This document shows, in pieces, positions 1 through 64,000 of a stretch of DNA of 64,000 nucleotides. Numbering within the stretch: the stretch's first letter is position 1; every line of letters begins with the position of its first letter. The notes beneath the pieces are model-generated. The model worked only from the letters and a program-made list of their open reading frames with translations, was not told the DNA's origin and made no database searches. The DNA comes from Brevibacillus brevis. GTDB lineage: Bacteria; Bacillota; Bacilli; Brevibacillales; Brevibacillaceae. The DNA is taken from positions 2,119,501 to 2,183,500 of the forward strand of contig NZ_CP041767.1 in assembly GCF_022026395.1 (NCBI RefSeq). The letters are read 5' to 3'. The translations under genes and the position numbers were made by a program.

Positions 1-2
1 CG

Positions 3-242
3 ATTTTAAAAAATCCGAAGCATCCTTATACGATCGGCTTGTTGAATTCGTTGCCGAAGCTGGAAGGATCACAGGAGCGTCTCTATTCGATTCCAGGCAA
101 CGTCCCGATTCCGGGTTCTCTTACTGTCGGATGCCGTTTTGCACCAAGATGCGATAAAGTATCAGACCGATGCCGCAGTGAGATGCCAGAATTAAAAGTG
201 GTAGGGGACAATCACCTTTCCCGTTGCTGGCTGACCGAATAA
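3..242 (+). CDS. dppD: Peptide ABC transporter ATP-binding protein, C-terminal fragment (DppD/OppD-like)
   Basis: This is the last 79 residues of a gene that begins before the window. The visible part has the C-terminal oligopeptide-transporter ATPase tail: HPYTIGLLNS, then PGNVPIP, then a cysteine cluster (CRFAPRC, C-x5-C) typical of DppD/OppD proteins. The Walker motifs lie upstream and are not visible. It ends 12 to 18 bases before the next ATPase gene, so the two form one operon and presumably a heterodimeric ATPase. The peptide-transporter family is clear; the exact substrate is not. Confidence 0.85.
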   Translation: MLKNPKHPYTIGLLNSLPKLEGSQERLYSIPGNVPIPGSLTVGCRFAPRCDKVSDRCRSEMPELKVVGDNHLSRCWLTE

Positions 243-260
243 CCCGAGAGGAGCATGCAG

Positions 261-1232
261 GTGGCTGAAGATCTTCTGATTGTAAAAAATTTAAAAAAAT
301 ACTATCCAATCACAGGCGGTGTTCTTGGAGGGGAAATAGGTGTAGTAAAGGCGGTAGATGACGTATCGTTTACCGTTAAGAGTGGCGAAACTTTGGGGCT
401 GGTAGGGGAGAGCGGCTGTGGAAAGTCCACGACGGGGCGTTCCTTGCTGCGACTGATAGAACCGACCTCAGGTGAAATCAACTTTGACGGGACAGATGTC
501 ATGTCACTTTCCACAGATGCAATGAGAAAGATGAGACGTGACATGCAAATTGTCTTTCAGGATCCGTTTGCTTCACTTAATCCTAGACATAATATTGAGA
601 AGATATTGGAAGAGCCTCTGATTGTACATGGTTTGGGTTCTTCGGCAGAGCGAAAAAAGCGCGTGCAGGAAATGCTGGAGATCGTTGGTCTGAGCAGCTA
701 TCACGCGAGCCGCTATCCGCATCAATTCAGTGGAGGACAGAGGCAGCGGATCGGCATTGCGAGAGCACTGATGCTCAAACCCAAATTGATCGTTGCGGAT
801 GAGCCTGTGTCTGCACTGGACGTGTCGATTCAGTCGCAGGTGCTCAATCTCATGCAGGATTTGCAACGCGAATTCGGCCTTACATACTTGTTCATTGCCC
901 ACGATTTGAGTGTAGTGCGTCATATCAGTGATCGGGTAGGCGTGATGTACCTCGGCAGAATTGTCGAGCTGACGACGAGCAGCCAATTGTACGCCAATCC
1001 GCTCCATCCGTACACGAAAGCATTACTGTCGGCGGTACCTTCGCCAGACCCTGATGCAGTACGTGAAAGAGTTATCCTCCAGGGAGATGTGCCGAGCCCT
1101 GCAAAGCCTCCGAGTGGCTGTACATTCCATACGAGGTGTCCCCATGTGACAGAGGAGTGTCGTACTGTCCGACCAGAATTTGCGGATACAGGCGACGGTC
1201 ACTTTGTTGCTTGTCACTTATACAAGTCCTAA
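261..1232 (+). CDS. dppF: Peptide ABC transporter ATP-binding protein (DppF/OppF-like)
   Basis: The 323-residue ATPase should energise dipeptide or oligopeptide import with the DppD-like partner. It shows Walker [10 protein letters not shown], the signature [15 protein letters not shown], Walker [13 protein letters not shown], the H-loop IAHDLSVV, and a C-terminal cysteine cluster ([14 protein letters not shown]) found in DppF/OppF. An in-frame ATG lies at 255, but it sits directly against the ribosome site GAGAGGAG at 246-253. The GTG at 261 has proper spacing of about 7, so it is preferred. The gene is followed by the binding protein and two permeases, giving a complete importer. Whether it carries dipeptides or longer peptides cannot be told from sequence. 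Confidence 0.9.
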
Positions 1233-1361
1233 TCGACAAAAGGGAGTTTGCCTGCCGAATAGGAAGTCTTGTAAAGGGGGGATGCAAAGCAGGAGGTATT
1301 GTATCGACCATCTACCAAAAAGGAACATGCGACCATTCATTAGAAAAAGGGGGATGTTTTC

Positions 1362-3017
1362 ATGAAGAAGAGGGTTCTCTCCGCAACCATGACTAGCCTG
1401 GTGGCGCTGGCCATGTTGATTGCTGGATGCTCTAGCACTTCTACGACACAAGCGCCGGCAGAACAACCAAAGACAGAAACTCCGGCACCTGCAACTGAGC
1501 CTGCAAAAACTGGACCGAAGCAATTAATCGTCGGTCGCGGTGCAGACACAAAAGGGCTTGACCCAATCACGCAAACAGATGGTGAGACATTTAAGGTAAC
1601 CGAGAACGTTATGGATACATTGATTGGCTTTGCGGATGGCTCAACAGAGCTCGCTCCATCGTTGGCTGAGAAATGGGAAGTAACTCCTGATGGTCTCGTT
1701 TATACGCTGAAACTGAGATCAGGCGTGAAATTCCACGATGGAACTGATTTCAATGCAGAGGCGGTCAAATACAACTTTGAACGCTGGAGCGACAAGAGCC
1801 ATCCACAGCATTCACCAGAGGGCTTCGAGTACTACGTAAGCCAATTTGGTGGTTACAAGGGTGACGCGACTCATATCATCAAATCCGTGGAAGCAGTCGA
1901 TCCGACCACTGTAAAATTCACGTTGAATCGTCCACTGGCTCCATTCCTTGCCAACCTGGCAATGTCTCCTTTCGCGATTGGCTCGCCTGAGGCATTGAAA
2001 AAGGATGTTAAGAAATTTAATGAGCATCCAATCGGTACAGGACCTTTCAAATTCGTAGAGTGGAAGCGCAACGACACCATCACACTCGAGAAAAACCCTG
2101 ATTACTGGAACCCAGGATATCCGAAGCTGGATAAATTGGTGTTCAAGGTCATCCCAGAAAACACTGCACGTCTGACTGCATTGGCATCTGGTGAAATTGA
2201 CTTGATGGATGGTCTAAACACAGACGATATCCCGGCAGTAAAAGACAATAAAGACTTGCAACTCTTCCTTCGTCCTACTAATAACATTGGATACATCGGC
2301 TTTAACGTAGAGAAGAAGCCACTCGACAATCCAAAAGTTCGTGAAGCTATTGCTTATGCGATTAACAAACCTGAAATCGTAACTGCCTTCTTCGATGGGG
2401 TTGGAGAACCAGCAGTCAACCCAATGCCAAAAACAATGTGGGGACATAACAACGATATTAAAGATCGTGAGTTCAACCTCGATAAAGCAAAACAATTGCT
2501 GGCCGAAGCAGGACATCCAAACGGTTTTAAAATCAAGTTTTGGGCAATGCCAGTTCCACGTCCGTACATGCCAGAGGGTGTGAAGATTGCAGAAGCAATC
2601 CAGCAAGACCTGAAGAAAATCGGGGTTGATGCTGAGATCGTGACGATGGAATGGGCAACGTATTTGGAAAAGACTCGTTTGGGTGAGCAAGAAATGTTCA
2701 TGCTTGGTTGGACAGGTGACAATGGCGACCCTGACAACTTCCTGGCTGTCTTGCTCGACAAAAATAACATCGGAAGCAACAACTATACACGCTGGGCAAA
2801 CGAAGAAGCACATCAATTGATGATGAAAGCACAGTCCACTCCAGACCAAGCAGAGCGCGAAAAAATGTACAAACAAGTACAAGAGATCATCTTCAAAGAT
2901 GTGCCAATGGTTCCGCTGGCACATTCTACACCAGCATTGGCAGGAAAAGCGAATATCATAGATTACAACCCGCATCCAAAAGGGTCTGAAAGTTTGGAAA
3001 AGGTAGATTTCAAGTAA
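1362..3017 (+). CDS. dppE: Peptide-binding lipoprotein of the ABC importer (SBP family 5)
   Basis: This 551-residue extracellular substrate-binding protein delivers peptides to the permease pair downstream. It has a lipoprotein signal peptide with lipobox LIAGC (lipidated Cys23), a low-complexity Thr/Pro/Ala linker to about residue 50, and the family-5 solute-binding fold, including ELAPSLAEKWEV, VYTLKLRSGVKFHDG and IGTGPFKFVEW. The start has a GGGGGA ribosome site. A stem-loop after the stop may uncouple its level from the permeases, as such proteins are normally needed in excess. Nickel or other family-5 ligands remain possible, but the neighbourhood favours peptides. Confidence 0.9.
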   Translation: MKKRVLSATMTSLVALAMLIAGCSSTSTTQAPAEQPKTETPAPATEPAKTGPKQLIVGRGADTKGLDPITQTDGETFKVTENVMDTLIGFADGSTELAPSLAEKWEVTPDGLVYTLKLRSGVKFHDGTDFNAEAVKYNFERWSDKSHPQHSPEGFEYYVSQFGGYKGDATHIIKSVEAVDPTTVKFTLNRPLAPFLANLAMSPFAIGSPEALKKDVKKFNEHPIGTGPFKFVEWKRNDTITLEKNPDYWNPGYPKLDKLVFKVIPENTARLTALASGEIDLMDGLNTDDIPAVKDNKDLQLFLRPTNNIGYIGFNVEKKPLDNPKVREAIAYAINKPEIVTAFFDGVGEPAVNPMPKTMWGHNNDIKDREFNLDKAKQLLAEAGHPNGFKIKFWAMPVPRPYMPEGVKIAEAIQQDLKKIGVDAEIVTMEWATYLEKTRLGEQEMFMLGWTGDNGDPDNFLAVLLDKNNIGSNNYTRWANEEAHQLMMKAQSTPDQAEREKMYKQVQEIIFKDVPMVPLAHSTPALAGKANIIDYNPHPKGSESLEKVDFK

Positions 3018-3030
3018 GCTGATTCATCGT

Positions 3031-3075
3031 AAAAGGGTAAGAGGAGTGCATACCTCTTCTTACCCTTCTTTCATT
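3031..3075 (+). terminator. Possible attenuating stem-loop between dppE and dppB
   Basis: AAGGGTAAG-AGG pairs across an 8-base loop with CCTC-TTCTTACCCTT, leaving a small bulge, and a T-rich stretch follows. Its place between the binding-protein gene and the permease gene fits partial termination or 3' end protection of the dppE message. Activity is inferred. Confidence 0.5.
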
Positions 3076-3109
3076 ATTTGGCGATTATTTTATGCAGGAA
3101 GGCGAGGAG

Positions 3110-4120
3110 ATGGCATTGCTAGCTTACAGCATTCGAAGAATTTTAATGCTCATTCCTGTCTTAGTGGGCATGTCAATCATCGTTTTTTCCATTATTCGTG
3201 CCATCCCTGGTGATCCGGCTTTGACGATTTTGGGAGAAAAGGCAACACCACAAGCGATTGCAGACATACGAGAAGCGTTGGGATTGAATAATCCGTGGTA
3301 CATACAGTATTTCGATTATATGAAAGATATTTTGAGCGGAAATCTTGGGGAATCGTTACAAACGAATGCGCCGATTTCAGATGAAATCATGCCTTATTTG
3401 GCGGCGACGACTGAACTTACGATTGTGAGTATGCTGATTGCGGTGTTTATCGGTGTAAATGCAGGGATTCTTTCTGCGTGGAAGCAAAACTCCTGGTTTG
3501 ACTACTGTGCGATGTTGATCGCCTTGGTTGGTGTATCCATGCCAATTTTTTGGCTAGGTTTGATGGAGCAGTGGGTGTTTGCCCAAGAGCTGAAATGGCT
3601 GCCATCAGTTGGTCGCGACGATTCGCGTAATCCCGTAGAGGCCATTACGCACTTTTATATACTGGATACGATGATGGCTGGTCGCTGGGATCAGCTATGG
3701 GAAGTTATCAAGCATTTGATCCTGCCAGGCATTGCATTAGGTACGATCCCGATGGCGATCATTGCACGTATCACTCGTTCGAGCATGCTGGAAGTCATGC
3801 GTGCCGACTACGTCAGAACCGCTCGTGCAAAAGGGCTGACACAGTTTTGGGTCGTGTACAAGCATGCGCTGAAAAATGCAATGATCCCTGTTTTGACGGT
3901 AATTGGTTTGCAAACAGGGTTGCTGCTGGGTGGAGCTGTTTTGACAGAGACGATCTTCGGATGGCCAGGTGTCGGTCGTTATATTGTGACCGCCATTGGA
4001 AACCGTGACTATCCGGTTATCCAATCCGGTATCCTTGTGATCGCGACGATTTTCGTCCTGATCAATCTCTTGGTCGACCTTCTGTATGCCTATATCGATC
4101 CTCGCATCAAATATCGCTAA
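3110..4120 (+). CDS. dppB: Peptide ABC transporter permease DppB
   Basis: This 336-residue inner-membrane permease has an N-terminal membrane segment (LLAYSIRRILMLIPVLVGMS), the typical sequence IRAIPGDPA and the EAA-type cytoplasmic loop DYVRTARAKGL, which contacts the ATPases. At least five further hydrophobic segments follow. An in-frame ATG at 3092 exists, but AGGAAGG at 3096-3102 is spaced about 7 bases from the ATG at 3110, so the shorter form is chosen. It forms the translocation pore with DppC. Confidence 0.9.
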   Translation: MALLAYSIRRILMLIPVLVGMSIIVFSIIRAIPGDPALTILGEKATPQAIADIREALGLNNPWYIQYFDYMKDILSGNLGESLQTNAPISDEIMPYLAATTELTIVSMLIAVFIGVNAGILSAWKQNSWFDYCAMLIALVGVSMPIFWLGLMEQWVFAQELKWLPSVGRDDSRNPVEAITHFYILDTMMAGRWDQLWEVIKHLILPGIALGTIPMAIIARITRSSMLEVMRADYVRTARAKGLTQFWVVYKHALKNAMIPVLTVIGLQTGLLLGGAVLTETIFGWPGVGRYIVTAIGNRDYPVIQSGILVIATIFVLINLLVDLLYAYIDPRIKYR

Positions 4121-4136
4121 GGAGGGACGAAGAGAC

Positions 4137-5042
4137 ATGGCACAACCACAATTACAACCACAAGATCAGGTAGTACCTTTAAAAGTGAAGCAAGAAGAAG
4201 TAGTCTCTCCTTGGAAGGATGCATGGAGGACACTACGAAAAAACAAGCTGGCGTTGGTGGGCTTCGGGATTATTTTGTTTTTCATTGTTGTGGCGGTATT
4301 AGCTCCATGGATTGCTCCGTATCCGTACGACGAAGGTCAGCTCGTAATGAAAAACAAGCCCCCTTCCGAAGAGCATTGGTTTGGAACAGATTACAATGGT
4401 CGTGATGTGTTTAGTCGCGTTATTTATGGGGCACAAATCTCCCTGTGGGTAGGGACGTTCTCTGTCATTGGCTCCGTTCTCGCAGGGACCTTGCTCGGTC
4501 TTTTGGCAGGATATTATGGCAGATGGATTGATACGATCATTTCGCGTCTCTTTGATATTATGCTTGCATTTCCAAGTATTCTTTTGGCAATCGCTGTCGT
4601 TGCCATCTTGGGGCCTTCTTTGCAAAACGCCTTGATTGCCATTGCGATTATTAACATTCCGACATTTGGACGGCTAGTACGTGCCCGTGTATTGAGTTTG
4701 AAGGAAGAAGAATTCGTCATGGCGGCACGGGCAATCGGAATGAAAAATTCCCGGATTATCATGCAGCATATTTTGCCGAACAGTCTCGCACCAATCATTG
4801 TGACCGGGACAATGGGGATCGCAACAGCGATTATCGAAGCAGCTGCACTTGGCTTTCTTGGACTGGGAGCACAAGCGCCAGAACCAGAATGGGGAAAAAT
4901 GCTCGCTGATTCACGTCAGTACATTCAGAAAGCACCATGGACCGTTATTTTTCCGGGGCTCTCTATCATGCTGACCGTTCTCGGCTTTAACTTGATTGGG
5001 GACGGCCTGCGCGATGCACTTGACCCGCGGATGAAAAGCTAG
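4137..5042 (+). CDS. dppC: Peptide ABC transporter permease DppC
   Basis: The 301-residue second permease has a hydrophilic N-terminal tail, a first membrane helix (LALVGFGIILFFIVVAVLAP), the family hallmark HWFGTDYNGRDVFSRVIYGA and the EAA loop FVMAARAIGM. The start at 4137 follows AAGGAGGGA, which overlaps the end of dppB. A longer open frame from 4086 overlaps dppB and lacks such a site. It closes the dpp operon, and a strong terminator follows. Confidence 0.92.
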   Translation: MAQPQLQPQDQVVPLKVKQEEVVSPWKDAWRTLRKNKLALVGFGIILFFIVVAVLAPWIAPYPYDEGQLVMKNKPPSEEHWFGTDYNGRDVFSRVIYGAQISLWVGTFSVIGSVLAGTLLGLLAGYYGRWIDTIISRLFDIMLAFPSILLAIAVVAILGPSLQNALIAIAIINIPTFGRLVRARVLSLKEEEFVMAARAIGMKNSRIIMQHILPNSLAPIIVTGTMGIATAIIEAAALGFLGLGAQAPEPEWGKMLADSRQYIQKAPWTVIFPGLSIMLTVLGFNLIGDGLRDALDPRMKS

Positions 5043-5053
5043 TCCAATCGCAA

Positions 5054-5093
5054 AAAAGACAGAAGGGAATGTGATGCCGTCCTTCTGTCTTTT
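5054..5093. terminator. Bidirectional intrinsic terminator
   Basis: AAAAGACAGAAGG (5054-5066) is perfectly complementary to CCTTCTGTCTTTT (5081-5093), with A-rich and T-rich flanks. It lies between the convergent dppC and the reverse-strand hydrolase and can end both transcripts. Confidence 0.85.
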
Positions 5094-5098
5094 CTTGT

Positions 5099-5875
5099 TT
5101 ATTCTTCTTCCATGAAGGTGCGGCACAACTGATTGAAAGCAGGAGCAGCTTTCGTGATGACTTGATGCTTTACGTTCGGGATCATTTCGAGTCTTGCTTT
5201 TGGCAATTTCATGCTAAGCGTCTGCGCATAATGGTGCATCCGTTGATCACGTTCGCCATAGGCAAGTAAAATCGGAAGCTGGATGTTGCTCAGGCGCTCT
5301 GTACATTGATATCGATGTCCGGCAGCGTAAAGGTATTTCACGCTAGTAGGATCTGTTTTGGAGGCGTGTGCCGTCCATTTTTCGCGCATTTCTGGGTTAT
5401 CGACATGTGAGGAAGCAATGGAACGGGCAAGAAGAGGAACTCCGTGAAGCATCGACAACGCCTGGGCCATCCAAAATCGTCCATGTAAATACAGGTCATT
5501 CACTTCGGAAAATCCGCTCACGAGTATACCGCCTTGTGCATGATCAGGATAGCGAAGACAATATTCAAGGGCGATAGAGGCACCTTGAGAGTAGCCCAAA
5601 ATAAAGGGACGCTCAATGCCGAGTGCCGGGATCAGCTTATGGAGCCGTTCTGCCAACTCCCCAATGGAAAAGGGCTTCTCCATCGGAGAACTGTCGCCAT
5701 GTCCGGGTAAATCAGGGACAATGAGCTGATATGTATCTGCGAGTGTTTGCTGATAAACAAAATTGATAGAGCCGATACATGGCGCATGGATACACAATAA
5801 CGGCTGGCCTTTTCCTGATATGTGAAAAGCAAACTGTTTGCCATCCTGATGGACGAGTATTTGTTCCATTTTCAT
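5099..5875 (-). CDS. Alpha/beta hydrolase
   Basis: This 258-residue cytoplasmic hydrolase of the alpha/beta fold has an oxyanion-region segment (PLLCIHAPCIGS), the LIVPDLPGHGDS strand-turn, the nucleophile elbow GYSQGA (catalytic serine), an Asp region near LLAYGERDQRMHH and a late His in PNVKHQV. The open frame extends further upstream, but GTGGGGTG precedes the ATG at 5875; a second ATG two codons on is also possible. It is transcribed divergently from the Xaa-Pro dipeptidase. Substrate unknown: esterase, lipase-like or peptidase activities are all plausible. Confidence 0.8.
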   Translation of the reverse strand: MKMEQILVHQDGKQFAFHISGKGQPLLCIHAPCIGSINFVYQQTLADTYQLIVPDLPGHGDSSPMEKPFSIGELAERLHKLIPALGIERPFILGYSQGASIALEYCLRYPDHAQGGILVSGFSEVNDLYLHGRFWMAQALSMLHGVPLLARSIASSHVDNPEMREKWTAHASKTDPTSVKYLYAAGHRYQCTERLSNIQLPILLAYGERDQRMHHYAQTLSMKLPKARLEMIPNVKHQVITKAAPAFNQLCRTFMEEE

Positions 5876-5984
5876 TTTCACCCCACTTATAGGTTGTCCG
5901 ATCCAAGGGAGATTTTTCAATTGAACTCTTCTTTTTTTGATGGGGAAGTGGTATTCTCGCAATAGAATAATTGGTGAAAGCAGG

Positions 5985-7085
5985 GTGAAGAAGTTGTTTC
6001 AAGAGCGCATTTCGAAGCTCCACACGTTTTTGACAGAGCAAGAGCTGAACGCGGTGTTGATTACCTCTCCCAAGCACGTCTACTATTTGACCGGATTTTT
6101 TACTGACCCGCATGAACGTTTTATGGGTCTTGTTATTCCTGCTGAGGGAAAGCCTTCCTTGATTGTACCTGCTCTTGATCGTGAAGCAGCGGCAGAAGCT
6201 TCGTTCGTTCAAGATATCCATACACATACGGATATCCAAAACCCGTATGAAATTCTCAAGCAAGTGTTGCCAGCGAACTTGGCGAAGCTCGGCATTGAGA
6301 AAAGTCATATGACTGTCGAGCGCTATGAAGCACTTGGACAAGTTGTTCTGGCGTCAAGCTATGTGGACGTGGAAGAGCCTCTCCGTGAAATGCGTTTGAT
6401 CAAATCCGCGGATGAAGTGGATCGTCTGAAACACGCTGTTCAGTTGGTCGAGGATTCCTTGCGGGAGACCCTGAAGAAAGTTCAGAAAGGCATGACCGAG
6501 ACAGAAATCGTAGCTGAGCTGGAATTCCAGATGAAGCGCTTGGGCGCAGAAGGCCCATCCTTTACGTCCATGGTATTGGCAGGGGAGAAGTCGGCACTTC
6601 CACACGGAAAGCCAGGAACCCGCCAGGTGCAAGAAGGCGACTTGCTTTTGTTTGATATCGGAGTAGCTGCAAACGGATATGTATCCGATATTACTCGTAC
6701 CTTTGCTGTAGGCGAGATCAGTGCCCAGCTGCAAGAGATTTACGAGACGGTATTGGCGGCCAACGAAGCGGCAATTGCTGAGATTCGTCCGGGTGTGACC
6801 TTTGCGCATTTGGATAAAACCGCTCGCGATGTCATCACTGCAAAAGGCTACGGTGAATACTTCATGCACCGTCTTGGGCACGGACTTGGGATGGACGTAC
6901 ATGAATATCCATCTGTTCACAGCCAGAACCAAGAAGTGCTTCGACCAGGGATGGTTTTTACGATCGAGCCGGGCATCTATTTGCCAGGTGTAGGCGGCGT
7001 GCGGATTGAAGACGATGTATTGGTTACGGAAACGGGCGTTGAAATACTCACGCAGTTCCCGAAAAAACTGACTTCCATCAACTAA
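5985..7085 (+). CDS. pepQ: Xaa-Pro dipeptidase / M24B metallopeptidase
   Basis: This enzyme of about 366 residues cleaves dipeptides with C-terminal proline. The N-terminal creatinase-like domain contains YYLTGFFTDPHERF. The C-terminal pita-bread domain carries the metal ligands: LLFDIGVAANGYVSDITRTF (two Asp), HRLGHGLGMDVHE (His), FTIEPGIY (Glu) and VRIEDDV (Glu). The start is uncertain. GTG at 5985 with GGTGA upstream is used here; TTG at 5994 with AGGGTG is an alternative; the ATG at 5937 has no ribosome site. The neighbouring peptide importer suggests recycling of imported peptides, which is inference. Confidence 0.85.
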   Translation: MKKLFQERISKLHTFLTEQELNAVLITSPKHVYYLTGFFTDPHERFMGLVIPAEGKPSLIVPALDREAAAEASFVQDIHTHTDIQNPYEILKQVLPANLAKLGIEKSHMTVERYEALGQVVLASSYVDVEEPLREMRLIKSADEVDRLKHAVQLVEDSLRETLKKVQKGMTETEIVAELEFQMKRLGAEGPSFTSMVLAGEKSALPHGKPGTRQVQEGDLLLFDIGVAANGYVSDITRTFAVGEISAQLQEIYETVLAANEAAIAEIRPGVTFAHLDKTARDVITAKGYGEYFMHRLGHGLGMDVHEYPSVHSQNQEVLRPGMVFTIEPGIYLPGVGGVRIEDDVLVTETGVEILTQFPKKLTSIN

Positions 7086-7114
7086 TGAAGAAATCATAAA
7101 AATTGAATACGTAT

Positions 7115-7290
7115 CGAATGGTGCTGGATGGCATATGCCGTCAGCTTAAAAGGGAAGTCCGGTGAGAAACCGGCGCGGTCCCGCCACTGTAACGAGGAGT
7201 GCCTAGCAAATAGCCACTGTTTTTTGGAAGACAAAAAATGGGAAGGTAGCTGGGTGTGTTGATCCGTAAGCCAGGAGACCTGCCATGCGA
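7115..7290 (+). promoter_or_regulatory. Cobalamin (B12) riboswitch aptamer
   Basis: The conserved cobalamin-aptamer core is directly visible: AAAAGGGAAGTCCGGTGAGA, then GCGGTCCCGCCACTGTAA, then GGGAAGG and the B12 box AAGCCAGGAGACCTGCC. The genes downstream are a cobalamin-type ABC importer, which fits the family's known role: the ligand lowers expression of B12 uptake. The exact ends are approximate. Confidence 0.95.
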
Positions 7291-7386
7291 TCCTATACAA
7301 TCGACCCACGAGGATGGGGCAGATGTGGAAGCAGTCTATGAAAGGGCGCCTTTATGCCTGCTTATAGTTATATCTACGTTTGTCAT

Positions 7387-7419
7387 GCACCTCCCGATTG
7401 AAATGGGGGGTGCTTTTTT
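7387..7419 (+). terminator. Riboswitch expression-platform terminator
   Basis: GCACCTCCC (7387-7395) pairs with GGGGGGTGC (7405-7413) and is followed by six T. It lies about 100 bases after the B12 box and before btuF, as expected for transcription-termination control. The competing antiterminator pairing was not resolved. Confidence 0.85.
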
Positions 7420-7470
7420 GTGGAGGATTTGGTTCAAGCCATCATTTCCAAACAGAAAAGAGGATTACAG

Positions 7471-8490
7471 ATGATGAAGGCAAACAAAACGCATACAGTA
7501 ATAAAAGGACTAGCTTTCGGTATTATGACAGCTGCCATGCTTTTGGTTTCGGCATGCGGCTCCACTACGACAACACAGGCTCCAGCCAAAACAGAACAAA
7601 CAGCTGCTCCAGCAGCAGAAGGCAAGCCAGTAACACTAACCAATAATGGTATCGAAATGACTTATCCAACAGCACCTGAGCGTGCAGTGACTTTGAACCA
7701 GCACGTCACCGAAATCATGCTGGCATTGGGCCTTGCTGATAAAATGGTCGGAACTGCTTACCTGGATGATGAAATCCTTCCTGAGTTAAAAGCAGATTAC
7801 GACAAGATTCCGGTACTGTCTGACAAGTATCCTACGAAAGAAGTGCTGCTGGCAGCGAACCCAGACTTTGTCTACGCCGGATGGAAAAGTGGATTCGGCG
7901 AGAAGGGCGTAGGATCGATGCAAGATTTGGAAAAGGTTGGCATCAAATCGTATCTGCAAGCGTCATCTAGCATGCCTGGTCCGACTATCGACGATGTGTT
8001 TGCGGACATTACGAACATTGGACGCATTTTCCGTGTGGAGGACAAAGCCAATGATTTGATCCATAAAATGAAGAGTGAAATGGATCAAACCATGAGCAAA
8101 ATTGGCAAGATTGACGAGCCACTAAAAGTGTTCGTGTACGACAACGGGGAAGATAAACCATTCACAGCAGCCAACAACTACATGACATCCTTAATCAAGA
8201 ATGCAGGCGGTAAGAACATTTTTGACGATATTCAAAAGGGTTGGGCAGAGGTAAGTTGGGAACAAGTAGTAAGTCGCAATCCAGACGTGATTATTATCGT
8301 AGATTACGGGGATAGAACCGTCGAGCAAAAACGCAATTTCCTTTTGAGTAAAAAAGAATTGGCGGATATCCCTGCGATTAAAAATCAACGACTAATGGTA
8401 TTGCCTTTGTCCGCAGCTTCTGAAGGTGTTCGAGCACCGATTGCGCTGAAAATTTTGGCGGAAGGACTCTACCCGGATAAATTCAAATAG
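7471..8490 (+). CDS. btuF: Cobalamin-type ABC transporter substrate-binding lipoprotein
   Basis: This 339-residue lipoprotein has lipobox LVSAC (Cys29) and a Thr/Ala/Pro-rich linker. A periplasmic-binding fold of the BtuF/FhuD class follows, with RAVTLNQHVTEIMLALGLAD in the first lobe and a long connecting helix (DKANDLIHKMKSEMDQT). AAAGAGG at 7457-7463 sets the ATG at 7471; the upstream in-frame extension from 7420 overlaps the riboswitch terminator. The riboswitch implies cobalamin or cobinamide as ligand. On sequence alone an iron-siderophore binder would be the alternative. Confidence 0.88.
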   Translation: MMKANKTHTVIKGLAFGIMTAAMLLVSACGSTTTTQAPAKTEQTAAPAAEGKPVTLTNNGIEMTYPTAPERAVTLNQHVTEIMLALGLADKMVGTAYLDDEILPELKADYDKIPVLSDKYPTKEVLLAANPDFVYAGWKSGFGEKGVGSMQDLEKVGIKSYLQASSSMPGPTIDDVFADITNIGRIFRVEDKANDLIHKMKSEMDQTMSKIGKIDEPLKVFVYDNGEDKPFTAANNYMTSLIKNAGGKNIFDDIQKGWAEVSWEQVVSRNPDVIIIVDYGDRTVEQKRNFLLSKKELADIPAIKNQRLMVLPLSAASEGVRAPIALKILAEGLYPDKFK

Positions 8491-8520
8491 AGTACGCCCC
8501 TTTTAAGGGAGGGAATAGCA

Positions 8521-9573
8521 CTGCAACAGATCAAGTTACCTTATATCATCATTACTTTACTGGTCGGACTTTTCCTCTCGATTACGTTCGCAGTTACCCT
8601 GGGATCAGTAGAGATTAAGCCGACTACGGTATGGAAAATCGCCTTATCAAAAATTCCGATGTTGACCCAATGGATCGAAGTGGATTGGTCCAAAGGTGAG
8701 CAAACGATTATTTGGGATATTCGCTTTCCTCGTGTACTCTTGGGGGCAATCGTCGGCGCAGGTCTGTCTGTCGTGGGAGTAGCGATTCAATCGTTGGTTC
8801 GCAACTCCCTGGCTGACCCGTATGTGTTAGGCGTATCTTCAGGTGCTTCGGTTGGCGCTACCTCGGTAATTATTTTTGGAGCATTCAGCATGTACGGGCA
8901 GTATGCGCTATCCTTTGGCGCTTTTACAGGCTCCCTTGTGTCCATCATTCTTATTTTTACGCTATCCCGTATTGGTGGACAAAACTCGACGGTACGCCTG
9001 CTCATGGCTGGAATTGCGATATCTGCGATCTTGTCGGCCATTACCAGTCTGCTTGTTTTTTCAGCGCCAAATGAGCATGGAATTGGGACGGTTCTGTTTT
9101 GGTTAAGTGGCAGTCTGGCTGGCGGGAAATGGGAATACCTGACGATCCCTACAATGATTGTCGTCATCTGTCTCATCGTCTTAATGGCCCAATACCGCTC
9201 GCTCAATGCGATGCTGATGGGCGAAGAGTCAGCGGGGACATTGGGGGTGAATACGGTACAATTCCGCAAGCTTCTCCTGGTGATCACGGCACTGCTCACG
9301 GGGGTGATCGTGTCCATCGCGGGATCAATCGGTTTTGTCGGATTAATGATGCCCCACATCGTCCGTGTAATGGTTGGATCAGATCACAGACGTGTTCTGC
9401 CTGTCAGCGCTTTGTTTGGCGCGATCTTTCTCATCTGGGTTGATGTAGTTGCCAGGCTTGCCTTTGCACCGGAAGAGCTGCCGATTGGTATTTTGACAGC
9501 ACTGTGTGGAGGTCCATTCTTTATCTGGTTGATGCTGCGGAGTTCTTATTCCTTTGGAGGTAGCGGACGATGA
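8521..9573 (+). CDS. btuC: Cobalamin-type ABC transporter permease (FecCD family), CTG start
   Basis: The 350-residue FecCD/BtuC permease has multiple membrane helices and the family segments IRFPRVLLGAIVGAGLSVVG, NSLADPYVLGVSSGASVGA and SIGFVGLMMPHIVR (helix contacting the ATPase). The first ATG in frame (8659) would delete the first membrane helix (IIITLLVGLFLSITFAVTLG). Upstream there is no in-frame ATG, GTG or TTG, but AAGGGAGGG at 8505-8513 lies 7 bases before an in-frame CTG at 8521. This makes CTG the best start and gives normal family length. It overlaps btuD by four bases. Confidence 0.85.
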   Translation: MQQIKLPYIIITLLVGLFLSITFAVTLGSVEIKPTTVWKIALSKIPMLTQWIEVDWSKGEQTIIWDIRFPRVLLGAIVGAGLSVVGVAIQSLVRNSLADPYVLGVSSGASVGATSVIIFGAFSMYGQYALSFGAFTGSLVSIILIFTLSRIGGQNSTVRLLMAGIAISAILSAITSLLVFSAPNEHGIGTVLFWLSGSLAGGKWEYLTIPTMIVVICLIVLMAQYRSLNAMLMGEESAGTLGVNTVQFRKLLLVITALLTGVIVSIAGSIGFVGLMMPHIVRVMVGSDHRRVLPVSALFGAIFLIWVDVVARLAFAPEELPIGILTALCGGPFFIWLMLRSSYSFGGSGR

Positions 9574-10382
9574 ATTTGCAGGTTGAGAATATATCGGTCG
9601 AACTGGAGAAAAAGGGAATCCTGCACAACGTCAGTCTGGAGGTGCGCTCTGGAGAGTTTGTGGGGCTGATCGGGCCGAATGGCAGTGGGAAGTCCACGTT
9701 GCTAAAAAGCATTTATCGCGTACTGAAGCCGCGTTCGGGATGGATCTCACTCGATGGCGACGACGTATACAAGCTAACCTCACGCCAAAACGCTCAGCGA
9801 ATGGCGGCAGTACGGCAGGAGACCTCTGTCGAATTCGATTTTTCGGTGACCGAAATCGTGAATATGGGACGTGCCCCGCATAAGCGACTATTTCAGTCCG
9901 ATGACGCGGAAGACGTTCGGATTTGTGAAGATGCACTACAGCGGGTAGGGATGCATACATACGCTGATCGCAGCTTTTTCAGTTTATCCGGTGGGGAGAA
10001 GCAGCGAGTGCTGATTGCCAGAGCTTTGGTGCAGCAAGCGCAGTTTCTTGTTCTTGATGAGCCGACGAATCATTTGGATGTTCGATACCAGTTGCAGGTC
10101 ATGGATCTCGTCAAAACGTTGGGGATTACGGTCTTGTCTTCGCTGCATGATCTCAATATCGCAGCGATGTACTGTGATCGGCTGTACGTAATCTGTGAGG
10201 GGGAAATCGTTACATCGGGAACGCCAGAGGAGGTCTTGACACCTAATCTGATCCGGGATGTTTTCGGAGTAGAAACAGAAGTGATGACCCATCCTATTAC
10301 AGGAAAAAAGCATGTGTATTTCTACTCGGAAGCGATCCGTGTAAAGCCACCTATCCAGAAGGTAATGAGTGGAGCCAATTAA
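9570..10382 (+). CDS. btuD: Cobalamin-type ABC transporter ATP-binding protein
   Basis: This 270-residue ATPase has Walker A GPNGSGKST, the Q-loop VRQET, the signature LSGGEKQRVLIARAL, Walker B FLVLDEPTNHLD and the H-loop SLHDLNIA. Its ATG overlaps the btuC stop (ATGA arrangement), indicating translational coupling. It completes the riboswitch-controlled BtuF-BtuC-BtuD importer. FhuC-like ferric siderophore ATPases are close relatives; the leader favours B12. Confidence 0.9.
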   Translation: MNLQVENISVELEKKGILHNVSLEVRSGEFVGLIGPNGSGKSTLLKSIYRVLKPRSGWISLDGDDVYKLTSRQNAQRMAAVRQETSVEFDFSVTEIVNMGRAPHKRLFQSDDAEDVRICEDALQRVGMHTYADRSFFSLSGGEKQRVLIARALVQQAQFLVLDEPTNHLDVRYQLQVMDLVKTLGITVLSSLHDLNIAAMYCDRLYVICEGEIVTSGTPEEVLTPNLIRDVFGVETEVMTHPITGKKHVYFYSEAIRVKPPIQKVMSGAN

Positions 10383-10417
10383 TAGGGTGCAAGTTGAGTT
10401 TCTTTGATTTTCATAAG

Positions 10418-10446
10418 AGGGGGATGCCTAGTCGGCGTCCTTTTTT
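10418..10446 (+). terminator. Intrinsic terminator after btuD
   Basis: GGATGCC (10422-10428) pairs with GGCGTCC (10434-10440), including one G-U, around a five-base loop, followed by six T. Confidence 0.75.
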
Positions 10447-10601
10447 GTTAAGCCGACGGCAGAAAATTCAATCTTTCCACCAGTTAGATGAAAGGGTCTC
10501 TTATTGATCAGAGGAGCCGTGCAATACGTCGCGAATTTGTTGGATATAGCCAAATTTATTTCGATCAGAAAATTCATAGAACAAGATGGGAGATGACCCG
10601 T

Positions 10602-11645
10602 ATGACGGAAGTAACGAGAGAACAGGCGCGCAAATTTCACGACGGTGTTCACGTTTTCGATGGGCATTTTGATCTGCTGATGGATGTGGAGATTCAGCGT
10701 GGATATGGTCGAACCAAAATGATCGAGACGGAGTACTTGCCACGGTTCCAGCAGGGTGGCGTGCATTCCATTGTGGCAGCCGTGTTCGTCGAGGATGCTT
10801 TTGTACCAGAGATGAGTCTTCGCAAGGCGCTCAACCAGATCAGTGCTTTGCATGCAGAGGCGGCAGAGTCTCCCGAGCACATCGTCATCGCCAAAAATCT
10901 GGGTGATTTGCAACGGGCAAGAGCGGAGCAAAAAGTATCGTTCATTCTGTCGTTGGAAGGGGCAGAGCCACTGCATAACGATTTGAGTCTCTTGCGTGTC
11001 TTTTATGAGCTCGGAGTACGGATGATGGGGCTGGTTTGGAGTCGGCGCAACTTTGCTGGGGACGGCAGCTTTTTTGCACCGGTTCGGGAAGGGAAAAAAG
11101 GAGGCATCACCGATTTCGGTGTTCGTCTTATCGAGGAAGCGGAAAAACTGGGTATCGTCATCGATGTGAGCCATTTGAATGACGAAGGGTTCTGGGACGT
11201 GATGGAGATCGCAGAAAAACCGGTGATCGCTTCTCACTCCAACAGTCGAACAATCGTGCCGACAATGCGCAATCTGACAGATGAACAGATCAAAGCAATT
11301 GCGGAAAAGGACGGACTCGTCGGGTTGAATGCGTGTAGCATGTTTACAGCGACTAACAGTGCCGACTCAACTATCGAGAGACTGATTGATCATGTTGACT
11401 ATATGAAAAAGCTTGTCGGAGCAAGGTACATCGGTATTGGCTTAGACCTGTGCGATGATTTGACGAAATATTTGCCCTTGGACAAGATTTCCAAAACGAA
11501 AGAGATGCCATTTGACGTAGTAAAAGGCCATGCGTCACTGCCGGAAATTACGCGTGAGCTATTGAAGCGCAGATACACCGATGCAGAGATCGAAGGAATC
11601 TTGGGTGGCAATTTCCTCAGAGTGTATCAGCAAGTGTGGAAGTAG
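10602..11645 (+). CDS. Membrane-dipeptidase-type M19 zinc dipeptidase
   Basis: This 347-residue M19 peptidase should hydrolyse dipeptides using a dinuclear zinc site. Family features are the N-terminal DGHFDLL (H-x-D metal ligands), FILSLEGAEPL (bridging Glu), GLVWSRRNFAGDG, VIDVSHLND and IASHSNSR (His ligands), and a late GIGLDLCDD. The open frame runs back to 10488, but GGGAG at 10588-10592 points to the ATG at 10602. No signal peptide is seen, so despite the family name it is probably cytoplasmic. It sits just before another peptidase-like hydrolase. Confidence 0.88.
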   Translation: MTEVTREQARKFHDGVHVFDGHFDLLMDVEIQRGYGRTKMIETEYLPRFQQGGVHSIVAAVFVEDAFVPEMSLRKALNQISALHAEAAESPEHIVIAKNLGDLQRARAEQKVSFILSLEGAEPLHNDLSLLRVFYELGVRMMGLVWSRRNFAGDGSFFAPVREGKKGGITDFGVRLIEEAEKLGIVIDVSHLNDEGFWDVMEIAEKPVIASHSNSRTIVPTMRNLTDEQIKAIAEKDGLVGLNACSMFTATNSADSTIERLIDHVDYMKKLVGARYIGIGLDLCDDLTKYLPLDKISKTKEMPFDVVKGHASLPEITRELLKRRYTDAEIEGILGGNFLRVYQQVWK

Positions 11646-11669
11646 ATCAGGTAACAGGAGGAATGACGG

Positions 11670-13844
11670 GTGGCACAGACTGGGCACAAACAAGCTTTTT
11701 TTGGCTATTATCAATCTGGCATCAAGGTAGCTGATATACGCTTTGAGGATGGGGAAGTTTGGCATCGGAGCACAGGTTGGGATACGGGTGGTGCGGTTGA
11801 CGGTCCGTTTTTACTACTGGCTAAAGGGGAAGCAACCTACGAGTTGCCACTCCTTACCCTGGCACAGAAGCTTCCGGAATGGGAGCGAATTGACTGGGAG
11901 AGCGAATCAGTCGTGTTTCCGGGAAGTGGAGGGCACTACCAACGCCATCTATCCATCGAAGGAACAGGTCCCACAGGGCAAAAGCAAGCTTGGGTCTGGG
12001 CGGTGCGCGAAGCAGCGCAGCCAATTGACTTGATCATTTGTGAGAACGAAGTCATCGCGTTGGTGCTGACAGGTCGTGGTGATAGTGTCGTATTGGTGAA
12101 AACAGGGTGGGAAGATTTGACTCCGCTTACGATGTGGCAAGACCCTACGCTGTCTGAAGTTAACTACGGCGTACATCATTTGGGTAGGCATGATCTAGCG
12201 ATGAGAGATGGCGTTCGGCTGGCTACCGAGGTATGGCTACCCGCAGGCTTGGGGGAAGGACAGCGGGTTCCAACAATTTTCATGCGCACTCCCTATGGAC
12301 GGATGGATGGCATTTTTCGCCGGTTGCCCTTTGTAGCTCGTGGATATGCGCTGGTTGTTCAGGATACGCGCGGACGGGAAGATTCCGAAGGAGAGTGGAT
12401 TCCACTCGTTCATGAGCGTAATGATGGAGATGACAGCCTCAACTGGATCGCGAGTCAGGAGTGGTCGGATGGCAACGTAGGGATGCTCGGCGGCTCCTAT
12501 GTGGGGTACGTGCAATGGGCTGCGGCCGCAAGCGGAAATCCGCATCTGAAGGCGATTTTCAGCTACGTGACAGTAGGAACACCTTATGTGGACATCCCGC
12601 GCAAAGGGGGGACGATTCTTGGTGGCCTGTCATGGATTTTCATGATGGCTGAGAAGCGTCGAAATGTCGCGGCTCTTTCCCGAGATGACTGGAGTGAGGT
12701 CATCAAAGTGCGTCCGATCAAGGACATCCCGCAAAAAGTGCTGGGGAAAGAAATCCCGTTTTGGACAAAATGGATGGAACACCCGAATGGAGACGAGTTC
12801 TGGACCATGTCGGACTGGAAGCGGCATGCGGATCAGGTAAAGGTGCCTGCTACCCTGGTATCTGGCTGGTATGACGACAACGGGATGGGGACGAGCGAAT
12901 CATGGGAGGTTGTCTCCCGAAATGTGCCAGAGCACGCCAGACTCATCTTGGGGCCATGGTATCACAAGGCGAATACGACACGAGAAATCCATCATGTGCC
13001 CTTTGGAAACAACGCCATCCGCTACGATCTGGATATAACGCAGCTACGGTGGTTTGACCGCTATCTAAAAGGAGTGGAAAATGGCGTCGATCAAGAGCCG
13101 CGGGTTGAGTACTACATGGTGGGAGAAAACGAATGGAAGACCTCGCAGACTTGGCCGCCAGCGGAGACGACGCTGACGAATCTGTATCTGAGCAGTGGGG
13201 GAAACGCCAATACGAGCGGCGGAGATGGAACACTGACCCTGTCTATCCCGGATGAACAAGCGGTGGATACATACAGTTATAATCCGCTAGACGCAGCACC
13301 GTATCTGTTGGATTTGTCCGAAAATGAAAATAGTGTTCCGGAAAACTATCGTGATGTGGAAGAACGAGCAGATGTACTTGTCTACACATCAGAGCCATTG
13401 GAAGAGGAAGTCGTCATCGCGGGAGAAATCTCGGCTATTATCTACGCATCCAGCTCGGCGCGGGATACTGATTGGCTGGTCCGGCTATGTGATGTAGACG
13501 AGGAAGGCAATTCGATTCGTCTATCGGACGGGATTATTTGTGCACGCTACCGACACTCATTCGCGGAGCCAGAGCTACTTGTTCCAGAACACATCGAACG
13601 CTATGAGATTCGCATGACCAAGATCGCCAATGTCTTCCGAAAAGGTCACCGTATTCGCGTCTCCGTTACTTCTGGTGCCGAGAACTTCTCGTTCCCCAAT
13701 CCGAATACAGGCAACGATCTGGCAACGGAAACCGAGACGGTCATTGCCTCGCAACGTATATATCATGACAGCCAGTATCCGAGTCATATCAAACTCCCTC
13801 TCTTGCATTCTGGGGGAAGCAAGCAATTTTCAGGAGGTATCTAA
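11670..13844 (+). CDS. CocE/NonD-type (X-Pro dipeptidyl-peptidase S15-like) hydrolase
   Basis: The 724-residue hydrolase starts at a GTG after ACAGGAGG. The catalytic alpha/beta domain begins around residue 170 (LAMRDGVRLATEVWLPAG), with RTPYGR, QDTRGREDSEG and the nucleophile elbow GGSYVGY (Ser276). Probable Asp and His residues follow near GWYDD (about 401) and LGPWYHK (about 432). The C-terminal third looks like the beta-rich PepX_C jelly roll (SAIIYASSSARDTDWLVRL). The first 165 or so residues precede the usual start of the family and are unassigned. Substrate could be acyl esters, amides or X-Pro peptides. Confidence 0.82.
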   Translation: MAQTGHKQAFFGYYQSGIKVADIRFEDGEVWHRSTGWDTGGAVDGPFLLLAKGEATYELPLLTLAQKLPEWERIDWESESVVFPGSGGHYQRHLSIEGTGPTGQKQAWVWAVREAAQPIDLIICENEVIALVLTGRGDSVVLVKTGWEDLTPLTMWQDPTLSEVNYGVHHLGRHDLAMRDGVRLATEVWLPAGLGEGQRVPTIFMRTPYGRMDGIFRRLPFVARGYALVVQDTRGREDSEGEWIPLVHERNDGDDSLNWIASQEWSDGNVGMLGGSYVGYVQWAAAASGNPHLKAIFSYVTVGTPYVDIPRKGGTILGGLSWIFMMAEKRRNVAALSRDDWSEVIKVRPIKDIPQKVLGKEIPFWTKWMEHPNGDEFWTMSDWKRHADQVKVPATLVSGWYDDNGMGTSESWEVVSRNVPEHARLILGPWYHKANTTREIHHVPFGNNAIRYDLDITQLRWFDRYLKGVENGVDQEPRVEYYMVGENEWKTSQTWPPAETTLTNLYLSSGGNANTSGGDGTLTLSIPDEQAVDTYSYNPLDAAPYLLDLSENENSVPENYRDVEERADVLVYTSEPLEEEVVIAGEISAIIYASSSARDTDWLVRLCDVDEEGNSIRLSDGIICARYRHSFAEPELLVPEHIERYEIRMTKIANVFRKGHRIRVSVTSGAENFSFPNPNTGNDLATETETVIASQRIYHDSQYPSHIKLPLLHSGGSKQFSGGI

Positions 13845-13850
13845 ATCATA

Positions 13851-14864
13851 ATGACTGTTTATAGTTGCAGAATATGCAAGTTCCGTTACGACGAGTGGCT
13901 AGGTGATACGAAAAATGGCGTCCCGCCCGGGGTGCCTTTTCCTCATTTAGCAGGTTCTGTGTGTACTGATTGTGGGATGAATGAGGAAGGACGGCACTTG
14001 CCGCTTCCTGAAACGAAGTACACGAACGTAGAAGCAACGTATTACGATCAGTTTGCCGGGAAGGCTAGCATCGCTTTTTATCGAAACTGGTTGCTGCAGG
14101 AAGCGGAGCAATCTTCAGTCTCGGTGCTGGAGCTGGGTGTTGGAACAGGGAGAATTGCCATTGAGCTGGCACGGAATGGCTTGTCCGTCTGCGGGATTGA
14201 TTGGAGCCCGGATATGCTTGCGATGGCCGCCAAAAAGAAACGGCGCATGTTAAAAGGGAAAGAAGAACTGTTGGAGCTGGTAGAACAAAATATGTGGGAG
14301 CTGGAACTTGATCGGCAATTTACACATGCGCTACTTCCGGAAGGGATTTTTCAGCAGGCCACCTGTAGAGACAAGCAACGTCAATTGCTTTCGGTCATCC
14401 ACGATTACATAATGGAGGACGGAACAGTGGCAATTGATCTACTCTTGCCGCCAGTAAAAAATCAATGGACAACGATGCAACGCAAATTCGTTTTCCCAGA
14501 CCGAATGGTATATCAAAAGGTAGAAGGTGAAACCTCGCTCTTGGATCAAAAGTTCCGCTACACGCTTACTTATGAGACTTTTCTTGATCAGATCGAGCAG
14601 CCGAGGTATCGCGTAGAGCGAGAGATGGCGTTGCTTTTGCCTACAGAGCTTGAGCTGTTACTGGAAGGATCAGGCTTTCGCGTCACCTATAGCAAAGAGA
14701 ATGTCTTCCACAAGCAAGACTTCGAGTCGAGTCAAGCGGACGAGGGCTATGATATGGATCGTTGGCAGCATGGGGGATATCCATTCGCTGAACCTGTCGG
14801 GAAACCGGGTGGAGCTACCCGCTGGACGATTTTGGCGAAAAAAATTTCTTCCTCCTCTTTGTAA
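13851..14864 (+). CDS. Rubredoxin-like domain fused to a SAM-dependent methyltransferase
   Basis: This 337-residue protein begins with a rubredoxin-like module of about 50 residues: YSCRICKFRYDEWLGD, NGVPPGVPF, then CTDCG, giving the two C-x2-C knuckles that bind one iron. A class I methyltransferase follows from about residue 63, with the SAM motif VLELGVGTGRIAIEL, then VCGIDWSPDML and a later LLPEGIF segment. AGGAGGT lies 12 bases before the ATG, slightly far. It follows the S15-like gene after 6 bases, so co-transcription is likely. The methyl acceptor is unknown. Zinc rather than iron in the knuckles cannot be excluded. Confidence 0.8.
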   Translation: MTVYSCRICKFRYDEWLGDTKNGVPPGVPFPHLAGSVCTDCGMNEEGRHLPLPETKYTNVEATYYDQFAGKASIAFYRNWLLQEAEQSSVSVLELGVGTGRIAIELARNGLSVCGIDWSPDMLAMAAKKKRRMLKGKEELLELVEQNMWELELDRQFTHALLPEGIFQQATCRDKQRQLLSVIHDYIMEDGTVAIDLLLPPVKNQWTTMQRKFVFPDRMVYQKVEGETSLLDQKFRYTLTYETFLDQIEQPRYRVEREMALLLPTELELLLEGSGFRVTYSKENVFHKQDFESSQADEGYDMDRWQHGGYPFAEPVGKPGGATRWTILAKKISSSSL

Positions 14865-14887
14865 CAAAAAGTTTGTAGCTGCATCTA
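14860..14887 (+). promoter_or_regulatory. Candidate ECF-sigma autoregulated promoter
   Basis: TGTAAC (14860-14865), a 16-base spacer and CATCTA (14882-14887) resemble the TGAAAC-N16-CGTCTA pattern read by many ECF sigma factors. It lies just before the ECF gene, as expected for autoregulation. Inference from pattern only. Confidence 0.4.
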
Positions 14888-14921
14888 ACCAGTATGATAG
14901 CGAGTGAAGGAGGTCGCGCCC

Positions 14922-15470
14922 TTGGAAAAATTGCAGCAGACGACTGATGCTGCGTTTGAACAAATCATGAGGGAATATGGGACCCGTGTGCTTCGACTCG
15001 TCACCTTTCTGGTCAAGGATCGCAGCTTGGCGGAGGACATTACCCAAGATGTATTCGTTAAGGTGTACCGGCATCTTCCTCGCTTTCGGCAGGAGAGCAG
15101 TGTGCACACGTGGTTATATCGAATCGCGGTTAATGAGTGCAAAGGTTATTTGCGTTCTTGGTCGTTCCGTCATATCCTTCCCCGCTCGTGGATGAGACAG
15201 AATGGGGAGCTTTCTACAGAAAGTCTTGTTCTCGATCGAGCCGAGAGGGACCAACTCGTAGCAGAAGTGTTGCAGCTCCCTCCGCTCTATCGCCAAGTGA
15301 TTGCCCTTCATTACTATGCGGATTTATCCATCGGAGAGGTGGCTGAGGTGCTAGGAGTAACGGAAGGAACAGTCAGAACCCGGTTGCATAGGGCCAGGCA
15401 GCAACTACGGCAGAGTATGGGAGAGGGGAGGGACTGGGAATGGACGAAAACCGATGGCTCACGGGCTTAA
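14922..15470 (+). CDS. ECF-type RNA polymerase sigma factor
   Basis: The 182-residue sigma-70-family factor has region 2 (LAEDITQDVFVKVYRHLPRF, then TWLYRIAVNECKGYL) and region 4 (LPPLYRQVIALHYY, then SIGEVAEVLGVTEGTVRTRL), and no regions 1 or 3. AAGGAGGT at 14907-14914 points to the TTG at 14922 rather than the GTG at 14904, which overlaps that ribosome site. It overlaps the following membrane gene by 31 bases, the usual sigma/anti-sigma arrangement. The regulon is unknown; a TGTAAC-type promoter just upstream suggests autoregulation. Confidence 0.88.
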   Translation: MEKLQQTTDAAFEQIMREYGTRVLRLVTFLVKDRSLAEDITQDVFVKVYRHLPRFRQESSVHTWLYRIAVNECKGYLRSWSFRHILPRSWMRQNGELSTESLVLDRAERDQLVAEVLQLPPLYRQVIALHYYADLSIGEVAEVLGVTEGTVRTRLHRARQQLRQSMGEGRDWEWTKTDGSRA

Positions 15471-16444
15471 AGGAACGGGCAGATCAGACCATTTTTCGTG
15501 ATGTACAGTTCACTGCATCGATGAAAGAGCATGTACAGCAGAGGGTGAGATCTGGGACTAGGTGGATGACTGGCCGGAGGAAGCTAGCCTTGCCGGGCGT
15601 TGTACTGACGGTGGGCTTGCTATTGTGGCTGGGGCTCCCCATTCAGGAGGAGAGACAATCTGCACAGCATGAGATGATACCTCCACAACAAGAGGCACGT
15701 ATACCCTCCCTGTTGCCAGGGGGACAAATCGTTGAAGCGGATTTGTGGAAGCTGTCGCCTTCTTTGTCCTCCACTTACGACAATCAGTCCTTTTCTTATT
15801 TGGGAGAAAAACCTGTCCGGATCATGACAGATCAGGACGGTTTCTATGAAGGACAGACGCTGCGGGTGATATGGCTGTTGAATGGGGATTACGCACAAAA
15901 AGTAGAGATCGCTGCTTACAACACCGATGGGACCCGTTTGTCATTGGGCAGCTACGAGGTCATGGACCCGTTATACGATGCAGATGGTCATTTTCCTTCA
16001 GGGATCGTGTTGCCTGAACCGGGAAAGTGGAAGCTGGAAGTAAGATCAGGAGGCAAACATCTCGGACAAGTTTTTGTCGAGGTGAAAAAAGGGATAGCAC
16101 CTGCGAATCGTCAGCTCGTCGGGTCTATCATTCAGCGGTATTTGGAGACGGAAAGCGATAAGTTGGGGTGGCTGGGAAAATATCGAGAGATGAACGTTGA
16201 GCTACTCGGAGTGGAAGCGCCAGACGCTGCAAAACGAACCGTATACGCTTGGGTGAAAATAACGGGTAGCAATTCTTCCGCACTCAGTGTACCGATGGTC
16301 TTTCAAATCGTCTACAATGGGAATGATTATCGGGTAACGGACTTCCAAATGCCCGAGGAAGGCAGCAACTACCAGAGCAGCCTGCAAAAACTGTTTCCAT
16401 CTAAAGTGCTCGAGCAAGTTCACAATCGATCAAAAACAAAGTAA
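15440..16444 (+). CDS. Probable membrane anti-sigma factor with extracellular domain
   Basis: This 334-residue protein has a cytoplasmic N-terminus of about 47 residues, one membrane segment (residues 49-68, LALPGVVLTVGLLLWLGLPI) and a large outside part. That part includes an immunoglobulin-like stretch (GFYEGQTLRVIWLLNGDYAQ to SGGKHLGQVFVEV) and a C-terminal domain ending near KLFPSKVLEQ. Its overlap with the ECF gene is the basis for the anti-sigma call; no zinc-binding HxxxCxxC motif is present. It could instead be an effector or lipid-interacting protein co-expressed with the sigma factor. Confidence 0.6.
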   Translation: MDENRWLTGLKERADQTIFRDVQFTASMKEHVQQRVRSGTRWMTGRRKLALPGVVLTVGLLLWLGLPIQEERQSAQHEMIPPQQEARIPSLLPGGQIVEADLWKLSPSLSSTYDNQSFSYLGEKPVRIMTDQDGFYEGQTLRVIWLLNGDYAQKVEIAAYNTDGTRLSLGSYEVMDPLYDADGHFPSGIVLPEPGKWKLEVRSGGKHLGQVFVEVKKGIAPANRQLVGSIIQRYLETESDKLGWLGKYREMNVELLGVEAPDAAKRTVYAWVKITGSNSSALSVPMVFQIVYNGNDYRVTDFQMPEEGSNYQSSLQKLFPSKVLEQVHNRSKTK

Positions 16445-16451
16445 GGATGAC

Positions 16452-16486
16452 AAAACGGACCTTAGCCTAAAAAAGGTCCGTTTTTC
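16452..16486. terminator. Terminator, probably bidirectional
   Basis: AAAACGGACCTT (16452-16463) pairs perfectly with AAGGTCCGTTTT (16473-16484) and ends in T. It separates the anti-sigma gene from the convergent acetyltransferase. Confidence 0.85.
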
Positions 16487-16497
16487 GCTTTTCATAT

Positions 16498-17376
16498 CTA
16501 TCCGTATATTTGAGCACCTATCGCCCAGTACGTCCCATTGCGGCGGGGCAGGTTACTAGCATTTGCAACCATCACTGGGGGATGAGAAACTTGAGTGAAG
16601 CCGTTTTGCTCCAAATAAGCGTGAAACGCTGCTTGTTCATCCGGTACGTCTATCCGTACGCGTCCGGTATGATATTGTGTCAGCTTGTACAGGATGTGTT
16701 CAGCTATGACGGCATTTTCTGCGACGATCGGTCCAGCGATAAGGTTGACGGGGCCTTGAACGGCAAAGCCATATCCAATGACCTTACCAGAGCGATTTTT
16801 GGCTACCAGACAGGTACTAGCTTGTTTCATGCGTTTCTCGAGAAAATGCGAGCGTTTACTACCCAGTGCTGCTTTGTCCAATTCAACCATACTCGAGAAA
16901 TCGTCCAACTCCATTGACACAATTGCAAACTCATCATTGGCTTCGTTTTGCGGAGGAGCTTTAGGTACAAAGCGTTCAGCTATAAACTTTCGAATACGAT
17001 CGACTGTCTGGAACCCGAGATTTTTGTACATTGGTTCTCCTTCTGGAGTTGCAATGAGCATGATGGTTGTATCGGTCGAAACAGACGCCATGCACGCCTT
17101 CATGAGCTGGCGACCATAGCCTTTGCCTTGTGACAAGGGATGGACAATCACCATGCCAATGCTCGCAAGCTTGTCATCGTACGGGATGATCGCCGCACAT
17201 GAAAGTAGGGTGCCGCTCGCGTCTTTGTGACCAAAAACGGTTCCGATAGACAGAATTGTGTGAATTTCCGCTTCGTCGTAATCCCAGCCTACGGAATCAG
17301 ATAAGGCAATGAGTCCGGGAATATCCGATATCGTTAAGGAATGCAAGCCAGAGTCAACGCTGTTCACTTTGATCAT
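16498..17376 (-). CDS. GNAT N-acetyltransferase with second Acetyltransf_18-like domain
   Basis: The 292-residue protein has an N-terminal GNAT domain, with acetyl-CoA binding motif VIVHPLSQGKGYGRQLM and a late MYKNLGFQ. A second, more diverged domain follows from about residue 140 (FAIVSMELDDFSSM to YLEQNGFTQV), an arrangement seen in two-domain acetyltransferases. The ATG at 17376 follows CGGAGA closely; GTG three codons later is better spaced and is the alternative. The longer TTG frame from 17415 lacks a ribosome site. Acceptor substrate unknown. Confidence 0.8.
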   Translation of the reverse strand: MIKVNSVDSGLHSLTISDIPGLIALSDSVGWDYDEAEIHTILSIGTVFGHKDASGTLLSCAAIIPYDDKLASIGMVIVHPLSQGKGYGRQLMKACMASVSTDTTIMLIATPEGEPMYKNLGFQTVDRIRKFIAERFVPKAPPQNEANDEFAIVSMELDDFSSMVELDKAALGSKRSHFLEKRMKQASTCLVAKNRSGKVIGYGFAVQGPVNLIAGPIVAENAVIAEHILYKLTQYHTGRVRIDVPDEQAAFHAYLEQNGFTQVSHPPVMVANASNLPRRNGTYWAIGAQIYG

Positions 17377-17509
17377 TCTCCGTTTCTTTCTTTGTGTTCG
17401 CGGCTGTGTTGCCAAAGAAATCGTTTCATGCTTCCGCCACCTTTTACCACTTTATCACAGAGAAAGTTTGGATTCGAGAAAAAGGAGGCAAATGCCTGAT
17501 TCTCTTTGG

Positions 17510-17539
17510 TTGCTCTTTATATCATCGGTTTGTTATAAT
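17510..17539 (+). promoter_or_regulatory. Probable sigma-A promoter of lepA
   Basis: TTGCTC (17510-17515), 18 bases, then an extended -10 TGTTATAAT with TATAAT at 17534-17539. It lies 75 bases before lepA. Confidence 0.65.
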
Positions 17540-17613
17540 TACCGTTAGTGTATTTTTTGCGAGGCGCAATCTGAACGTTTGAATGGATTCGCGTGGGAGG
17601 GAACGAACAACAC

Positions 17614-19431
17614 ATGGATCGTCGTGAAAGACAAAAAAGGATACGAAATTTTTCCATCATCGCCCACATTGACCATGGAAAGTCGACGCTGGCAGACCGC
17701 ATTTTGGAGCTGACCGGTGCTTTGACTGCACGTGAGATGGAAGCCCAGTTTCTTGACACGATGGAGCTGGAAAAAGAGCGCGGGATTACAATTAAGCTGA
17801 ATGCCGTGCGTTTGAACTATAAAGCAGATGACGGTGAGGAATACATTCTCCACCTGATTGACACTCCTGGGCACGTCGACTTTACGTATGAAGTATCCCG
17901 CAGTTTGGCTGCCTGTGAAGGGGCTATTCTCGTCGTGGATGCGGCACAAGGGATCGAAGCCCAGACATTGGCTAACGTGTATTTAGCGTTGGACAGCAAT
18001 CTGGAGATCATTCCAGTTATTAACAAGATCGACCTGCCGAGCGCAGAGCCTGAGCGCGTGAAGCAAGAGGTTGAGGACGTGATCGGTCTGGATGCCAGCG
18101 ATGCGGTTTTGACTTCTGCCAAAGCGGGTATCGGGATTAAGGAAGTACTGGAAGCTGTTGTGCAAAAAGTACCTGCTCCAGAGGGAGATCCGGATGCACC
18201 TCTCCAAGCTTTGATTTTCGACTCCTATTTTGATGCGTATCGCGGCGTTATTGCCTCCATTCGTGTCATTAACGGAACCTTGAAAAAAGGTATGAAGATC
18301 AAGATGATGGCGACAGGCAAGTCGTTCGAGGTAACCGAAATCGGTACATCGACTCCACGCCAAACACAAGTAGAAGAATTAACGGTTGGAGATGTAGGCT
18401 ACGTAGCTGCTTCCATTAAAACAGTGGGAGACACCAGTGTGGGGGATACCATTACAGATGCAAATCGCCCTGCACCTGAACCGCTACCAGGTTATCGCAA
18501 AATCAACCCGATGGTTTTCTGCGGTTTGTACCCAATTGAAACGAACGAGTACAATGATTTGCGCGATGCATTGGAAAAGCTTCAGCTAAACGATGCGTCC
18601 TTGCAGTTTGAACCGGAGACTTCCCAAGCACTTGGCTTTGGTTTCCGTTGCGGTTTCTTGGGTCTTCTGCATATGGAGATCATTCAAGAGCGCATCGAAC
18701 GGGAATTCAACATTAACTTGATTACGACCGCGCCGAGCGTTATTTACCGCATTACCAAAACGAACGGCGAAGTATTCGAAATCGACAACCCGTCCAAAAT
18801 GCCGGAAGCGCAAAAGATCGAAATGGTCGAGGAGCCTTACGTTACGGCGACTGTTATGGTACCGAAAGAATACGTCGGTGATGTTATGCAGTTGTGCCAA
18901 GGTAAACGCGGTGAGTTTCTTGACATGCAGTATATGGGTGAGAACCGTGTGCAGCTGAAGTACGACATGCCTTTGTCGGAGATCGTTTACGATTTCTTTG
19001 ACATGCTGAAGTCGGGTACAAAAGGCTACGCATCCTTTGACTACGAGCTAGGTGGGTACAAAGCATCCAAGCTGGTGAAAATGGATATTCTCCTCAACGG
19101 CGAAGTGGTGGATGCTCTGTCGTTTATCGTTCACAAAGACACGGCTTATCCTCGTGGAAAAGTCATCTGCGAAAAGCTGAAGGAATTGATTCCGCGTCAG
19201 CAATTCGAGGTGCCGATTCAAGCGACTATCGGACACAAGGTTGTTGCTCGTGAAACGATCAGTGCGTTGCGTAAAAACGTTCTTGCTAAATGTTACGGCG
19301 GGGACATTTCGCGTAAACGTAAGCTGCTCGAAAAGCAAAAAGAAGGAAAGAAGCGCATGAAGTCTGTTGGTTCCGTAGAGGTACCGCAAGAAGCATTTAT
19401 GGCTGTATTGCGCATGGATGATAAGAAGTAG
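17614..19431 (+). CDS. lepA: Elongation factor 4 (back-translocating GTPase LepA)
   Basis: This 605-residue ribosomal GTPase catalyses back-translocation or remodelling of stalled ribosomes. It shows G1 AHIDHGKST, switch [11 protein letters not shown]4 NKIDLPSA, and the LepA-specific C-terminal domain with [26 protein letters not shown] precedes the ATG at 17614 by 11 bases; a GTG at 17593 overlaps the ribosome site. The length equals the family norm. lepA followed by hemW and hrcA is the conserved Bacilli order. Confidence 0.97.
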
Positions 19432-19455
19432 GCCTGACCTTGTGTCAGGTCTTTT
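19431..19455 (+). terminator. Intrinsic terminator after lepA
   Basis: GGCCTGAC (19431-19438) pairs with GTCAGGTC (19444-19451) around a five-base loop, followed by T residues. It overlaps the lepA stop by one base. Confidence 0.75.
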
Positions 19456-19470
19456 CCATTAAAAGCGGTG

Positions 19471-19634
19471 GTCAAAAAGTCGGCTTTTGATCACGAAGTA
19501 GAAAAGAAAGTTGATTCGGCGTCGAAACTGGCGTTCACCTTCGAAGTCCGGTGCTCATGTAGGTCCCCTACACTCCGCTCCTCCTTCTTCAGGTTCTCGC
19601 CACTTTCTCGGTGCTGAAAAGCCGATTTTTTGAC
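19471..19634. repeat. Tandem inverted-repeat element, copy 1
   Basis: This 164-bp unit is bounded by 18-base terminal inverted repeats with one mismatch: GTCAAAAAGTCGGCTTTT at 19471-19488 and AAAAGCCGATTTTTTGAC at 19617-19634. The interior has a small hairpin GTAG-GTCCC-CTAC and no coding potential. Copy 2 follows 181 bases later. The structure resembles a miniature inverted-repeat element or a structured RNA/DNA repeat; I do not recognise a named family. No transposase is nearby. Confidence 0.9.
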
Positions 19635-19651
19635 TTTTATTGAAAAAGGTT

Positions 19652-19816
19652 GTCAAAAAGTCGGCTTTTGATCACGAAGTCATTTATGAAAGTTGATTCG
19701 GCATCGAAACTGGCGTTCACCTTCGAAGTCCGGTGCTCATGTAGGCCCCCTACACTCCGCTCCTCCTTCTTCAGGTTCTCGCCATTTTCTCGGTGCTGAA
19801 AAGCCGATTTTTTGAC
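19652..19816. repeat. Tandem inverted-repeat element, copy 2
   Basis: This 165-bp second copy has the same terminal inverted repeats (19652-19669 and 19799-19816). It differs from copy 1 in a short variable stretch around base 30 of the unit and at three single positions outside it. The spacer TTTTATTGAAAAAGG after copy 1 is also repeated nearly exactly after copy 2 (one change), so the duplicated unit is about 181 bases. The two copies fill the space between the lepA terminator and the hemW ribosome site, and nothing else is seen there. Confidence 0.9.
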
Positions 19817-19868
19817 TTTTATTGAAATAGGCATTCCAAAAGTCGTTATTATTAGGAGGGAAAGGGAC

Positions 19869-21011
19869 ATGATGCCACAATCGGTTTACATTCACATTCC
19901 CTTTTGTACGAATAAATGTTACTACTGTGACTTCAACTCATTTGTAACGAACAATCCGCAGCTCATTTGGGATTACTTAGACGCATTGAAAAGCGAAATG
20001 GAGATCACCTTCAGTCAGCAGCCGATCGAGCAGGTGAAAACGATTTTTGTCGGCGGAGGGACACCTACGTTTCTCGATCATGCCCAAATGCGCGCGTTTT
20101 TGGAAATGGTACAAAAGCAATTGGGCAAGTACTTGGCGGATGATATCGAGTTTTCGATGGAAGCGAATCCGGGAACGACAGACGTGGAAAAGCTGCGGAT
20201 CATGCGTGAGCTGGGTGTCAATCGGCTGAGCTTTGGTGTGCAGTCCTTTGACGACGCGCTCCTAAAACGACTGGGACGAATCCATGACCAGGAAGCAGTG
20301 TATCGCAGTATCGACAATGCGAAAAAAGTAGGCTTCGACAACTTCAGCATCGACCTGATGTTTGGATTGCCGGATCAGACACTCGACATTTTCCGCCAAA
20401 CATTGGACAAGGCATTTGGGCTAGGCACCACCCATTTTTCTGCGTACAGTCTCAAGGTGGAAGAGAACACGCTGTTCCACACCCTTTACCAAAAGGATCA
20501 GCTGCCACTGCCATCTGAAGAGACGGAGCTCGAGATGTACATGGTATTAATAGAAGAGATGGAGCGGCATGGGTACAAGCAGTATGAAATCAGCAATTTT
20601 GCAAAACCGGGCTTTGAGAGCAAACATAATAAAACCTATTGGCTCAATCGTGAATACTATGGGTTGGGTGCAGGTGCCCACGGCTATGTGTGCGGCCACC
20701 GACACGTGAATGCAGGCCCGCTTGCGATTTACTTGCAGAAGTGCAAGGAAGGGCTGCCGCGTGTAGAACAATTCGAGGTACCGCGCGAGGATGCCATGGA
20801 GGAACAGATGATTTTGGGACTGCGGTTGAGAGAAGGAGTTGATCTTTCGGCGTTTGCTTCCCGTTTTGGCGCAACTGTTCATGATGTTTTTGGGACAATA
20901 ATAGAAGAAGAGGTAGCCAAAGGAATGCTGGAAGAACAGGACGGGTTTTTGAAGCTGACGAAGCAGGGGCTTCCGCTCGGAAATGAGGTATTTGCGCGCT
21001 TTCTCCGTTGA
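19869..21011 (+). CDS. hemW: Heme chaperone HemW (radical SAM, HemN family)
   Basis: The 380-residue radical SAM protein has the cluster motif C-x3-C-x2-C (CTNKCYYC, Cys13/17/20), GGGTPTFL and SMEANPGTTD. The N-terminal cysteine of coproporphyrinogen dehydrogenases is not seen, which favours HemW, a heme-trafficking protein. TAGGAGGG at 19853-19860 sets the ATG at 19869; an immediately following ATG is also possible. A longer frame from 19812 starts inside repeat copy 2 and is rejected. Conserved neighbours lepA and hrcA support the call. Confidence 0.93.
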   Translation: MMPQSVYIHIPFCTNKCYYCDFNSFVTNNPQLIWDYLDALKSEMEITFSQQPIEQVKTIFVGGGTPTFLDHAQMRAFLEMVQKQLGKYLADDIEFSMEANPGTTDVEKLRIMRELGVNRLSFGVQSFDDALLKRLGRIHDQEAVYRSIDNAKKVGFDNFSIDLMFGLPDQTLDIFRQTLDKAFGLGTTHFSAYSLKVEENTLFHTLYQKDQLPLPSEETELEMYMVLIEEMERHGYKQYEISNFAKPGFESKHNKTYWLNREYYGLGAGAHGYVCGHRHVNAGPLAIYLQKCKEGLPRVEQFEVPREDAMEEQMILGLRLREGVDLSAFASRFGATVHDVFGTIIEEEVAKGMLEEQDGFLKLTKQGLPLGNEVFARFLR

Positions 21012-21070
21012 GGATAAAGCGAAACTCGCGAAAAATGAGATTTTTTGTCTCTGGAACTAGCTCAAGTTCG

Positions 21071-21099
21071 TTGACAAATCCTTCTACTATTGATACCTT
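21071..21099 (+). promoter_or_regulatory. Sigma-A promoter of the hrcA operon
   Basis: TTGACA (21071-21076), a 17-base spacer and TACCTT (21094-21099). It lies just upstream of the CIRCE operator, so HrcA bound there would block initiation or early elongation. Confidence 0.7.
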
Positions 21100-21110
21100 A
21101 GTATATAGAT

Positions 21111-21137
21111 TTAGCACTCGATAAGCATGAGTGCTAA
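21111..21137 (+). promoter_or_regulatory. CIRCE operator (HrcA binding site)
   Basis: Perfect TTAGCACTC-N9-GAGTGCTAA inverted repeat, the universal CIRCE element. It controls hrcA-grpE-dnaK through the HrcA repressor, whose activity depends on GroEL in the known systems. Confidence 0.98.
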
Positions 21138-21164
21138 CAATCCAACAGGAGGCGAGCGACATCC

Positions 21165-22190
21165 ATGTTATCAGACCGTCAACAAATGATTTTAAATGCG
21201 ATTGTCGATAATTACATTCATTCTGCCGAACCTGTTGGCTCCCGAACCATTTCCAAACGGGACGACATCGGATTCTCTTCGGCAACGATCCGCAACGAGA
21301 TGTCTGACTTGGAGGAGCTGGGATACTTAGAACAGCCCCACACATCGGCCGGACGTGTTCCTTCTACAAAAGGATATCGCTTCTACGTCGATAACCTGAT
21401 TCAGCCTCATCTTTTGGAGGAAGCTGAGTTGGGTAAACTAAAACAGTTGTTTGCCGAACGTATTCTCCACGCAGAACAAGTGGTAGAGTACACCGCCCAA
21501 ATTCTCTCTCAGTTGACAAACTACACGGCGATTGTCTTGGGTCCAGAGATTTTTGAGCATCGGTTAAAACATATTCAAATCGTTCCTCTCAATGCTGAAC
21601 AGGCTGTCGCGATTGTGGTGACACATACCGGACGAGTGGAGAACAAGCTGATCGATCTTCCAGAAGGCATAGGAGCCGGGGAAATCGAGAGACTCGTCAA
21701 TCTGTTGAATGCAAAGCTGACCGACGTGCCGCTATGGCAGCTTCGGCAACGTCTTTATCAAGAGATCTCCGGTGAAATGCAACGTCATACCGAGCAGTAT
21801 GAAGAAATCCTTCAGCTCCTCAACAACTCGCTGACACAAGAAGAAGAACGGGTATACTTACGCGGTGCGACCAAGATCATGAACCAGCCGGAATTCCGAG
21901 ACGTGGATAAGGTCAAGGATATTCTCGAGCTATTAGAGCAGCACGATCAATTGATGAATGTGATCGGCATGCAAGGTGATGGTCTCACGGTACGCATCGG
22001 CCAGGAAAACCAGCTGGACGCGATTAAGCAATGCAGTATTATTACCACTTCTTATTCGCTTGGAGGCAAGCCGGTAGGAATGGTGGGGATACTTGGTCCG
22101 ACGCGGATGGAATACGGCAAGGTCATTACTGTGCTCAACCATTTGGCGGAAGGACTATCGCGCATGCTGACTTCGCAGTTTGAGAAATAA
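21165..22190 (+). CDS. hrcA: Heat-inducible transcription repressor HrcA
   Basis: The 341-residue repressor has an N-terminal winged helix (LSDRQQMILNAIVDNYIHSA, GSRTISKRDDIGFSSATIRN), followed by the conserved SAGRVPSTKGYRFYVD and the C-terminal GAF-like core (GILGPTRMEYGKVI). A good AGGAGGCGA ribosome site precedes it. It acts on the CIRCE site 28 bases upstream and so represses its own operon until heat stress. Confidence 0.98.
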   Translation: MLSDRQQMILNAIVDNYIHSAEPVGSRTISKRDDIGFSSATIRNEMSDLEELGYLEQPHTSAGRVPSTKGYRFYVDNLIQPHLLEEAELGKLKQLFAERILHAEQVVEYTAQILSQLTNYTAIVLGPEIFEHRLKHIQIVPLNAEQAVAIVVTHTGRVENKLIDLPEGIGAGEIERLVNLLNAKLTDVPLWQLRQRLYQEISGEMQRHTEQYEEILQLLNNSLTQEEERVYLRGATKIMNQPEFRDVDKVKDILELLEQHDQLMNVIGMQGDGLTVRIGQENQLDAIKQCSIITTSYSLGGKPVGMVGILGPTRMEYGKVITVLNHLAEGLSRMLTSQFEK

Positions 22191-22248
22191 ATGGAGTGAA
22201 TGGCTAAACAGTCTTTTGACTGGGGAAAGCCGCCAGGAGGTAGTGACG

Positions 22249-22791
22249 TTGAGCGAGGAAAAAGTAACGCAAGACCCGACTCTCGAGGAAGAACAAGTAG
22301 CAAAGGATGCAGACCAAGCGGAAGCAACCGAGATGAACTGGGAGCAAGAGGCTGCTCACTGGAAGGCTCAGGCTGAGGATCACCAAAACCGCATGCTGCG
22401 CGCCATGGCTGATATGGATAACCTCCGTCGCCGTGTTCGCAAAGAGCAGGAAGATCTGGCGAAGTACGCTTCACTTAAAATCGTGGAAGAGCTTCTGCCA
22501 GTTCTCGATAACTTCGAGCGAGCACTTGCCGCTGACAAGGAATCCATGACAGTAGACTCTCTTTTAGAGGGGGTAAACATGGTATATCGTCAGATGGTCC
22601 AAGTTTTCGATAAAGAAGGCTTGGCTGCAATCGAAGCACAAGGAAAACCATTTGACCCACACATCCACCAGGCGGTTATGCAAACACAAAACCCTGAGTT
22701 TGAATCAGGCGTTGTGGTAGCCGAGCTGCAAAAAGGATATATGTTCAAAGACCGCGTCGTTCGTCCGGCGATGGTTCAAGTGAACGAGTAA
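22249..22791 (+). CDS. grpE: Nucleotide exchange factor GrpE, TTG start
   Basis: The 180-residue DnaK cochaperone has an acidic N-terminus, a long helix (ENRMLRAMADMDNLRRRVRK pattern), DNFERAL, then the C-terminal beta wing (PFDPHIHQAV, GYMFKDRVVRPAMVQV). The open frame starts at 22180 inside hrcA, but AGGAGG at 22235-22240 lies 8 bases before the in-frame TTG at 22249. An in-frame GTG at 22243 is too close to the ribosome site. The TTG gives a normal family length. Confidence 0.93.
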   Translation: MSEEKVTQDPTLEEEQVAKDADQAEATEMNWEQEAAHWKAQAEDHQNRMLRAMADMDNLRRRVRKEQEDLAKYASLKIVEELLPVLDNFERALAADKESMTVDSLLEGVNMVYRQMVQVFDKEGLAAIEAQGKPFDPHIHQAVMQTQNPEFESGVVVAELQKGYMFKDRVVRPAMVQVNE

Positions 22792-22821
22792 TTTCAAAAA
22801 ACGTAAATTCACTAGACGTAA

Positions 22822-24672
<1,851 letters not shown>

Positions 24673-24730
24673 CACGCTGGAATTGTGAGGGGAGAGATTT
24701 CTTCCCTCACTTCCCACGATGTGACCCATG

Positions 24731-24768
24731 AAAGTCAAAGTCACGGAATGCTGACTTTGACTTTTTTT
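24731..24768 (+). terminator. Intrinsic terminator between dnaK and dnaJ
   Basis: AAAGTCAAAGTCA (24731-24743) pairs perfectly with TGACTTTGACTTT (24752-24764), followed by T-rich sequence. It is a strong stop or attenuator that should lower dnaJ relative to dnaK; a separate dnaJ promoter was not clearly found, though TATGAT lies at 24785. Confidence 0.85.
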
Positions 24769-24822
24769 CAAGTCTGTCACATGCTATGATAACAGTTGAC
24801 TGTCATGGGAGTGATGTAGGAG

Positions 24823-25950
24823 ATGAAACGTGATTTATACGAGGTTCTGGGCGTAGCAAAGGATGCGGACGCTGATGAAATCAAAAAAGCGTATCGCAAA
24901 CTGGCACGTCAGTACCATCCCGATGTAAATAAAGAGGCTGACGCGGAAGAAAAGTTCAAAGAAGTTAAGGATGCGTACGACATCCTGTCCGAGCCACAAA
25001 AACGTGCGCAATATGACCGTTTTGGTCATCAAGATCCGAATCAGGGCTTCGGTGGCGGAGGTTTTGATGGATCAGGCATGGGCGGCTTCGGAGATATTTT
25101 TGATATGTTCTTCGGTGGTGGCGGCAGACGTTCGAATCCAAATGCACCTCGCAAAGGATCTGATCTGCAATTTGGCCTTAGCATTGACTTTATCGACGCG
25201 ATTTTTGGAAAAGAAACGGACGTGGAAATTCCAAAAGAAGCAGAATGTGATACATGCCTTGGTTCCGGTGCAAAGCCTGGTTCCGGTGTCGATACTTGTA
25301 AGACTTGTAATGGTACAGGACAACAAGAAGTGGTGGCGAACACGCCATTCGGTCGAATCGTCAATCGCCGTGTTTGCTCGACTTGCGAAGGCAAAGGGAA
25401 AGTTGTCAAAGAAAAATGTTCAACTTGCCGTGGAAGTGGACGTGTCAAGGTACGCCGCAAAATTCATCTCAACATCCCAGCAGGTGTGGATGATGGAGCA
25501 CAATTGCGCGTAACAGGCGAAGGTGAACCGGGAGCAAACGGTGGACCTCCTGGAGATTTGTACGTCGTTTTGCGCGTGAAGAGTCATGAGTTTTTTGAGC
25601 GAGAAGGAAATGATATTTACTGCGAGGTTCCGCTTACTTACGCACAGGCAGCACTTGGAGATGAGATCGAAGTGCCGACTGTCGATGGTCGCGTGAAGTT
25701 GAAGATCCCGGCGGGTACCCAAACAGAAACATTCTTCCGCTTGCGTGGAAAAGGTGTTCCGCATTTGCGTGGAAACGGCCGCGGTGATCAGCATGTGAAA
25801 GTGCGCGTCATTACGCCGACCAAGCTGAGCGATAAACAAAAGGAATTGTTGCGTGAGCTCGCCGAACTGTCTGGAGAAAAGCCAGGACAGCATGGAGGAG
25901 AAGACGAAAGCTTTTTCGAAAAAATGAAACGGGCATTCCGCGGCGAGTAA
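24823..25950 (+). CDS. dnaJ: Chaperone protein DnaJ (Hsp40)
   Basis: This 375-residue type I Hsp40 has a J domain with the HPD triad (ARQYHPDVN), a Gly/Phe-rich linker (residues about 75-105), four C-x2-C-x-G-x-G zinc repeats ([36 protein letters not shown]) and the C-terminal peptide-binding domains. An in-frame stop just upstream fixes the ATG at 24823. GGGAGTGA about 9 bases before it is the likely ribosome site, because the nearer AGGAG touches the ATG. Confidence 0.98.
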
Positions 25951-26049
25951 TCCGTCGCGGTTTTGTCCGCTTTTTGCCTAAAGTTTCATGTAGCGAAGTC
26001 GATTAAATGAAAAGCCCGAATGGGAGCTTATGTGGGGAGTGGTAGATTC

Positions 26050-26991
26050 GTGAAATGGTCAGAAATCAGTATCCATACTACAGCGGAGGCTACGGAGGCG
26101 GTGTCAAGCCTCTTGTATGAATTGGGTGCAAATGGTGTCGTAATTGAAGACCCGGAGGTGCTCTATCGTGAGTGGGATACCCCTTTTGGCGAAATCTACC
26201 AGCTTTCTCCTGATGATTTTCCGGCCGAGGGCGTATTCGTTAAAGCATACCTGCCGGTTGACAGCAGCGAACTGCTAGACGTTGTAGAAGAGCTAAAAGA
26301 GCAATTGGCGCAGTTGATCGAGTACGGTTTGGACATCGGCAAGGCATCGATTGCTGTAAACGATGTCCATGAAGATGAATGGGCCCACGCCTGGAAAAAA
26401 TACTACAAACCGGTTCATGTGTCTGAACGCATGACCATCAAACCAGTATGGGAAGAATACGTGCCAAAGCATCCAGATGAGATCATTATTGAGATGGACC
26501 CAGGCATGGCTTTTGGAACAGGTACACATCCGACGACCATTCTTTGTCTGCGTGCACTTGAGAAGTATCTTACCAAAGGCGATCAGGTGTATGATGTTGG
26601 GACAGGCACAGCTATTTTGAGTATTGCTGCCATCAAGCTCGGAGCAAAAGATGTGCTGGCGATGGATTTGGATGAAGTAGCCGTTCGTTCTGCGCAGGCC
26701 AATACCGAACTGAATGGTGTGCACGAGCATATTAATGTGAGACAAAACAACTTGCTTGACGGCATCGAGGAGCAGGTAGAAGTGGTCGTGGCCAACATTT
26801 TGGCAGAGGTCATCGTGCGTTTCACCGACGATGTATTTCGCGTGTTGAAGCCAGGTGGAACCTTCATCTCGTCGGGTATTATTGCTGCACGCGAAGCGGA
26901 TGTGAAAGCGGCGTTGGCGGCTTCAGGCCTTGAGGTCGTGGAAACCATTTTCATCGATGACTGGGTAGCAATTGTAGCAAAAAAACGATAG
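26050..26991 (+). CDS. prmA: Ribosomal protein L11 methyltransferase
   Basis: The 313-residue enzyme trimethylates L11. It has an N-terminal ferredoxin-like domain (WSEISIHTTAEATEAVSSLL) and a C-terminal SAM domain (FGTGTHPTT, VYDVGTGTAILSIAAIKLGA, VVANILAEV). The normal DVGCGSG motif reads DVGTGTA. GGGGAG near 26035 fits the GTG at 26050; an upstream frame from 26020 gives an unusual 10-residue extension. Position after dnaJ and before rsmE is conserved. Confidence 0.95.
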   Translation: MKWSEISIHTTAEATEAVSSLLYELGANGVVIEDPEVLYREWDTPFGEIYQLSPDDFPAEGVFVKAYLPVDSSELLDVVEELKEQLAQLIEYGLDIGKASIAVNDVHEDEWAHAWKKYYKPVHVSERMTIKPVWEEYVPKHPDEIIIEMDPGMAFGTGTHPTTILCLRALEKYLTKGDQVYDVGTGTAILSIAAIKLGAKDVLAMDLDEVAVRSAQANTELNGVHEHINVRQNNLLDGIEEQVEVVVANILAEVIVRFTDDVFRVLKPGGTFISSGIIAAREADVKAALAASGLEVVETIFIDDWVAIVAKKR

Positions 26992-27009
26992 AATAGTGGG
27001 GTTGGCGAG

Positions 27010-27762
27010 ATGCAACGATATTTTGTCGAGCCACATTCCTTTACTGAGAATGAGCTAACGATTGTCGGAGACGATGTACACCATATCGTAAATGTAATGC
27101 GTGCTCGGGAAGGCGAAGAAATCATTGTTTCTGATGGAGCGGGCAGGTCTGCAAGAGCCAAGCTGGTCTATCTTTCTGCCAAGGAAGTACGGGCAGAAGT
27201 AGTGGAAATGCTTCAAGAAGAACGAGAATTGCCGATCCGGGTCACAATTGGTCAGGGGCTTCCAAAAGGCGAGAAGCTGGAGTGGATTTTGCAAAAGGGG
27301 ACGGAACTTGGGGCGTACTCCTTTTTCCCGTTTTCTTCTGAGCGAACCATTGTAAAGCTAGACGCCAAAAAAGAAGCGAAAAAACTGGAGCGTTGGCGCA
27401 AAATTGTCAAGGAGGCTGCTGAACAGTCTCATCGTGCTGTTTTGCCAGAACTTTTATCTCCTGTTTCATTTCGTGAGATACTTGAAGCTGGCCAATCGTA
27501 TACGCATTGCGCAATTGCCTATGAAAAAGAAGGCAGTACCACGATTCATCACGTGCTAGAAGAGATGACTGCGGGAGATTCACTTCTCGTCCTCGTTGGA
27601 CCGGAGGGAGGCTTCTCTCCAGAGGAAGTGGCTCAGGCAGAGAGCAAAGGGTTCCTGACGGTTTCCCTCGGCCCGCGTATTTTGCGCACGGAAACAGCAA
27701 GCCAGTACGTCTTGGCCTGCGCTTCCTATCAATTTGAACGAAAGGCTTCATCACTTCGCTAA
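27010..27762 (+). CDS. rsmE: 16S rRNA m3U1498 methyltransferase
   Basis: The 250-residue SPOUT methyltransferase has an N-terminal PUA-like part (MQRYFVEPHSF, DDVHHIVNVMRAREGE) and the knot-forming C-terminal part (LVGPEGGFSPEEV, SLGPRILRTETA). It methylates U1498 of 16S rRNA in the known family. It follows prmA closely, in the conserved order. Confidence 0.96.
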   Translation: MQRYFVEPHSFTENELTIVGDDVHHIVNVMRAREGEEIIVSDGAGRSARAKLVYLSAKEVRAEVVEMLQEERELPIRVTIGQGLPKGEKLEWILQKGTELGAYSFFPFSSERTIVKLDAKKEAKKLERWRKIVKEAAEQSHRAVLPELLSPVSFREILEAGQSYTHCAIAYEKEGSTTIHHVLEEMTAGDSLLVLVGPEGGFSPEEVAQAESKGFLTVSLGPRILRTETASQYVLACASYQFERKASSLR

Positions 27763-27773
27763 GGATGAGCAGG

Positions 27774-27850
27774 AACGAAACGGTTATGATCGTTTCGTTG
27801 ACCGCAAGCGGTCGCATCCACTTTTATGAAAAACGTTGAGACGTTTTTCA
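27774..27850 (+). other. Three consecutive perfect hairpins between rsmE and mtaB
   Basis: Hairpin 1: AACGAAACG (27774-27782) with CGTTTCGTT (27791-27799). Hairpin 2: GACCG with CGGTC (27800-27813, loop CAAG). Hairpin 3: TGAAAAACGT with ACGTTTTTCA (27827-27850, loop TGAG). None is followed by a clear T run on the plus strand. They may be a processing site, 5' stabiliser or weak terminator ahead of mtaB. Function unknown. Confidence 0.6.
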
Positions 27851-27869
27851 CGGAAAAGGAGGAATGGCA

Positions 27870-29228
27870 ATGTCTACCGTTGCTTTTCATACATTAGGCT
27901 GCAAAGTAAACAGCTATGAGACAGAGGCCATCTGGCAATTGTTCAAGGCAGACGGCTATGAGAGAGTCGACTTTGAACAAGATGATGCAGATGTTTATGT
28001 GATTAATACTTGTACGGTTACGAACACCGGAGATAAGAAGAGCCGCCAAGTGATTCGTCGTGCGATTCGCCGGAATCCTGAGGCGATCGTAGCCGTAACT
28101 GGCTGCTATGCGCAAACCTCTCCAAGTGAGATTGCGCAAATTCCCGGTGTAGATATCGTAGTTGGTACACAAGGACGCGAGAAGCTGATCGAGTACGTGG
28201 ATCAAATTCGTGCAGAACGCAAGCCGATCAACGCAGTGGGCAACATTATGAAAGCTCGCGAATTCGAAGAGCTGGATGTTCCTAACTTCACGGATCGCAC
28301 ACGTGCTTCCCTTAAGATTCAAGAAGGCTGCAACAACTTTTGTACGTTTTGTATTATTCCGTGGGCACGCGGTCTGATGCGTTCCCGCAAACCGGAAAGC
28401 GTCGTCGAACAGGCCCAAAAGCTGGTGGAAGCGGGCTATCTGGAAATCGTTTTAACTGGGATTCATACAGGTGGTTACGGCGAGGATCTGGAAGACTACA
28501 ATTTGGCCAAGCTGTTGCTTGACCTTCACCAAGTGGAGGGACTCAAGCGCATCCGCATCAGTTCAATCGAAGCGAGCCAAATCACCGATGAAGTGATCGA
28601 GGTCATCAACAACTCCGATCGAGTCGTGCGCCATCTGCATGTACCGCTGCAAGCGGGCGATGATGAAGTGTTGAAGCGCATGCGCCGCAAGTATACCACT
28701 GCTGAGTTTTACGAAAGAATGGTCAAAGTACGCGAAGCATTGCCAGGAGCAGCGATTACAACAGACGTTATCGTAGGCTTCCCGGGTGAGACCGAAGAGC
28801 AATTCTGGAACGGATACGAGTTTATGAAGAAAATCGGTTTTGCCGAGATGCACGTATTCCCGTATTCTATGCGTACAGGTACACCAGCAGCGCGTATGAC
28901 GGATCAAATTCCGGAAGAGGAAAAGAACGAGCGCGTAGCGAAGCTTCTGGAGCTCAATCAGGAATTGACCTTGGCATACTCCAAAAAATTCGTAGGAGAT
29001 GTACTGGAAGTCATTCCGGAGCGTCCGTTTAAAGAAGCACCAGATAGCGGTCTTCTGATGGGCTATTCGGACAACTACCTGAACGTCGTCTTCCCTGGCG
29101 ATGAGAGCATGATCGGCAAGATTTGCAAGGTCAGACTGGATGAACCAGGCTCGGAATACTGCAAAGGAACTTTTGTTCGTGTAGTGGAAACAGAGGCGCT
29201 GCCTTACCTGAAGGAGCGAGCTATATGA
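27870..29228 (+). CDS. mtaB: tRNA t6A37 methylthiotransferase MtaB
   Basis: The 452-residue radical SAM methylthiotransferase converts t6A to ms2t6A at tRNA position 37. The N-terminal domain binds the auxiliary cluster (TLGCKVNSYE, INTCTVTN, VTGCYAQ); the radical SAM motif is CNNFCTFC; and the C-terminal TRAM domain ends near GTFVRVVE. AAAGGAGG lies one base from the ATG at 27864 but 7 bases from the ATG at 27870, which is chosen. It overlaps the Nudix gene by four bases. Confidence 0.95.
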   Translation: MSTVAFHTLGCKVNSYETEAIWQLFKADGYERVDFEQDDADVYVINTCTVTNTGDKKSRQVIRRAIRRNPEAIVAVTGCYAQTSPSEIAQIPGVDIVVGTQGREKLIEYVDQIRAERKPINAVGNIMKAREFEELDVPNFTDRTRASLKIQEGCNNFCTFCIIPWARGLMRSRKPESVVEQAQKLVEAGYLEIVLTGIHTGGYGEDLEDYNLAKLLLDLHQVEGLKRIRISSIEASQITDEVIEVINNSDRVVRHLHVPLQAGDDEVLKRMRRKYTTAEFYERMVKVREALPGAAITTDVIVGFPGETEEQFWNGYEFMKKIGFAEMHVFPYSMRTGTPAARMTDQIPEEEKNERVAKLLELNQELTLAYSKKFVGDVLEVIPERPFKEAPDSGLLMGYSDNYLNVVFPGDESMIGKICKVRLDEPGSEYCKGTFVRVVETEALPYLKERAI

Positions 29229-29653
29229 GGGAGATATCGGCAGGAGGCGTTGTATATCAGAAGCAAGACACAGAGTACATGCTCCTATTGATTGAAGACC
29301 GCTATGGCAAAGTAACACTCGCAAAAGGGAAGCAGGAGATGGGCGAGACCATCGAAGAAACGGCTCTGCGCGAGGTTTTGGAAGAAACAGGCGTAGCAGG
29401 ACGCTTGGGGTCCAAGCTCGATATGATCACCTACGTGTATACGCATCCGGTAACGGGCGAATCCATCGACAAAGAAGTCCATTATTATTTGGTGGAAGCC
29501 TACAACACAGAGATCACCGTCCAGCTAGAAGAAATCAATGATGTTCATTGGCATTCTGCAAAGGAAGCATGGGATTTGCAGCTGCAACGAGGATACCGTA
29601 ACAATGACAGCATTTTTCGCCTTGCATTCGAACAATTAGGGATAGAGGTGTAG
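29225..29653 (+). CDS. Nudix hydrolase
   Basis: This 142-residue protein carries a complete Nudix box, G-x5-E-x7-REVLEETGV, beginning at GKQEMGE. An N-terminal SAGGVVYQ strand is typical of diadenosine-polyphosphate or nucleoside-diphosphate hydrolases of this family. The ATG overlaps the mtaB stop, so the two are translationally coupled. The substrate is not identifiable; a housecleaning role on nucleotide derivatives is likely. Confidence 0.88.
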
Positions 29654-29657
29654 TTCT

Positions 29658-30323
29658 ATGAACATGAACAAATATATCGACCACACGCTGTTGAAGCCTG
29701 ATGCTACACAAGAGATGATTGACAAGCTGTGCGCTGAAGCAAGAGAGCACGACTTCATGTCTGTTTGCGTAAACCCTTATTGGGTAAAACGCTCTGCTGA
29801 ACTCTTGGCAGGCTCCGATGTGAAAGTGTGCACAGTTATCGGATTCCCTCTGGGAGCGAGCACGATTGAGTCCAAAGCAGCCGAAACCCGCGATGCGATT
29901 GCAAACGGAGCGACTGAGGTAGATATGGTACTGAACGTAGGTGCCTTGAAATCCGGCGACCTGGAAACTGTCAAAAAAGACATCGTTGCTGTGAAGCAAG
30001 CTGCTGGCGATATTCTCTTGAAAGTGATTCTGGAAACTTGCCTCTTGACCGAAGAAGAAAAAGTAGTTGCGTGCAAGCTCTCCGTAGAGGCTGGTGCTGA
30101 TTACGTAAAAACCTCCACAGGATTCTCAACAGGTGGAGCAACGGTTGAAGATATCGCCCTGATGCGTAAAACCGTAGGACCAAATGTAGGCGTAAAAGCG
30201 TCTGGTGGCGTTCGTGACGGCGAGACAGCAGTTGCGATGATCGAAGCAGGCGCGAGCCGTATCGGTACGAGCTCCGGTGTTTCCATTGTAACTGGAGCAA
30301 AAACAACAGGCAGCGGATACTAA
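29658..30323 (+). CDS. deoC: Deoxyribose-phosphate aldolase
   Basis: The 221-residue class I aldolase cleaves 2-deoxyribose-5-phosphate to acetaldehyde and glyceraldehyde-3-phosphate in deoxynucleoside catabolism. It shows [12 protein letters not shown], the [10 protein letters not shown] region, the Schiff-base lysine in YVKTSTGF and the second lysine in [11 protein letters not shown]. It lies 4 bases after the Nudix gene, and a terminator follows. No pdp or cytidine deaminase neighbour is adjacent, so it is not in a classical deo operon. Confidence 0.96.
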
Positions 30324-30334
30324 TACGAAAGAAA

Positions 30335-30363
30335 GCCTGGCCGAGGTAAGGCCGGGCTTTTTC
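30335..30363 (+). terminator. Intrinsic terminator after deoC
   Basis: AGCCTGGCC (30335-30343) pairs with GGCCGGGCT (30351-30359), with one G-U, followed by T residues. Confidence 0.85.
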
Positions 30364-30423
30364 CGTCCTGCATGCTGATGTTCCTATAGAGAGAGGATAG
30401 GGAGCGGGGAGGAGATTAGCAAA

Positions 30424-30819
30424 ATGAAATTTGTTAAAGGAATCGTCATCCTGTTGGCTTTTTATGGGGTAGGCGTAGCTGCGAGCAAATGGCTGCATAT
30501 TCCCCTGCCCGGTAACCTGGTGGGAATGCTGCTGTTAACACTGGGACTGTGTATGGGATGGATACGAATGGACTGGGTAGAACAAGCGGGTACTTTTTTA
30601 ATTAGACATATGTTGCTCTTTTTCGTACCGATCATCGTCGGAGTTGCTTCCTATTTAAACGTATTCACGCAAAACCCATTGCCAATCATACTATCGATGG
30701 TTCTCGGTCCTTTGCTCGTCATGCTTGTAACTGGCGTGGTTGTGCAATGGTATTTGAAGCATCATAAACAAAAATCAGAATCGTCCTTGCCGCAAGAGGG
30801 GAGGACTCTGGATGCTTAG
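30424..30819 (+). CDS. lrgA: Holin-like CidA/LrgA family membrane protein
   Basis: The 131-residue protein has four predicted membrane segments and family landmarks KWLHIPLPGNLVGMLLL and FLIRHMLLFFVPIIVGV. LrgA/CidA proteins modulate murein hydrolase activity and export of small metabolites such as pyruvate in related bacteria. GGGAGGAG precedes the ATG. Its end overlaps the LrgB gene by 8 bases. Whether this is the Cid or Lrg type cannot be decided, and no LytSR regulator is nearby. Confidence 0.85.
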   Translation: MKFVKGIVILLAFYGVGVAASKWLHIPLPGNLVGMLLLTLGLCMGWIRMDWVEQAGTFLIRHMLLFFVPIIVGVASYLNVFTQNPLPIILSMVLGPLLVMLVTGVVVQWYLKHHKQKSESSLPQEGRTLDA

Positions 30820-31477
30820 TCAATTTTTCGCCATTTTGGTATCGATAGCAGGGTACAAAGGCGCAACCATGATCAACGCTCGATTCCAACGGTTGCAGCC
30901 TCTTTTGGTGGCTGTGATCTTGGTCTGGACCATGTGGTGGGCGTTTAGCGGCGATTGGGAGGCGTTTGCTGCAGGAGGATCGTGGATTTCCTTTTGGCTC
31001 GGTCCTGCCACGGTGGCACTCGCTATTCCGCTGGCTAAACAGATCAAGGAGTTTGCCCATATTTGGCGCGGTGTTTTGCTTGGTGTATGTGCAGGCTGTG
31101 CAGTTGCGATCTTTGTCGTTATGGGGGTTCATTGGTGTTTGGGTTCAGATGAGCTCGTATACAAAAGCATGCTCAGTAAATCCGTGACGACCCCGATTGC
31201 GTTGGAGCTAAGTCGTTCCATAGGTGGGGAACCTGCACTTGCAGCCTTTTTTACCGCATTAACGGGGATGGTCGGTGTCATGCTTGCCCGTCCTGTTCTC
31301 AAATGGGGAAAAATTACCGATGATTGGGCAATCGGGATCGCCATCGGTACGAGTGCACATGCCATTGGTACGGCCAGCTTAAACCGCGTTTCTCCTGTTC
31401 AAACGGCAGCGTCCAGTGTCGCAATGATCGTGGCGGGTGTTATTACTTCCATCTACTTGATACCATTTTCTTTCTAA
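30812..31477 (+). CDS. lrgB: LrgB/CidB family membrane protein
   Basis: The 221-residue partner of the holin-like protein has several membrane segments and the diagnostic SKSVTTPIALELSRSIGG and GTSAHAIGTASLNR sequences of the LrgB family. Translational overlap with lrgA supports joint function. Its 3' end overlaps the convergent Na/Pi-type gene by 35 bases. Confidence 0.9.
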   Translation: MLSQFFAILVSIAGYKGATMINARFQRLQPLLVAVILVWTMWWAFSGDWEAFAAGGSWISFWLGPATVALAIPLAKQIKEFAHIWRGVLLGVCAGCAVAIFVVMGVHWCLGSDELVYKSMLSKSVTTPIALELSRSIGGEPALAAFFTALTGMVGVMLARPVLKWGKITDDWAIGIAIGTSAHAIGTASLNRVSPVQTAASSVAMIVAGVITSIYLIPFSF

Positions 31478-32426
31478 TAGTGAGGTCAGTAGGACGACGC
31501 TTATCGGGGATCAGCCATTGAATAAACCGGGCTATTTGCGGGACGAATGGCAGCGCGACCAGGGAGCAGACGAGATTGAAGATCGTCTGCGAATGGGCGA
31601 TCTGCATAGAAGGACTATCCGTTAAAAATGCACTAACGAGGGCAAGCTGGGAAAGAAACGGTAAAAAAACAATCGCGCCTGCGACGTTGAAGAGCGTATG
31701 GCACCATGCGACCTGCTTGGATGCCGTATTCGTCCCAATAGCAGCAATGACAGCGGTAAAGCAAGTTCCGACATTCGCGCCCAATACGATGGCAAGTGCC
31801 GTTTCCATCGAAAGAATTTGATGACTGAGCAGGCCCATCGTGATCACGGTCGTAGCGGAACCGCTATGAATGAGAGCGGTGAAAATAATCCCGGTAATCA
31901 AACCGATCCAGATGGAATGGCTGCTCTCCAGAAAAAGCGATCGAAACGTCTCAGACTGCTCCAGAGGCTTCGCCATGACTTTTAATGTATCGATTCCAAG
32001 GAAGATCAGTCCGAAGCCGGCGACGACGAGACCAATGCAACGAATATTGCGGCGCGGCATCAGCCAAAGAGCGACTCCGATGAGAAGCATGGGGATGGCA
32101 AAAGACTCAAGCTTGAGCGCAACCAGCTCCGTTGTCACAGTCGTGCCCAGATTGGTTCCCAATATGATGCCGACGGTTTGTGTGAACTGAATGATGCCTG
32201 CATTCGTCAACCCAATCGTCAGGACGGTTACCGCACTGGAGCTTTGCAAGACAAAAGTAGCGAGTAGACCAACCCAGAAGCTATGGAGTGGGGTACGAGT
32301 AAAGCGCCCCATCCATTCTTCCATTTTTTTGCCGGCAAGGTTTTGAAAGCCGGAGCGCATGGCATACATACCGAAAAGAAAAAACGTGAGCCCAAAGGTA
32401 AAAGGGGCGAGGATGGAGACTATCAC
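31443..32426 (-). CDS. yqeW: Na/Pi-cotransporter family protein (YqeW-like)
   Basis: The 327-residue membrane protein has two inverted Na/Pi-cotransporter repeats, marked by FVLQSSSAVTVLTIGL and ALIHSGSATTVITMGL. It lacks the C-terminal PhoU-like domain of longer homologues, matching the short YqeW form next to mtaB in Bacillus. The start is a GTG preceded by GGGAGGAA. It lies on the opposite strand from its neighbours and its stop is inside lrgB. Transport of phosphate is inferred from family only. Confidence 0.8.
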   Translation of the reverse strand: MIVSILAPFTFGLTFFLFGMYAMRSGFQNLAGKKMEEWMGRFTRTPLHSFWVGLLATFVLQSSSAVTVLTIGLTNAGIIQFTQTVGIILGTNLGTTVTTELVALKLESFAIPMLLIGVALWLMPRRNIRCIGLVVAGFGLIFLGIDTLKVMAKPLEQSETFRSLFLESSHSIWIGLITGIIFTALIHSGSATTVITMGLLSHQILSMETALAIVLGANVGTCFTAVIAAIGTNTASKQVAWCHTLFNVAGAIVFLPFLSQLALVSAFLTDSPSMQIAHSQTIFNLVCSLVALPFVPQIARFIQWLIPDKRRPTDLTIRKKMVSSRWK

Positions 32427-32514
32427 AAGATACGTTCCTCCCTGTCCATTTTTAGCAAGTTACTATACGCTATGCCTGTACAAGGGCAAGCATGACAAGA
32501 GGAGGAATAGCTGC

Positions 32515-33810
32515 ATGGCACGTGTGCTATTGAATCAACATCGGAAAAAGCGGCTAGAAGTTGGACATCCGTGGATTTTTCAATCAGAGGTATTAGAAAT
32601 TCAAGGGGATGTAGAGCCAGGTGAAATCGTCGAGGTCACGAATCACAAAGGACATTTTTTGGCAAAGGGCTACATCAATCCAGCTTCACAAATGATCGTG
32701 CGCATTTTGAGCTACGACCAAAAGGAAGAGATCAACTACGACTTTTTCTTGCGCAAAATCAAGGAAGCGGCAGAATTCCGGACGAGATTTGTGGACAATC
32801 CGCGGGCTTGCCGTGTCATTTACGGGGAAGCTGACTTTTTGCCAGGATTGATCGTTGATCGCTACGAAGATACATTGGTTGTCCAAGTCCTCTCATTGGG
32901 GATAGAGAAGCGCATCGATTGGATTCGGGATGCATTGGTAGAGGTATTTGCACCGACCGGTATTTATTTGCGCAATGATGTGCCTGTCCGTGAACTGGAA
33001 GGGCTGACACAGGGCAAAGAAGTCCTGTACGGAGAGTGTCCGCGTGAGGTTTTGATCGAAGAAAACGGATTGAAATACTATGTGGATATCGTAGAGGGGC
33101 AAAAGACAGGCTTTTTCTATGATCAGCGGGAAAACCGTGCCTCCATCGCGCCTTTGATGAAGGGCTGGGGCGAAAAGCACGGCATTTCCCTGACGAGCAT
33201 GGAAGTAGACGGCGAGACAAAGCAGATGCCTGTAGACAAGCGCGGTAAAGTCGTCAAAAATCCGTTTTGGGATGGCGCTGAGGTATTGGAATGCTTTACT
33301 CATACCGGTTCCTTTACGCTGAATGCTTGCAAGCACGGTGCGAAAAAAGTGACGGCCCTCGATATTTCCGATCACGCCATCGAAACAGCGAAGCGTAACA
33401 TTACACTCAATGGCTTTTTGCATCGAGTTGATTTTGTGGTGGCCAATGCATTTGATTACTTGCGTGAAAATGTAGAGGCAGGCAAAAGCTGGGATGTGGT
33501 GATTCTTGACCCGCCAGCGTTCGCGAAATCGCGTGGAGCAGTGAAAGGCGCTTGCCGCGGTTACAAGGACATTAACTTAAACGGAATGAAGCTCGTTCGT
33601 CCGGGCGGATTTCTCGTTACCGCGTCTTGCTCGTACCATATGTCACCTGAGCTGTTCTTGCAAACGATCCAAGAAGCAGCGGTCGATGCGAAAAAGATAT
33701 TGCGTCTGATTGAATGGCGAGGCGCGGGCAAGGATCATCCGCAAATCAGTGGGGCTGATGAGGCTCATTACTTGAAATTTGCCATCTTTGAAGTGAGAGA
33801 TCGTCGATAG
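32515..33810 (+). CDS. RlmI-like class I rRNA (cytosine-C5) methyltransferase
   Basis: The 431-residue protein has an N-terminal PUA domain (RVLLNQHRKKRLEVGHPWIF), the EEA-like GFFYDQRENR segment and a SAM domain (VLECFTHTGSFTLNACKHGA, VVILDPPAFAKS). Between the DQRENR motif and the SAM motif lies an insert of about 35 residues (EKHGISLTSMEVDGETKQM to NPFWDGAEV) absent from the E. coli-type enzyme. AGAGGAGG sets the ATG at 32515; the long upstream frame from 32359 is non-coding. The exact target nucleotide is unknown. Confidence 0.85.
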   Translation: MARVLLNQHRKKRLEVGHPWIFQSEVLEIQGDVEPGEIVEVTNHKGHFLAKGYINPASQMIVRILSYDQKEEINYDFFLRKIKEAAEFRTRFVDNPRACRVIYGEADFLPGLIVDRYEDTLVVQVLSLGIEKRIDWIRDALVEVFAPTGIYLRNDVPVRELEGLTQGKEVLYGECPREVLIEENGLKYYVDIVEGQKTGFFYDQRENRASIAPLMKGWGEKHGISLTSMEVDGETKQMPVDKRGKVVKNPFWDGAEVLECFTHTGSFTLNACKHGAKKVTALDISDHAIETAKRNITLNGFLHRVDFVVANAFDYLRENVEAGKSWDVVILDPPAFAKSRGAVKGACRGYKDINLNGMKLVRPGGFLVTASCSYHMSPELFLQTIQEAAVDAKKILRLIEWRGAGKDHPQISGADEAHYLKFAIFEVRDRR

Positions 33811-33813
33811 AGA

Positions 33814-33858
33814 AAAAGAAAAACAGCGTCCGCTTAAGAACGGCGCTGTTTTTCTTTT
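33814..33858. terminator. Bidirectional terminator
   Basis: AAAAGAAAAACAGCG (33814-33828) pairs perfectly with CGCTGTTTTTCTTTT (33844-33858), with an inner CCG/CGG. It lies between convergent genes. Confidence 0.88.
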
Positions 33859-33874
33859 TGGCTTTCAGTCTGAT

Positions 33875-34063
33875 TTAGGACTTTGGTTTTTCGAAAATCA
33901 ATTCGAAGTATTTGGCCATACCGTCGCCCCCGATGCTTGGCGCAAAAATTTGCACCAAACGCCAGCCTTCCTTGGCGTGCTCGTGGACAACGGTCTGATA
34001 ATCTTCTTTTGGTTGGCGTCGAAAAGAGGACAGCTCAACTCGGACGAATTTGTATTCAAACAT
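33875..34063 (-). CDS. DUF4177 family small protein
   Basis: This 62-residue protein matches the DUF4177 pattern: [10 protein letters not shown], then [16 protein letters not shown], then [19 protein letters not shown] precedes the ATG at 34063; the longer frame to 34126 is not supported. The family function is unknown; members are small, cytoplasmic and probably fold into an alpha/beta sandwich. Confidence 0.8.
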
Positions 34064-34163
34064 GTTCTTTCCCCCCGCTTGTATCGTCTCTCTTTTTATA
34101 CGCGCGACGTGCGGAAAGAGTTGCACAAAGAATGTGAATCATTTCGAATAAAGAAATAAGTGC

Positions 34164-34655
34164 TCATGACAATTGCTTGTCATTTTTTACACGCCTGACG
34201 AGATCGAGAGCCTGCTTGAACCCCAGTTCTTTGCCTAAAAAGACTTGTCCTTCGGCGGGGGTAGAAGCGCGGGCCTGGCTTAAGTTTTGAAGCTCGTGGG
34301 TCAAGAGATGCTCGACCAGATATAGCTGTACCTGACCAATTTCCCGTTCGCTTTTCCGATCACGCTCCTTGAACTTTGCCCGCTGCTGACTTTCCTCCAC
34401 ATACTTGTCGATATCATCCTCTAAAAAATGTGAGGCATTGGAGATGATATGGCGGTAGTCATCCGTCTTAGAGGGAATGGTACGGATGGTGTGACCGAGA
34501 TGGGCGAGGAGAAATTTGTTCAAGACGATTGGGTCACGGGTGTAGTTGTTATGCAGCAGGGAGTATTCCCCCAAGAATGAACCGCTGTCCTTATCATAGC
34601 TGTGCAATAACGTGTAAGAAGCGCAGTACGTGCAGTACAGTAAATAATCTCTCAT
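34164..34655 (-). CDS. Protein of unknown function with N-terminal CxxC
   Basis: The 163-residue protein is not recognised. GGAGGGA precedes the ATG at 34655, and an open frame of 82 further codons upstream is probably non-coding. The N-terminus has C-x2-C (LYCTYCASY) with aromatic residues. The middle is helical and charged (DDIDKYVEESQQRAKFKERD), and the end is basic. It has no signal peptide or membrane segment. It is divergent from ddl, with 225 bases between. Confidence 0.6.
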   Translation of the reverse strand: MRDYLLYCTYCASYTLLHSYDKDSGSFLGEYSLLHNNYTRDPIVLNKFLLAHLGHTIRTIPSKTDDYRHIISNASHFLEDDIDKYVEESQQRAKFKERDRKSEREIGQVQLYLVEHLLTHELQNLSQARASTPAEGQVFLGKELGFKQALDLVRRVKNDKQLS

Positions 34656-34741
34656 GGAAATCCCTCCAAAAAATAGCTCCATGACAGGAATTTTATTTAT
34701 ATGGTATGAGAAAAAACGTGAGCAGGTGATACTTGCTTCTC

Positions 34742-34770
34742 TTGTTTTTGGCGTTTGGTTTGTGTATGCT
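34742..34770 (+). promoter_or_regulatory. Candidate promoter of ddl
   Basis: TTGTTT (34742-34747), 17 bases, TATGCT (34765-34770), 110 bases before the ddl start. Pattern match only. Confidence 0.4.
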
Positions 34771-34880
34771 AAATGACGGGCTCGGCCCGGTAAATAGAGC
34801 AGATGTTGGGCTTTTGCATAGCATAGGAGAGAGTAGAAACTGGGTAGACTCTCCGGGTATCGTACGGAGGGGAAAGGAGC

Positions 34881-36017
34881 ATGACACAGATGGGAAATCA
34901 AAAGATTCGACTGGGCATTATTTATGGAGGAAAATCCTCAGAGCATGAAGTTTCATTGCGTACGGCCATGTCCATTATGCAGGCTGTAGATGCAAATAAA
35001 TATGAGGTAACCCCTGTGTACGTTCAATTGGATGGCTCTTGGGTGACTGGAGAAACACTGGCAGGTCAACTGCCGGATAAGATCGAAGCGTTGCGCTTAT
35101 CAGCAAAAACACCAGCGATTACCGAGGCAGCAGAGACAGGGCAAGAGCTGGCAGTAACAAGCAAGTCGGGGTCGCTGTTTGCCATGAATGAGCAAATGGA
35201 TGTTGTTTTCCCTGTGGTTCACGGACCATTTGGGGAAGATGGGACGATTCAGGGGCTGCTGGAATTGGCGAATATCCCGTACGTGGGAACCGGAGTAATG
35301 GCTTCCGCTGTCGGAATGGATAAATGGATGATGAAGACCGTCTTTGCACAGGCTGGACTTCCGCAAGTGAAATATGTAGGCTTGCTGCGCTCGCAATGGG
35401 AAAAAGGCCAGGACGATGTCATGGATCGGATCGAGCGTGAACTCGGCTATCCGTGTTTCGTCAAACCGGCGAATATGGGCTCCAGCGTAGGGATTAACAA
35501 AGCGAAAAATCGTGAGGAGCTCAAGCACGCATTAGATGTCGCTGCCAAATTCGACCGCAGATTGATTGTGGAAGAGTTCGTTCAAGTCCGTGAGTTGGAG
35601 ATTGGCGTTTTGGGGAATGAAGAGCTGATGACTTCTGTCGTTGGGGAAGTCATTGCCGCTAAAGAATTTTACGATTACGAAGCCAAGTACAAGGGGGCGG
35701 GAACAGAGCTCTCCATTCCTGCCATCGTTCCCGAGCATGTATCCGAACAAATTGCGGATATTGCCAAGCAGGCATTCCAAGCACTCGATGGCTCTGGCCT
35801 TTCTCGCGTAGACTTTTTCTGGGATGAGAAAAACGACAAGCTCTATATCAACGAAGTGAATACGATGCCAGGCTTTACGCCGTTTAGCATGTATCCAATG
35901 CTTTTCCAAGCAGCGGGTGTGAGCTACAGCGAGCTGATCGATCGTCTGGTGCAACTCGCTATCGATCGACATGCAGATAAAGGTCGCAACGTCGTAGATG
36001 CGGAAGAGTTGGATTAA
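34881..36017 (+). CDS. ddl: D-alanine--D-alanine ligase
   Basis: The 378-residue ATP-grasp ligase makes D-Ala-D-Ala for peptidoglycan. It has an N-terminal GIIYGGKSSEHEVSLRT, VFPVVHGPFGEDGTIQGLLE, the ATP-grasp KPANMGSSVGI and C-terminal INEVNTMPGFTPFSMYP. GGAGGGG lies 8 bases from the ATG at 34881; the ATG three codons later is a weaker alternative. In many Bacilli murF follows directly; here the siderophore operon intervenes and murF is reversed. Confidence 0.96.
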   Translation: MTQMGNQKIRLGIIYGGKSSEHEVSLRTAMSIMQAVDANKYEVTPVYVQLDGSWVTGETLAGQLPDKIEALRLSAKTPAITEAAETGQELAVTSKSGSLFAMNEQMDVVFPVVHGPFGEDGTIQGLLELANIPYVGTGVMASAVGMDKWMMKTVFAQAGLPQVKYVGLLRSQWEKGQDDVMDRIERELGYPCFVKPANMGSSVGINKAKNREELKHALDVAAKFDRRLIVEEFVQVRELEIGVLGNEELMTSVVGEVIAAKEFYDYEAKYKGAGTELSIPAIVPEHVSEQIADIAKQAFQALDGSGLSRVDFFWDEKNDKLYINEVNTMPGFTPFSMYPMLFQAAGVSYSELIDRLVQLAIDRHADKGRNVVDAEELD

Positions 36018-36024
36018 TCATGAG

Positions 36025-36056
36025 AAAAAAGATGCTGATAAATCGGCATCTTTTTT
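36025..36056 (+). terminator. Intrinsic terminator after ddl
   Basis: AAAAAAGATGC (36025-36035) pairs with GCATCTTTTTT (36046-36056). Confidence 0.85.
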
Positions 36057-36129
36057 CTTTTTATGTAGGAGGGAGGAACTAATTTCGGTCAGCGCATCTC
36101 TTTGAATTGTATAAGACGAATTTTATTGC

Positions 36130-36158
36130 TTGAAATGAGAATGATAATCGTTTACATT
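36130..36158 (+). promoter_or_regulatory. Promoter of the asb siderophore operon with overlapping Fur box
   Basis: TTGAAA (36130-36135), a 17-base spacer and TACATT (36153-36158) form a sigma-A promoter. The spacer carries TGAGAATGATAATCGTTTA (36136-36154), a close match to the Fur consensus built from GATAAT repeats. Binding of Fe-Fur here would cover the promoter and repress the operon in iron-rich conditions. The function of the downstream genes strongly supports this. Confidence 0.82.
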
Positions 36159-36236
36159 ATACATGGGACGTTTTACCAGTTATGTAAGTTGCAATGCTTG
36201 AAATAAAAAATTGGATCAAGCAAGAGGAGAGGTAAC

Positions 36237-38042
36237 ATGTTCGTAGTCAAGCATATCGCAGAGCATGCAACGATGCAGAGCTTTCTCAATTGTTATCTCC
36301 GAGAAACAGGTAGGGGCGAGTGGATCAATCGGAAAGACGAGATTACGAAGCAGCTAACGAAAATCATACAGCCGAGTACAACAGGTACGTACCTTCATTG
36401 CGAACTCCCGCATCAGGGGATTTCCCTCTATGTCGGTGTCAAATATCATTCGGTGACAGGCAGGCATCTGTTTCATTATCCAGCTTGCTATCGAAGTGGT
36501 GACTGTACTCGATTCGTCAAAGCGGACTATTTGACATTAGCGGTTCTTTTGATTAAAGAGCTAACGCTTCAGCATGGGGAAAATGCAGTTCCAGATGAAT
36601 TGGTCTTGCGTATGATTCAAAGCTGCCAAAGCATTGAGAAGTTTGTTCGGACTCGCCAAAGTAATGCGGAGATTTTATATGGCGTAGAACAAAGCTTCAT
36701 CGAAGCAGAACAGGCACTTTTGTTCGGTCACTTGTTTCATCCAACCCCGAAGAGTCAGCAAGGAATTCCTGATGCCAAGCAAGCGTTGTATGCACCGGAG
36801 TGTTGCGGGAAGTTTCAACTCCACCTGTTTGCTGCCCATCCGTCGATTGTTCACGAAAAATCTGGACTAACAAAATCCGCTACGCAATTACTGAAGGATG
36901 AGTTTCCTTCGATATCTGATGTCGATCCGTCATTTTCAATCGTCCCGATTCATCCGCTTCAAGCAGAATGGTTGCTCGAACAGGTAGCCGTACAATCCTT
37001 GATCGGGAAAGGGTTGCTTCTATACCTGGGGCCAACGGGTGAGGAGTATATGGCGACATCTTCTCTTCGAACGGTTTATCATCCTGAGAAGAAATACATG
37101 CTCAAGCTGTCCGTCCCAATCAAAGTTACGAATTCATTACGGATCAACAAGTTAAGTGAGATGGAGATCGGTTTAGAGGCGAAGCAACTTTTTGAAACAG
37201 GGATCGGTGAAGTGAGTCACAAGTATCCAGGCTTTGGCTTTATCTCTGATCCGGCTTACATCACGATCACGTTGGATCAGGCGAAAGAATCCGGATTTGA
37301 AGTGATCCTGCGTGATAATCCCTTTATGGGGAGGAATGCAGAGCAAGTCACGCAAATCGCGGCACTCGTTCAAGATCCACTTCCCGGTTACAAGAGTAGG
37401 TTGGCAACGATCATTCACCATCTGGCACAAAAAGAAGGGAAGTCACAGGAAGTAGTTAGTTTGGAATGGTTTAAGCGGTATGTAGATATTTCTTTGAAGC
37501 CAATGGTATGGCTTTATCTAAAATACGGAATCGGCTTGGAAGCCCATCAACAGAATAGTGTTGTCATGCTTAAAGACGGATACCCCGATCAGTTCTTTTA
37601 TCGTGATAATCAAGGCTACTATTTCTCAGAATCGATGCAAGAAGTATTAGAGGCAGAATTGCCTGGGGTTGGCAAGGCGAGCAGGAACATTTACAAAGAC
37701 AATCTAGTAGATGAGCGAATCACTTATTACATGATTTTTAACCATATGTTTGGACTCATTAATGGATTTGGAACGGAAGGATTAATTGACGAACAAATCT
37801 TATTGGCAGAGATGCATGAGGTTTTGACGGAGTTTTTACCGATGAATCGAGAGGCGTCGAAGTTTCTGGAGAATCTACTCACGCGCGAACAGCTTCCGTG
37901 TAAGGCGAATTTGCTCACGCGCTTCTATGATTTGGATGAATTAACCCAACCGGAAGAGAGATCATCTGTTTTTGTTTACATAGATAATCCTTTAGCAAAA
38001 GTAAAACAGACGGAAAAGGCAGGGCTGCATGCTTTTGGATAG
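36237..38042 (+). CDS. asbA: Petrobactin biosynthesis NIS synthetase AsbA-like
   Basis: The 601-residue IucA/IucC-family synthetase joins citrate to a polyamine (spermidine in the known AsbA). Family marks are ATSSLRTVYHP, MLKLSVPIKVTNSLR and the active-site GLEAHQQNSVVML. The C-terminus is FhuF-like. AGAGGAGAGG precedes the ATG. It is the first gene of a six-gene set whose order and sizes match asbABCDEF of the Bacillus cereus group. Product identity as petrobactin is inferred from the whole set. Confidence 0.9.
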   Translation: MFVVKHIAEHATMQSFLNCYLRETGRGEWINRKDEITKQLTKIIQPSTTGTYLHCELPHQGISLYVGVKYHSVTGRHLFHYPACYRSGDCTRFVKADYLTLAVLLIKELTLQHGENAVPDELVLRMIQSCQSIEKFVRTRQSNAEILYGVEQSFIEAEQALLFGHLFHPTPKSQQGIPDAKQALYAPECCGKFQLHLFAAHPSIVHEKSGLTKSATQLLKDEFPSISDVDPSFSIVPIHPLQAEWLLEQVAVQSLIGKGLLLYLGPTGEEYMATSSLRTVYHPEKKYMLKLSVPIKVTNSLRINKLSEMEIGLEAKQLFETGIGEVSHKYPGFGFISDPAYITITLDQAKESGFEVILRDNPFMGRNAEQVTQIAALVQDPLPGYKSRLATIIHHLAQKEGKSQEVVSLEWFKRYVDISLKPMVWLYLKYGIGLEAHQQNSVVMLKDGYPDQFFYRDNQGYYFSESMQEVLEAELPGVGKASRNIYKDNLVDERITYYMIFNHMFGLINGFGTEGLIDEQILLAEMHEVLTEFLPMNREASKFLENLLTREQLPCKANLLTRFYDLDELTQPEERSSVFVYIDNPLAKVKQTEKAGLHAFG

Positions 38043-38082
38043 CTTACTAGCATCTAGCTTGAAGAGACTTGGAGGATAACGT

Positions 38083-39951
38083 ATGGAGTTAACAATACAA
38101 GATTTCTCGATTGAAGAGGCACTTCACTCGCCCCAGTACGTGCAGGTGAGAAGACGGGTGTTTCGACAATGCATCGAGTCTTTATTATATGAGGGAATTT
38201 TGATCCCTGAGACCCTTCAAGAGGGGGACGAAACGATTTACACCCTGCATGGGTTTGATGAGGGTGAACTGCCTGTTCGCTATCTTTGCCGAGGGCGGAA
38301 AAGTGCCAGTTTTGGGCTTGTTCGTTTAGGGAAGGACCCCGTTACCCGTGTTGTTTACGATCAAAACGGGGTTGAAAAGCAAGAATCTGAAGCGGTATCC
38401 CTCACTCGTTTTTTAGTGGAAGTCTTTCGAACGAACACGGTAGATGAACAAAGACTGAAGCTATTTGCCAATGACTTGGAACAAACGCTGTTAAAGGATA
38501 CATTGTCCCAATACTATCGGATACAAAATGATATTCGGATGCAGGGCAAATCGTACGATGAGCTGGAAGGTGATCTGATGGATGGTCACCCTTACCATCC
38601 TAGCTATAAATCACGTGTTGGCTTTACCTATGTAGATCATTTTGCCTATGGTCCTGAATTTAAGCAGGAAGTTCATTTTCTTTGGTTAGCAATACATAAG
38701 CAATATTCTCAAGTATCCATTGATCAAGGAAGGAATTTCGATGACCTTCTTTTGGATGAAATAGGGCGAGAGCAAAAAGAAGCCTTTCAACAAATCATCG
38801 TCAATCATGGATGCGATCCTGATCAGTATGCCTTCGTGCCTGTCCACCCGTGGCAGTGGCGCAATCATATCGTGCCTGGGTTCCAAGACGATATCCATCG
38901 CAAACAGATCATTGTGCTAGGTGCAGGCTCTGATGGTCATCGTCCACAACAATCCATCCGCACATTTGCTAACAAAAGTAATCCGCATAAACCGTATCTG
39001 AAACTCTCGATGAACGTAGTGAATACTTCAGCTCCACGTCATCTCACGCCGCACTCACTGGCTAGTGCCCCCATTGTTTCGAGGTGGCTCAAGGGGATTA
39101 CGGACGCAGATGCCTATTTGCGAGATGTGCAAAAGGTGATCATGCTCCAGGAGTTTGCGGCAGTGGCATACGATCCTCCACCTGCTTCTGAACTAGTGGA
39201 AATGGTTACATTCGGGGTAATTGGGTGCATGTGGAGAGAAAGTCTCATCCCTCATCTCGAAGCCGGAGAAGAGGCGGTTCCTTATAACGCATTAGCGGCA
39301 GTAGAGGTGGATGGGATGCCATTCATTGACCCTTGGGTTCGTAAGCAAGGGCTAGAAAATTGGCTTGTGCGATTATTGGAAAGCAGTGTATTGCCAGTCG
39401 TTCATATTCTTGTGAAACACGGAATTGCAATGGAAACCCACGCGCAGAATATGGTCTTGGTGCATCGGGATGGTGTCCCTACTCGGGTGGCATTGAAGGA
39501 TTTTCATGAAGATTTGATTTTTTGCCAACCGTTCTTGAGTGAGCCAGACAAATGCCCGAACTTCGCGGAAGTGCACGAATATTACGCAACAAAACCCGAT
39601 GATGTGATGTTTCACATGAATCAAACATCAACAGTCAGGGATTTGACATTGGAGACTTTATTTATGATCAATCTGGGGCAACTTGCACGGCTATTAGAGG
39701 AGCATTACAGCTATGCCGAAGAGAACTTCTGGGAGATGGCCGTTCAGGTATTGGAGGGTCACCAACAACGATTCCCGGAATTGGCGGAGCGATTTAAGCG
39801 ATTTGATCTGTTTGTTCCAATCGTGCAAGTAGAGAAATTGACCAAGAAAAAGCTATATACAACAAACGAGAACTATCATTTACATGAAGTTCCCAATCCT
39901 TTGTTCGAGGCAAGGAAAAGGCTTCATTCCATGGCTGTGGGAGGTTACTAG
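38083..39951 (+). CDS. asbB: Petrobactin biosynthesis NIS synthetase AsbB-like
   Basis: The 622-residue second IucA/IucC-family enzyme catalyses the second citrate-polyamine condensation in the known pathway. It shows DGHPYHPSYKSRVGF, the substrate region VPVHPWQWRNH, KLSMNVVNTSAPRHL and METHAQNMVLVHRDG. It starts 40 bases after asbA with TTGGAGGA upstream. Its end abuts the AMP-ligase gene. Confidence 0.92.
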   Translation: MELTIQDFSIEEALHSPQYVQVRRRVFRQCIESLLYEGILIPETLQEGDETIYTLHGFDEGELPVRYLCRGRKSASFGLVRLGKDPVTRVVYDQNGVEKQESEAVSLTRFLVEVFRTNTVDEQRLKLFANDLEQTLLKDTLSQYYRIQNDIRMQGKSYDELEGDLMDGHPYHPSYKSRVGFTYVDHFAYGPEFKQEVHFLWLAIHKQYSQVSIDQGRNFDDLLLDEIGREQKEAFQQIIVNHGCDPDQYAFVPVHPWQWRNHIVPGFQDDIHRKQIIVLGAGSDGHRPQQSIRTFANKSNPHKPYLKLSMNVVNTSAPRHLTPHSLASAPIVSRWLKGITDADAYLRDVQKVIMLQEFAAVAYDPPPASELVEMVTFGVIGCMWRESLIPHLEAGEEAVPYNALAAVEVDGMPFIDPWVRKQGLENWLVRLLESSVLPVVHILVKHGIAMETHAQNMVLVHRDGVPTRVALKDFHEDLIFCQPFLSEPDKCPNFAEVHEYYATKPDDVMFHMNQTSTVRDLTLETLFMINLGQLARLLEEHYSYAEENFWEMAVQVLEGHQQRFPELAERFKRFDLFVPIVQVEKLTKKKLYTTNENYHLHEVPNPLFEARKRLHSMAVGGY

Positions 39952-39952
39952 C

Positions 39953-41197
39953 ATGTTCATTGTAAATCAAAACGAGATTTCTGTGCATGAATTGGAGAGA
40001 CATAAGCAAGGGTTCGAAAGCATGGATCATTTTCGGCAGCCAGAAGGAAAGAGGTATGCAGTCTGCTTGGCTGACCCACTTGACGTGATTAGTCTTGTTC
40101 AATATTTACGTGAGCATAATGGCTCGGTGTTGTTAATCCATGGGGAAACCCCGATGGAAACAGCCTATCAAATGGCAGTCAAGGCAAGATGTTATGGACT
40201 TGTCTATCAGGAGACGAAGCACTTCATGTCCATCACGGATAAACAACAGAGCGAAAAACCATCGCTCTACCAATATAGCTCAGGTACGACGGGAGACGCG
40301 AAGCTAATCGGAAGAAGCTGGGATGATATCCAAACAGAAATTCATGCTTACAACCAGTTATTCCAAGGTGAGGAAGCGTTAACCCCGATCGTGCTGGCAT
40401 CTGTGACACATTCGTATGGATTGATATGTGGAGTATTGGCAGCCCTGGAACGGGGAAGTAAGCCTTCGATTGTGACGCACAAAAATCCGAAGTTTGCTTT
40501 GCAAGTGATTCAAGATACTCCCCAGCATATTGTTTATGGTCTGCCAGTCTTTTATCACATCTTATCCAGCTTTACGCGAGAGCAGGTACGCTTTCACCGG
40601 TTAATGACATCAGGAGCCCCCATGCCAGAAGGCTTGTTTCTAAAGCTGCAAGGCATGAGCGACATCTTGATGCAACAATATGGTTGCTCTGAGGCGGGGT
40701 GCGTCAGTATGAGCAAACAGATGCGGTCGCATACAGATCTGGGGGTTCCCCTTTCCCATGTAACCATGACAACAGGCGAAAAGGAAGACCAACCTGATGA
40801 AATTAAGATTTGGAATGGACAGAACGAAATAGCGACGCAGGATTTAGGTTTTTGGACAGGAGAAGGACACATTCAATTTGTATCAAGGATGGATGATGTA
40901 ATAAACGTCTCTGGCTTAAAGGTATTTCCTTTAGAGGTCGAGGATGTCATTTTGAAAATGAATGGGACAAAAGAAGTGGTCGTGTATCGTGGACGTCATC
41001 CAGTCATGGGAGAGATTGTGAAGGCGCAGGTTATTACAGAGGGAGGAACGACTCCTGAACAAATCAGGGAATGGTGCCAAGATCGTTTGCCAGGCTATAA
41101 AGTCCCATTTGACATCCAATGTGTGACGAGCATTCCTAAGACAGCCACCGGAAAAATCAGCCGTCGATTAGTAGAAATGGAGACGATCAGCAAATGA
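39953..41197 (+). CDS. asbC: 3,4-dihydroxybenzoate-AMP ligase AsbC-like
   Basis: The 414-residue ANL-superfamily adenylation enzyme has ATP loop YSSGTTGDAKL, SGAPMPEGL, YGCSEAGCVS and the C-terminal lysine region PKTATGKISRR. In the known pathway it activates 3,4-dihydroxybenzoate and loads it on AsbD. GGGAGGTT precedes the ATG at 39953; the frame from 39884 overlaps asbB. It overlaps asbD by four bases. Confidence 0.9.
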   Translation: MFIVNQNEISVHELERHKQGFESMDHFRQPEGKRYAVCLADPLDVISLVQYLREHNGSVLLIHGETPMETAYQMAVKARCYGLVYQETKHFMSITDKQQSEKPSLYQYSSGTTGDAKLIGRSWDDIQTEIHAYNQLFQGEEALTPIVLASVTHSYGLICGVLAALERGSKPSIVTHKNPKFALQVIQDTPQHIVYGLPVFYHILSSFTREQVRFHRLMTSGAPMPEGLFLKLQGMSDILMQQYGCSEAGCVSMSKQMRSHTDLGVPLSHVTMTTGEKEDQPDEIKIWNGQNEIATQDLGFWTGEGHIQFVSRMDDVINVSGLKVFPLEVEDVILKMNGTKEVVVYRGRHPVMGEIVKAQVITEGGTTPEQIREWCQDRLPGYKVPFDIQCVTSIPKTATGKISRRLVEMETISK

Positions 41198-41460
41198 CAC
41201 GAACAGAAAGAATCGAGCAAATTCATACGATCATGACCGAAAAATTAAAATTATCGCATATCGTCACGCTAGAGGAGTCCATGCGATTGAATGAGGATCT
41301 ACATATTGATTCGATCATGCTATTGCAACTGATTGTGTATATCGAGGAAGATTTGAAATTGGTCGTACCTGCTCATGAGTTGGATCCACGAATCTTCCAA
41401 ACGGTCGGATCACTGCTTACTTTTGTTGAACAGCTGGAACCGCAGCATGTAGCGAATTAG
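41194..41460 (+). CDS. asbD: Aryl carrier protein AsbD-like
   Basis: The 88-residue carrier protein has the phosphopantetheine site in LHIDSIMLLQL (Ser40) and an amphipathic N-terminal helix. It would carry the dihydroxybenzoyl thioester between AsbC and AsbE. Its ATG overlaps the asbC stop, consistent with coupled expression. A phosphopantetheinyl transferase is needed but is not in this window. Confidence 0.9.
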   Translation: MTRTERIEQIHTIMTEKLKLSHIVTLEESMRLNEDLHIDSIMLLQLIVYIEEDLKLVVPAHELDPRIFQTVGSLLTFVEQLEPQHVAN

Positions 41461-41492
41461 CGTCTATACAAACATCGAGTGGGGGATACAGA

Positions 41493-42476
41493 ATGGTTAA
41501 GGTTCATTGCATTATTTCATGCCTATGCGAAGTGATAAAGCGCCGCACAAAAATTGATTATCGTCCCTATTATTTTGGCATATGGGATGCCGAGTACTCC
41601 ATTACGGATCAAGGTGTGGTCACCTATTACATTGATAACCATGAGGAGATCATCAAGGGATATGAGCGACTTTTCCGAGCGAAAGTAACGGAATGGTATG
41701 ATCATTCCCGAGATAAAGCCTCCAATTTGGACATGTTCTTAGAGTTAATTGATAAGCGTACCGAGGATCAGTTTGTCCTTGTTCAGATAGACATGTCGCT
41801 GGTTCCAGAACGAGATAATAAATTTGCATTGAAGCCATTCCCGCATTTTTTGATGATTTCAAAGACGGAGAATGAAGATGAGTGGTTTATGTTTGACCCG
41901 GATTTTCGTTGGGAGGGCAATGTGAGGAAGGAGACGGTGATCAAAGCCTTCTTGGAAAATCCGTTTGGTGGCGGGTTTATGGTGGATGCGAGTGAAATTA
42001 AGGAACCAACCTATGAAATGATCCATGACTATTTCTACGACACACTCAAGCGTGATCATAACCCATTTACCCTTGAGTTGAAGCAATTGATTACAGACAT
42101 GGCAGAAGGGCGCAATGGATACAACTTGGACATGTTGCTTGCGGCAGTGACTCAGGTAAAAGTGATTGCGATCCGTAAATACAGCTACGAGTATGCATTT
42201 CTCTATCTGCAAGATTACCTGCAATACCATCGTGATGAGTTTTTGCGTATCGCCTATAAAGTGGAGGACATCTACCAAGGGTTTACAACAGCTCAGTACT
42301 TGTCTGTCAAAATGGCGATGACCAAGAATCTGGCGTTGTTTCCTCCGATTATCGAGGCGTTAGAAGAGATTGATCTGATTGAACTTGAAGTGAAAAAAGA
42401 GCTGGAACGTCAGTTTGTACTGTGGACCCAAATGGATAAAAGTCTCGTCACTGTAGACGAAAAAGGGTGGAGGTAA
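41493..42476 (+). CDS. asbE: Petrobactin biosynthesis transferase AsbE-like
   Basis: The 327-residue protein shows no common motif I can name, but its length and its place between the carrier protein and the dehydratase match AsbE. In the known pathway AsbE transfers dihydroxybenzoate from AsbD to spermidine or the citrate-spermidine intermediate. The N-terminus reads VKVHCIISCLCEVIKRRTKI, and the C-terminal half is mostly helical. GTGGGGGAT precedes the ATG. Confidence 0.85.
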   Translation: MVKVHCIISCLCEVIKRRTKIDYRPYYFGIWDAEYSITDQGVVTYYIDNHEEIIKGYERLFRAKVTEWYDHSRDKASNLDMFLELIDKRTEDQFVLVQIDMSLVPERDNKFALKPFPHFLMISKTENEDEWFMFDPDFRWEGNVRKETVIKAFLENPFGGGFMVDASEIKEPTYEMIHDYFYDTLKRDHNPFTLELKQLITDMAEGRNGYNLDMLLAAVTQVKVIAIRKYSYEYAFLYLQDYLQYHRDEFLRIAYKVEDIYQGFTTAQYLSVKMAMTKNLALFPPIIEALEEIDLIELEVKKELERQFVLWTQMDKSLVTVDEKGWR

Positions 42477-42483
42477 AGATCAA

Positions 42484-43320
42484 ATGAAACTCTCATTGTG
42501 CACAATTACTTTTCGCCACCATTTGATTTCGTTTGAACAGATTGTTCGGTTTGCTCATCGTCATCATTTTGATGGAATCGAGTTATGGGGAACCCACGCT
42601 CAACATCTGTACGATCATGATCGATTAGAGATGGAGGAGCAGGTAAGGTCGGTCAGGGATCAGGGCATGAGTATCTCCATGCTTAGCGATTATCTGGATA
42701 TTGCTACTTCGTCAGGATTTCAGCGTACGCTGGAAAAAGCAAAAAGACTCATTTCACTGGCAAATTGGCTACATGTGAAGCAAATCAGGACGTTTGCCGG
42801 ACAGAAGGCAAGTCAAGAAGTTGGGCCAGAAGAGCGTGCAGGCTATGTGCATCATTTGCAAATCTTATGTAAGATGTGTCAAGAGCACGGGATTCAGCTT
42901 TTGGTCGAAACACATCCGAACACGCTTACAGATTCGCTGAGTTCTACACTTGCTTTGTTGCGGGAAGTCAATCATCCTGCACTAAAAGTGAATCTTGATT
43001 TTCTTCATGTCTGGGAATCCGGTGCTGATCCGATCGATGCGTACGAGCAATTGAAACCGTGGGTAGCCCATTATCATTTGAAAAATATTTCTTCATCGAA
43101 TCATCTGCCGGTATTCGCTCCGCATAATGTATATGCCCCTAACGGTGATCGTGAGGGAATGGTACTGCTTGGTGAAGGTGTTGTAGACTATGGGCCAATT
43201 TTAGAAAAGATTGCGGATACGGATTATTTTGCATCTATTGAATGGTTTGGTCAGAGTCCGCAGCGTGTATTAGTGGAAGAGATAAAATGGTTGCGAAAGG
43301 CAATGATGGTTAGTGCGTAA
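42484..43320 (+). CDS. asbF: 3-dehydroshikimate dehydratase AsbF-like
   Basis: The 278-residue TIM-barrel enzyme (AP endonuclease family 2 fold) converts 3-dehydroshikimate to 3,4-dihydroxybenzoate, supplying the catechol. Metal-ligand regions are visible as LLVETHPNT (Glu), VNLDFLHVWESG (Asp, His), AHYHLKN (His) and ASIEWFGQSP (Glu). GGAGGTAAAG precedes the ATG. It is the last gene before the operon terminator. Confidence 0.92.
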   Translation: MKLSLCTITFRHHLISFEQIVRFAHRHHFDGIELWGTHAQHLYDHDRLEMEEQVRSVRDQGMSISMLSDYLDIATSSGFQRTLEKAKRLISLANWLHVKQIRTFAGQKASQEVGPEERAGYVHHLQILCKMCQEHGIQLLVETHPNTLTDSLSSTLALLREVNHPALKVNLDFLHVWESGADPIDAYEQLKPWVAHYHLKNISSSNHLPVFAPHNVYAPNGDREGMVLLGEGVVDYGPILEKIADTDYFASIEWFGQSPQRVLVEEIKWLRKAMMVSA

Positions 43321-43331
43321 GTGAGAAAAGG

Positions 43332-43363
43332 TCGGAGGCGCAGGGGTGCTTCCGATTTTTTTT
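43332..43363 (+). terminator. Terminator of the asb operon
   Basis: TCGGAGG (43332-43338) pairs with CTTCCGA (43349-43355), with one G-U, followed by eight T. Confidence 0.8.
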
Positions 43364-43431
43364 ATGTAAAAGGAAACCAAGTGCTCCCAGCGAGCGTCTA
43401 CGTATTGATTACTTATTCGGGAGGACCCTTG

Positions 43432-44571
43432 ATGAAAAAACACCTATTGCTCTCATGTTTGCTGATTTCCTTGCTAGGTATCCTTGTTCCTGGACAAATC
43501 AATGCTTCTGCTCCTGCAAAGGCAGACCCTCGCAAACCAGAGCCAGTCGTCATCTATAAAGTAACAGTAGATGGAAAAGTGACAAAAACCGTGACGAACA
43601 TGCCCTTGATTCACCGGGCGAACATGTCGCCATCGGGGCGGTTTGTATACGGGGAGCGAATCGGATACGGAAAGGCAGACCGAACCATACCGTACTTGTA
43701 CGATATGCAAACAAAAAAGATGACGCAGCTATCCGGCTATGGCAAATGGTCGCCAAAGCAAGACGTACTCTACGTTCGTGAAAATGGCGGTATCGTAAAG
43801 CTCAGTCTGCCAGACGGCAAAAAAACGGTACTCGTCCCGGCAGCAGTTCAGTATCCTGTCCTTGATTTTTCCGTTTCACCGGATGAACAGTACATGGTGT
43901 TCACCCGGATGGACATGCTCTCTTCCGATACCAAAGTAAGCGGTCACTTGTACTTGCAGCACCTGCCAACACTCAAAATGAAAAAGAATGACCAGTATGA
44001 ATGGAAGGTAGATCAATACGCACCACAAGAGAAGTTTTATTGGATGCCAAATTCCAAAAAGCTGTTTTACCGGACGCAAACAGCCTTCAAAGAGCTTGAT
44101 TTGCCAACGGGGTTAAAATACGAACACAAAATGACCGACTTTCCTTCTTATTCGAATGATATGAAGTACCGGTATATGCGAACGGAAAAAGAAGAATACA
44201 TGCTGGATCTGCCAGCGGGGAAAAAATTGATTTTGAAGTCGTCCTTTTATCCTGATAACGATTTGAAACAGATTTTCTGGTCACCGGGAGGGAATCAGTT
44301 TGCAGCAGAAGTATATGTACATCCATCAAATTCACAAGACTCGTATGGGGCCATCCGCTTTTGCAAGCAGGTGAAAAATTGCAACGATCCATTCAGTGAT
44401 CCGAAGAAAGGCTTACCAAACCCGTATTTGAGCTCTGCTGATAACTATCGCATCATTGGCTGGGCAAAGGATGGGAAATCGTACTACGTAGCCGATCTTG
44501 CTTCTACTCACTATACGGCTTTCGCGCTTGATAAGCTCGATATTTACAACGAAATCTATGAGCAGCGCTAA
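43432..44571 (+). CDS. Secreted protein of unknown function, possible beta-propeller
   Basis: The 379-residue protein has a signal peptide (MKKHLLLSCLLISLLGILVP, probable cut near NASA). Its many strand-rich segments resemble TolB or WD-type blades (MSPSGRFVYGERI, VSPDEQYMVFTRMD, WSPGGNQFAAEV). GGGAGGA sets the ATG at 43432; the longer frame includes the asb terminator and is rejected. The early cysteine is too close to the N-terminus for a lipobox. It follows the siderophore terminator, so no functional link is implied. Confidence 0.7.
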   Translation: MKKHLLLSCLLISLLGILVPGQINASAPAKADPRKPEPVVIYKVTVDGKVTKTVTNMPLIHRANMSPSGRFVYGERIGYGKADRTIPYLYDMQTKKMTQLSGYGKWSPKQDVLYVRENGGIVKLSLPDGKKTVLVPAAVQYPVLDFSVSPDEQYMVFTRMDMLSSDTKVSGHLYLQHLPTLKMKKNDQYEWKVDQYAPQEKFYWMPNSKKLFYRTQTAFKELDLPTGLKYEHKMTDFPSYSNDMKYRYMRTEKEEYMLDLPAGKKLILKSSFYPDNDLKQIFWSPGGNQFAAEVYVHPSNSQDSYGAIRFCKQVKNCNDPFSDPKKGLPNPYLSSADNYRIIGWAKDGKSYYVADLASTHYTAFALDKLDIYNEIYEQR

Positions 44572-44578
44572 CCAACAA

Positions 44579-44863
44579 ATTCGGCTAATCTTCAGGTTCG
44601 CTTTCGCAGGGGGAGAATCCAATGAAGTAGCGGGGGAAAGAGGAATCGCTGCCTTTCAGGAAGTTTTGGATCACCATCAAGGCAAAAAAGTCGCGATTGG
44701 CATCCATGGAAACATCATGACGATCATTATGAATCACTACGATCCATCATACGATTTCTCCTTTTGAAAAAAGACCTCGATGCCCGATATTTATCATCTA
44801 AGCTTTGAGGAAGATCGATTAATCCAGGTAGAACGTCTGTGGAATGATAATGACAAGCGCTAA
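44579..44863 (+). pseudogene. Histidine phosphatase remnant (3' part, in-frame stop)
   Basis: The translation FAFAGGESNEVAGERGIAAF, then VAIGIHGNIMTIIMNHYDP, matches the C-terminal half of a histidine-phosphatase (phosphoglycerate-mutase-like) protein, with the second catalytic His in GIHGN. The N-terminal half with the RHG motif is absent. A TGA at 44765-44767 stands where Trp is expected (DFSF-stop-KKTSMPDIYHLSFEE), and the frame continues intact to a TAA at 44861-44863. The gene is truncated at its 5' end and carries a nonsense change. Confidence 0.75.
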
Positions 44864-44902
44864 AAAACAAGCCGTCTCCCGTATGATACGAGAGGCGGCT
44901 GT
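44863..44902 (-). terminator. Terminator of murF
   Basis: On the reverse strand AGCCGCCTCTCGTA pairs with TACGGGAGACGGCT, with two mismatches, and a T-rich stretch follows. It lies between the murF stop and the phosphatase remnant. Confidence 0.7.
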
Positions 44903-44912
44903 TCTCTTACTA

Positions 44913-46295
44913 TTATTCGTGACCTTCGAGATCAGTAATAAGCGTCCATAAAGACATACCTTTGGAAGCCTTGAACAAAAAGGCATGTTTTTCATCCCGC
45001 AGCGGCAGCAGAGCAGCCAATGCCTCTGCTTTGGTCGAGAAATGCAGCTTTTTGCCCGAATAAGCATCATGGAGATGACGTGAATCCTCACCGATTGTCA
45101 CGAGCAGCTCGAAGCGCTCAGCGATGTCTTGAAGCGAGGCTCCGACGCCCGCGTGCATAGCAGCACTTTCTGGACCGAGCTCATACATGTCACCTAGCAC
45201 AACGACTCTCGCGCGCTTAGGGTACAGCTCAGCAAAGGTCCGTACGGCGGCTTCCATGGAAACGGGGCTGGCATTGTACGCATCACTGATATACACAGTA
45301 CCGTGCTTCCCGTTCATTTGCTCAAACCGCATGGCGGAGAGCTGAACGGTGGACAAAGCGTGAACAATTTGCTCCGTATCCATTCCGAGTCTCTTGGCAA
45401 TCGCGACAGCAGGCAGTGCATTCAGGACACTGTGGCGGCCATGCAACGGCAGGAATGCCTCGAAATTCTCCCCGGAGGCTAAGCATACTTTGAAACGAGT
45501 CCCGCTTTCAACCGTTTCGATTTGCTCGGCCCAAATATCCGCCTTCTCATTAACAGAGTAGTACATGATTTCACCCGGATACAGATGGGCTATCATCCGT
45601 AGATACTCCGAATCCTTGTTGAGCAGCACGAGCCCGTCCAGAGCGGTATGAGGAAGCAGCTCTGCCTTTGCGAGAGCAATTTTTTCACGCGTGCCAAAAT
45701 ACTCAATATGAGACTCTCCGATAAATGTAATCACGCTAATATCTGGCTGAACCAGCGATGCGAGCAGATCGATTTCACCGGCGTGGTTCATCCCGAGCTC
45801 CAGTACAGCAGCTTGATGTTTTTCTTCCATCTGCAATAATGACAAAGGTACACCGATGTGGTTGTTGAAGTTTTTATACGTCTTGTATACGGGCGAACGG
45901 CTGGCAAGTACGTGTGCCACGATGTCCTTTACGGTTGTTTTCCCGATACTTCCTGTAATGGCGATGCGAGGGAAAGAAAAGCTTTTCCGATAAGCGGCAG
46001 CCAGCTTTTGAAAGCCACGCAGTGTATCGTTGACGAGAATTAATCCAAAATCGTTTGGCAAGTTCCCAGGAATCTTATCCTGATTCGAAACGAGAGCAGC
46101 TACAGCTCCGTGTTCAGCGGCTTGTAACAAAAAATCATGTCCATCCCGTGCGCCGCCTGTCAGCGCTACAAACAAAGATCCCGCAGTCAGCTCGCGGGTA
46201 TCAAAGTGAACGGATGACAAGGCAAGCCCTGGGGAACCAGCGAGCAAAATCCCTTCTGCGTTGATTGCTGCCTGATCCAGTGCAATTGGTTTCAT
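44913..46295 (-). CDS. murF: UDP-MurNAc-tripeptide--D-Ala-D-Ala ligase
   Basis: The 460-residue Mur ligase adds D-Ala-D-Ala to the cell-wall precursor. It has an N-terminal substrate domain (SVHFDTREL), the ATP loop ITGSIGKTTVKD, the central VLELGMNHAGEI and C-terminal ISDAYNASPVSMEAA. AAAGGAG favours the ATG at 46295; an in-frame GTG at 46301 is slightly closer to the ribosome site. It is on the strand opposite ddl, with which it is often adjacent. Confidence 0.95.
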   Translation of the reverse strand: MKPIALDQAAINAEGILLAGSPGLALSSVHFDTRELTAGSLFVALTGGARDGHDFLLQAAEHGAVAALVSNQDKIPGNLPNDFGLILVNDTLRGFQKLAAAYRKSFSFPRIAITGSIGKTTVKDIVAHVLASRSPVYKTYKNFNNHIGVPLSLLQMEEKHQAAVLELGMNHAGEIDLLASLVQPDISVITFIGESHIEYFGTREKIALAKAELLPHTALDGLVLLNKDSEYLRMIAHLYPGEIMYYSVNEKADIWAEQIETVESGTRFKVCLASGENFEAFLPLHGRHSVLNALPAVAIAKRLGMDTEQIVHALSTVQLSAMRFEQMNGKHGTVYISDAYNASPVSMEAAVRTFAELYPKRARVVVLGDMYELGPESAAMHAGVGASLQDIAERFELLVTIGEDSRHLHDAYSGKKLHFSTKAEALAALLPLRDEKHAFLFKASKGMSLWTLITDLEGHE

Positions 46296-46440
46296 CTGCA
46301 CGAACTCCTTTGATCCGTAGTAACCTCGAAGTCATGCTACCATGCGTTAGGTAGCGCCGCAAGACAAAAGTGAGGGAATGTGATACGATCAATTCTTACA
46401 TACATAACGATCCACATACAAAAAAAGAAAGGAGTCTCCC

Positions 46441-46764
46441 ATGGAAAAAAGTATTTTTACCAAAATCATGGACGGTGAAATTCCTGCTCGTATCGAGTAT
46501 GAGGACGAGCACGTCATTGTCATCCACGATATTGCACCAAAAGCACGCGTTCACTTGTTGATTATCCCGCGTAAGCCGATTCCCACGCTCATGGATGTAA
46601 GCGCCGAGGATCTGACGCTGATCGGGCATATCCATCATGTAGCGCAACTCTTGGCGAAAAAGCTGGAGCTGCCAGGTTTTCGCCTGATTAACAACTGCGG
46701 CAAAGAGGGTGGACAAGAGGTTTTCCACATCCATTATCACCTGTTGTCCGGTTTTTACGAATAA
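46441..46764 (+). CDS. HIT family (histidine triad) nucleotide hydrolase
   Basis: The 107-residue HINT-type protein has the triad HIHYHLLSGF at its end and the starting signature IFTKIMDGEIPARIEYEDEH. It would hydrolyse AMP-linked phosphoramidates. AAAGGAG precedes the ATG. It is divergent from murF and precedes the rpsU promoter. The physiological substrate is unknown. Confidence 0.92.
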   Translation: MEKSIFTKIMDGEIPARIEYEDEHVIVIHDIAPKARVHLLIIPRKPIPTLMDVSAEDLTLIGHIHHVAQLLAKKLELPGFRLINNCGKEGGQEVFHIHYHLLSGFYE

Positions 46765-46778
46765 AATTGAAGTAAAGG

Positions 46779-46808
46779 TTGACCTTCTTTAGTCAATTAT
46801 CCTATAAT
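46779..46808 (+). promoter_or_regulatory. Sigma-A promoter of rpsU-yqeY
   Basis: TTGACC (46779-46784), 18 bases, TATAAT (46803-46808), about 70 bases before rpsU. Confidence 0.8.
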
Positions 46809-46877
46809 GAAGTGTGACAGTCTGTTCGTACGTTCGACTCAGGCGTCCCACGGTTTTAGCGGAGGGAGGGAAGACAA

Positions 46878-47051
46878 ATGGCAGAAATTCGAGTCAAGAA
46901 AAACGAGTCTTTGGATAGCGCACTTCGCCGCTTCAAGCGTGAAAGCGCAAAATCCGGGGTGATGGCGGAACTGCGTAAACGTCGCCACTTTGAGAAGCCT
47001 AGCATTAAGCGCAAGAAGAAATCCGAAGCAGCTCGCAAACGCAAGTTTTAA
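46878..47051 (+). CDS. rpsU: 30S ribosomal protein S21
   Basis: The 57-residue, strongly basic protein reads [20 protein letters not shown] and ends [13 protein letters not shown], the S21 signature and length. GGAGGGAGGG precedes the ATG. It lies 17 bases before yqeY, the conserved pairing in Bacilli. Confidence 0.97.
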
Positions 47052-47068
47052 TTGACGGAGGGCTCATC

Positions 47069-47515
47069 ATGAGTGTAATGGAGCGACTCGATCAAGATAT
47101 GAAGCAAGCAATGAAGGACAGAGCTGCTCTAAAACTCTCTGTTATTCGCATGGTGAAAGCCGCATTAAAGAACGAAGAGATTAACAAGGGCAGACTTTTG
47201 TCTGAAGACGAAGTGCTGACCATCTTGACTCGTGAGTTAAAACAACGCCGTGAATCCCTCCACGAATTTGAGAAGGCAGGCCGCGTGGAACTTGCCTCGA
47301 AAACGCGCGAAGAGATCGACGTGCTCTCCGCTTACTTACCCGCTCAGCTTAGCGAAGACGAAATTCGTGATATCGTTCGGGAAGGTATCGCAGCTACCAA
47401 TGCCTCCTCCAAAAAGGAGATGGGCAAAGTGATGGGTGCGATCATGCCGAAAGTGAAAGGCAGAGCAGACGGAAACCTCGTGCAAAAGATTGTATCTGAG
47501 GAACTACCATCGTAG
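47069..47515 (+). CDS. yqeY: GatB/YqeY domain protein
   Basis: The 148-residue helical protein has the GatB-tail-like YqeY domain: [20 protein letters not shown], then [12 protein letters not shown], then [20 protein letters not shown]. Such domains bind tRNA in GatB; the stand-alone protein may affect tRNA charging, but its role is not established. GGAGGGC precedes the ATG and a terminator follows. Confidence 0.92.
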
Positions 47516-47547
47516 ACGAGAGTAACACCTCATATAGATACGAACAG

Positions 47548-47580
47548 AAAAACTCAACCTGTAAAGGTTGGGTTTTTCTT
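47548..47580 (+). terminator. Terminator after yqeY
   Basis: AAAAACTCAACC (47548-47559) pairs with GGTTGGGTTTTT (47566-47577), with one G-U, and T residues continue. Confidence 0.85.
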
Positions 47581-47680
47581 TTTTTCCAAATGTAAAATAA
47601 ATATGAAACGATTGCCAACCTCTTTCGTATACCTTATTGCACACACGTTGAAGCTGATAGAAGGAAAGGAGGTACATGCA

Positions 47681-49024
47681 ATGAGTGCAACAAGGCTAGT
47701 AAAAAGCCGCGTGCGATTGCTTTTTTCACTTCTTTGCCTGATTATGGGAATGACCATGCTTCTTGCTCCCGCGTCCACAACAGCCAAGACCTATCAAAAA
47801 GCTGTCTGGATTCCAGTAGATAGCACCATCGAGCGAGGGCTGGAGAGCTTTTTACACAGAGCATTTGCTGACGCACAGAAGCAGCAGGCAGACCTTGTTA
47901 TCTTGCATATCAATACGCCAGGTGGAGAAGTTAACGCTGCCGACCAGATTGGGCAGTTGATCCGTCAGGCTCCCATGCATGTGATAGCCTACATTGATAA
48001 TCAGGCTTTTTCAGCGGGAACTTACATCGCCCTGAATGCAAATGAAATTATTATGACTCCAGGTAGTAGCATGGGGGCAGCCGCACCGATTGACATGGCA
48101 GGGAATGCGGCAGACATTAAGTTCATTTCCGGTTGGAGCAATAAAATGAAGGCGGCAGCTGAGCTGAACAATCGCAATCCTGACGTTGCTCGCGCGATGG
48201 TGGAAATCGATACAGAATTCCCGGGATTAAAGCCAAAAGGCACGGTGCTTTCTCTTGATGCCCAACAAGCGAAGCAGTTGGGTTATGCAGATGATGTGGT
48301 GTCCAATAAGGAAGAACTGCTCAAAAAGCTCGGCATTCAGTCAGATTCCCTCCAGGCGATTGAGCCAACTGGTGGAGAACTGGTAGCAAGATGGGTAACG
48401 AGTCCCATTGTGATGAGCCTTTTGCTCATCATTGGTTTGGGAGGAATTGTAGTAGAACTGTTTGCCCCTGGCTTTGGTGTTGCGGGGACGATTTCGCTCT
48501 TCGCGTTTAGTCTGTACTTCTTCGGGCATTATGTAGCGGGATTTGCCAACTGGTTGCACATAGGATTGTTTGTCATCGGAATCTTACTGATGCTTCTGGA
48601 AATTTTTCTTCCGGGCGGCATTGTCGGTGCGATTGGCTTCCTGAGCATTGTGACTGGTCTCGTAATGGCAGCCTACGACACGAAGCAAGGGCTGGCATCC
48701 CTGGGTGTGGCTGCTTTGATCACGGCAATTGTTACGTTCCTGTTAGTGAAGAAATACGGGGTCAAAGGTCTATTCAGCAAGTTTGTCTTGGGTGAGACGC
48801 AAAGCAATGAAGAAGGTTACGTAGCTCCGCGCGATCAGCGTGAGCTGGAAGGAAAATCAGGCATCGCCCTGACACCATTGCGCCCGGCAGGGGTCGTCAA
48901 GGTGGAAGGAAAACGTGTGGATGCTGTATCGGTTGGTGGTTTCATTGAAGCAGGTACCGCCATCACCGTTGTGCAAGTAGAAGGCACGCGTATCGTCGTT
49001 GCCGAACTAGAACAAAAGGAGTGA
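47681..49024 (+). CDS. yqeZ: NfeD family membrane serine protease YqeZ
   Basis: The 447-residue protein has a signal sequence, a ClpP-like protease domain ([20 protein letters not shown], catalytic Ser in [13 protein letters not shown]), four or so membrane segments from about residue 245 to 365, and a C-terminal NfeD OB-fold domain. AAAGGAGGT sets the ATG at 47681. It precedes floA by 7 bases; NfeD-type proteins are regularly paired with flotillin-like proteins at membrane microdomains. Confidence 0.92.
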
Positions 49025-49031
49025 GCTCTAC

Positions 49032-50036
49032 ATGTTTGAAAGTGGTTTGATTCCCCTTATTTTTATGGTGGCAGTAGCCATCGTTGTACTTTCAGTTTTC
49101 TTCTCATTCGTACCAGTCATGCTCTGGATTTCTGCACTGGCTTCCGGTGTGAATATCGGGATTATTACCCTCGTCGCAATGCGCTTGCGTCGCGTCATAC
49201 CATCCCGTATCGTGAATCCGTTGATTAAAGCGCGTAAAGCGGGCTTGCAGCTGGATACAAATCAATTGGAGAGCCATTATCTCGCAGGCGGTAACGTAGA
49301 CCGTGTAGTAGATGCGCTCGTAGCAGCACAACGCGCAGATATTCCACTTGGCTTCGAACGCGCAGCAGCCATTGATCTGGCAGGTCGTGATGTTTTGGAA
49401 GCGGTACAGATGAGTGTTAACCCAAAAGTGATTGAAACACCTGTGGTAGCAGCCATGGCAAAGGACGGTATCGAGCTGCGCACTCGTGCCAAAGTAACGG
49501 TTCGTGCCAACATCGATCGATTGGTCGGTGGTGCTGGTGAAGAAACAATTATCGCCCGTGTAGGTGAGGGGATCGTATCGACTATTGGTTCGTCAAAAGG
49601 ACATAAGGATGTATTGGAAAATCCGGATCTGATCTCCAAAACGGTATTGAACAAAGGTCTGGATGCCGGAACCGCTTTTGAAATTCTCTCGATTGATATT
49701 GCGGACGTAGATGTAGGGAAGAACATCGGAGCACAATTGCAAACCGACCAAGCAGAAGCAGATAAACGTATTGCCCAAGCGAAAGCGGAAGAGCGTCGTG
49801 CCATGGCGGTAGCCCAAGAGCAGGAAATGATCGCGCGCGTACAAGAAATGAAGGCAAAAGTAGTAGAAGCCGAAGCGCAAGTACCACTCGCTTTGTCCGA
49901 AGCATTGAAAAGCGGCAAAATGGGCGTAATGGATTATTACAACATGCAAAACATTGCTGCTGATACACAAATGCGTCAATCCTTCGGGCATGCAGGTGAC
50001 AAACAAGATCCTGCTACGCCAGACGAGAAAGAATAA
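49032..50036 (+). CDS. floA: Flotillin-like protein FloA
   Basis: The 334-residue membrane-scaffold protein has an N-terminal membrane hairpin ([20 protein letters not shown]), an SPFH-like middle ([20 protein letters not shown]) and a long Ala/Glu-rich coiled coil ([20 protein letters not shown]). It organises functional membrane microdomains in Bacillus. It follows yqeZ directly, as expected. Confidence 0.96.
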
Positions 50037-50047
50037 GGACGATTGCC

Positions 50048-50551
50048 ATGGAAGATCTTATGGATCTCGTCGCAGATTTACTGGATTTAGTCGAGTGGAT
50101 CATCCCGCTCATCGGCAAGTTCTGGTTTGTCATCCTTGGTTACTTAGGATATAAAGCTCTTGGAAAAACCGGAAAGAAGAAGATGTCTCAAGGCAAGAAA
50201 ATGCCTCCGCTTACCCCGGCTACAACGTCGGATATCCCGAAGGAAACAGAGGATTATGGCAGGGAGACGGTGCGAGCATCCTCCAAATACGAGCCACTTC
50301 AGCAAGAATCGATGGAAGGGATTGGAGTCGAGCAGGAATGGGCATTTTCCAGTCCAGCTCGTGCTTCAACGGGTCCGACCATCACAGTGAAGCAATCGGA
50401 ATCAATGAAGGTTGCTGATTTAGACCGAGCGAAAACACTCACATCAAAACACGGCAATCCCCGTGATGGCATGAAATGGGCGCTCATTTTTGGAGAGCCG
50501 CGCTCAAAGGCTCCGTACGCTAAGCAGGTTCGGCAAAGAAAGATTTTATAA
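50048..50551 (+). CDS. Small single-pass membrane protein downstream of floA
   Basis: The 167-residue protein starts 11 bases after floA, with AAGGAC upstream. It has an acidic N-terminus, one membrane segment (about residues 16-36, LVEWIIPLIGKFWFVILGYL), a Lys-rich stretch and a polar, probably disordered tail. The end, SKHGNPRDGMKWALIFGEPR, looks conserved-like and structured. I do not recognise the family. Its position suggests a role with the flotillin/NfeD pair, which is inference. Confidence 0.65.
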   Translation: MEDLMDLVADLLDLVEWIIPLIGKFWFVILGYLGYKALGKTGKKKMSQGKKMPPLTPATTSDIPKETEDYGRETVRASSKYEPLQQESMEGIGVEQEWAFSSPARASTGPTITVKQSESMKVADLDRAKTLTSKHGNPRDGMKWALIFGEPRSKAPYAKQVRQRKIL

Positions 50552-50564
50552 ATAGTAGCTAGTC

Positions 50565-50595
50565 AAACAGGTGAACTTCGGTTCGCCTGTTTTTC
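50565..50595 (+). terminator. Terminator of the yqeZ-floA operon
   Basis: AAACAGGTGAAC (50565-50576) pairs with GTTCGCCTGTTT (50581-50592), TTCG loop, followed by T. Confidence 0.85.
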
Positions 50596-50723
50596 ATTGA
50601 TTGATACGCAATGTTTTCATGTCGAAATATATCGAATAACTTGTCTTGTTTCTCATATCCTTGTTGACTATCCTGAATGTAATGAAAATTCCTCCAAATA
50701 GAAGAAGGGACAGAGGTCAAGCG

Positions 50724-50894
50724 ATGAATCAACAAATTTTTGAGCAAATGGGGCGGTTTCGTCAAAAAGTGATTCGGCTTGCCATCTTCGAAAACAAATC
50801 AGTATATGAAACAGCGATCGCATGCGGTTGTTCAGCTGAGAAAGTAAAGCGAGTCATGAAAAAATGGAAGGCGCTTACAAAAGAAAGCAAATAA
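50724..50894 (+). CDS. Small helix-turn-helix-like protein
   Basis: The 56-residue protein begins MNQQIFEQMGRFRQKVIRLA and contains SVYETAIACGCSAEKVKRVM, which has the spacing of a helix-turn-helix similar to sigma region 4 or small DNA-binding proteins. AGAGG precedes the ATG at 50724. It stands alone between two terminators. No family is recognised, and DNA binding is only a suggestion. Confidence 0.55.
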   Translation: MNQQIFEQMGRFRQKVIRLAIFENKSVYETAIACGCSAEKVKRVMKKWKALTKESK

Positions 50895-50927
50895 TCAATA
50901 GGTATTGTGGAATGTATTTCAAAGTAT

Positions 50928-50975
50928 GAGTCCTCATCTGCTTGCTAAATCGCGAGCGATGAGGGCTCTTTTTTT
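50928..50975 (+). terminator. Intrinsic terminator
   Basis: GAGTCCTCATC (50928-50938) pairs with GATGAGGGCTC (50958-50968), with a further inner GCTxGC/GCxAGC pairing, followed by seven T. Confidence 0.85.
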
Positions 50976-50990
50976 GTGACTGTTTTTGAT

Positions 50991-51020
50991 GAATGCCACT
51001 TTATGCTCGCGCATACGCAT
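50991..51020 (+). promoter_or_regulatory. Possible sigma-E sporulation promoter before yqfC
   Basis: GAATGCC (50991-50997), 14 bases, CATACGCAT (51012-51020) partly matches the sigma-E pattern; yqfCD is sigma-E dependent in Bacillus subtilis. The -35 match is weak. Confidence 0.35.
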
Positions 51021-51101
51021 AGATAAGAATGGTTTTGCACCTGCAAACAGATGAGATCGTCATATTCGCCAATATATAGAACGAGAAGGGGGGGCTAATC
51101 C

Positions 51102-51398
51102 ATGAAGCGTTGGAGCCGCCGTCTGCGCCAGCTGGCCGGAGGGGTGTTGGATCTGCCGCAAGATGTAGTCCTGGAAGTCCCGCGCATCACGATGATCGGT
51201 CATTTGCAAATGTATATAGAGAATCATCGAGGAGTCTTGCATTTTAGCGAAAAAGAGCTTCGTCTGTTGTTGACGAACGGTCAAATGATTGTTTCAGGTG
51301 AACAGCTTGTCATCCGAGCGATTTTGCCTGAGGAGGTTCTGTTAGAAGGCAGAATCGGTGGTGTGAAATTTTTGGAGACAGGACCACAGAGCTCGTAA
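51102..51398 (+). CDS. yqfC: Sporulation protein YqfC
   Basis: The 98-residue protein matches the YabP/YqfC fold: LDLPQDVVLEVPRITMIGHL, then NHRGVLHFSEKELRL, then IRAILPEEVLLEGRIGGVKF. It is required in the mother cell in Bacillus. AAGGGGGG precedes the ATG. It is followed by yqfD after 27 bases. Confidence 0.9.
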   Translation: MKRWSRRLRQLAGGVLDLPQDVVLEVPRITMIGHLQMYIENHRGVLHFSEKELRLLLTNGQMIVSGEQLVIRAILPEEVLLEGRIGGVKFLETGPQSS

Positions 51399-51425
51399 TC
51401 TTGGTAAAGGTAGGGGGCGGCACGT

Positions 51426-52610
51426 ATGCGGTATGGAATCAAGGAGTGGGTGGATGGACATGTAACCATTACCGTTCGGGGAAAACGGTTTGAGCGGATG
51501 CTGAATATGGCCGTACGGGATGGAATTCGAATCTGGAATATTCGCAGGGTAGGAGAAGAGGTGACTCGCTGCGATATTTTGATTCGGGATTATTTTCGTT
51601 TACGTCCGCTTTTAAAAGAGACAGGCTGTCGCAGTCACGTGGAGGCAAGAGACGGGCTGCCTTTCTGGCTGCTGCGTGTACGTAGACGATCTGGATTGGC
51701 AATTGGGGCTGCCCTTTTTTTCATTGGATTGTACATGCTCTCCTCCTTTGTCTGGAGTGTTGAAGTGAGCGGGACGAAAATGGTTGATCCGCGACGAGTG
51801 ATTCAAGCTGCCGAACAAGTGGGGATTAAAGAAGGGGCATGGAAGGTCAAACTAAAAGAACCGTTGGTATTGCAAAAAGAGCTGTTGAGTCTGCTGCCGG
51901 AAGCGTCCTGGGTTGGAATTGAGATTCAAGGAACCAAGGTCATGCTTCAAGTGGTTGAAAAAGAGGCTCCCGTAAAGCCGCTTGCAACAGGTCCTCGTCA
52001 TCTTGTAGCGAAAAAGAGGGCTGTCGTCCATAAAATTCTCCCAGAGGTTGGTCGCAGTCAGGTTGTGAGCAATCAATTGGTAGAAAAAGGCCAAGTTCTC
52101 ATTTCCGGGATCATTGGCAATGATACCCGACAACAAGCCGTATCAGCGCGAGGCAAGGTGCAAGGGGAAGTGTGGTATATGAGCAACACATCTGTCCCGC
52201 TAAAACAAACGATGCACCGTTTGACGGGAGAAAAGCTGCAGCATCAATACCTGCTCGTAGGACCCTATGCGGTATACGTGTGGCCATTTGAAAAACAGTC
52301 CTTTGCACAAGCCGAAATGGCAGAACAACGGTATTTGCCCTCGTATGCGGGATATACTTCACCACTTGGCTGGAAGACAGTAACGTACGCGCAAACAGAA
52401 CCCGTTCAAACAGAAATGAGCGTGGAGGAAGCGACGGAACTGGCTAAAAAATTCGCCAGGGAGGATATCTTGAAAAAAGCTGGAAAAGATGCGTTCATTC
52501 AGGACGAAAAAGTTTTGCACGTCACAACAGAGAATGGTAAAGTTTACGTAAGCATTCATTTTTCCGTCATTGAAGATATTGCCATTGAACAGCCTCTCGT
52601 TGGGCAGTGA
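51426..52610 (+). CDS. yqfD: Sporulation protein YqfD
   Basis: The 394-residue membrane-anchored protein has a cytoplasmic N-terminus, one membrane helix (about residues 92-110, SGLAIGAALFFIGLYMLSSF) and a large outside region with a POTRA-like part (VSGTKMVDPRRVIQAAEQVG). It matches YqfD in length and place. It acts with YqfC in sporulation; the biochemical role is unknown. Confidence 0.9.
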   Translation: MRYGIKEWVDGHVTITVRGKRFERMLNMAVRDGIRIWNIRRVGEEVTRCDILIRDYFRLRPLLKETGCRSHVEARDGLPFWLLRVRRRSGLAIGAALFFIGLYMLSSFVWSVEVSGTKMVDPRRVIQAAEQVGIKEGAWKVKLKEPLVLQKELLSLLPEASWVGIEIQGTKVMLQVVEKEAPVKPLATGPRHLVAKKRAVVHKILPEVGRSQVVSNQLVEKGQVLISGIIGNDTRQQAVSARGKVQGEVWYMSNTSVPLKQTMHRLTGEKLQHQYLLVGPYAVYVWPFEKQSFAQAEMAEQRYLPSYAGYTSPLGWKTVTYAQTEPVQTEMSVEEATELAKKFAREDILKKAGKDAFIQDEKVLHVTTENGKVYVSIHFSVIEDIAIEQPLVGQ

Positions 52611-52666
52611 GGGATGGCAAGCAAATGACGCATTGCTGATTACCGTTGCAAGGAGATGGAAGCCTG

Positions 52667-53638
52667 TTGCACGTACAAGATGAGGTAAGAATCCCGTTTT
52701 CAGACGCATCTGAGGCCTTGCTGTTGTTCGGACCACATGACGCGTACCTAACACTGATCGAGCAAAGAAGTTCCGCCAAAATTATGACCCGAGAAGGCGA
52801 ACTGGTTATTAGCGGGGATAAGCCGGAAGTGGACAAACTGACAGCGTTGATTGAAACTCTGCTACAGTTGATTCGCAGAGGGATTGCCCTGTCCGAGCGA
52901 GACATCTCTTATGCGATGTCGTTGATTGAACGGGGAGAAGGTGCCCAACTGCTCGATGTGTATGATGAAGAAGTCGCTCGTACCCAACGTGGCAAAGTAA
53001 TCAGGGCAAAGACTTTGGGCCAGCGTCACTACTTGTCTGCGATCAAGAAGCATGACATTGTGTTTGGAATTGGACCAGCTGGTACCGGAAAAACGTATTT
53101 GGCTGTTGTCACAGCAGTAAATGCGTTGAAAAATGGGCGTGTCAAACGGATCGTTCTTACCAGACCGGCCGTAGAAGCGGGGGAGAGCCTTGGATTTTTG
53201 CCAGGAGATTTGCAGGAAAAAGTAGACCCTTACCTGCGTCCGCTCTATGATGCCTTGTACGACATGCTGGGCAACGAACAAGTCGCCAAAATGATGGAAC
53301 GCGGACTCATAGAGGTTGCACCTTTGGCGTACATGCGTGGTCGTACGCTCGAAGATTCCTTCGTTATTTTGGATGAAGCCCAGAACACGACTCCCGAGCA
53401 AATGAAAATGTTTTTGACCAGGCTTGGCTTTGGTTCCAAAATGGTCATTACGGGTGATGTGACCCAGGTGGATTTGCCAAAAGGCAAGAAATCCGGATTG
53501 CGCGAAGCACAGCGCATCTTAAGTCCGATTTCAGATGTAGCCTTTATTCATTTCCAAGAGGGAGACGTCGTTCGCCACAGTCTGGTACAAAAAATCATTG
53601 CTGCATATGCCAAGGAAGAAGTAGAACACGGCTATTAA
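52667..53638 (+). CDS. phoH: PhoH family ATPase, TTG start
   Basis: The 323-residue protein has the P-loop GIGPAGTGKTYLAV, RIVLTRPAVEAGE, the DEAQNTT Walker B and VITGDVTQVDLPKGKKSGL. PhoH proteins are putative RNA-related ATPases or helicases. AAGGAGAT at 52650-52657 is 9 bases before the TTG at 52667; the earlier TTG at 52646 has no site. The gene next door is ybeY, not pgpH as in Bacillus. Confidence 0.93.
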   Translation: MHVQDEVRIPFSDASEALLLFGPHDAYLTLIEQRSSAKIMTREGELVISGDKPEVDKLTALIETLLQLIRRGIALSERDISYAMSLIERGEGAQLLDVYDEEVARTQRGKVIRAKTLGQRHYLSAIKKHDIVFGIGPAGTGKTYLAVVTAVNALKNGRVKRIVLTRPAVEAGESLGFLPGDLQEKVDPYLRPLYDALYDMLGNEQVAKMMERGLIEVAPLAYMRGRTLEDSFVILDEAQNTTPEQMKMFLTRLGFGSKMVITGDVTQVDLPKGKKSGLREAQRILSPISDVAFIHFQEGDVVRHSLVQKIIAAYAKEEVEHGY

Positions 53639-53671
53639 TAAATGGCGTCACAAAAAGGAGATCGTTTACCT

Positions 53672-54151
53672 GTGTTATCTGTAGAAATCCTTCATGAAGA
53701 AATCGATGCGATCGATGAGAATTTGCAAAACCTGCTCGTCCGTTGCCTGGAAACAGCGGCAAAGCTGGAAGACGTACAAGGAGAAGTAGTTGTCACGCTG
53801 GTGAACAACGAGCGCATCCACGAGTTGAATCGCGATTATCGTGGCGTTGATCGGCCTACGGATGTTCTGTCCTTTGCGATGAACGAACCGGGTGAAGGAG
53901 AAATGGAAATCTTCATCGATGAGGAGGAGGCCAGCGAGTTTCCGAATATGCTTGGAGATATCATTATCTCGGTGCCAAAAGCACATGAGCAGGCCGAAGA
54001 CTATGGCCATTCATTCGAACGCGAACTCGGATTTCTCACGGTTCATGGTTTTCTTCACCTTCTGGGTTATGATCATGGAACACCAGAAGAAGAGAAGGAA
54101 ATGTTTTCACGTCAAGAAAAGGTGCTGGAACAAATCGGCTTGACGAGGTAG
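53672..54151 (+). CDS. ybeY: Endoribonuclease YbeY, GTG start
   Basis: The 159-residue RNA maturation enzyme has the zinc motif HGFLHLLGYDH and the substrate region LNRDYRGVDRPTDVLSFAM. AAAGGAGAT at 53655-53663 fits the GTG at 53672; the ATG at 53642 has no ribosome site and would add ten unusual residues. It acts in 16S rRNA 3' processing and ribosome quality control. Confidence 0.93.
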   Translation: MLSVEILHEEIDAIDENLQNLLVRCLETAAKLEDVQGEVVVTLVNNERIHELNRDYRGVDRPTDVLSFAMNEPGEGEMEIFIDEEEASEFPNMLGDIIISVPKAHEQAEDYGHSFERELGFLTVHGFLHLLGYDHGTPEEEKEMFSRQEKVLEQIGLTR

Positions 54152-54160
54152 GAGATTACG

Positions 54161-54532
54161 TTGAAGGAATGGCGACGATTGATTCGCAGCTTCGCCTACG
54201 CTCTGCAAGGAATTTCCTATACCGTACGGACACAGCGAAACATGCAAATCCACGTAGCCGCAGCCATTTTTGTGCTAGCGGCAGCGTGGTGGCTGCAGAT
54301 ACCCCGCAGCGATGTTTTGCTGGTCCTTTTTTCTATCGGTCTGGTCTTCTCCCTGGAGCTGGTAAATACCGCGATTGAAGCAGTCGTTGATTTAGCTTCC
54401 CCGGAATGGCACGCCAAGGCAAAGATTGCCAAAGATGTGGGAGCAGGAGCTGTGCTTGTGGCGGCAATCTTGTCCCTCATCATCGGAGTCCTCGTATTTG
54501 GACAGCCACTGTTGCAAAAAGTATGGGGATAG
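54161..54532 (+). CDS. dgkA: Undecaprenol kinase / diacylglycerol kinase family protein, TTG start
   Basis: The 123-residue integral membrane kinase has three membrane segments and the catalytic ELVNTAIEAVVDL and SPEWHAKAKIAKDVGAGAVL motifs. In Gram-positive bacteria it phosphorylates undecaprenol. TAGGAGAT precedes the TTG at 54161. It lies in the conserved ybeY-dgkA-cdd order. Confidence 0.93.
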   Translation: MKEWRRLIRSFAYALQGISYTVRTQRNMQIHVAAAIFVLAAAWWLQIPRSDVLLVLFSIGLVFSLELVNTAIEAVVDLASPEWHAKAKIAKDVGAGAVLVAAILSLIIGVLVFGQPLLQKVWG

Positions 54533-54643
54533 TTTTTACTAGTGGTACCGGACGGGTCATTCCAGTTGACCTTTCAGTCTGGTTTCTTCGTGTCTCATTG
54601 GACACATCCTGTTGTGAAATGATGTTAAAGATCAATCATATGA

Positions 54644-55964
<1,321 letters not shown>

Positions 55965-56068
55965 TATTCCCAACGCGATGTGTTAATTTTTCCAAGGCAT
56001 AGAATAACGGGCAAAGGTGATTCTAAGAAGGAAGTGGATAGACCCGATATAGGAAAGGATGATGCTCC

Positions 56069-56224
56069 TTGCTTCGTGACTTTTCTTGGAGAGTTTTCGC
56101 TTCAACCGGTGACATCCATGCTTACCTTCTCTACCGTGATCACCATCAAACGAATGTTTCCAGTGAGGAGACCTCGTTTGATCTCGCCCAGGAAGAATTG
56201 GGTGACACGCAGGCATGCTTGTAA
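56069..56224 (+). CDS. yqzL: YqzL family small protein, TTG start
   Basis: The 51-residue protein reads [20 protein letters not shown] near its start, the YqzL-family pattern, and ends GDTQACL. It begins with TTG at 56069 after AAAGGATG and overlaps the recO start by 10 bases. A gene of this name sits between era and recO in Bacillus. Because it has no ATG or GTG start it is easy to miss. Function unknown. Confidence 0.8.
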
Positions 56225-56988
56225 AGTGGGAAGGGATTGTCATTCGCAGTGTGGACTATGGCGAGTCCAGTAAAGTGATGACATTGTTTACCCGGGAGAA
56301 CGGCAAATTAGGCGTGATGGCCCGTGGTGCCAAAAAGACCAAAAGCCGTCTTGCCGCCGTCTCCCAGTTGTTTTCGCATAGTTATTATCTATGCAAGGCA
56401 GGACCCGGTACGGGAATGCCTGATCTCTCTCAGGGAGATATGCTGGATTCGTTCCGGGATATGCGGCAAAGCCTGACTGCTACGGCTTATGCCGCATACA
56501 TAGCAGAGCTTTTGGATCGACTGACGCAGGAAAGAGAGCCGAATCCCTACTTGTTTCAGCTACTCCTTCATACGTTCCGCTATTTGGATGAAGGACGAGA
56601 TGCTGAGATCCTGTGTCGGATTTTTGAGACCAAGATGCTAATGGTAGCGGGTATCTCCCCGCAGCTCACGGCGTGTGCAAACTGTGGCGAACAGCGCGAG
56701 CCCTATGCGATCAGTGTAGGACAGGGCGGCCTGTTGTGCCCAGTTTGCCTGCCTTCCGATCCATACGCTATGGCAGTTACACCCTCGACCTGGAAGCTGT
56801 TACGGCTGTTCCAGGTATTTGATTTGGAGCGTCTTGGTGACATTGAAGTAAAACCGGCTACACGCAACCAGCTCAAGCATGTGCTGCGGAGTTTCATGGA
56901 CGAGTATCTGGATCTCAGGCTGAAAAGTCGAGCATTTCTGGAACAACTGGAGCGTATGGAAAGAATGACGCAAACAGATCAGGACTAA
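56215..56988 (+). CDS. recO: DNA repair protein RecO
   Basis: The 257-residue protein has an N-terminal OB-fold ([20 protein letters not shown]), a helical middle and four zinc-type cysteines (CANCGE, LLCPVC). It loads RecA with RecR and anneals single strands. The ribosome site is weak, and translation is probably coupled to yqzL. The order era-yqzL-recO-glyQS is conserved. Confidence 0.95.
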
Positions 56989-57017
56989 TTGACATACGAA
57001 TTTGTTTTCGTTATGAT
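56989..57017 (+). promoter_or_regulatory. Sigma-A promoter of glyQS
   Basis: TTGACA (56989-56994), 17 bases, TATGAT (57012-57017), directly upstream of the T-box leader. Confidence 0.85.
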
Positions 57018-57039
57018 AAGAACCAAACTTGTATACCGA

Positions 57040-57262
57040 ATGTTGCCATGAAGGAAAAGAGTAGTCGGCCACTGGCTGTGAATAGCGAATCGGGGATAGT
57101 GGAAGCCCGGTCACCATGCTGATGAAGGGCGTTCTGGAGCAATTTAATTGTAAGGTGGGCGAAGAAGTCATTCGCCAAGTAGGGTGGAACCGCGAGAATC
57201 CTCTCGTCCCTACACTGTCGCATCAGGCAGTGTAGAGGCGGGAGGTTTTTTTAGTTTCGACT
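57040..57262 (+). promoter_or_regulatory. Glycine T-box leader
   Basis: The conserved T-box bulge AGGGTGGAACCGCG (57181-57194) precedes a long terminator and the glycyl-tRNA synthetase genes. A GGC at 57128-57130 in GAAGGGCGTT is a candidate glycine specifier. Binding of uncharged tRNA-Gly would prevent termination. Confidence 0.92.
57200..57252 (+). terminator. T-box-regulated terminator
   Basis: CCTCTCGTCCCTACACTG (57200-57217) pairs with CAGTGTAGAGGCGGGAGG (57228-57245), with G-U pairs, followed by seven T. Confidence 0.9.
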
Positions 57263-57297
57263 TAAAGCCTAGTAAATCATTTAGAGGAGGAAAAAGC

Positions 57298-58230
57298 ATG
57301 AAAATGACATTTCAAGACATCATTTTGACGCTGCAAAACTTTTGGGCAAAGCAAAACTGTCTCATTGTCCAGCCGTATGACGTTGAAAAAGGGGCAGGTA
57401 CGCTCAACCCAATGACCTTCCTTCGTTCCATTGGACCTGAGCCGTGGAATGTGGCATACGTGGAGCCTTCCCGCCGCCCGGCAGACGGACGTTATGGGGA
57501 AAACCCGAACCGTCTGTATCAGCATCACCAGTTCCAAGTAATCATGAAGCCATCTCCGGACAACATTCAGGAGCTGTACCTGGAGAGCTTGCGTGAACTC
57601 GGAATCGAGCCACTGGAGCATGATATCCGATTTGTAGAGGACAACTGGGAGCACCCAGGGCTTGGCGCATGGGGTTTAGGCTGGGAAGTTTGGCTGGACG
57701 GTATGGAGATCACACAGTTCACGTACTTCCAGCAAGTGGGCGGTCTGGAATGTAAACCAGTAGCAGTCGAGCTGACTTACGGACTGGAGCGTTTGGCCTC
57801 CTATATTCAGGAAAAAGAAAATGTATTCGATCTGGAATGGTGCAACGGGTATACGTACGGAGATGTATTCCTGCAACCAGAATACGAGCATTCCAAATAC
57901 ACATTCGAGCTGTCTGATGTCGATATGCTGTTCTCTCTTTACAATACGTATGAGGCTGAAGCAAAAAGACTGATGGCGGAGCGACTGGTTTACCCAGCAT
58001 ATGACTACGTACTGAAATGCTCCCACACCTTCAACTTGCTGGATGCGCGTGGAGCCATCAGTGTGACGGAGCGTACAGGTTACATCGCTCGTGTACGCAA
58101 TCTGTCTCGTGAAGTAGCACAAACCTATTATAAAGAGCGTGAGCGCCTCGGTTTCCCGCTTTTGCAAAAAGGCAACGCGGACGCTGCGGATCAAGTGAAT
58201 CAGGTGAAGGGAGAGGATACAAATGAGTAA
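57298..58230 (+). CDS. glyQ: Glycyl-tRNA synthetase alpha subunit
   Basis: The 310-residue catalytic alpha chain of the tetrameric bacterial enzyme has [33 protein letters not shown] and [24 protein letters not shown] sets the ATG at 57298; the longer frame runs back into the T-box terminator. It overlaps glyS by 8 bases. Confidence 0.98.
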
Positions 58231-60292
58231 GCGCGATCTACTCGTAGAGGTTGGTTTGGAAGAAATGCCTGCTCGTTTTGTCGCACAGGCAGCGGCACAA
58301 TTCAAGGAAAAAGTAGAAAAGTGGCTGACTGCTGAGCGCGTGCCGTTTGATCAAATTACGGCATTGGAGACACCTCGTCGTTTTGCCCTGTTGATCAATG
58401 GACTTGCAGAAAAGCAACCTGACCGCAATGATGAAGCGAAAGGTCCTGCACGCAAAATCGCACAAGATGAAGCGGGGAACTGGTCTAAGGCAGCACTCGG
58501 TTTTGCACGAAGCAACAATGTTGAGCCTGACCAACTGTATTATAAAGAAGTAAACGGGATCGAGTATGTTCATGCTCGCAAATCCGAAGCGGGAAAACCA
58601 ACTACCGAGCTTTTGCCGCAACTGGCTGAAGTGATCACTGGTATGAGCTTCCCGAAAAACATGCGCTGGGGCGCACGCGATTTGAAATACGTTCGTCCGA
58701 TTCGTTGGCTGGTTGCTTTGTTCGGCGATGAATTGATCGATCTGGAGATTGCTGGCGTAAAAAGCGGACGCGTTTCTCGTGGACACCGCTTCTTGGGAAC
58801 AGAGGTTACGTTAAATCACCCAAGCGAATACGTGAGCAAGCTGGCTGAGCAATTTGTCATGGTGAATCCTGACGAGCGCAGAGCAGCCATTGTAGAACAA
58901 ATTCATCGCTTGGAGAAGGAAAATGGCTGGACAATTCCAATGGACGAAGGGCTTCTGGATGAGGTAGTCCATCTTGTAGAATATCCGACCGCTCTTTACG
59001 GTACGTTCGAGCAAGAATTCCTTTCCATTCCACGTGAGGTTTTGGTTACCTCCATGCGTGAGCACCAGCGTTATTTCCCTGTTGAAAACGCACAGGGTCA
59101 ATTGCTGAATCATTTTGTGACAGTGCGAAATGGAGACAGCCGCGCTCTGGAAAACGTAGCGAAAGGGAATGAAAAAGTTCTTCGCGCACGCTTGTCTGAT
59201 GCTCGTTTCTTCTATGTAGAGGACCAAAAGCTGTCCATTGAAAGCTGCCTGAAACGCTTGGAGACAATCGTTTATCACGAAGAGCTGGGAACAATCGGTG
59301 ATAAAGTTCGCCGTGTACGCAAAACAGCTGCGCAAATGGCAAGCAAGCTGGGTGTGAGCGCGGAAGAAACCCAACAAGTAGACCGTATTGCCGAAATCGC
59401 AAAATTTGACCTCGTTACCAACATGGTAGGCGAGTTCCCTGAACTGCAAGGGATCATGGGTGAAGATTATGCGCGCAAAGCGGGTGAGTCCGACCTCGTT
59501 GCGAGTGGCGTATTTGAGCATTACCTCCCGCGTTTTGCAGGGGACAAAATGCCTGCTTCTGCTCAAGGCGCTATCGTCAGTTTGGCTGACAAGATGGACA
59601 CGATCGTAGGCTGCTTCTCTATCGGTATTGTGCCTACTGGTTCTCAGGACCCGTATGGTCTGCGCCGTATGGCAGCGGGAATCGTTACGATTTTGGTTGA
59701 GCGCGACTGGCAAATTTCTCTTGCCGATCTGTGGGATGCTGCGATGGAAGGCTATGTTGCACAAGGCGTAAACAAGAGAGCGGCAGAAGACGTGAAAAAA
59801 GACCTCGTAGACTTCTTCGCACTCCGTCTGAAAAATGTCTTGCAGGATCATGGCGTTCGTTACGATGTCATCGACGCCGTGCTTGCTGCCGACCTGACAT
59901 TGGTTCCAGAGGTGCTGGCAAAAGCAAAAGCACTGATGGGAGCGGTACAAACAGAAGAATTCAAGCTGATTGTGGAGCAGTTTAACCGGGTGAACAACCT
60001 GGCGCAAAAAGCGGAAGCAGACAAGGTCAATGAAGCTCTGTTCGCTGAAGATGTGGAGCGTGCCTTGTATCAGGCATTCCAAGCTGTTCAGAAGGACGTA
60101 GACAGTCTGAAGGATCAAGAGAAGGTGCTCGCAACCTTGTCAACCTTGCGCCAGCCGATTAACGCATTCTTTGATAAAGTAATGGTCATGGCAGAAGATC
60201 AGGCAGTTCGTGCGAATCGTCTGGGGCTGCTCTTGCAACTTTCTCGTGTGCTTTATCGCTATGCGGATTTTTCCAAAGTTGTATTCGCGTAA
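58223..60292 (+). CDS. glyS: Glycyl-tRNA synthetase beta subunit
   Basis: The 689-residue beta chain has the N-terminal [24 protein letters not shown] and a C-terminal anticodon-binding part ([20 protein letters not shown]). It is normal length and coupled to glyQ. Together they charge tRNA-Gly. Confidence 0.98.
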
Positions 60293-60305
60293 ACAAAATA
60301 AAACC

Positions 60306-60344
60306 GGTGCCTTCGTCTGAAAATCAGGCGGGGGCACCTTTTTT
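60306..60344 (+). terminator. Terminator after glyS
   Basis: A 15-pair stem with G-U pairs, GGTGCC...TCTGA with TCAGG...GGCACC (arms 60306-60320 and 60324-60338), followed by six T. Confidence 0.88.
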
Positions 60345-60414
60345 CCGCGTGAAAGAAGGAATATCCCGTCGAATAGAGTAATACTAGGAAGAGGTAAAGA
60401 CAGAACCGGGGTGA

Positions 60415-61059
60415 TTGGTCATCGAGCTTACCAAACGACAAGAGCACATCTTACAGATAGTGAAGGATGATGGACCGATAACAGGAGAACATATCGCGGA
60501 GCGACTGAATTTGACTCGCGCGACGCTGCGCCCTGATTTATCCATCCTCACAATGTCAGGATATTTAGAAGCCAGACCTCGGGTCGGGTATTTTTATGCC
60601 GGCAGACCCGCAAGCTCAGTCATAAGTGAACGGCTTCACAAGCTTCTCGTCAATGACTACAAGGCGGTACCGATTGTGGTTTCCGAATCCGCCTCGGCTT
60701 ACGACGCTATCGTTACCCTCTTTTTGGAGGATGTTGGTACGTTATTCGTCGTCAATCAAAAAGGATACTTGGCTGGCGTGATCTCACGAAAAGACCTCCT
60801 GCGGGCTTCTTTAGGGAATAAGACGCTGGAGGATGTGCCGGTCAGCATTATCATGTCTAGGATGCCGAATATCATTACATGTGCACCTGATGAGACCTTG
60901 TACGCAGCTGCCAAAAAGCTGATTGATTTTCAGATCGATTCTCTGCCTGTCGTGAGGCCGAGCGAGGAAGATCCGAAGCATATGGAGCTGTTGGGGCGCG
61001 TCACCAAGACGACGATCGCGAAAGCATTTGTAGAATTGGGTAGCGAACCGAAAGTGTAG
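60415..61059 (+). CDS. ccpN: CBS-domain transcription repressor CcpN
   Basis: The 214-residue repressor of gluconeogenic genes has an N-terminal helix-turn-helix (ELTKRQEHILQIVKDDG, RLNLTRATLRPDLSILTMSG) and two CBS domains (DVGTLFVVNQKGYLAGVISR). It is followed by ppsR as in B. subtilis. The start is odd: an in-frame TGA ends at 60414 and the only usual codon is TTG at 60415, which touches the GGGGTGA site. An ATC at 60421 would be better spaced. Confidence 0.9.
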   Translation: MVIELTKRQEHILQIVKDDGPITGEHIAERLNLTRATLRPDLSILTMSGYLEARPRVGYFYAGRPASSVISERLHKLLVNDYKAVPIVVSESASAYDAIVTLFLEDVGTLFVVNQKGYLAGVISRKDLLRASLGNKTLEDVPVSIIMSRMPNIITCAPDETLYAAAKKLIDFQIDSLPVVRPSEEDPKHMELLGRVTKTTIAKAFVELGSEPKV

Positions 61060-61070
61060 GAGGAGAAGCG

Positions 61071-61907
61071 ATGCAAGGTAATCAGCGAGGACAGCTCATC
61101 TATGTAGTCTCAGACTCCATCGGCGAAACGGCCGAACTTGTCGTTCGCGCAGGAGCTAGTCAGTTTGATCGTTTTTTGTTTGATGTACAAAAGTATCCGT
61201 ATATTGAAGACAAGGAATCGATTGACGAAATCATTGCTTCGGCAAAAGAATCGCGGGCAATGATCGTATTTACTCTGGTCATTCCGGAGCTGAATGCGTA
61301 TATTACAAAACAAGCTGCTCTTCACGGAATTCCGGCTCTTGATGTTATGGGGCCTTTGATGAATACATTGCAGGGCATGTTGAAAGAGCCGCCAACAGGA
61401 AGACCGGGCTTGGTACGCCGACTGGATGAAGAGTATTTCCGCAAAGTAGACGCCATCGAGTTTGCCGTCAAATACGACGATGGTCGGGACCCACGCGGCC
61501 TGTTGCGAGCAGATGTGGTTTTGATTGGCGTTTCGCGTACTTCCAAGACGCCTCTTTCCATGTATTTGGCTAACAAACGACTTAAGGTTGCCAATGTTCC
61601 GCTTGTCCCGGAGGTAGAGCCACCGGAAGAATTGTTCCAACTGCCAGTAGAGCGGTGTATCGGTCTTACCATCAATCCGGAGCAATTGAACGGCATTCGG
61701 ACAGAGCGTCTGAAGGCACTGGGATTGACTGCACAAGCAAATTACGCCAATCTCGAGCGGATTGCCGAAGAACTGGCTTATTCCAAACGCATTATTGAGC
61801 GCCTCGGATGTACTGTTATCGATGTTTCCAACAAGGCAGTAGAAGAAACGGCAAACATCATTTTGGAGATGATTCGAAAAAACAATCTCCGCAATGAAAG
61901 GAAATAG
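61071..61907 (+). CDS. ppsR: PPDK/PEP-synthetase regulatory kinase-phosphorylase (YqfL)
   Basis: The 278-residue DUF299 protein has the P-loop-like IGVSRTSKTPLSMYLAN and the N-terminal YVVSDSIGETAELVVRA. The family regulates pyruvate-phosphate dikinase or PEP synthase by phosphorylation. In Bacillus it modulates CcpN action, which matches its place next to ccpN. AGGAGGAG precedes the ATG. Confidence 0.95.
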   Translation: MQGNQRGQLIYVVSDSIGETAELVVRAGASQFDRFLFDVQKYPYIEDKESIDEIIASAKESRAMIVFTLVIPELNAYITKQAALHGIPALDVMGPLMNTLQGMLKEPPTGRPGLVRRLDEEYFRKVDAIEFAVKYDDGRDPRGLLRADVVLIGVSRTSKTPLSMYLANKRLKVANVPLVPEVEPPEELFQLPVERCIGLTINPEQLNGIRTERLKALGLTAQANYANLERIAEELAYSKRIIERLGCTVIDVSNKAVEETANIILEMIRKNNLRNERK

Positions 61908-62110
61908 GCCAAAAGAAGGATTTTGGCGTTTTTTGTAGAAAATCAATTAGCCGGGATACTTATCATCCGTGATTTTCTCAGCGTTTATTGCCCTAAGAAA
62001 TGTGGAAAAGTAGAAAAGAAGAAAAGAAGTTTGATGCAAAGAAGGAAATTGACGAATTTTGACGAACTAAATATTCTCACGTGCGATTCTCCTTATAAAG
62101 GTGGAAAGAC

Positions 62111-63985
62111 ATGACTGGTCCCACTTCAGATGAATTTGTAAATCAAGTGCGTGCCGCTGTCGACATCGTAGACGTTGTAGGAGAGTACGTTCAACTGAGA
62201 AAAAGCGGTCGTGCCTTTCTCGGTCTATGTCCGTTTCACTCTGAAAAGAGCCCTTCCTTCAACGTAAATGCAGAGCGACAGTTTTTTCATTGCTTTGGCT
62301 GTGGAGCAGGTGGGGATATCTTTTCCTTTTTAATGAAACTGGAGCAATTGACTTTTCCAGAGGCACTGCACAAATTGGCGGAGCGTGCCGGAATAGCTGT
62401 GCCCCAGCCGCAGCAAGTAGAGGATTCACCTGAAAAACGGATGAAGCATGCGATGCAGGAAGCGCATACGTTCGTTTCACGCCTCTACCACTACGTGCTA
62501 ACGAAAACCCCCTATGGCGCAGAAGCGATGAAGTATCTCGCAAAGCGCGGAATGTCTGAGGCGACAATAGCCGAATACCAAATCGGATTCGCCCCGGATT
62601 CCTGGGATTTCGTGACGCAGCAGTTGACAAAGCGGGGATTTTCACAGGAATTGATGGTGGAAGCAGGGCTTTTGGCCAGGAGCGATGCAGGAAAAATCTT
62701 TGATCGCTTTCGAGGTCGCATCATGTTTCCGATCCAGAATTCCCAAGGTAACGTCATCGGATTTGGAGGGCGCTTACTGCAAGGATCGAAGCCCAATTCC
62801 AACCAAAAGTCTCAACCCAAGTATCTGAATAGCCCGGAAAGCCTTTTGTTCAACAAAAGTGCTACGCTGTTTAATCTTCATCGTGCGCGCCCCATTATTA
62901 GAAAGAGAAAAGAGGCGCTGTTGTTTGAAGGATATGTCGATGTCATATCGGCATGGCAGGCGGGTTTTATGCAAGGTATTGCCACTTTGGGAACAGCCTT
63001 GACGGAGCAGCAGGCCAGAATTCTTCGTCGCAATACAGAGTCAGTCGTACTTTGTTATGACGGAGATGCTGCAGGACAAGAAGCAACGAGCAAAGCGATT
63101 CACGTTTTGCAGCAAGCCGGTTTGATCGTTCGAGTAGCTCCACTTCCACAAGGAGTGGACCCGGATGATTACATCCGCCAGCATGGGGCTGAAGCATTTT
63201 CCCAGCAGGTATTGTTACAGGCGATGCCGATTACGGCTTTCCGTCTGAAACATTTGCGCAGTCAGTTCGTAATAAAAGATGAGACGGACAAAGCTCGCTT
63301 AATCGCGAAGGCGGTCGAGATCATCAACGAGCTTAGCAGCCCGGTGGAACGGGACATGTACCAACGGCAATTGGCTGAAGAATACTCCCTTACTCTCGGT
63401 GATCTCAAATGGGAGTCCAAACGCGCCTACAATCAGCAAAAAAGTGAGCGCCAAAGGGATAAAGTGACGCCAGCATGGAATAATAGTATAAATAATGGCA
63501 AAGTTACGCTCGCGAAATCACTGCCACCCGCTTATCACACGGCTGAGCGCATGCTGCTTTACTACATGATGCGGAACGTAGAAATCGCTGCCCGCGTCCA
63601 ACAAGAATGCAGCGCCCACTTTCAGGTGGATGAACACGATGCGCTGGCTGCCTACCTGTACGCCTACTATGCAGAGGGAAACCCGGAAGACCCTGGAAAG
63701 TTTATACATTATGTGCAAGACGATTTGTTAAAGCAATTAGCCTCGGGATTGGCCATGATGGAGTGCAACAACGACGTATCTGAGTTGGAGATCGGTGACT
63801 ACATCAAACAAGTGAATAACTACCCGAAGCGTGCCGAGTTGGAACGATTGCGCGATGAGCAGCGGAGCTTACACCTCCAAGCGGCCGCAGCGGACAGCGA
63901 GGATGCGCGCAAACAACTTGAACTTCAAGCAGCCGTTACAGGGATGAAGATTCTTGAATTGGAAAATGCTTTAAAAGAAGGGTAG
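62111..63985 (+). CDS. dnaG: DNA primase
   Basis: The 624-residue primase has an N-terminal CHC2 zinc finger (LCPFHSEKSPSF, HCFGCGAGGD), the Toprim domain (LLFEGYVDVISAW, VLCYDGDAAGQEA) and a DnaB-binding C-terminal domain. It lies after ppsR by 203 bases and would normally be followed by sigA, which is outside the window. Its stop is at the window edge region and intact. Confidence 0.98.
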   Translation: MTGPTSDEFVNQVRAAVDIVDVVGEYVQLRKSGRAFLGLCPFHSEKSPSFNVNAERQFFHCFGCGAGGDIFSFLMKLEQLTFPEALHKLAERAGIAVPQPQQVEDSPEKRMKHAMQEAHTFVSRLYHYVLTKTPYGAEAMKYLAKRGMSEATIAEYQIGFAPDSWDFVTQQLTKRGFSQELMVEAGLLARSDAGKIFDRFRGRIMFPIQNSQGNVIGFGGRLLQGSKPNSNQKSQPKYLNSPESLLFNKSATLFNLHRARPIIRKRKEALLFEGYVDVISAWQAGFMQGIATLGTALTEQQARILRRNTESVVLCYDGDAAGQEATSKAIHVLQQAGLIVRVAPLPQGVDPDDYIRQHGAEAFSQQVLLQAMPITAFRLKHLRSQFVIKDETDKARLIAKAVEIINELSSPVERDMYQRQLAEEYSLTLGDLKWESKRAYNQQKSERQRDKVTPAWNNSINNGKVTLAKSLPPAYHTAERMLLYYMMRNVEIAARVQQECSAHFQVDEHDALAAYLYAYYAEGNPEDPGKFIHYVQDDLLKQLASGLAMMECNNDVSELEIGDYIKQVNNYPKRAELERLRDEQRSLHLQAAAADSEDARKQLELQAAVTGMKILELENALKEG

Positions 63986-64000
63986 CTTCAGATCATTCCC

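Follow-up and report, generated by a model that had tools for sequence, protein, structure and literature searches.

The gap between lepA and hemW on contig NZ_CP041767.1 of Brevibacillus brevis holds two nearly identical repeat units and no obvious gene, and it raises the question of what such units are and how they came to lie there in tandem. An earlier note on this DNA, made from the letters of the 64,000-nucleotide window (the whole stretch that was analysed), had read them as a miniature mobile element or a family of structured repeats, duplicated in place. Here we describe the units and the wider family to which they belong, and then weigh the processes that may have shaped them.

The unit pair between lepA and hemW

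The gap contains two head-to-tail copies of the element, 95% identical over 158 nt and with a start-to-start distance of 181–182, each bearing inverted arms of 24 nt that are 88% complementary, which bears out the earlier description of tandem copies with terminal inverted repeats. The dimensions first given, about 165 bp with 18-base repeats, fell short: comparison with other copies extends the units 5–7 nt outward of the arms noted at that time, to 176 and 177 bp. The left arms (19471–19494 and 19652–19675) pair with the right arms (19611–19634 and 19793–19816, respectively). The features of the region are as follows.

17593–19431, plus strand: lepA, upstream neighbour, outside the element (ORF of 612 aa, stop at 19431)
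19430–19452, plus strand: intrinsic terminator-like hairpin of lepA (terminator scan)
19466–19641, plus strand: element unit 1, 176 bp (pairwise comparison and family matches; ends from 177-bp copies with target duplications)
19471–19494, plus strand: left inverted arm of unit 1 (self-comparison)
19611–19634, minus strand: right inverted arm of unit 1 (self-comparison)
19642–19646, unstranded: inter-unit spacer GAAAA, 5 nt, at the position of a decayed target duplication
19647–19823, plus strand: element unit 2, 177 bp (pairwise comparison and family matches)
19652–19675, plus strand: left inverted arm of unit 2 (self-comparison)
19793–19816, minus strand: right inverted arm of unit 2 (self-comparison)
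19829–19845, plus strand: probable left-end remnant of a third unit, AGGCATTCCAAAAGTCG against AGGTTGTCAAAAAGTCG (by eye)
19869–21011, plus strand: hemW, downstream neighbour, outside the element (ORF 19812–21011, ATG read at 19869)

The ORFs agree with the placing of the pair between lepA and hemW, and no transposase ORF lies within this stretch; units of 176–177 bp are too short to encode one, and the ORFs listed inside them are mechanical only. lepA is closely matched in all 26 congeners, and its terminator-like hairpin is also found in relatives without the element, the array beginning just 3' of the T run of this hairpin. The repeated spacer seen earlier is real, being the GAAAA between the units. 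Since this spacer and the left flank agree only loosely, the target duplication around the array, which is imperfect, is regarded as old or imperfect. The sequence at 19829–19845 probably derives from a third unit, most of which has been lost, and corresponds to its left end; a similar tail also follows copies in two other genomes (G005 and G013). The right end of each unit (19608–19625 and 19790–19807) is predicted, on the plus strand, to fold as a weak hairpin followed by a T run, in the manner of a terminator. As in the lepA–hemW array (19430–19466), copies at three other loci (L010, L042 and L043) lie directly after or inside intrinsic terminators, that at L010 being placed between an apparent T-box leader terminator and the next gene. 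Within its family the lepA–hemW pair is unremarkable, and it is ageing.

Distribution and diversity of the family

Queried with 170 nt of the element, the 6.16-Mb B. brevis genome gives 13 matches; a 164-nt query gives 14, and about eight are close to full length. The copy count suggested in the earlier note thus places the unit well beyond a single site, both in this genome and among congeners, 12 of 26 of which carry 5–28 matches each while the other 14 have none. Nor does the unit match an Rfam family above the gathering score, the best of 17 weak matches reaching 22.5 bits where the cut-off is 88. Among 398 genomes sampled from the class at least 31 match, in 5 of 145 genera, both lower bounds given that few candidates were scored per genome; one of the five genera is represented solely by a 27-bp stretch. 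In one other genus, a query copy taken from one of five genomes finds 65, 47, 12, 21 and 23 matches across the five. A pattern scan returned at least 119 loci, and the genera among the matches listed are Paenibacillus, Cohnella, Fontibacillus, Chengkuizengella and Brevibacillus. The family is widespread in Paenibacillaceae and Brevibacillus, and in certain lineages a single genome holds tens of copies.

Three plasmid records, all from Paenibacillus, carry the element, and on NZ_CP054613.1, a 2.7-Mb plasmid of Paenibacillus cellulosilyticus, it occurs at 17–21 places. The phage search gave a single match (L220; 22% query coverage, 76% identity), which lies near the record end of Paenibacillus phage Pd_22F (85121–85207); this partial copy might mark a carrier or prophage-edge sequence. 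IMG/VR contains 0 exact matches to the left-arm pattern.

Copies fall into two subfamilies that differ in their interior and have common ends. The existence of additional subfamilies is suggested by Paenibacillus variants of about 216–220 bp and by an array in G395 whose outer ends differ and whose spacing is near 203 (loci L219, L302, L310, L328 and L334). Shortened forms also occur: in several orthologues the interior is deleted and the terminal hairpin retained (L134 against L012/L114; L018 against L124; L121 and L122), and four genomes (G000, G005, G012 and G023; for example G000:C1:1804527–1804584) have a 58-nt form that consists of the arms alone.

The copies are usually intergenic and often lie beside stop codons. 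In a first set of 49 loci, largely from Brevibacillus, 28 are co-directional with both neighbours and 4 counter-directional (16 have mixed neighbours and 1 is undetermined), but in a second set of 62 loci the counts are 26 and 16, with 20 mixed; gene calls in both sets are ORF-based and crude. Co-directionality with genes was accordingly rejected as a family-wide feature.

Element ends, target duplications and empty sites

The flanks of 41 distinct loci place the consensus ends at AGGTTG-TTCAAAAAG ... CTTTTTGAA-CACGCAC, beyond the arms first noted, and show that the 5–6 bases before the element recur after it. The full unit is 177 bp with a TTATAG-like target duplication of 6 bp, the target site leaning to TTWWAG. 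The inverted symmetry of the two ends does not extend to their outermost 6–7 nt. In this first set, made by merging 71 copies to 41 loci by their common flanks, flank identity at the best offsets reaches 0.56–0.58, compared with 0.285 (sd 0.057) when all offsets are taken; a second, separate copy set, based on 80 of the pattern-scan loci, gives 0.61–0.64 against 0.283 (sd 0.072). With the offsets fixed beforehand, the 47 copies that could be anchored, after one of 48 dropped out, from 77 full copies in the second set match at 3.66 of 6 positions, against 2.80 (sd 0.13) when permuted. The other 39 pattern-scan loci were added for a held-out test, in which the 29 of 41 copies anchored match at 3.69 of 6 against 2.97 (sd 0.15), and in either case 0 of 2000 permutations are as high. 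The duplication is perfect (6/6) in 15 of 76 copies.

One locus retains both states of an insertion. The occupied site (L031) reads TTACAG, 177 bp, TTACAG, and two sister genomes have a single TTACAG at the empty site, with an overlap of exactly 6 and flanks that are otherwise 97% identical; both sisters bear other copies of the element. A Brevibacillus reuszeri locus, L268, shares the flanks of L031. For three more loci, uninterrupted sites were found in other genomes that carry the element, their junctions showing a small gap or overlap. From the L031 empty site and these other uninterrupted sites it follows that the element moves, or moved recently. The target duplications and empty sites that the earlier note had proposed to look for thus exist, and together with presence and absence between close relatives they support its reading of a miniature mobile element.

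At the lepA–hemW site itself, occupancy could be judged in the 16 of 26 genomes in which hemW fell inside the fetched stretch. Five are occupied, by a pair in two and by a single unit in three, and 11 are empty, all of these in genomes without any copy of the element.

Tandem arrays

Pairs and larger arrays, up to five-fold, recur with a spacing near 182–187 (184–186 in the second set), approximately that of the element (177) plus the duplication (6), and several spacers within them are duplication-like (TTGAAG in L199, TTATAAG in L184). The tandem pair studied here and the many arrays in relatives bear out the earlier suggestion of duplication in place. Each such array is in effect a natural replicate of how one insertion becomes amplified in tandem, and there are many of them.

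A covarying fold with a strand preference

Folding, another of the checks put forward earlier, places both lepA–hemW units far below dinucleotide shuffles on either strand (z −4.4 to −6.3). The minus strand of unit 1 folds better than the plus strand by 2.0 kcal/mol and that of unit 2 worse by 1.8, and strand preference in these units themselves is not clear. The family is more informative. Minus-strand alignments of the two subfamilies (39 and 27 copies, drawn mainly from 67 kept at 85% identity) yield a consensus hairpin in which 96.4% of cells are paired in each alignment. Two-sided changes occur at 27 of 47 pairs in subfamily 1 and at 30 of 46 in subfamily 2. Covariation is 0.297 in the 39 copies, against 0.119 (sd 0.006) when shuffled, and 0.246 in the 27 copies, against 0.107 (sd 0.006), with 0 of 500 shuffles as high in either; slid controls reach at most 0.072. 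The terminal arms vary in sequence among copies and keep their complementarity. Covariation of a conserved fold, the feature of a structured RNA, is therefore present, and the second half of the earlier suggestion, a structured repeat family, also holds.

Across 93 copies (150 reduced at under 92% identity; the subfamily analysis took 92 of the 93) the minus strand gives the better fold in 90, by a mean of 8.3 kcal/mol; forbidding G.U pairs lowers the mean difference to 3.4 kcal/mol and leaves its sign unchanged. The same strand is favoured in 72 of 77 copies of the second, separate set. At pairs predicted on both strands, one-sided transitions leave a minus-strand G.U 93 times against 30 for the reverse, and the same comparison at unpaired positions gives 112 against 181 (Fisher p 2.6e-12 for paired against unpaired, with copies as counts and relatedness ignored). 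All such cell counts are of copies and not of independent events. In the apical helix, minus-strand G.U pairs are kept in 38/39 and 25/27 copies. Because of this G.U-type asymmetry and the better minus-strand fold, the alignments argue for selection that would act on the minus strand, as RNA or as single-stranded DNA. Strand-specific conservation of a fold in a gene-less transposon makes it testable whether hairpin MITEs move or act via a folded strand, or whether palindrome correction alone is at work.

The search for a mobilising enzyme

A profile scan of 281 loci (1.54 Mb) gave 0 candidates for an autonomous element with the family ends; its 145 partial ends are all unpaired, and the five stretches around end pairs that it included contain 0 long elements. 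Exact end-pattern searches for an autonomous partner covered 26 and then 12 Brevibacillus genomes, followed by 16 Paenibacillaceae. The sole inward, IS-spaced end pair in the 12 Brevibacillus genomes encloses, by eye, an apparent potassium-transport subunit gene and was rejected, and a convincing end pair is absent among the matches listed for the 16 Paenibacillaceae genomes.

The B. brevis genome has 0 matches to either Y1_Tnp (PF01797) or RVT_1 (PF00078), and a resident reverse transcriptase or Y1 transposase was rejected as the mobiliser on this ground; across the 26 genomes the presence of these domains does not track that of the element. A mobiliser may once have been resident and since been lost. 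Multi-copy, group II intron-like reverse-transcriptase genes (10–29 matches) occur in four genomes (G003, G011, G017 and G022), all non-carriers, and element carriers have 0–6 reverse-transcriptase matches.

Explanations for the element and its fold

The units are probably copies of a non-autonomous, MITE-like element, about 177 bp long, whose insertion duplicates 6 bp at AT-rich TTWWAG sites, usually in intergenic DNA. A transposase supplied in trans would recognise the outer ends AGGTTG and CACGCAC, the folded element, or both, and would cut with a 6-bp stagger. The minus-strand hairpin, as RNA or single-stranded DNA, would form part of the life cycle of the element, with selection maintaining its pairing as the arm sequence drifts. 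Once inserted, the element could be copied in tandem together with its repeat, through slippage or unequal crossing-over at the flanking 6-bp repeats. Between lepA and hemW this may have produced the array of two units, which probably had a third at one time and is now decaying. The asymmetric outermost 6–7 nt sit less easily with this account, as they would be unusual for a DDE element. In a variant that we regard as unlikely, the folded single strand would itself be the substrate or messenger: a dedicated protein would recognise the minus-strand hairpin with its conserved G.U pairs and internal loops, and a 6-bp staggered cut would then fix the element. If true, this would be a combination seen in neither classical MITEs nor Y1/REP elements.

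Template-switch correction is an established mutational route for quasi-palindromes, and matched arm changes could be a by-product of such hairpin-templated correction during replication, with no selection on RNA or single strand. Arms that drift yet remain complementary are what this process would leave. It should, however, be strand-neutral and predicts no strand preference, whereas transitions at pairs favour minus-strand G.U by 93 to 30, unpaired sites lean the opposite way and the G.U pairs of the apical helix are conserved; because of this asymmetry pure arm correction is disfavoured, and we hold it to be rather unlikely. A structured non-coding or regulatory RNA (for instance a terminator, an attenuator or a hairpin that stabilises mRNA) maintained because it serves the host, and mobile only in the distant past, would account for the strong covariation, the intergenic copies beside stop codons, the terminator-like T run 3' of the right arm on the plus strand, the loci that retain just the terminal hairpin after internal deletion, and the co-directional excess of the first orientation set (28 against 4 of 49). 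The covarying strand is nevertheless the minus strand, antisense to the neighbours where orientation is biased; that bias is weak in the second set (26 against 16 of 62), presence varies among close relatives, and 14 of 26 congeners lack the element altogether, which leaves a host function as the origin of the fold improbable.

Transposition by way of a folded single strand or an RNA intermediate, of HUH/Y1 or retro type, in place of double-stranded cut-and-paste, appears similarly improbable. The strand-specific fold, the asymmetric outer ends and the tandem arrays are all in keeping with it, but a clean 6-bp target duplication is unexpected for Y1/HUH elements, and neither Y1_Tnp nor RVT_1 has a match in the B. 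brevis genome or tracks the element among the 26 genomes. That the units are REP/BIME-type repeats mobilised by a RAYT transposase is scarcely credible: they are likewise palindromic, intergenic and clustered, but measure 177 bp against 20–40 bp and have target duplications, again with 0 Y1_Tnp matches in B. brevis.

Comparison with known systems

By anatomy the family is a MITE, having no coding capacity, inverted repeats, a 6-bp duplication and dispersed copies with empty sites; of the defining features, only a parent IS was not recovered from the loci and genomes searched. Bacterial MITEs are described as short, gene-less, intergenic and folded, with inverted repeats and target duplications (PMC10969869; PMC3733652). 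QMITE2 of Coxiella and the RUP, NEMIS, ERIC, EFAR and Bcr1 elements resemble our family in being short, gene-less, folded and intergenic. The family differs from these in that a parent IS was not found in the loci and genomes searched, that arm sequence varies between copies with pairing kept, that covariation is strand-biased, and that copies are often tandem with a period of element plus duplication.

REP/BIME sequences with their RAYT transposases are alike in forming intergenic palindromes in clusters; our family is much longer and has target duplications, and a Y1 match is absent from the B. brevis genome. BOX elements are modular, whereas here the whole 177-bp unit is what moves and is duplicated. 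The BOX/SPRITE elements of Streptococcus pneumoniae are named among intergenic folded repeats (PMC10969869), and our family likewise consists of folded repeats in intergenic DNA.

Closest in kind, by description and not by sequence, is bcr1, which is reportedly specific to the Bacillus cereus group. It is a Firmicutes hairpin repeat of 147–167 bp, with a conserved structure in type I (PMC2267715). The excerpts of the three MITE papers (PMC10969869; PMC3733652; PMC2267715), which list Bcr1, EFAR and others, do not name Brevibacillus or Paenibacillus, and no description of the element family was found in open-access PMC text, a scope outside which most subscription journals lie. By open-access PMC text and Rfam, this is a new family of mobile hairpins in which tandem duplication is habitual and the covarying fold is, unusually, strand-specific.

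Follow-up and report, generated by a model that had tools for sequence, protein, structure and literature searches.

A complete petrobactin-type asbABCDEF operon with predicted Fur-type iron control in Brevibacillus brevis

Six genes at 36237-43320 of the window (the whole 64,000-nt stretch of Brevibacillus brevis DNA that was analysed) almost certainly form a single-transcript petrobactin operon, probably repressed by iron through Fur, with product, regulation and transport predicted from known homologues. The identity of the genes, their catalytic residues, the conservation of the promoter box and the presence of an importer in the genome were observed directly. The expectation of a 3,4-catecholate (petrobactin) under Fur-type control was supported by the protein families, the AsbF residues, the conserved box and the published production of petrobactin by Brevibacillus (PMC10753013). 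A petrobactin operon in this genus is correct and already known.

Gene content and layout of the operon

All six genes of an asbABCDEF operon, claimed in the earlier note to be complete and in order, were recovered intact by family and structure matches (6/6). The six open frames lay on the plus strand with intergenic spacings of 40, 1, -4, 32 and 7 nt, and this spacing range (-4 to 40 nt) favoured reading them as one operon. The features were as follows.

36130-36158, plus strand: sigma-A-like promoter, TTGAAA-17 nt-TACATT (consensus scan; invariant in nine Brevibacillus genomes)
36137-36155, plus strand: Fur-box-like site GAGAATGATAATCGTTTAC inside the promoter (15/19 matches to the Fur consensus)
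36237-38042, plus strand: asbA, type A NIS synthetase (Pfam IucA/IucC plus FhuF domains)
38083-39951, plus strand: asbB, NIS synthetase (PDB 3TO3 match; Pfam IucA/IucC plus FhuF)
39953-41197, plus strand: asbC, 3,4-dihydroxybenzoate (3,4-DHB) adenylating ligase (NCBIfam PRK08308, over cut-off)
41194-41460, plus strand: asbD, aryl carrier protein (NCBIfam PRK07639 'petrobactin biosynthesis protein AsbD', over cut-off)
41493-42476, plus strand: asbE, DUF6005 protein (Pfam PF19468, 438.6 bits, full length)
42484-43320, plus strand: asbF, 3-dehydroshikimate dehydratase making 3,4-DHB (PDB 3DX5 match)
43324-43363, plus strand: intrinsic terminator, 18 bp hairpin with a T tract

Both IucA/IucC NIS synthetases required of a petrobactin operon were present. 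The nearest solved structures to AsbA were IucA and AcsD, as expected for a type A NIS synthetase, and the best solved relative of AsbB was the petrobactin AsbB itself (PDB 3TO3, E 9e-185). The ligase and the aryl carrier protein expected of such an operon, AsbC and AsbD, were also found. AsbC (414 aa) aligned to PRK08308 over residues 1-413 of 414 and the family model matched from residue 1, so that the start of asbC should be at 39953, directly 3' of asbB; the six genes were thus as first described, but the upstream ATG at 39884 was not retained as the asbC start. Ser40 of AsbD, in the motif DSIM, is the likely phosphopantetheine site, and AsbE presumably moves 3,4-DHB onto the spermidine amine. 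AsbF aligned to the AsbF crystal structure 3DX5 without gaps across residues 1-271 (E 3.4e-104). Using the active-site list of PMC9324987 (Tyr70, Arg102, Glu142, His144, Asp172, His175, His198, Lys200, Phe211, Tyr217 and Glu253), 11/11 residues were kept in AsbF, showing that the loss of key catalytic residues, named earlier as a possible refutation, had not occurred in this enzyme.

Promoter, conservation and genomic site

The promoter, the Fur-like site and the terminator were all located where the earlier note had placed them. When both strands of the 64 kb window were scanned for the Fur consensus, GAGAATGATAATCGTTTAC was the sole site to agree at 15/19 positions or more. CTTGAAATGAGAATGATAATCGTTTACA was identical in nine Brevibacillus species while the neighbouring intergenic sequence varied, and the box of B. 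daliensis differed by one base, which brought it nearer to the consensus. A conserved box overlapping the promoter indicates that the operon is probably under Fur-type iron control. The terminator hairpin had a folding energy of -24 kcal/mol, compared with -9.2 for shuffled sequences (z -6.7).

AsbF with at least 85% identity was detected in 9/26 Brevibacillus genomes, and in all nine the full asb operon was found downstream of ddl, located between ddl and murF. In 15/17 of the asb-less Brevibacillus genomes, murF was within about 1.5 kb of ddl. Because ddl and murF lie close together where asb is missing and asb follows ddl wherever it is present, the operon occupies a fixed site, at which it would have been gained once in the species group or lost around it. 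In a tree of concatenated AsbB/C/E/F, the window sequence joined B. daliensis and two other genomes of the same family with full support. The identity of AsbF was 85-87% in B. porteri, B. formosus and B. fortis (L097, L098 and L099) compared with 90-98% for AsbA-AsbE, which suggests that individual genes at the 3' end of the operon have recombined or been replaced. A predicted secreted-protein gene, for which no Pfam match was found, was present on both flanks of asb in B. porteri (L097 5872-7017 and 14482-15609) and B. fortis (L099). The copy of this gene in the window (43432-44571) shared 59% and 70-77% identity with the flanking copies. In these two species, ddl and asbA were 1.3 kb further apart, mostly owing to the additional gene copy.

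Predicted product and transport

Under iron-rich conditions, Fur would occupy the promoter box and prevent transcription, whereas iron scarcity would allow the six asb genes to be expressed. AsbF would convert 3-dehydroshikimate to 3,4-DHB, AsbC would adenylate the 3,4-DHB and load it onto AsbD, and AsbE would hand it from AsbD to spermidine. Citrate and the spermidine arms, joined by AsbA and AsbB, would then give petrobactin, which would probably be exported by an RND pump encoded elsewhere in the genome and taken up again by a YclNOPQ-type ABC importer. Three phosphopantetheinyl transferase candidates and a spermidine synthase, supplies for this pathway, were found in the genome.

The presence of asb does not guarantee the product, because a B. 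thuringiensis strain carrying asb without petrobactin was reported (PMC3317741), and an asb-like cluster of Methylorubrum yields a 4-hydroxybenzoate compound instead (PMC11317620). It is very unlikely that the present operon makes a relative of petrobactin, with another polyamine or acetylated arms for instance. Related clusters do yield rhodopetrobactin, with acetylated homospermidine, and methylolanthanin, with 4-hydroxybenzoate (PMC11317620). However, no acetyltransferase or other added gene was found among the window genes within or adjoining the operon, the AsbF active site was wholly conserved, the genome encoded a spermidine synthase, and the mass of petrobactin has been seen in other Brevibacillus (PMC10753013). 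There is a slim chance that the product has a different polyamine arm or aryl group from petrobactin, in which case the lineage would have a private siderophore. The operon could also be silent or decaying and retained by chance, as its absence from 17/26 Brevibacillus genomes might suggest. However, all six frames were intact with 85-98% identity over nine Brevibacillus species and the promoter box was invariant, making such decay extremely improbable. Petrobactin itself remained the preferred product.

The earlier statement that no exporter, receptor or importer adjoined asb held true, but the genome does carry a petrobactin-type importer elsewhere. A genome-wide search for a petrobactin receptor, as proposed in that note, revealed a YclNOPQ-like operon (G000:C1:5904672-5908412) 3.7 Mb from asb, consisting of a YclQ-like binding protein, two FecCD permeases and an ATPase, with Fur-like sites upstream. 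The YclQ-like protein (G000:C1:5904672-5905670) matched B. subtilis YclQ (3GFV) with an E of 2.5e-95 and matched two other solved siderophore-binding proteins better. This ABC system probably imports petrobactin. Petrobactin clusters generally have no co-located receptor, with fatB/fpuA mostly more than 1 Mb away (PMC13293324), so that an asb operon without neighbouring transporter genes is a typical layout. Petrobactin is known to be exported by the RND pump ApeX (PMC5596346); the genome encoded seven RND proteins of full length, which gives several candidate exporters.

Thirty Peripla_BP_2 proteins were encoded in the genome. Matches to PF01297 were rejected as siderophore receptors, both being metal-binding lipoproteins. 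The window also encodes, at 7687-9540 and 27 kb upstream of asb, a single FecCD permease together with a Peripla_BP_2 binding protein; they probably serve the uptake of another siderophore, of haem or of cobalamin. An RND pump gene (G000:C1:819211-822246) was located about 5 kb from a large siderophore-binding protein/permease cluster (827150-837097), and together they form a candidate export/import island.

Hybrid clusters and known systems

Three asb clusters outside the window had an insertion between asbA and asbB that encodes an Acetyltransf_8 protein along with a lysine/ornithine N-monooxygenase.

L105 1-10849: hybrid asb cluster of Paenibacillus caseinilyticus
L107 574-10879: hybrid asb cluster of P. 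athensensis
L177 280-12509: hybrid asb cluster of a same-family genome

An MFS transporter followed the acetyltransferase/monooxygenase pair in 2/3 of these clusters. In L177, the genes 3' of asbF encoded a siderophore-binding protein as well as a FecCD permease. In the concatenated AsbB/C/E/F tree, the three clusters split from the other asb clusters with a support of 0.98, indicating that the hybrid architecture probably arose once. Such a module supplies the N-hydroxy-N-acyl amine arm in aerobactin-type pathways, and by analogy the hybrid clusters probably make a mixed 3,4-catecholate/hydroxamate citrate siderophore. No description of a hybrid asb/hydroxamate cluster was found in the literature searched, which covered roseobactin, a related 3,4-DHB/citrate siderophore, through its mention in PMC11317620; the predicted hybrid siderophore may overlap with roseobactin. 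This cluster type may thus yield a siderophore of a kind absent from the literature searched. AsbD and AsbE of P. athensensis appeared to be one fused frame (L107 8595-10004); the same fusion has been reported for the rhodopetrobactin and roseobactin loci (PMC11317620). A hydroxamate module in the genome of the window was rejected, as the PF13434 matches were weak and partial (at most 39.9 bits).

Petrobactin clusters in Brevibacillus have already been reported (PMC9867215), and under iron depletion every endophytic strain studied released petrobactin, detected by MALDI-TOF at m/z 720 (PMC10753013). The two papers disagree on B. parabrevis HD3.3A, in which the asb cluster was absent according to PMC9867215, yet petrobactin was observed by MALDI-TOF according to PMC10753013. 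The window therefore adds one more well-conserved petrobactin operon to a genus with both cluster and product reported. These plant-associated Brevibacillus clusters share genus and cluster with the window, their product having been identified by MALDI-TOF, and no difference was found at the level those papers describe. The petrobactin operon of the Bacillus cereus group (MIBiG BGC0000942) resembled the present one in its six genes, their order, the Fur-type control (predicted here) and a receptor located elsewhere (a probable one here); the window operon, sited between ddl and murF, differed in sequence divergence alone. The importer was similar to B. subtilis YclNOPQ in its two FecCD permeases, ATPase and YclQ-type binding protein. 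YclQ is commonest in bacteria that do not make petrobactin, likely for piracy (PMC13293324), whereas the YclNOPQ-type importer described here was found in a genome also carrying siderophore biosynthesis, tying a biosynthetic operon to its probable importer within one genome.
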